20,841 nucleotides of DNA from positions 1 to 20,841 of the forward strand of contig CALSCQ010000727.1 in the NCBI GenBank assembly GCA_943704525.1, written 5' to 3'. The notes below the pieces were generated by a model. It did not search any database. It was not told the origin of the DNA and was given only the letters and a program-made list of their open reading frames with translations. Position 1 is the stretch's first letter. Every line of letters starts with the position of its first letter. This DNA is from Pigoraptor vietnamica. Its lineage: Eukaryota; Opisthokonta; Filasterea. Shown here piece by piece: positions 1-20,841 of the stretch. The translations under genes and the position numbers were made by a program.

Positions 1-10
1 GGGGGGGGGG
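1..10. repeat. G homopolymer at window edge
   Basis: Ten consecutive G bases open the window. This may be a real homopolymer or an artefact of a contig or read end. The intron of the neighbouring minus-strand gene appears to run into or past it. Confidence 0.6.
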
Positions 11-118
11 TATTCAGTCATGCTGTACATCGACTCGAGTTGTCAAACAGGCCAATTGCGCCACAAGCAAGAGATGCGAAGGTCCACAGACTATACAAGC
101 CACTGCACGCGCACGCAC

Positions 119-441
119 CTGCATGAACCTCAACACGAATTCGTGAAACTTGGCATCGAAGCGTGGCCGCGCGCCCTTCTTTACCTTCGGCTTGTCGTCC
201 ACACTGTACCGTTGATAGGTGAATCAATTGCGCAGTGCATTTACGCATCACAGCGCACGAAAGGGCGAAACGCTCTTCGGAAGCCACGAAAGCAAAACTA
301 TGAGCACGAGCGAAGAAGCACATGCACGCAGACGTTGGACACATCAACTTACACGACATGTTGCCCTTGTGCGATTTCACTCTCAAGCTCGATGGCGCGC
401 AACGTCGCCTTCGAGCGCGACCATTTCCCCAGGTTCGGCAT
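119..441 (-). CDS. Unrecognised protein, 5' end of gene (two exons, continues off left edge)
   Basis: Two exons join in frame on the minus strand: 441-353 and 203-119, separated by a 149-bp intron with a strong GTAAGT donor and a TACAG acceptor. The second exon ends at a GTGCGT donor, and the next exon is not visible. The start is the ATG at 441-439; an in-frame TAG lies 34 nt upstream (477-475), so this is the first ATG of the frame. The visible 58 residues are hydrophilic and basic: MPNLGKWSRSK at the start, a possible helix rich in Glu/Ile, then a Lys/Arg stretch (KPKVKKGARPRF) followed by FHEFVLRFMQ. I do not recognise the family. It is divergent from the NMNAT gene, sharing about 510 bp of upstream DNA. 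The in-frame splice junction and ordinary amino-acid composition support a real gene, but the evidence is modest. Confidence 0.5.
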
Positions 442-950
442 TCTCCGTCGATGCCCACCCCGTCGGGGTGCACACTAAGCGCCCGTCAGCAGGCGGCGCG
501 TGCGAATCGTACAGCACAAAAGCGAATCCCCCCTCCCGGAATACGATTTAGAGTGCGGAAATGCGACGCCACCCAATAAGGGGTCAAACATGCGCACACA
601 GTGCGCTTGAAGCTGGTATGAAAGGATCAGAGGAGCGCTCTGCTGCGTGTGAGAGCGCTTGAGGTGTGACGATATGAGGGCTCAAGGGACCAAAAAGCTC
701 TTCTTTGTGCGAAGATGCTCTTCAGTGTGCGTGCCAATGCCTGAAATCCACTTGGCAACCGCACTCGCTTGTCATTTATGGTCATTGCGGCCAAGAGAAT
801 CTTTATATGGGTGTCTGGACAATGCTTTGCGTACGGACTCGGCCGCCGGCGGAGATGGCACTCGCGGCCGCGCCGTTAACTCGAACTCGCGAGAGTTCTT
901 TGCTTTACGCTTTCTTGCTCTTGTGTTGAATTGTGTGGTGGGAGAAGACG
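442..950. promoter_or_regulatory. Shared upstream region of the left gene and NMNAT
   Basis: About 510 bp separate two divergent start codons. I see a CCAAT-like core (CCCAATAAGG, near 572-581) and a TATA-like CTTTATATGG near 801-810 on the NMNAT side, roughly 145 bp before its ATG. No coding exon is supported here: open frames through this stretch have no family resemblance and run across known NMNAT introns. The assignment as a promoter rests on position only. Confidence 0.4.
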
Positions 951-2398
951 ATGGCGTCTGCGCTTCCCTTGGGCACCCGCGTGGTGCTGATTGCGTGCGG
1001 CTCGTTCAACCCGCCCACCAACATGCACCTGCGGATGTTCGGTGGGTACTGAGGCCCTTGCACACTCTTAAATGCAGAGCCGCAATCTCCGTTTGCAGGC
1101 ATGGTCGTGGACTGTGCTCGCGACTCCTCACGAAATTGAAATTGCGCCGCAGAGCTTGCCAAGACGAGCCTTCAGCGCAAGGGCGCACAAGTGCTTGCGG
1201 GCATACTTTCCCCCGTGAACGACCTCTACAAAAAGAAGGCGAGTCAACATATGCAACCCTTAACCATTGCTCGATGACTGTGTCTCTGGATAATGAGAGT
1301 CAATATATGACCCTCACAACAACTGCTCGCGGACCGTGTCTCTGATAATGTAATTCTGAACGCATCTACGCAGGGCCTCCTTCCCATCGCGCATCGCGTC
1401 GCCATGTGTCGCGCTGCCGTGCCGCCAAACGGGTGGTTGCGAGTGGACGAGTGGGAAGCCACGCAGGAGGTGTGGCAGAGGACAGTGCAGGTGCTGCGGC
1501 GTACGTCGGACGTTGTCAACAGCGAATTTTACAACGGCGTTGGTAAGCAAACGTGTGGTCACGCGGGTGCGTATGTGCGCGTGTGCGTGAGTACGCGCAT
1601 GAAATGCTAATGCACGCATGTCCTTATACTCAGACAAAGTGCAAGTTAAACTGCTGTGTGGGGCGGATCTGATCGATACGTTCAAGATACCCGGGCTCTG
1701 GGCAGACGCCGATGTATGTTTCTTTGTTGCACATTGCGCTTTAGCAAGCCCACTGCCAATCGGCTGTTATGTGTGCCTCACTGAATGCGACCCCTTTCTT
1801 TATGCAACCCAGCTCAAGGAAATTTTGAGCGACTTTGGAATTGTGTGCATCACGAGGGATGGGCACGATGTCGCCGAGATGCTCAGGACCATACCCATTC
1901 TAGCCGGCGCCGAGGTGCGTATGTGCGCATGCTGCTTCTATCCACGTCTTGGAGTTTTTACGAATGTGTATGTGCGTGGAAGCGCGTGTAAATTGTCGTG
2001 CGGTTGCACGCGCCATTGCGAGTGCGTGGGAGTGTGTGAGCAGGTGACTTGGCATGGCCACTGTTGGAATATCGCGAGGTACTCGCAACTTAACGGTTCG
2101 TGTAACTTTGGTAGCCGCACGTGGACGTCGTCACGGAATTCATGCCCAACAAGATCAGCTCGACGGAATTACGGTGCGTGTTCTTTGGGAGAGGAAGGCT
2201 GTGCTGCACAAAGGCCGCGAGGCATTCTGTCGCACATGCGACGTGCTCGTATGCGGAAAGAATGAGAGTAGGGAAAAGCTTACGCTTGTTCATTCAACCT
2301 ACTGCAGGGCCGCCATCAAGCGGGGAGACACGATACGCTATCTAACGCCCCATCCCGTGATCGACTACATTGACGCGCAGCGGTTGTACTTGGAGTAA
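951..2398 (+). CDS. NMNAT: Nicotinamide mononucleotide adenylyltransferase (NAD+ synthesis)
   Basis: Transfers AMP from ATP to NMN (or NaMN) to make NAD+ or its acid form. Seven exons splice in frame: 951-1041, 1153-1238, 1374-1542, 1634-1713, 1813-1914, 2115-2173, 2308-2398, giving 225 residues, compact for the family. The nucleotidyltransferase signature GSFNPPTNMHLRMFE (residues 17-31, exons 1-2) includes the catalytic HxGH-equivalent Asn-Met-His. SPVNDLYKKK and HRVAMC follow, then WLRVDEWEATQE, a family hallmark. LLCGADLIDTF precedes the ISSTELR motif (190-196), which contacts ATP phosphates, and the end has RYLTPHPVIDYI. Intron 2 (1239-1373) is GC-AG: no in-frame GT donor keeps the conserved KKKGLLPIAHRV junction. 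The start is supported because the catalytic motif begins at residue 17. The product cannot be assigned to a nuclear, Golgi or mitochondrial isoform. I see no clear targeting signal. Confidence 0.95.
1239..1373 (+). other. GC-AG intron 2 of the NMNAT gene
   Basis: The donor reads AAG|GCGAGT and the acceptor CGCAG|GGC. The conserved protein on both sides fixes the phase. The nearest GT (1243) would leave a one-base overhang with no compatible acceptor. This is one of two GC donors in the window. Confidence 0.8.
1268..1350 (+). repeat. Imperfect tandem repeat inside NMNAT intron 2
   Basis: Two copies of a roughly 28-base unit lie at 1268-1295 and 1324-1350, about 56 bp apart. Both read TGCTCG, then a variable GAC/GACC, then TGTCTCT and GATAATG. 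The copies fill much of the 135-bp GC-AG intron. Confidence 0.7.
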
Positions 2399-2435
2399 AT
2401 TCGCCATGTCAACTCACAGCGCCGAAGGCTGTGTG

Positions 2436-2500
2436 CGTTTGTGTGTGTGTGTGTGTGGGTGGGTGGGTGGGTGTGGGTGTGTGTGGGTGTGTGTGCACGC
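2436..2500 (+). repeat. TG-repeat with perfect (GGGT)4 G-quadruplex motif
   Basis: A run of TG dinucleotides from about 2436 passes into four exact GGGT units (2457-2472) followed by GTGGG, more TG and another TGGG. This is a classic parallel G-quadruplex-forming pattern with single-T loops, on the sense strand 59 nt after the NMNAT stop codon. Confidence 0.85.
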
Positions 2501-3021
2501 GCGTCGCCTGTGTGCCTGTGGCGAGAGGTGTGCGTCTGCATGCAAATTCGATGCGTGGGAGGTCACTGTTACCCTAACATTGTGCGCTGCTCATTGCGAT
2601 TAATTCGAACAAAGAAAGAGTGACACGAGAGAGGCACGAGGATTCTGCATCAGCAAAATGGATTCGTCAGCGTGCGGTGGGTATCAAGCCGCAACACATC
2701 GGAGCGACCAAGCAGATTAACACGAACGTTTGGGCAAAATTGAAGAGAGCGACACGTGCCGCATACGATCTCCAACATCGCCAACAAACACACACGTCAA
2801 AATGCCCGCCGCATACAACGACGCGTGACATGCTCTCAACGCGCGCGCCGCAACTCAGCAGTATCCATCCGATTGCTCATCACGCGCAGAAAGAATTAAG
2901 AAAAACAGCTCACCGCCCCATTGTGCGGGGCTCGCTGCTTAGTCTTTTGTTATCACGCCGGAAACGCGACGCACACACGCTAGTGCGCGACGTGCGCGGT
3001 CCGATCAGATAAGATCATGTG

Positions 3022-3030
3022 TATAAAGTG
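3022..3030 (+). promoter_or_regulatory. TATA-like element TATAAAGTG upstream of the CFP1-like gene
   Basis: TATAAAGTG sits 163 bp before the ATG at 3193. The same nine bases occur in the matching orientation upstream of the bZIP gene (14674-14666, minus strand). The transcript start is not known. Confidence 0.4.
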
Positions 3031-3192
3031 AAACTGAGATGGAGAACGTGCGGTGATAAGAAGCTTACAGCTGCTGGCATCGGATTTGTTTTTACGATGT
3101 ATCGTAAAATTGGTGTTACTACTACCAGCCAGAGTGCTCGTAAAACGGCGCGAAACATGCCCTGTCGAGTTTGAGGACAACGGGCTCAAACC

Positions 3193-5685
3193 ATGGCCGA
3201 CGGTGACTCTTCCGCGTACTTGCCGCTTCGCAAGCGCATGCTTCTCAGTTCGGTCCCCAGCGACGGACCAAGCGCACCAGTCGAACCCTTGGTTGCTGTG
3301 CACGATGCCACACAGGCCGCTCTCGGGCAAGCGCCGCAGAGCCTCCCCGCAAAGACAGCGCCATTGGACGAGGTGGGTGGGCTCGGGTGTGCAATGGCGG
3401 AACGGAATGGATGGGAAGAACACTTCCCGATCTGAGATGATGCTCAGCATGATGACGCACGGCAGGACTCTGAGGGAATGATCGATGTCACGTCAGTGTC
3501 CGCAACCGCTGTGCCCTCGTCGCCATCAACGCAGCCGCATAAGCATGCAGACGGTTGGTCCCGATACGCTCGCTTGTGTGAATTTTCATCGCGTGTGCGT
3601 GTGTGTGAGCGTGTGATTTGTTGTTCTGCGCGCTGTGCGTGTGCACATACTTGTGCCTGAAGTCGTGTACAGCCGCCGCCATAGCACCGACGTCCAGAAC
3701 AGCTGCCGAGGGGGATGAGCCGGAAGAGGTGTACTGCATCTGCCGCACCAACCGCGAGGGCTTCATGATCCAGTGCGACGCGTGTACCGAGTGGTTTCAC
3801 GGCAAGTGCATCGGGCTGCTCAAGAGGGACTCGCAACTCATCGAGAATTTCTACTGCGAGGCCTGCATTGGTGCGTTGTTTGGGTGTATGGGTTATGTGC
3901 GTGCGCGCGTGTGTGCGTATGCCATGCGCGTGCGTGCTTGTTTGCGTGTGCGAGTGTGCCTGCGTTGCTCACTGCATATTGTTTTGGGGCGGATGTTCCT
4001 GTCAACGTCACTTCTCCCACACCATCTCACGCCAGTTGTGGTGCAGCGCAAGACCCCTCGCGGTCGATTGTGTACAAGACGGGCGCCGAAGGACCTCCGC
4101 AGGTGTGCGTTTGCACCATCGCACCCGTCCATCCTCACACACAATGACTTATCTTGCGCTCCACGCGCAGAAGCGCCCTCGTGTGCAGCAGTGCCACCGC
4201 CCGAGTTGCGGGAACCTGCTTCCTGCACCGGCCAACCGCAAGAAACGGACGTCAAAGGTTTGCGCCTGCGCCCGGTCTTTACAATTTTATTAACGCATGC
4301 ATCTGTGCGCTGTAAAACGACACACTCGCGACCTATTCATACTTATGCGACGCATGCATGCCCGGCATGTCATTTCGTCTCATTTCGTGTGCCTTTTCCA
4401 CGGCAGTACTGTTCCCGCGAGTGCGGCCTCATGTTGGCGCGCAGTCGTCTCGACCTCCTCGTGGGGGATTTGTGCGGTTCTTCGTCGGCGGGCGACGTTG
4501 CCTCCATCAAAACGGAGCTCTCGGGAGAAGGCGGAGGGCTCATGCCGGCGCCCGGTACTGCTCAGTGGCTAGCGCATACCATGTCGTCGCGTGCGAACGA
4601 AATGGACGCCGCGCAACTCTCGGAACTGTCGGCCCGCCGTGCGGCGGCCGAAGCGGCGATTGTCGAAGCCGAAGAGGCTTTGCAGCGTGTGCTCGAGAAC
4701 GTCGCGGCTGCCGCCACCTTGCCCCCCTCAACGGACGGGAAAGACGCGGACTCATCGGCAGACGCGCGCGTGTCGTGTGTGCTGTGCACCGAGTCGTTGT
4801 CGATGGGGCAGTACGGGCGTCACGTGGACAAGTGCGTGTTTAAGGTGTGTGGGTCGTAACGTAATACGCAAAGACTCTGTTAGCATTATCCGACGCGTGT
4901 TGTGGGCCCCACTTATATCGGGCATACGGCGCGCTTGGTGTGTGTTTTACGGAATTAAGTCGGTCGAAATAGAGTTAGGCTGAACTGACAGGCCCCTTCG
5001 TGCCTTGCATTACAGGGCTTTGCACCAGTGTCGTTCTCTGTTTTGGGCGGTTTCCCGCGCTTCCACCGCGTGCACGAATTCATGTGCGACGTCCGCGACC
5101 CTGCGAGCGGCGCCATCTGTGCCAAGCCGCGCACGATATGTTGGGCTCACAACAAAGAACAGCCGTGGCTGAACAATGCCGTCGTCAAGGTTGGCAGTCT
5201 TTTTGTGTGCACGCGTGTCGTGGGTGGTGTGCGCGTCTCGCTGCGCAGAGTTCATAGTCGTCGACTGTTGCCTGGTGGCGCCATGTATTCAAACCAAATT
5301 GCTCTGCAGAGGGGACTGAAGAATGCGCCCTGTGGGTTTCGCGAAGAGGACGGCAGCGTGTGCACCCGCTCCAAGTGCGTAAGCCACTATGAGTGGGAGT
5401 TGACTTCTCGCATCCTCGCCGAGTACGAGTTGTTTGACAAGGTATGTGTGGGCACGTTGTGTGCGTGTGTGCGTGTGTATATATGGACGACTCATTGCGT
5501 GTGTGCACGCGTGTGTCCGTTTGCGTGCTTGTCTGGATGACTCATTGCGTGTGTGCATCCTCTCGAAGTACTGTACCCTTGAGCGAATTCTTCGCGAGGC
5601 CGAACTATTGTACACGCGAATGGAGCGGCGCGCGCACACCACACTCGCGACGCTGCTCAACCAAACGACCGCCGTCTCTCAATAG
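3193..5685 (+). CDS. CFP1: CFP1/Spp1-type PHD-finger subunit of the Set1/COMPASS H3K4 methylase
   Basis: Nine exons join in frame: 3193-3372, 3448-3553, 3673-3870, 4047-4102, 4171-4257, 4407-4844, 5016-5189, 5310-5441, 5569-5685, giving 495 residues. A PHD finger at 115-161 has all eight C4HC3 ligands (C117, C119, C130, C133, H138, C141, C157, C160) and the Trp (W136) expected of an H3K4me3 reader. The C-terminal part matches the CpG-binding-protein C-terminal domain of CFP1: QQCHRPSCGN (186-195), YCSRECG (210-216), a helical stretch, a CVLC...HVDKC pair, CDVRDP, CAKP...CWAHN and a Cys-rich CGF...CTRSKC near the end. No CXXC DNA-binding finger lies between PHD and C-terminal domain, so the architecture resembles yeast Spp1. 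Donors of introns 2 and 7 are GTTGGT and GTTGGC; the last acceptor is the weak CGAAG. The first 95 residues are low-complexity. The product should act in the nucleus. Confidence 0.92.
5489..5557 (+). repeat. Direct repeat in last intron of the CFP1-like gene
   Basis: Nineteen identical bases, GACTCATTGCGTGTGTGCA, occur at 5489-5507 and 5539-5557, exactly 50 bp apart, within a TG-rich intron. The copies are preceded by TGGA and one variable base. Confidence 0.85.
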
Positions 5686-5996
5686 ACCAGCATCGTTGGT
5701 AACACATGGCAGCACTACTTTGGTGGAAAGCGCGAACACATGACCGCCCATTGCGTGGCTTATACTTCGATGCATTTTCTTAGCCACAAAGCCGGCAGGA
5801 GTGCGCGTCCAGAGCGACACCCACCGGACAATTGACAACGCTCGACATTGCAAACGCTCACACAAAGAGGCGTCGAAACAGAAAAACTTAGGAGAAAGGA
5901 AAACACGCAACAATTCTACAATCGAAATGAACGCGACATCGACCCAAAACGCGCACGCGCGACACAATAGCCAGCAAACACGGCAGCGACGCAGAT
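5686..5996. other. Convergent intergenic region, CFP1-like / sterol desaturase
   Basis: These 311 bp separate two convergent stop codons and must hold both 3' ends. I see no AATAAA on either strand and no coding content. Confidence 0.5.
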
Positions 5997-7013
5997 TTAC
6001 GACGCCGACGCCATCTTGCCACGCGAGCGCAACTCGCGCTTTGGAGAATCGATCCCCGCGGGCACATCCGCAGCCGTCGTCCCCTTCGCAGCCATGCGCG
6101 CACTGCGCCGGGGTGTCGAGGGCGTGCCGTTCTCTCCGACGTGGCCATCCGTGCCGTTCACGTGACCGTTGGTGGCGCCGTCGTGCGACTTGGCCTTCGC
6201 GTCAGCCTCGCGCACGTCGTGGATGGGACCGTGCCCCTCGAGCGACGAAGGGTGGCGGTACGACCCGCAGAGGCGGTCCCAGAGGGTGAAGAACTGTCCG
6301 TAGTTGTAACGGAAGAAGAGGTGGTGGTCGGTGTGGTGCGCGGCGCCGTTGATCATGTCCTCGACGAGCTTCGGTACGCGGTAGTCGCCGTCGTGGATCG
6401 AGATGGTCCAAAAGTTGACAAAGACGAAGAGGCCGAGGTAGGTGAGCTTGTGAAGCGGGAAGAGAAAGACGAAAATGTGGTAGGGGGAGCTCTGGAGGAA
6501 CCCGTCGAGCCAGTGGAAGGCGTGGCTGGCGAACGGCGAGGGGACGAGCCACTTGTGATGGGGCTTGTGCACGGCGCCGTAGATGAGCGGGTGATGCAGC
6601 CACCGATGGATCCAGTAGATGCACATGTCGGTGAAGAAGAGGAAGAAGAAGAAGCTGAAGACGAGGTAGGGGACGCCGTACTCGTCGACGTTGTCGTACA
6701 GGCGGCTATACCCGCGCAGCTCGGCGAGGAAGAGCGCAATCGTCGGCAGGCTCATCATCGGAATCGAACGGCACGTGTAGGCAATCTCGAGCGCGATTTG
6801 GTTCTCGAGGAACTTCTTGTGTCGCATGAGGCTCTTGTCGAAGATAAAGACATAGCTCAGAGTCGCAAAGAAGAGGTACAGCGCGTACCCGCCGAGGTTC
6901 GTGACGACGAAAAGCGTCAGGATTTGTCGTCCCCAGTAGTCTTCCGGCCACGACTCCGGGTAGACGTACGGCGTGAGAAGCTGCTCGTCCGCAGCGTGCA
7001 CAATGAGGTCCAT
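5997..7013 (-). CDS. SC5D: Sterol C5-desaturase (lathosterol oxidase), intronless
   Basis: Introduces the C5-C6 double bond in sterol synthesis, using a di-iron centre in the ER membrane. A single uninterrupted frame gives 338 residues. All three histidine boxes of the fatty acid hydroxylase/sterol desaturase superfamily are present: H136xxxHH141 (HRWLHH), H149xxHH153 (HKPHH) and H226HxxHH231 (HHTDHH). Further SC5D signatures are TPYVYPESWPEDY (14-26), ELRGYSRLYD, PFASHAFHWLDGFLQS, WTISIHDGD and YNYGQFFTLWDR. Hydrophobic segments near 31-58 and 114-135 look membrane-spanning. The ATG at 7013 is chosen over one 31 codons upstream because the family starts close to MDL and the YVYP motif. About 65 residues after the catalytic domain form a basic, low-complexity tail absent from the core family. 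It is the only gene here without introns. Two CCAAT boxes lie upstream on its strand. Confidence 0.96.
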   Translation of the reverse strand: MDLIVHAADEQLLTPYVYPESWPEDYWGRQILTLFVVTNLGGYALYLFFATLSYVFIFDKSLMRHKKFLENQIALEIAYTCRSIPMMSLPTIALFLAELRGYSRLYDNVDEYGVPYLVFSFFFFLFFTDMCIYWIHRWLHHPLIYGAVHKPHHKWLVPSPFASHAFHWLDGFLQSSPYHIFVFLFPLHKLTYLGLFVFVNFWTISIHDGDYRVPKLVEDMINGAAHHTDHHLFFRYNYGQFFTLWDRLCGSYRHPSSLEGHGPIHDVREADAKAKSHDGATNGHVNGTDGHVGENGTPSTPRRSARMAAKGTTAADVPAGIDSPKRELRSRGKMASAS

Positions 7014-7251
7014 CTCAATTCCCCAAACGAAATTCGAAAATGAGATGCGCCCAACACTGCCTAAGCGGCGAATGGTGCCAGCGATCCCCAGGGGCGAAAA
7101 TGGCACTCAACTGAGCACACAAAAATTGCAAGACACTGCAGAAGTCGCCGCGAGTGTGGTGTCTTTGTGTGTATTCGTGGACGTGCGGGAATCCTTTTTG
7201 ACGACTGTGTCGTGTGCGTGTGCTGTGAGCGCGGCTGGCACGTGTGGTGTG

Positions 7252-7288
7252 ATTGGTTGGTCCAAGTCACCAGCTGGCTGCTGATTGG
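7252..7288 (-). promoter_or_regulatory. Pair of CCAAT boxes upstream of the sterol desaturase
   Basis: CCAAT occurs on the minus strand at 7256-7252 and 7288-7284, both within CCAATCA. They are 32 bp apart, about three helical turns, and 240-275 bp before the desaturase ATG. This fits NF-Y sites, but the assignment is by motif only. Confidence 0.4.
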
Positions 7289-7379
7289 ATGGGCCATCGC
7301 AGCCGGGACTATTAATTTGAAGTCGGTGAAAAATGTGTTGGACGACTTCAGGCGGGAACTGAGAGCCCGGCGCGAGGTG

Positions 7380-7406
7380 GCCGAGCCGGGCCGGCGCCGG
7401 CTCGGC
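7380..7406. repeat. Perfect GC inverted repeat
   Basis: GCCGAGCCGG (7380-7389) and CCGGCTCGGC (7397-7406) are exact inverted copies around a seven-base GCCGGCG spacer. Single strands or transcripts could fold into a very stable hairpin. Confidence 0.85.
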
Positions 7407-7530
7407 GGTGTTCGCCGGAGACTTTCAATTTGGTACATGTGTCAAGAAATTGGACCCTCCGGCGGATGCAATGCTTGGGGGAAGTGCAGGAACCGTTGGT
7501 GCATCGCCGCCCCGGCGGCCGGCAGTACAG

Positions 7531-7548
7531 CCGGCCGGCCGGCCGGCC
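7531..7548. repeat. CCGG tetranucleotide repeat
   Basis: Eighteen bases consist of four and a half CCGG units. They lie in a GC-rich island that also holds CCGGCGGCCGG just upstream. Confidence 0.9.
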
Positions 7549-7979
7549 GAGTCCGGCAGCAGCACGCCGCAGTTTTGAATACTGGCGGTTGTGCTCCCGG
7601 CTGGACCGTCTTGCAGATCCGGGGCGTCCACGCGTAGTTGGCCCGGCCGTTCCGGCAGCTGACCCACAGGGACAACAGTTTTGTAAACCGGGCTTTGACC
7701 GCCGGCCCAGTCGCGCAAGCAACGTCACAGTGACGGCACTGACGTGTCTCTCCCGAGACTGTTGAATGTCCACCAAAAAGTATCAAAATTGCGAAGGCGT
7801 TTCAATATAATCTGCCCGACGGACCCACCCCGTTTGCCACTAATGTCGAAATGCCATTTGGCGGGCACATACCACAGCGTGACCTGGAAAGTGTTTCACT
7901 TGGCGCAGAGGTACATCGCACTTTTTGCGACGACACATCCACGCGAAATCCACCTGTAGATTTTCTCTGTGAGAGAAAC

Positions 7980-7993
7980 GTTTGCTGAGCAAC
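7980..7993 (+). promoter_or_regulatory. X-box-like element upstream of the DNAAF8-like gene
   Basis: GTTTGCTGAGCAAC contains a perfect TTGCT/AGCAA inverted repeat and a perfect right half-site (AGCAAC) of the RFX X-box. The left half has one mismatch to the RYYNYY consensus. It is 187 bp before the ATG of a gene likely to be ciliary, which makes an RFX site plausible but unproven. Confidence 0.35.
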
Positions 7994-8179
7994 ACTCTCC
8001 CGCACTCCTTGTGTGTGAACAGTTGGGCCATACACAGTCGCACACACAGTCGCTGTTGAGAGTATTTCGCGCCAGAAAACACGTCTGACGACGGTGCGCA
8101 TCAAGCCGCTTGAATCGGAATGACTGTGGCCGTGAGCGTTCGTTGAGCGAGCCCCCTTAGCGGGCTGCAAGGCCGCACG

Positions 8180-11100
8180 ATGTCGAGCTCCGAAGACGGG
8201 GACGATGTTTATCGGTGAGTTCGTGTTGCTGTTGTCAAAGACGAGCGCATGTGCTGATTGGGTGTTCGCTTGGCCCGGCAGTCCCGCACGGACAGTTCTC
8301 TACACGGGAAAGCTGAGCAAGCAGCTCAATAGTATCTTCCAAGAAGTCCAGCGGAATTTGCCCACCATCGACGACTTCGAGAGTGACGTGGGTGACCAAC
8401 ATTGGTGATCATGCGCTGTTGCCTTGAAAACTTTCACTAACTCGTGCTGTGCTCGTGTCGGCGGCGTAGGATGACGGTGGCGATGACAACGAGCCCGTCG
8501 AGGTGTTTGTGCGAAAGGGGTGGACGTCCAAGTTCATAACATCCATTGATGACGACGACGACTTCGACGACCCCCCGGCGGCACCGGAGAAGAAGCCCCT
8601 GTCTTCGCCAGCCCCTGCGGAGCCCACTGCAGCGCACGGCAGCGCCGCATCCACCAAGAGCGCGAGTCCCCTTCGTGGCCGTAAGGACAATGACTCGTTC
8701 GTGTTGGAGGAAATTGAGTTTGAGGAGGTTGATTACGTGGGCCTGGGGCTCGCTCCCCCTCCCGTCACCGAAGCCGTCGGTGGCGAGACATTTCACCCGT
8801 CCGAGGCATCGCAGGCATTCCGTTCGTACATTCCGACTTCGGCGCCGAGCATAGCGCTTCCGCTGGGCGATCGTGAGCTCGATGCGCTGCTCGACTCACT
8901 CGCGGGTGGTCAAGGTGCTAAGAAGGGCAAGCCGCCTGTGCGCGATGCGGCCGTTGCGGGAAAAGCGCCGGCCGTCGCCAGTCCGCCGCAGAATGTCGTC
9001 GACGATGGAAATGGGTTTCATAGCGACGAAACCTCGGACGGCGACGTGGACCTTGACGCGTCATCGGTGTCGGACGTTGACATTGTGTGGCCGCATGCGG
9101 ATCCCGGCGACGTGGACGAAGCCGTCGCCCATTGGGACGACGAAGACATTCTCGAGCACTCGCAACCGCAGGTCTCCCTGCAGGAACTGTCAAGGGCACT
9201 TGCGGCGGAAAAGCAGAAGCCGCCCAAGCCGACAAAACGACAGCAACGAAGTCCTCAGCCGCAACCGCTGCCGCAGCCGAACAAGACGCCTTCGCTCCAG
9301 GGCAAATTTGCGCGCCTCGCCGGCGGCCCTCCGGTGGCGCCTAGCGTCCCGGAGAAGGACAAGGAGAACACCGTCTTTCTCGATCTGCGGCCGCCATCGA
9401 CGACACCGGGGCCGTCGCCCGTCATGGGAAAAGCGGAGAGGTGGGCGCGGCTGCATGTCACGCTGTGCAAGGTGTTGGATGCTTCCTGTTGTGCTGACTC
9501 ATCCTTACCCTGTTTTCAGTCGCGAAGACGAGCGAGAAGAGTCATCAGCGAGTCCGTCGAGTGACAGCGAGGAGGATTGGCGCGAAGTGAGGCGGCAGGC
9601 GCGGGGGAAAGCCTCGACGGCGAGCGTGGCTCGGCAAAAGTCAGCCGCCAACCCGCCCCACAATCCGCCACCATCCTCGCAGCCAACTGCACATGACGCG
9701 TCCGCGCGACAAAACTCTGCGCGTGCCGATCGAGAGGCTCTGCGAAAGCGGAAGGAGGACGTCAGCGCGGCCATGATCACCGCCGCGTCGGCGGCTGGTC
9801 GTCGTGCCGTGTGCGAACCGGAGGCGTCGTTCGGCCCACTACCGGATCGAGCGGTGGGCGACGCCGTAGAGACGAAGCGCCAACGATGTCTTGCGCTTGT
9901 GAGCGCCGACTTCCACGGGCTCGCACCCGCGGATGCCGCGAGATTGGCGGGGTGGCTGTTTGGAGGATCGGGCGCGCCTTCAACTGATGCGGAATCGGAT
10001 GCGGAGCCGTTTTCCATTGTGTCGGCGTCGCTTGTTGGACCGTGGCGGCCGCCGGGTGAGGACGTCGATAGGCAAGCGCGCCTCTATGCTGTCTTGGAGC
10101 CGGCAAAGCAGCGCGCGGTGACGTTCACTCAGTTTCTCGGGCGCGTGCGCGCCTTCCTCGAGAAGAACACCCTGCGAGGTGTTATGCTGTGGAGTGAGCC
10201 TTCTGCGTCCGAATCGACACCAGTGCGCCTCTTTGACATTGTGCACGTCCACGATAGCGAAGGAGCTGCCGAGGCGTTCTTGTCGGCAGAGCCGTCGCTC
10301 CTATGGTCGCCGTCCTCTGCGAGCGGCGCGACGTCGAGTTCTGGAGACGACGTGGCCGTGTCGGTCGTGCACTGCGCGCGGGCGGATGTCGTGGCGTCTG
10401 TAATTCACCGCGCGTTTGCAGAGGGTCTCTGGATTGCGGGTCTGCGGAGCGTGGCACGACCATCCGCGGGACTGTCTCGCGATGCCTTTGACACGCGGAT
10501 TCGCGGCGGTGACGGCCCCGACGTGGCGGCGGGTGCGGCATGGGACGGGTCACGATCAGTGGTCGCTCTCTGCGTCTGCGGTCGTAGCGCGCTTTCTAGG
10601 TGGCAGGCCGCTGTCGGTCCGGCTGACCCGGCGATCGCGCGGCAAACGGATCCCCGCTCCCTGAGGGCGTCACTCGGTTCGACGCGTGCGCGCAATGCCC
10701 TCACGTGTACGCGAGGGACGGACGCGCGGCGCGCATGCGAAGACGTTGCCTATTGGTTCGGCGGACGGCTGTCGTCGGGCGATGCGAGCGTTCCAGCGGC
10801 GGCGGTGGTGTCAGCAGCGCTGGACGGCGACAAAGGTCGTCTTCCTGTGCTTGTCCATCCCCGCCGCGAAACCTGCGCCTTGCTATTTGCCGTGGCGCCG
10901 TCATCGTCCCTCGCGTACACTCTGGCGACGTGTTTGGAGTACTGCGAATCGCTTTCCCTCTCGCTCGTTAGCGTATGGCGCGCAGTTGGGCTTGCGCGAA
11001 CGTCCAAAGCGCTCGCTGGTTCGGGATTGCTGGCACTTGCAAGTGTCGCTGCAGGGCTCGTGCCCAAGAGCGGATCGGAACCCGTCGCATACGTCGTGGC

Positions 11101-13230
11101 GTTTTCTGGCGACGGTGCGGGCGTTGTCGGTACAGCGTGCGCCCTCCACCTTCGTGAGAAGTGCCAGGCCTTGGTGGCCGTGGGCACTCGTGTAGATGCG
11201 GCGCAGCTTGCCGCGCTGAACGCATGCGCGCCGTCTGTCCCCAGTCGCTACGAAGTAGAGACGTCGTTGATGGGGCTGGACTCCCCGCTGGTGCGGACTT
11301 CGGCAGAATCGCGGCAGACGATGTTAATGGCATTTGTGGGCGGAGAGGGCCTTCGCGCAAGCGGTCCACTGCTGAATGCAATGGTGAACGGCACGAGGGG
11401 CGCACCCGTCGTCAACGGCGCCGCTTCCGTGCGCGTTTCTCCAACCGTGTCTGGCGGCGATCGTGAGACCGACGAACCGTTTGCGATTGTGGGCGCAAAG
11501 ACGCTCGCTACGCTCGAGGAGTACTACGCTAAGGAGCTTACGCCGCTCGAGATTGGCGAGGGAGGATGGCGCGCGTCTGTGCGGGCGTTGTGCGGCAAGT
11601 CGGTGCTGCTGGTGGTTGTGCAACGCCGCGCTGCGTTTTCCGCGATCGCGCGATACGGCATCGGTGCCCCGAAGGACGCGTCAAACCCCGTGCTTGTGTC
11701 GCCGTCGCCCGACGTCGCCTTCCGGCAGATCTCACTGCTCTTTAGCGAGTCCGAGCTGTCGATGGCGCCGCCGACCCAAAGGGAACAGCGTTTCCTTCCG
11801 CCTTTTCCGGCTTCACTCGGCGTACTTGCCGCGATGACGTCTGGACCTTCGACCATTACGACTGTTGCCTGCGTGTGGGGCTCCCGGCGCGTGCCGATGG
11901 AGCAGCGGCTGGGACGGCTTCTACGGCGCGTCGCGAGGGACGGCTTTTCGGTCGCGGGTTTGCGCATTGTCGACAAGCGGCCGAACCTTTGTGGGATCGC
12001 GAAGGCTCCCGGGGACGCCTCCGTGCCGCATGCCGTCGTGTGCATTCGACGGGAAAATGCGGTCGAGTGCCTCGTTGCCGTGTTGGATGACGAGGCTGAA
12101 GGTGACGCGTCGTCCGGACACGGCGCGGTCATTGACGGACTATGGGGTTGGTATCCTCTTTTTTCCGTGCCTGTCTGTGTCTGTGTCTCTATGCGTCTGT
12201 GCGTTTTCTTCGCTCCGTTGTATTGTCCTTCAAAGTTTTTGAAAAGTGCCTGACCTTGTGACGCGCAGGTTCACGAAGCTACGCCGACGCCCTGAGCGAT
12301 CAGTCCGCTGCGTTTCCCTCTGGTCTCTGTACATCCGCCTCTGAGGTATACGTCTCAGCCCGCATGTTTCTAACCCTTGTCCGTACTTGTGAGCCGTGTT
12401 CTCAGCTGTCATTCTGCTGTTTACTTTCCAGTGCCGCGAGGATGTCTTGGCCGTGTCATCGTCGCGCAAACTCGTGCGACGGCTCGCGCGCGGAGCTTCC
12501 GCACCGCCGGCCATGCGCGAGATTGTCGTCCTTGCGTTTTCCCGCCAAGTCATCAAGGCGCGCACCGATAGCAGCTCTCCCCATCCCATGAGTCCCCTTG
12601 CAGACGCCGTCGACGCTCTCGGAAAGGCCGGATTTGCGCTGGTCGCCGGCCGTCTAATGTGGCTGAGGTGCGCTGCCCTGCCTTTCCATGGGTATGTGCC
12701 CTCCCTTCTCCTGCTCCCTACTCACGTGACCCAATGCTCCATGCTGTAGACCCGACCAGGAGCAGGCCGTGCGCGCGGCGGGCTATTTCCCGCCCGATTT
12801 CATGGCGAATGTCGCGGGGGGTCCGTGGGCGGTGTTTGCGTTGGAGCGCGATGACGCTGTCGTGCGTTGCCGCGAAGTGATCGTTAGGTGGGCATATGTG
12901 GCCTTCTCGCTTGTGTGTTGGCAAGTCGTTGAGTCTTCAGTTGTAGCGGTTTAGCGTAATGTCCTAATTTTGTGGCCTATGGACCCTCTTCCGCTGCAGC
13001 GTGTCGCCGTGTTTGGCGCTTGGCAGCAAGCTATGGTCCCATGTCTACGTGTCGCACTCCGCTGAGCTGGTGAGCGTAATTTTGCTTAACATCGCTTTGA
13101 TTCTGTCCACAAGCCTCCTCCTACCTTCCGGCTTTTTCTGACAATTGCGATGCTGTGCATGCAGGCCTCGCGGGATGTGTGCACGTTCTTTGACAGTCTC
13201 CCTGGCTCGACGTCCTTCGAGCTTGCGTGA
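8180..13230 (+). CDS. DNAAF8: DNAAF8-like ciliary dynein assembly factor with degenerate NDK-like domains
   Basis: Nine exons join in frame: 8180-8214, 8282-8387, 8470-9440, 9520-12146, 12269-12345, 12432-12667, 12750-12887, 13000-13069, 13165-13230, giving 1441 residues. The N-terminal third is acidic, low-complexity and resembles my memory of vertebrate DNAAF8 (C16orf71): a short helix then LPTIDDFESDDD and VFVRKG; WDDEDILEH and SLQEL; then TVFLDLR (348-354) followed closely by SSASPSSDSEEDW. The remainder has several nucleoside-diphosphate-kinase-like segments. Residues about 730-790 carry VGPADPAIARQTDPRSLRA, the NDK C-terminal signature, but the catalytic His position in RNALTCT is Thr. 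The last about 145 residues look like a complete NDK-like fold, ending LWSHVYVSHS...DVCTFF, with Tyr at the His position. It is probably a non-catalytic scaffold for cytoplasmic preassembly of axonemal dynein. The exon 6/7 junction is ambiguous: GTATGT at about 12692 would add eight residues. Confidence 0.65.
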
Positions 13231-13628
13231 CCTTTGAGGGTAACTTGGTCATAAATTCCTATATATTTTTCAACTGTCCACGTCCGAACTTCCAGTGTGC
13301 GCTTCTGTAGAAAGCTGTCCAAACAAACTTTGAGTCATAAATGTTTTATATTCACTCTTTTTTTTTTTTCATCTATGTCGTTTAACCCGTTGAAAGAAAA
13401 CCGCCGCACGGCCAGCTCTCCAACCCATCCGTTTCGAGAGCAGGTTACCCAGGTTGTTTTCCCAAAAAATTTCTGCTTAACCATTCCGTGATATATGTGT
13501 GTGTGTGTGTGCGTTGAAGAGGGGAAGAGGGAAAGATGTCGTAGGAGAAAATCGAAGCAAGACGTACGCGAACGATCGAAGACGGAGCGACACGGAGCGT
13601 AATACGTGCCGCAATTTTCCCCAATGCC
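13231..13628. other. Convergent intergenic region, DNAAF8-like / bZIP
   Basis: About 400 bp between two convergent stops. It holds AT-rich sequence after the DNAAF8-like stop (CCTATATATTTTTC), a run of 12 T (13358-13369), and a short GT run at 13496-13511. A canonical AATAAA is not visible on the + strand. No coding content is supported. Confidence 0.5.
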
Positions 13629-14547
13629 TCAGTTGGATGCGATGCCACCACGAAGTCGGTCGATCTCAGCACGTAACATCGCACACTCGTTATCGAGCGA
13701 CGCATTCTCGGCGGCAACTGCGTTCCGTCGCCGAACGGCCTCGTCGAGAAGGGCCTTAACAGCGGCGTTCATCGCGGCAAGTCGGTCCACGTTTTCGCGC
13801 ACCGTGTGCAGAAATTCCTTCTTCTTGAGCCGGCACAGCTGCGCGGCCTCGCGATTCTTCTCGCGCCTCCGCACGCTACGACCGTCCGACGGCGACGTCA
13901 GCTCGAGCGAGTCGTCAGATCCCGTCGAAACGTCATTCTCCTCTTCGATCGGCAACGCCCGTTCCCTGGCAGCAGACACGCGCCTCCGCTTCGTGGCCGG
14001 CTGCTTTTCGTCCTTTGCGCTGTCCGCCGACGATGACGAGAGGAGTGTGTTGCTCATCTGTGCGAGGAACAATAGCACGCTCGCAGACGACTGCTCGTCC
14101 TTGGGCACGCCATCAACCGGCAACTTGCGCTTTCGCGAAGCGCCATCGGCCCTCCCGTCAGCGACCGCCTGGCAACGACACAACAAGGGAACGGAATTGA
14201 GTGTTGACAGTTCAAGGGTACCGATTAGCGATTACGATTACCGGTCAAGATCCAAACTCACCGGCGTGACGGCGCCGGATGCCAGGTACCCGTCCTCCTC
14301 CGACACATAGCCGGAGTCTTTCCTCCACAAGTGCTTGGGGTTCAGTTCCGCAGACTGCCAAGAATGCGCATGCGTTGGCCGCGCTACGGCCTCGTCGTGT
14401 CTGTCATTGGTGGCTATGCACGCAACACTGCGCCAGGAATTGGAATTTCCGATAAGTGTACAATCCCGCCACTTTTCGGAACTGTCGGAACTGCCGATTA
14501 CATGCTAAACAGGCACATTGATTGCACGCCGCCACTCACCCGACCAT
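13629..14547 (-). CDS. CREB/ATF-like bZIP transcription factor
   Basis: Three exons join in frame on the minus strand: 14547-14540 (only 8 coding bases, ATGGTCGG), 14427-14262 and 14168-13629, giving 237 residues. The basic region (about 156-177) has the bZIP signature N163-x7-R171 in NREAAQLCRLKKKEF, closest to the CREB/ATF pattern. The heptad d positions follow at the expected spacing: V181, L188, V195, A202, V209, L216, L223, L230, so the zipper runs to the C terminus. Two basic clusters (SRKRK near 69, KRRR near 118) could be nuclear localisation signals. An acidic Ser-rich stretch (about 132-152) precedes the basic region and has no assigned role. Both introns have GTGAGT donors. The tiny first exon is supported only by frame and splice signals; exons 2-3 are firmer. 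The exact subfamily is uncertain. Confidence 0.85.
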
Positions 14548-14665
14548 TCTGTTGGCAGTCTAGCAGAGTGAAGGTCCCTTTCACACTGTGTGTGGGGAAG
14601 TTTTGGACGAAATGCCCGCCGCGAAGGCTTTTGAACGAGGGGAAAGAATCGATCCCATCCGCCCA

Positions 14666-14674
14666 CACTTTATA
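14666..14674 (-). promoter_or_regulatory. TATA-like element TATAAAGTG upstream of bZIP
   Basis: TATAAAGTG reads on the minus strand about 120 bp before the bZIP ATG. It is the same nine bases found upstream of the CFP1-like gene. Confidence 0.4.
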
Positions 14675-14863
14675 AGCGAACCAACTGTTGCGTCAGCAAC
14701 AACTGCCGCCGTCAGCAAAAGTGTGGCGAGTCACGAGTCGGACTCGCACCGGCATGCGCGAGCGGCGCGTGGAATGGCGGTGAAGGTTCGCGGCACGCGT
14801 CGTGGGGGACGTGTGCGTGGTTGGCGAAGGGCGCGCACATGCGCAGTGTGGCTAATCCGGCGT

Positions 14864-14896
14864 CCATAGTGAGCCCATAGTGAGCCCATAGTGAGC
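14864..14896 (+). repeat. Three perfect tandem copies of an 11-base unit
   Basis: CCATAGTGAGC is repeated at 14864-14874, 14875-14885 and 14886-14896. Related CATAGT units recur about 80-200 bp further on, at 14973-14980, 14984-14994 and 15083-15093. Confidence 0.9.
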
Positions 14897-15122
14897 GACT
14901 CTGAAAAAAAAGGCAAAGTCAGCTGTTTGGCGGCGGGTCATCAAAACGCCGTTATTATTTGACAGGAAAATTCATAGTGAATTCATAGTCAAGGGAAATT
15001 ATTATTCTTTATTAGACTCGCTGCGTGGTTGATTGGGTCATCCATTTTTTATTTGACTTTCGCTTCAATTCCATACAAAACTCATAGTCAAGGCCTTTAT
15101 TATTTCAACGCGCGTTGCCGAG

Positions 15123-15142
15123 TGACGTCACCCACGTGTGCC
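15123..15142. promoter_or_regulatory. CRE palindrome followed by E-box
   Basis: TGACGTCA (15123-15130), within the ten-base palindrome GTGACGTCAC, is followed after two bases by CACGTGTGCC (15133-15142). TGACGTCA is the classical CREB/ATF site and the neighbouring minus-strand gene encodes a CREB/ATF-like bZIP. Confidence 0.55.
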
Positions 15143-15207
15143 GATAAATTTGTGCGATATCTCGCTAACATTCCTCTCAACATAACCGAGACATCGCTTT
15201 TTATTTC

Positions 15208-15219
15208 GATCACGTGATC
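15208..15219. promoter_or_regulatory. Twelve-base E-box palindrome GATCACGTGATC
   Basis: A perfect 12-base palindrome with a CACGTG core, 174 bp before the NMT ATG. The TCACGTGA form is the preferred site of several bHLH-zipper families (USF, TFE/MITF, Cbf1-like). Confidence 0.5.
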
Positions 15220-15392
15220 AAAGGCATTTCCTTTCGCTCGGCCGGCCAGCTGTTTCGCATCTGCGTGCGTGGTGGCTGTTGCGTACAGTGCTTTCCGCTG
15301 CATGTGTACGAGCAGAGATATGACCCCCATGTTGTTTCATAGAAGCACAATACTTTTGTCTGTGCGCGCGTGCGTACGTTGCAGTGTTGCGA

Positions 15393-16711
15393 ATGTCCGA
15401 CGACCACCCCGCCGCGCCGCCGACGGGCGAGCCGCCTGTTGCGCCCGTTGAAGATGCCGCCCTGTCGAAGGGAAAGAAGAAGGACAGGGAGCACGACGAG
15501 GCTTTGTCGGCCTCGCTCGTTGCCAGTGAACAGGAGCGCGTGGCGAAGCAGCTGCTTGCGCTTCAGATGCAGGGCGGCCTCTCTGGCGCCGCGGCTGCGC
15601 GCACGCTTGAGGAGAGCGCTGCTATGGAGCACAAATTCTGGAAGACACAGCCCGTGCCGCAGCTTCGTGGGTATTGGGTGGTCTCACATCTCTGAATTTA
15701 ATAAGGGGGCATTTGGGCTTCGATCTCATTTCCCGCCGATTTGCGCAGATGAGGACGTGACGGAGTGCGGTCCGATCGAGCCCGACAAGGAGCACGTGCA
15801 GCAGGAACCGTACAACCTTCCGCAGGGCTTTGAGTGGGACACGCTGGATCTTCTCAAACAGGAGCAGGTGGGCGTTGGTGATGGGTGTGTATGTGAGAGA
15901 GTGTGTGTATTGTGTGTCTGCGTGTGTGCGTGCGTGTGTGTGCGTGCGTGTGTGTTTGTGTGTAGGGGAGTGTGTGCGTGTGTGTGCGTGCGTGAGTGTG
16001 TTGTGTATGTGTGTCTGTATGTGTGTGTGCGTGCGCGTGTGTGTGTATTGTGTATGTGTGTCTGTATGTGGGTGCGTGCGTGTGTGCGTGCGTGCGCGCG
16101 TGTGTGGTGTGTGTTGTGTGTTTGTGTTGTGTGTGTGGGAGTGCGTGCGTGCGTGTGTGTGTATATCGTGTGTGTGTGTTTGTATTGTGTATGTGTGTGT
16201 GTGTGTTTATATTGTGTATGTGTCTGTGCGTGTGTGTGTGTGTGTGTGGTCGCCCCGTCAGTTGTCCATGCATTGGCATTCATTGTGGTGTTACGTAGCT
16301 GGACGAGGTCTACAAGCTTCTCAACGAGAACTATGTCGAGGACGACGACAACATGTTCCGCTTCGACTACTCGTCCGAATTCCTCAAGTGGTGAGCTGTC
16401 TGCGATGGCCGTTCTGTCTTCTCTTGATCGCCCACGCGTCTGTGTGCATGAGGGCACAGTGCAAATGGCACGTGTGTGTGTGTGTGTGTGTGTGCATGTG
16501 AGTGCAAGAGAGGGTTATGGACAGCTTGCGTGGTGCACGTGTCCCTGTTGGGCTCAAAGAGTCTCATCGTCTTGCGAACGCGTGCAGGGCGCTTATGCCC
16601 CCCGGCTGGAAGGCGATCTGGCATGCGGGCGTGCGAGTGAGCATCAACAAGAAGCTCGTCGGATTTATCAGCGCCATCCCTGCTACACTGCGCGTGCATA
16701 CGCAGTGGGTG

Positions 16712-16757
<46 letters not shown>

Positions 16758-17829
16758 CGTGCGTGTGTGCGTGCGTGTGCGTGTATGCCCGTCGTAGTTA
16801 CTCTGCGATCAATTGGAGGCGTATTCAAGGGGCACATAAGTCCATTTTAGCGCAGCATACAGTGCAATCTCTCATTCTTGCTCTAATTCGCCGCCTTCGT
16901 GCGTCGTCCAGTTCGCAGCTCCTCGTCGAGATCAACTTTCTCTGCGTGCACAAGAAGCTGCGGTCCAAGCGCCTTGCGCCCGTGCTGATCAAGGAGATCA
17001 CGCGACGGGTGCACCTCCAGGGCATCTTCCAGGCCACCTACACGGCCGGCATCTACATCCCGAAGCCCATTGCGAGCTGCAGGTCCGTCTTTCGTCTCCG
17101 CTGGTGATGACGGCGGGTGGTGTTTGTGTGCGGTGTTATCGCGCATGTGTTTGTGCCGTATGAACAACAGTGAGCGTATGGTTTGTTGACGTTCGCCGCC
17201 TGCGCTGCTTCCGCCACTACGATTGTTTGCTTTGAGCGAACGCGGCAACGACTTTTGGCTCACGGCAGCACGAATGCCTTGCACTTTGCAGGTACTGGCA
17301 TCGGTCGCTGAACCCGAAGAAGCTGATTGAGGTCAAGTTTTCGCAGCTCGGTCGCAATATGACGATGCAGCGCACGATCAAGTTTTACAAGCTGCCCGAG
17401 GCATGTACTGCATTCAACACACTTGCGCACATATCGCACGCACGCACTCACACACGCACATGCTCACACACATTCACGTACACACATACACGCACATTCG
17501 TACGCACGCACACGCAACAACACGCACGTGCATCTTATTGGCATGCGCGCAGAAACCGACGACCGTCGGGCTTCGCGAGATGCGTCCCTCGGACGCGAAG
17601 GCCGCGTGCGCGCTTCTCGTAAAGTACTTGACAAAGTTCAACGTCGCGCCCATCTACAGCGAGGAGGAGTTCGTGCACTGGTTCATGCCCCGCGAGGGCG
17701 TCATCAACACGTTCGTTGTCGAGGTGAGGGGGCGTATCTGTAAGCGTGGTGCTCTGCATGTAGTAACGTTCAGAATTTATTAGATAAGCGATCGAAGGAT
17801 GCGGCTCGTGATGCAAGTGTCCCTTGTCG

Positions 17830-17872
<43 letters not shown>

Positions 17873-18437
17873 TGTATGGTATTTGTTTCGCGTGCATCTT
17901 CCCTGACCATCGCGTGCTGTGCGCAGGATCCGTCGTCCCACAAGATCACCGACCTCGTCAGCTTCTACACGCTCCCCTCGAGCATTATGAACCATCCCAC
18001 GTACAAGCAGCTGCGCGCGGCGTATTCGTACTACAACGTCTCCACGAAGACGCCCCTTCTCCAGCTCATGCAGGATGCCCTCACGCTCGCGCACGGAGTG
18101 AGTGCCGCGACCTTGCGTGCTGGAGTTGTAACCATTTTACTAACGCCGTTGTTCGTGCGTGTCAACGCGGCTTATTGGTTAAGCAACTGTTTTGCGACAC
18201 GACGTGATGATAATTCCTCACTCGGTGGCGCACAGCCGTCGCCTCTTATTTGTCCTGTCTCACCCTGTTACTGCGCAGCTCGGCTTTGACGTCTTTAACG
18301 CGCTCGATCTGATGGACAACGAGGTCTTCCTCAAGGAGCTCAAGTTTGGGATTGGCGACGGCTGCCTCCAGTACTACCTGTACAACTACAAGTGCCCGTT
18401 CATGCAGCCTAACAAGATGGGCCTCGTGCTGCTCTGA
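15393..18437 (+). CDS. NMT: Glycylpeptide N-tetradecanoyltransferase (N-myristoyltransferase)
   Basis: Transfers myristate from myristoyl-CoA to N-terminal glycines of proteins. Nine exons join in frame: 15393-15666, 15749-15867, 16299-16390, 16588-16704, 16912-17082, 17292-17400, 17553-17723, 17927-18097, 18279-18437, giving 460 residues, the usual length. Family signatures run in order: a lysine cluster KGKKK near residue 30 (ribosome-binding type), [73 protein letters not shown] (207-221, acyl-CoA site), [43 protein letters not shown] and a C-terminal GLVLL. Its terminal carboxylate acts as catalytic base in this family. Intron 6 (17401-17552) is GC-AG. The exon 4/5 edge is ambiguous: donor GTGGGT at 16705 keeps the family length; GTGACT at 16709 with the next AG removes one residue. 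Introns 2, 4 and 7 hold long TG runs. The gene is divergent from bZIP. Confidence 0.97.
15886..16250 (+). repeat. Long degenerate TG/TGCG array in NMT intron 2
   Basis: About 365 bp of the 431-bp intron are alternating TG with TGCG, TGTAT and TGTTTG interruptions. It begins shortly after the GTGGGC donor and ends about 45 bp before the TAG acceptor. The frames through it encode only Val/Cys repeats and are not genes. Confidence 0.9.
16714..16753 (+). repeat. (TG)20 microsatellite in NMT intron 4
   Basis: Forty bases of perfect TG follow the donor region almost directly, then continue as TGCG-type sequence to about 16790. Confidence 0.9.
17401..17552 (+). other. GC-AG intron 6 of NMT, rich in CA on the sense strand
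   Basis: The donor reads GAG|GCATGT and the acceptor GCGCAG|AAA. The flanking conserved NMT residues fix phase 0, and the nearby GT (17406) does not fit the frame. The intron body (about 17428-17530) is made of CA, CGCA and CACA units, the reverse of the TG tracts in the other introns. Confidence 0.8.
17831..17870 (+). repeat. (TG)20 microsatellite in NMT intron 7
   Basis: Forty bases of perfect TG lie in the intron between exons 7 and 8, about 107 bp after the GTGAGG donor. The length is the same as the perfect run in intron 4. Confidence 0.95.
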
Positions 18438-18723
18438 GCAACGCGCGCGAGTGCTGTGTGTGCGCGCGGATCGCCGCTGTCTCTTCGTGTGGTCACGGAG
18501 ACGGAATCGTCGAAGTCGCGCGGTGAGATTAGACGAGTGTGAGCGAGCGCACGTGAATTTCGGCGCGCGCCGCCAACAATTTCCCGGAAATACACAGGCT
18601 GTACGGGGGCATTGCGTAGGATCTTTTTCTTTTACGGAACGGCAGTGCACACCACCGGACATTCAATGACCGGTGACAACGTTGCACGGCACCGTCCACA
18701 GAGAAGAGACTAGTCCTCACGGC
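18438..18723. other. Convergent intergenic region, NMT / phosphatase
   Basis: These 286 bp separate two convergent stop codons. They must hold both 3' ends. I see no gene and no canonical AATAAA. Confidence 0.5.
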
Positions 18724-19664
18724 TCAGTCGTCGTACGGCGGAAGGCCAAACGACTCTGGCTTGAACTGCTCGATCGACGAGAGCTGTGCGTCGGCGCAGA
18801 TTCCCACCGTCGACATGCTCGGGTCTGGCACAAACACGACACGCATGCCGGCATTGTGCGCTGCCTCGACGCCGTTGGGCGCGTCCTCGAACACGAGGCA
18901 GCACGACGGCGACGCGGGCTGTGCGGGGAAGCGGGACATGGCGACAAGGAAGAGGTCGGGGTGGGGTTTGCCGCGCTTGATCTCGGGATCATCGCCCGTC
19001 ACAATGAAATCGAACTGGGTGAAGAGGTGCTGGTGCCGCTGGGTCTTGAGGTCAAAGTGGCGCCGGTGCGAGCCCGTCGCCACGCAGATGGGGATCTTGT
19101 GCCGCTTCAGGTGCGCAACGAGACGTTCCACGCCTGTGACATTGTCAAGAACAGCCTCGATCAGCTGTGAACGGAGAAGAAAGCCCTCCATAGCAATCGC
19201 ATTTAACTGGGCAGCCACCTTGATTCATAACTGCTGCTAGCGGGAAGATAGACCGAAGCACACTGCAACCACCGAGTCCCCACCTGGCATTATGTTGCAC
19301 TGCGGAAACAGAACGTCCAGCATCTCCTCGCGCTCGCGGATGAAATCCTCCGCACTCAGCGGAATCTGAAGTGCCTCGACGTAGATGCGACCCGCCTCGA
19401 GCGCCTTCTTGCCCATCATTTGTGACTTGAGCGACCACTCGAAATTCTTGCCGTAGCGCTCGGCGATCTTCTGGCCAACGACCGTATAAAACTTCTCCGT
19501 GTCTGAAGATCGCTCACACCAAAAGTTGGGCGTAACTCGTGAGACACCTTGTGACGCTGAAGTGCGCTCAACGGGCAAATTGCGCGGCAAGACTCACCGA
19601 GAAGAAGTCCGTCCATGTCAAAGATCACGTGCGTGCACGCTGCGTGAGATGAAGTCGACGACAT
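18724..19664 (-). CDS. PUDP: HAD-superfamily pseudouridine-5'-phosphatase (HDHD1-like)
   Basis: Probably dephosphorylates pseudouridine 5'-monophosphate released by RNA breakdown. Three exons join in frame on the minus strand: 19664-19598, 19502-19284, 19133-18724, giving 231 residues, the usual length. All HAD motifs are present: motif I IFDMDGLLLD with nucleophile D16 and D18, motif II CVATGS with T115, motif III K151 in RGKPHPDLF, motif IV FEDAPNG with E178-D179. HDHD1-type signatures include MGKKALEA (about 52-59), SxHRRHFDLKTQRH, GDDPEIK and a C-terminal FGLPPYDD. The wider family also contains glycerol-3-phosphatase and sugar-phosphate phosphatases, so the substrate is an inference from the signatures. 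Introns are 95 and 150 bp with GTGAGT and GTGGGG donors. The ATG is nine residues before the first beta strand. It is divergent from the gene at the right edge. Confidence 0.93.
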
Positions 19665-19777
19665 TTCCTACGATATTCTTCGAATCCCTCGCGAAGTGCG
19701 TGTGCCGTGCGCTTTCTTTTACGCTCGGTGCTCTCGTTGTTTCACTCGCTTGAACTCGGTCGTCCAAACCACAGTTG

Positions 19778-19812
19778 CACGTGTGCCAAACTGTGTGACC
19801 GCCGTGACGTCA
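19778..19812. promoter_or_regulatory. CACGTGTGCC and CRE palindrome
   Basis: CACGTGTGCC (19778-19787) is followed by TGACGTCA (19805-19812). The same two elements occur at 15133-15142 and 15123-15130 in the bZIP/NMT region, in the opposite order. Confidence 0.5.
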
Positions 19813-19825
19813 TGGTATGGACTTG

Positions 19826-19845
19826 ATCACGTGTGTTCACGTGAT
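19826..19845. promoter_or_regulatory. Inverted pair of ATCACGTG E-boxes
   Basis: ATCACGTG (19826-19833) and CACGTGAT (19838-19845) are exact inverted copies around a TGTT spacer, so two CACGTG cores lie 12 bp apart. It lies about 165 bp before the phosphatase ATG. Confidence 0.6.
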
Positions 19846-20294
19846 GCTTGTTTACTGTTCGGACAACTGCAAAATTTATATTGGCTATGCTCGATTTTCT
19901 TTGCACAATTTGGGAAAAGTCAATTTGAGACCCTCCAGCAACCCCGACACATGAGCCGTGTTCCAGAACTGGTTTTTTCGCCGTTTTGCCGCTGTTGTGT
20001 GCATCGACAAAGAATTTAAACGAATTTCACTACCGTCCTCTGCGACTGCGACTGCTCTGCGTCAGGGCTGTACTCTCCTACTTCCTTGCGGAACACTCGC
20101 TTCGCATTTCGTATGTCGTGTACGATTGTGCGCTGAGCGCAGTGTGGGGTATTTGCTGTGCGGCGCTGCCGCCACAGCCGTCACTGCTTGCGACACGCTT
20201 CGCTCGATTGACGCGCTAGGGGCGGAGCGCACGCACTTGATAACCGCGAACGTGCTGCGCTTGCGTTGTTGCGCGGGCGCAGTTTTGTGACGAA

Positions 20295-20734
20295 ATGGAT
20301 TCGAAGCGCATACCGATGCGGCGCTTGGACAGCGACATGAACCTGTCGGGAACGGCAAAGTCGCGCACGTCGCTGAAAGTGCCGCGCGAGACGCTCTCTC
20401 AGTTGCAATTGCAGTTGAAGAAGGTCGCTGATCGCAAGAGCAAAAAGCTGCCGAAGGACACGGACTTGGCCAAGGCGGAGGCGTCGCTGTGAGTGACTGG
20501 GATGCGCTGTTGTGGTTGGACGTTCATCGACGGTCGTGTCTGTCTGTGTGCGTGTGAGTGTGTCGTGTATGTCCTCGAGTGATGTGCCTGTTGTGTTGTC
20601 GTGTTCTCTGTGTGCTGATGCATTCGCGATCGCAACATTCGCCACAGAACGGAGCAATTTCAGAGCGCCATCGAAGAGCTCGCGCGAAAACGGATTGACA
20701 CGGTCAACTACCTACAGAAAGTGCACGAGGGAAA
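20295..20734 (+). CDS. Unrecognised coiled-coil-like protein, 5' end of gene (continues off right edge)
   Basis: Two exons join in frame: 20295-20488 and 20648-20734, with donor GTGAGT and acceptor CACAG; a GTGGGT donor follows, and the next exon lies beyond the window. The visible part is about 93 residues. It starts MDSKRIPMRRLDSDMNLSG, a basic Ser-rich tail, then becomes helical and charged (ETLSQLQLQLKKV, FQSAIEELARKRIDTVNYLQ), as in a coiled coil. The second intron is a TG array reaching the window edge. I do not recognise the family. Its promoter region is shared with the phosphatase. The in-frame junction and the helical pattern make it a credible gene. Confidence 0.6.
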
Positions 20735-20770
20735 GTGGGTAGCGTCATTTTCGTTGTTGCTTTGACCAGT

Positions 20771-20841
20771 TTGTGTGTGTTGTGTTGTGTGTGTGTGTGT
20801 GTGTGTGGCGTGTGTGTGTGTGTGTGCGTGTGTGTGTGTGT
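20771..20841 (+). repeat. TG microsatellite at right edge
   Basis: Alternating TG with a few TGTTG and TGGCG breaks runs to the end of the window, inside the presumed second intron of the right-edge gene. Confidence 0.9.

Follow-up and report, generated by a model that had tools for sequence, protein, structure and literature searches.

The window analyzed here, a stretch of 20,841 nucleotides from Pigoraptor vietnamica, contains a nine-exon gene whose 1449-aa product is probably, judging by the sequence of its N-terminal third, a relative of DNAAF8, an assembly factor for the motors of motile cilia, and whose C-terminal part holds three domains resembling nucleoside diphosphate kinase (NDK), each with its catalytic histidine replaced. 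We lean toward reading the product as a divergent cytoplasmic dynein assembly factor of the DNAAF8/DAAP1 type with a C-terminal pseudo-NDK scaffold. This reading draws on three collinear N-terminal segments that score above all of their shuffled controls, on the NDK-like domains, and on an order of parts that matches Daap1 of non-mammalian vertebrates.

Gene model and DAAP1-like segments

The gene is interrupted by eight introns of 58 to 122 nt, all with GT-AG borders; the phases are consistent, and the frame contains no internal stops. The shakiest parts of the model are the 77-nt exon at 12269-12345 and the preceding GTTGGT donor. Both gene ends coincide with those of the original prediction, which had put the length at about 1441 residues.

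Table 1. Features of the DNAAF8-like gene, in window positions
Feature	Position	Strand	Remarks
Whole gene	8180..13230	+	ATG 8180 to TGA 13230; 1449 aa; nine exons
Exons	8180-8214, 8282-8387, 8470-9440, 9520-12146, 12269-12345, 12432-12691, 12750-12887, 13000-13069, 13165-13230	+	
DAAP1-like segment M1 (residues 24-74)	8316..8550	+	LPTIDD; split by intron 8388-8469
DAAP1-like segment M2a (residues 166-199)	8824..8925	+	RELDALLDSLAGGQ; substitution test
DAAP1-like segment M3 (residues 341-394)	9349..9589	+	TVFLDLR 9370-9390, exon 3; SSDSEED 9557-9577, exon 4; intron 9441-9519
Stretch D1 (residues 493-635)	9884..10312	+	NDK not established; 211/2000 shuffles reach score, lax gaps 97/2000
NDK-like domain 1 (D2, residues 655-786)	10370..10765	+	Catalytic His to Thr; whole-region scan 0/300
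Stretch D3 (residues 810-942)	10835..11233	+	Not NDK by the tests used; 1769/2000 shuffles
NDK-like domain 2 (D4, residues 964-1117; profile match 1018-1115)	11297..11758	+	Catalytic His to Leu; 0/300 and 1/300, two profiles
Stretch D5 (residues 1146-1286)	11843..12473	+	Two introns crossed; suggestive only; 112/2000 shuffles, lax gaps 12/2000; chance in whole-region scan
NDK-like domain 3 (D6, residues 1316-1440, exons 6-9)	12561..13200	+	Catalytic His to Tyr; 0/300, both profiles

The N-terminal third is acidic, rich in proline and serine, and disordered looking. It contains the motifs that had first suggested DNAAF8, namely, LPTIDD (residues 38 to 43), TVFLDLR (residues 348 to 354), and SSDSEED (residues 384 to 390). 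The segments around them, with bounds picked by eye, were each set into human DNAAF8 and scored against the Pfam DAAP1 model (PF15773), with deletion and composition-matched shuffles as controls. M3 gave 205.5 bits, compared with 166.9 when deleted and 167.2 to 186.2 when shuffled, and M2a gave 228.3 bits, compared with 199.7 and 199.7 to 215.0, respectively. The gain was smaller for M1, with 201.0 bits against 194.7 deleted and 192.6 to 195.3 shuffled, and M1 scores weakly when simply aligned to the human protein (138 of 2000 shuffles as good). Each of the three, which are collinear with the family, thus exceeded all seven of its shuffles. A second M2 candidate, M2b, is weak, at 211.1 bits lying narrowly above its shuffles (203.0 to 209.2 bits; n = 3). 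Both halves of M3 add to its score, as scrambling TVFLDLR alone cost 13 to 17 bits and shuffling the tail cost 10 to 13 bits.

With PF15773 (cut-off, 27 bits), in contrast, a plain hmmscan search returned no match, whether given the whole protein, residues 1 to 483, or two fragments, at E values up to 10. The proposed DNAAF8 likeness is supported by the substitution test, the more sensitive of the two, but not by direct retrieval, and since the model is not triggered, the protein is called DNAAF8-like here rather than a formal family member. Plain alignment to human DNAAF8 lies moderately above chance, its score being reached by 4 of 1000 fully shuffled and 43 of 1000 locally shuffled sequences. 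Residues 421 to 482, at the end of the DAAP1 region, show no likeness to the human protein (1729 of 2000 shuffles reach the score).

NDK-like domains of the C-terminal part

Searched with the Pfam NDK model (PF00334), whose cut-off is 27 bits, the whole protein scored 28.3 (E = 1.8e-6), with the stretch in the first domain covering residues 716 to 784; taken singly, the first domain scored 23.2 bits and the last 13.9 bits, below that cut-off. Residues 483 to 1449 were also scanned, with no chosen segments, by NDK profiles of 18 and 35 sequences against 300 shuffles of the whole region. With the 18-sequence profile, none of the shuffles reached the score of any of the three NDK-like domains; with the 35-sequence profile, this held for domains 1 and 3, and a single shuffle reached domain 2. 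The fourth and fifth matches are at chance level (178 and 233 of 300 with the smaller profile, 80 and 113 of 300 with the larger). A local HMMER test on segments chosen by eye likewise placed D2 and D6 above all 1000 shuffles and D4 lower (27 of 1000), with D5 reached by 1 of 1000.

A first reading by eye had six tandem NDK domains, of which D1, D3, and D5 fail the shuffle tests or the whole-region scan. At the sequence level, repeated NDK-like domains are in this way borne out for three segments, together with a Pfam match above cut-off, whereas an NDK nature is not established for the three stretches between them. Among themselves, all six show little similarity; the best of the 15 pairs is D1-D6 (10 of 1000 shuffles), followed by D1-D4 (30 of 1000) and D3-D4 (33 of 1000). 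AlphaFold2 modeled NDK-like domain 2 from its own sequence with a pLDDT of only 31.6. Given an NDK alignment, the pLDDT was 69.3 and the best 50 of 596 structure matches were all NDK, a result that is not independent of the alignment.

The catalytic histidine of the NxxH motif is replaced in all three domains. The threonine and tyrosine predicted for the two best domains are correct, and the third carries leucine. The lysine of the KPD motif is absent as well, while the asparagine before the catalytic position is retained in domains 1 and 2. With these replacements, the domains are probably pseudo-enzymes, inactive as kinases, and are better described as NDK-like than as NDK enzymes.

Comparison with Daap1 and alternative readings

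The fusion of DNAAF8 to NDK is already known. As described by Lee et al. 2020 (PMC7785291), all non-mammalian vertebrate orthologues of Daap1 combine DUF4701, their name for the DAAP1 domain PF15773, with a C-terminal NDK domain that was lost in mammals. These proteins (DNAAF8/C16orf71/Daap1; PF15773) likewise begin with an acidic, disordered-looking DAAP1 region followed by a long C-terminal NDK part. The Pigoraptor protein differs in an N terminus too divergent for the Pfam model, in having at least three NDK-like domains where that paper describes one, and in a source that is apparently no vertebrate. Human DNAAF8 shares the same three collinear segments, including TIFIDLR in place of TVFLDLR and the acidic serine patch, but lacks the NDK part (PMC7785291, PMC12633730). 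The original prediction was right that the human form, reported as 520 aa and largely disordered (PMC12633730), is without NDK. It erred in taking the short form as a vertebrate remnant; with NDK described in all non-mammalian vertebrate orthologues, that form is a mammalian one. As far as the literature searched shows, what is new is that a genome apparently not of a vertebrate contains a homologue, and that this one has three or more NDK-like domains.

An unlikely alternative is an axonemal or basal-body NDK protein of the NME7/CFAP67 or NME5/8/9 type with an unrelated disordered N terminus, the DAAP1 likeness being chance in acidic, serine-rich sequence. The best PDB matches, two-NDK chains of about 375 aa of which several are named NDK7 or FAP67, fit it, as does the hmmscan result without DAAP1. 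The solved chains closest to NDK-like domain 1 are of the NME7/FAP67 type and NME5 (E = 3.5e-11 and weaker), with no outer-arm subunits among them. Tandem NDK domains are indeed shared with NME7/CFAP67, from which the Pigoraptor protein differs in its DAAP1-like N terminus and lost catalytic histidines. An N-terminal DM10 domain is the mark of NME7. A thioredoxin domain marks NME8 (PMC8754002). The Pfam scan of the protein reported NDK only, with neither DM10 nor the thioredoxin domain of NME8/NME9, and chance would have to supply three segments, in the right order and above composition-matched shuffles, including a TVFLDLR motif that is costly to scramble.

It seems rather improbable that a DNAAF8-derived protein has taken on another cellular role, for instance, where outer dynein arms are lacking, as the intact gene fits continued use and its relatives have no described function other than outer-arm assembly (PMC7785291). 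Little credence is given to a split into a short protein with the DAAP1-like part and a second, NDK-like one encoded from exon 4 onward. The frame of exon 3 does run open through a retained intron 9441-9519 to a stop at 9564, and M1, M2a, and TVFLDLR all lie upstream of that intron. However, its ends (GTGGGC/TTTCAG) are those of an intron whose removal restores the frame, exon 4 is a single open frame that joins the acidic half of M3, which contributes to the score, to NDK-like domains 1 and 2, and vertebrates are described as having the same fusion (PMC7785291). That the protein is an active kinase, whether for nucleoside diphosphates or for protein histidines, is very improbable: an NDK-like fold and the retained asparagine would suit it, and a VHVHDS motif in D1 could supply a histidine, but the catalytic histidines and the KPD lysine are gone and D1 is not established as NDK.

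Possible role and age of the fusion

As a DNAAF8-type assembly factor, the protein would be targeted by its DAAP1-like N-terminal third to the cytoplasmic compartment of outer-dynein-arm assembly, for which this region alone is enough in Xenopus according to the literature. The C-terminal two thirds would serve as a scaffold, in which three or more NDK-like domains, having degenerated too far for normal catalysis, may grip subunits of the outer arm through protein-protein contacts, perhaps at the sites of NME8/NME9-type subunits. In Xenopus, Daap1 is reported to interact with Dnai1, Dnai2, Dnah9, and Nme9, and knocking it down leads to a severe loss of outer arms (PMC7785291). NME8 and NME9, thioredoxin-NDK proteins of the outer arm, also have NDK in an outer-arm-associated setting, and Nme9 is itself an interactor of Xenopus Daap1 (PMC7785291).

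DUF4701, the N-terminal domain, was called vertebrate specific by Lee et al. (PMC7785291). If a homologue built of the same two parts lies outside vertebrates, as the apparent source suggests, both the factor and its fusion would predate them, and human DNAAF8, for which a largely disordered structure is reported (PMC12633730), would have lost its folded part. With the fusion already known in non-mammalian vertebrates, the Pigoraptor case mainly suggests an older, larger design. A bolder and doubtful extension is that DNAAF8 is an ancient eukaryotic outer-arm scaffold of acidic tail and pseudo-NDK array, of which mammals kept the tail only, and that NDK-fold scaffolding is general but overlooked in dynein pre-assembly. 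Its ciliate counterpart would be Tetrahymena Q22MS1, a protein with NDK that has been linked to the assembly or transport of outer arms and called Tetrahymena specific (PMC12633730). The Pigoraptor protein makes it testable whether Q22MS1 is the same factor, and offers a divergent query for finding DNAAF8 in protists amenable to dissection of outer-arm assembly.

Searches of viral contigs, prokaryote genomes, and plasmids, collections without eukaryote genomes, yielded no relatives of the protein, and an NME7 domain used as the query gave no locus in the viral contigs. A tRNA search under the bacterial code found none. Separately, the best solved-chain matches of an NMT fragment were NMT2 and NMT1 (E = 7.7e-37 to 1.3e-35), with the next group at 3.6e-25.

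Gene structure and its setting

The window consists of eukaryotic DNA in which genes lie close together. The gene at 8180-13230 runs on the plus strand from an ATG at 8180 to a TGA at 13230 and comprises nine exons that encode 1449 residues without an internal stop. Its eight introns are all GT-AG, measure 58 to 122 nt and have consistent phases. The gene is real and apparently intact, and the original reading of it as a DNAAF8-like N-terminal third joined to an NDK-like C-terminal part is sound overall. From the short introns and dense gene packing we infer that the source is not a vertebrate. In residues 1 to 482, D+E make up 17%, P and S 11% each, and hydrophobic residues 19%; hydrophobic residues account for 32% of the remainder.

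Exon 9520-12146 is a single open frame containing NDK-like domains 1 and 2 and the acidic half of M3 (residues 341-394), one of three DAAP1-like segments. The other two, M1 (24-74) and M2a (166-199), lie upstream of intron 9441-9519 together with the TVFLDLR of M3. Retention of this intron would bring the exon 3 frame to a stop at 9564, so the full fusion depends on that splice.

The C-terminal NDK-like domains

The whole protein matches NDK in Pfam (28.3 bits, E 1.8e-6; cut-off, 27). With E up to 10 allowed, phmmer retrieved 17 PDB sequences (best E, 3.5e-11). The top eight each comprise two NDK domains in a chain of about 375 amino acids, and several are named NDK7 or FAP67; NME5 and other NDKs follow. 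A photosystem protein among the matches (E 0.038) is a chance hit.

Six C-terminal segments chosen by eye (D1 to D6) were aligned end to end with an 18-sequence NDK profile (NME7-type A and B domains, NME5, RSP23, and bacterial, archaeal and phage NDKs). D2, D4 and D6 scored above 2000/2000 shuffles (z of 13.2, 5.8 and 7.5), and the scores of D1, D5 and D3 were reached by 211, 112 and 1769 of 2000; with lax gaps, D1 was reached by 97/2000 and D5 by 12/2000. Three N-terminal control segments were negative against this profile. In local HMMER scoring, shuffles reached D2 and D6 in 0/1000, D5 in 1/1000, D4 in 27/1000 and D1 in 190/1000, and D3 gave no score.

To avoid segment choice, residues 483 to 1449 were scanned whole. 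With the 18-sequence profile, matches 1 to 3 fall at 655-786, 1316-1440 and 1018-1115, and the shuffles' best reached them in 0, 0 and 0 of 300 (35-sequence profile: 0, 0 and 1), whereas matches 4 and 5 are at chance level. The reversed sequence gave at most 1.8 versus 102.0, and the N-terminal part 6.8 (35-sequence profile, at most 3.5 versus 84.7, and 2.4). At the sequence level, the C-terminal part therefore contains three NDK-like domains (D2, D4 and D6), in keeping with the predicted repeats. Their starts are approximately 300 to 360 residues apart, and the intervening stretches are unexplained.

The catalytic His is replaced by Thr in domain 1 and Tyr in domain 3, the two best segments, as originally proposed, and by Leu in domain 2 (the Tyr of domain 3 is read from the profile alignment). 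These domains also lack the KPD-motif Lys. D1 (9884-10312), which is not established as an NDK, has VHVHDSEGAA, resembling the NDK catalytic motif with its His kept.

AlphaFold2 modeled domain 2 poorly from its own sequence (pLDDT 31.6). An alignment of D2 with 17 NDK loci gave pLDDT 69.3, pTM 0.66 and an NDK-like strand/helix order, in a model dependent on the supplied alignment. With this model, the best 50 of 596 Foldseek matches (E up to 10) are all NDKs (TM 0.51 to 0.65). The model is not independent of its input, yet it might have remained poor.

Resemblance of the N terminus to DNAAF8

The predicted DNAAF8-like motifs stand in part: hmmscan reported no DAAP1 (PF15773) match for the protein, but all three segments exceed shuffles in a substitution test. 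Because hmmscan filters conceal weak matches, single segments of human DNAAF8 (sequence checked at 752 bits) were swapped for ours and scored against PF15773. M3 gave 205.5 bits (human, 239.0; deleted, 166.9; shuffles, 167.2-186.2, n=7), with 188.4-192.8 when TVFLDLR alone was scrambled (4 variants) and 192.7 and 195.1 when only the tail, with its acidic Ser patch, was shuffled (2 variants). M2a gave 228.3 (human, 294.0; deleted, 199.7; shuffles, 199.7-215.0, n=7) and M1 201.0 (human, 316.2; deleted, 194.7; shuffles, 192.6-195.3, n=7). An alternative M2 candidate was weak (211.1 versus 203.0-209.2, three shuffles). M1, M2a and M3 keep the order of human DNAAF8.

Plain alignment of the whole N terminus to human DNAAF8 was less decisive than substitution (reached by 4/1000 full and 43/1000 local shuffles). 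By region, full and local shuffles reached M3 in 0 and 19, M2 in 68 and 66, M1 in 138 and 111, and residues 421-482 in 1729 and 1832 of 2000. The N-terminal part is likely, though not formally established, to be homologous to DNAAF8 by these sequence comparisons.

Relation to Daap1 and neighboring features

The two-part design is already known from vertebrate Daap1. The study of Lee et al. 2020 (PMC7785291) describes mammalian Daap1 as DUF4701 throughout and calls DUF4701 vertebrate-specific. In all non-mammalian vertebrate orthologues, it reports, the protein is extended far at the C terminus, and this extension carries an NDK domain resembling Nme8/Nme9. It also reports severe outer-arm loss on knockdown, an N-terminal domain sufficient for localization to outer-arm assembly foci, and Dnai1, Dnai2, Dnah9, Nme9 and Ruvbl1 as interactors, and raises a Tetrahymena NDK protein as a possible parallel. 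A 2025 review (PMC12633730) gives human DNAAF8 a length of 520 amino acids, describes it as mostly disordered, and treats the NDK protein Q22MS1 as Tetrahymena-specific. Among the titles and abstracts listed in literature searches, with most subscription journals and preprints outside coverage, none concerned a DNAAF8 from outside vertebrates that carries NDK domains. Within the reach of these searches, the design with three NDK-like domains, apparently outside vertebrates, is new; if the homology and non-vertebrate source hold, it contradicts DUF4701 as vertebrate-specific.

If it acts like Xenopus Daap1, the protein would be directed by its N-terminal part to the cytoplasmic assembly compartment. 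The lost catalytic residues, and Nme9 as a Daap1 interactor, suggest that the pseudo-NDK array would serve as a binding scaffold for outer-arm subunits.

Other features of the window (genes identified with Pfam)
Feature	Position	Strand	Score
PHD finger and CpG_bind_C pieces, several exons	3618-5540		
Fatty-acid hydroxylase, intact ORF	5997-7106	-	90.8 bits
bZIP protein, just downstream of the gene	13629-14186	-	bZIP_Maf 24.1 (cut-off 22), bZIP_1 25.1 (cut-off 27.6)
N-myristoyltransferase (NMT) pieces	17403-18289		
HAD hydrolase, intact ORF	18724-19218	-	64.1 bits
Long GT/TG tracts	2430-2495, 15885-16248, 16714-16784, 17831-17875, 20772-20841	+	
CA tract	17445-17497		

The PHD/CpG_bind_C protein resembles those of CXXC1/Spp1 type. 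For the joined NMT fragment, PDB chains named NMT2/NMT1 are far stronger matches than the remaining NMT chains, and three of the five GT/TG tracts lie inside the NMT gene stretch.
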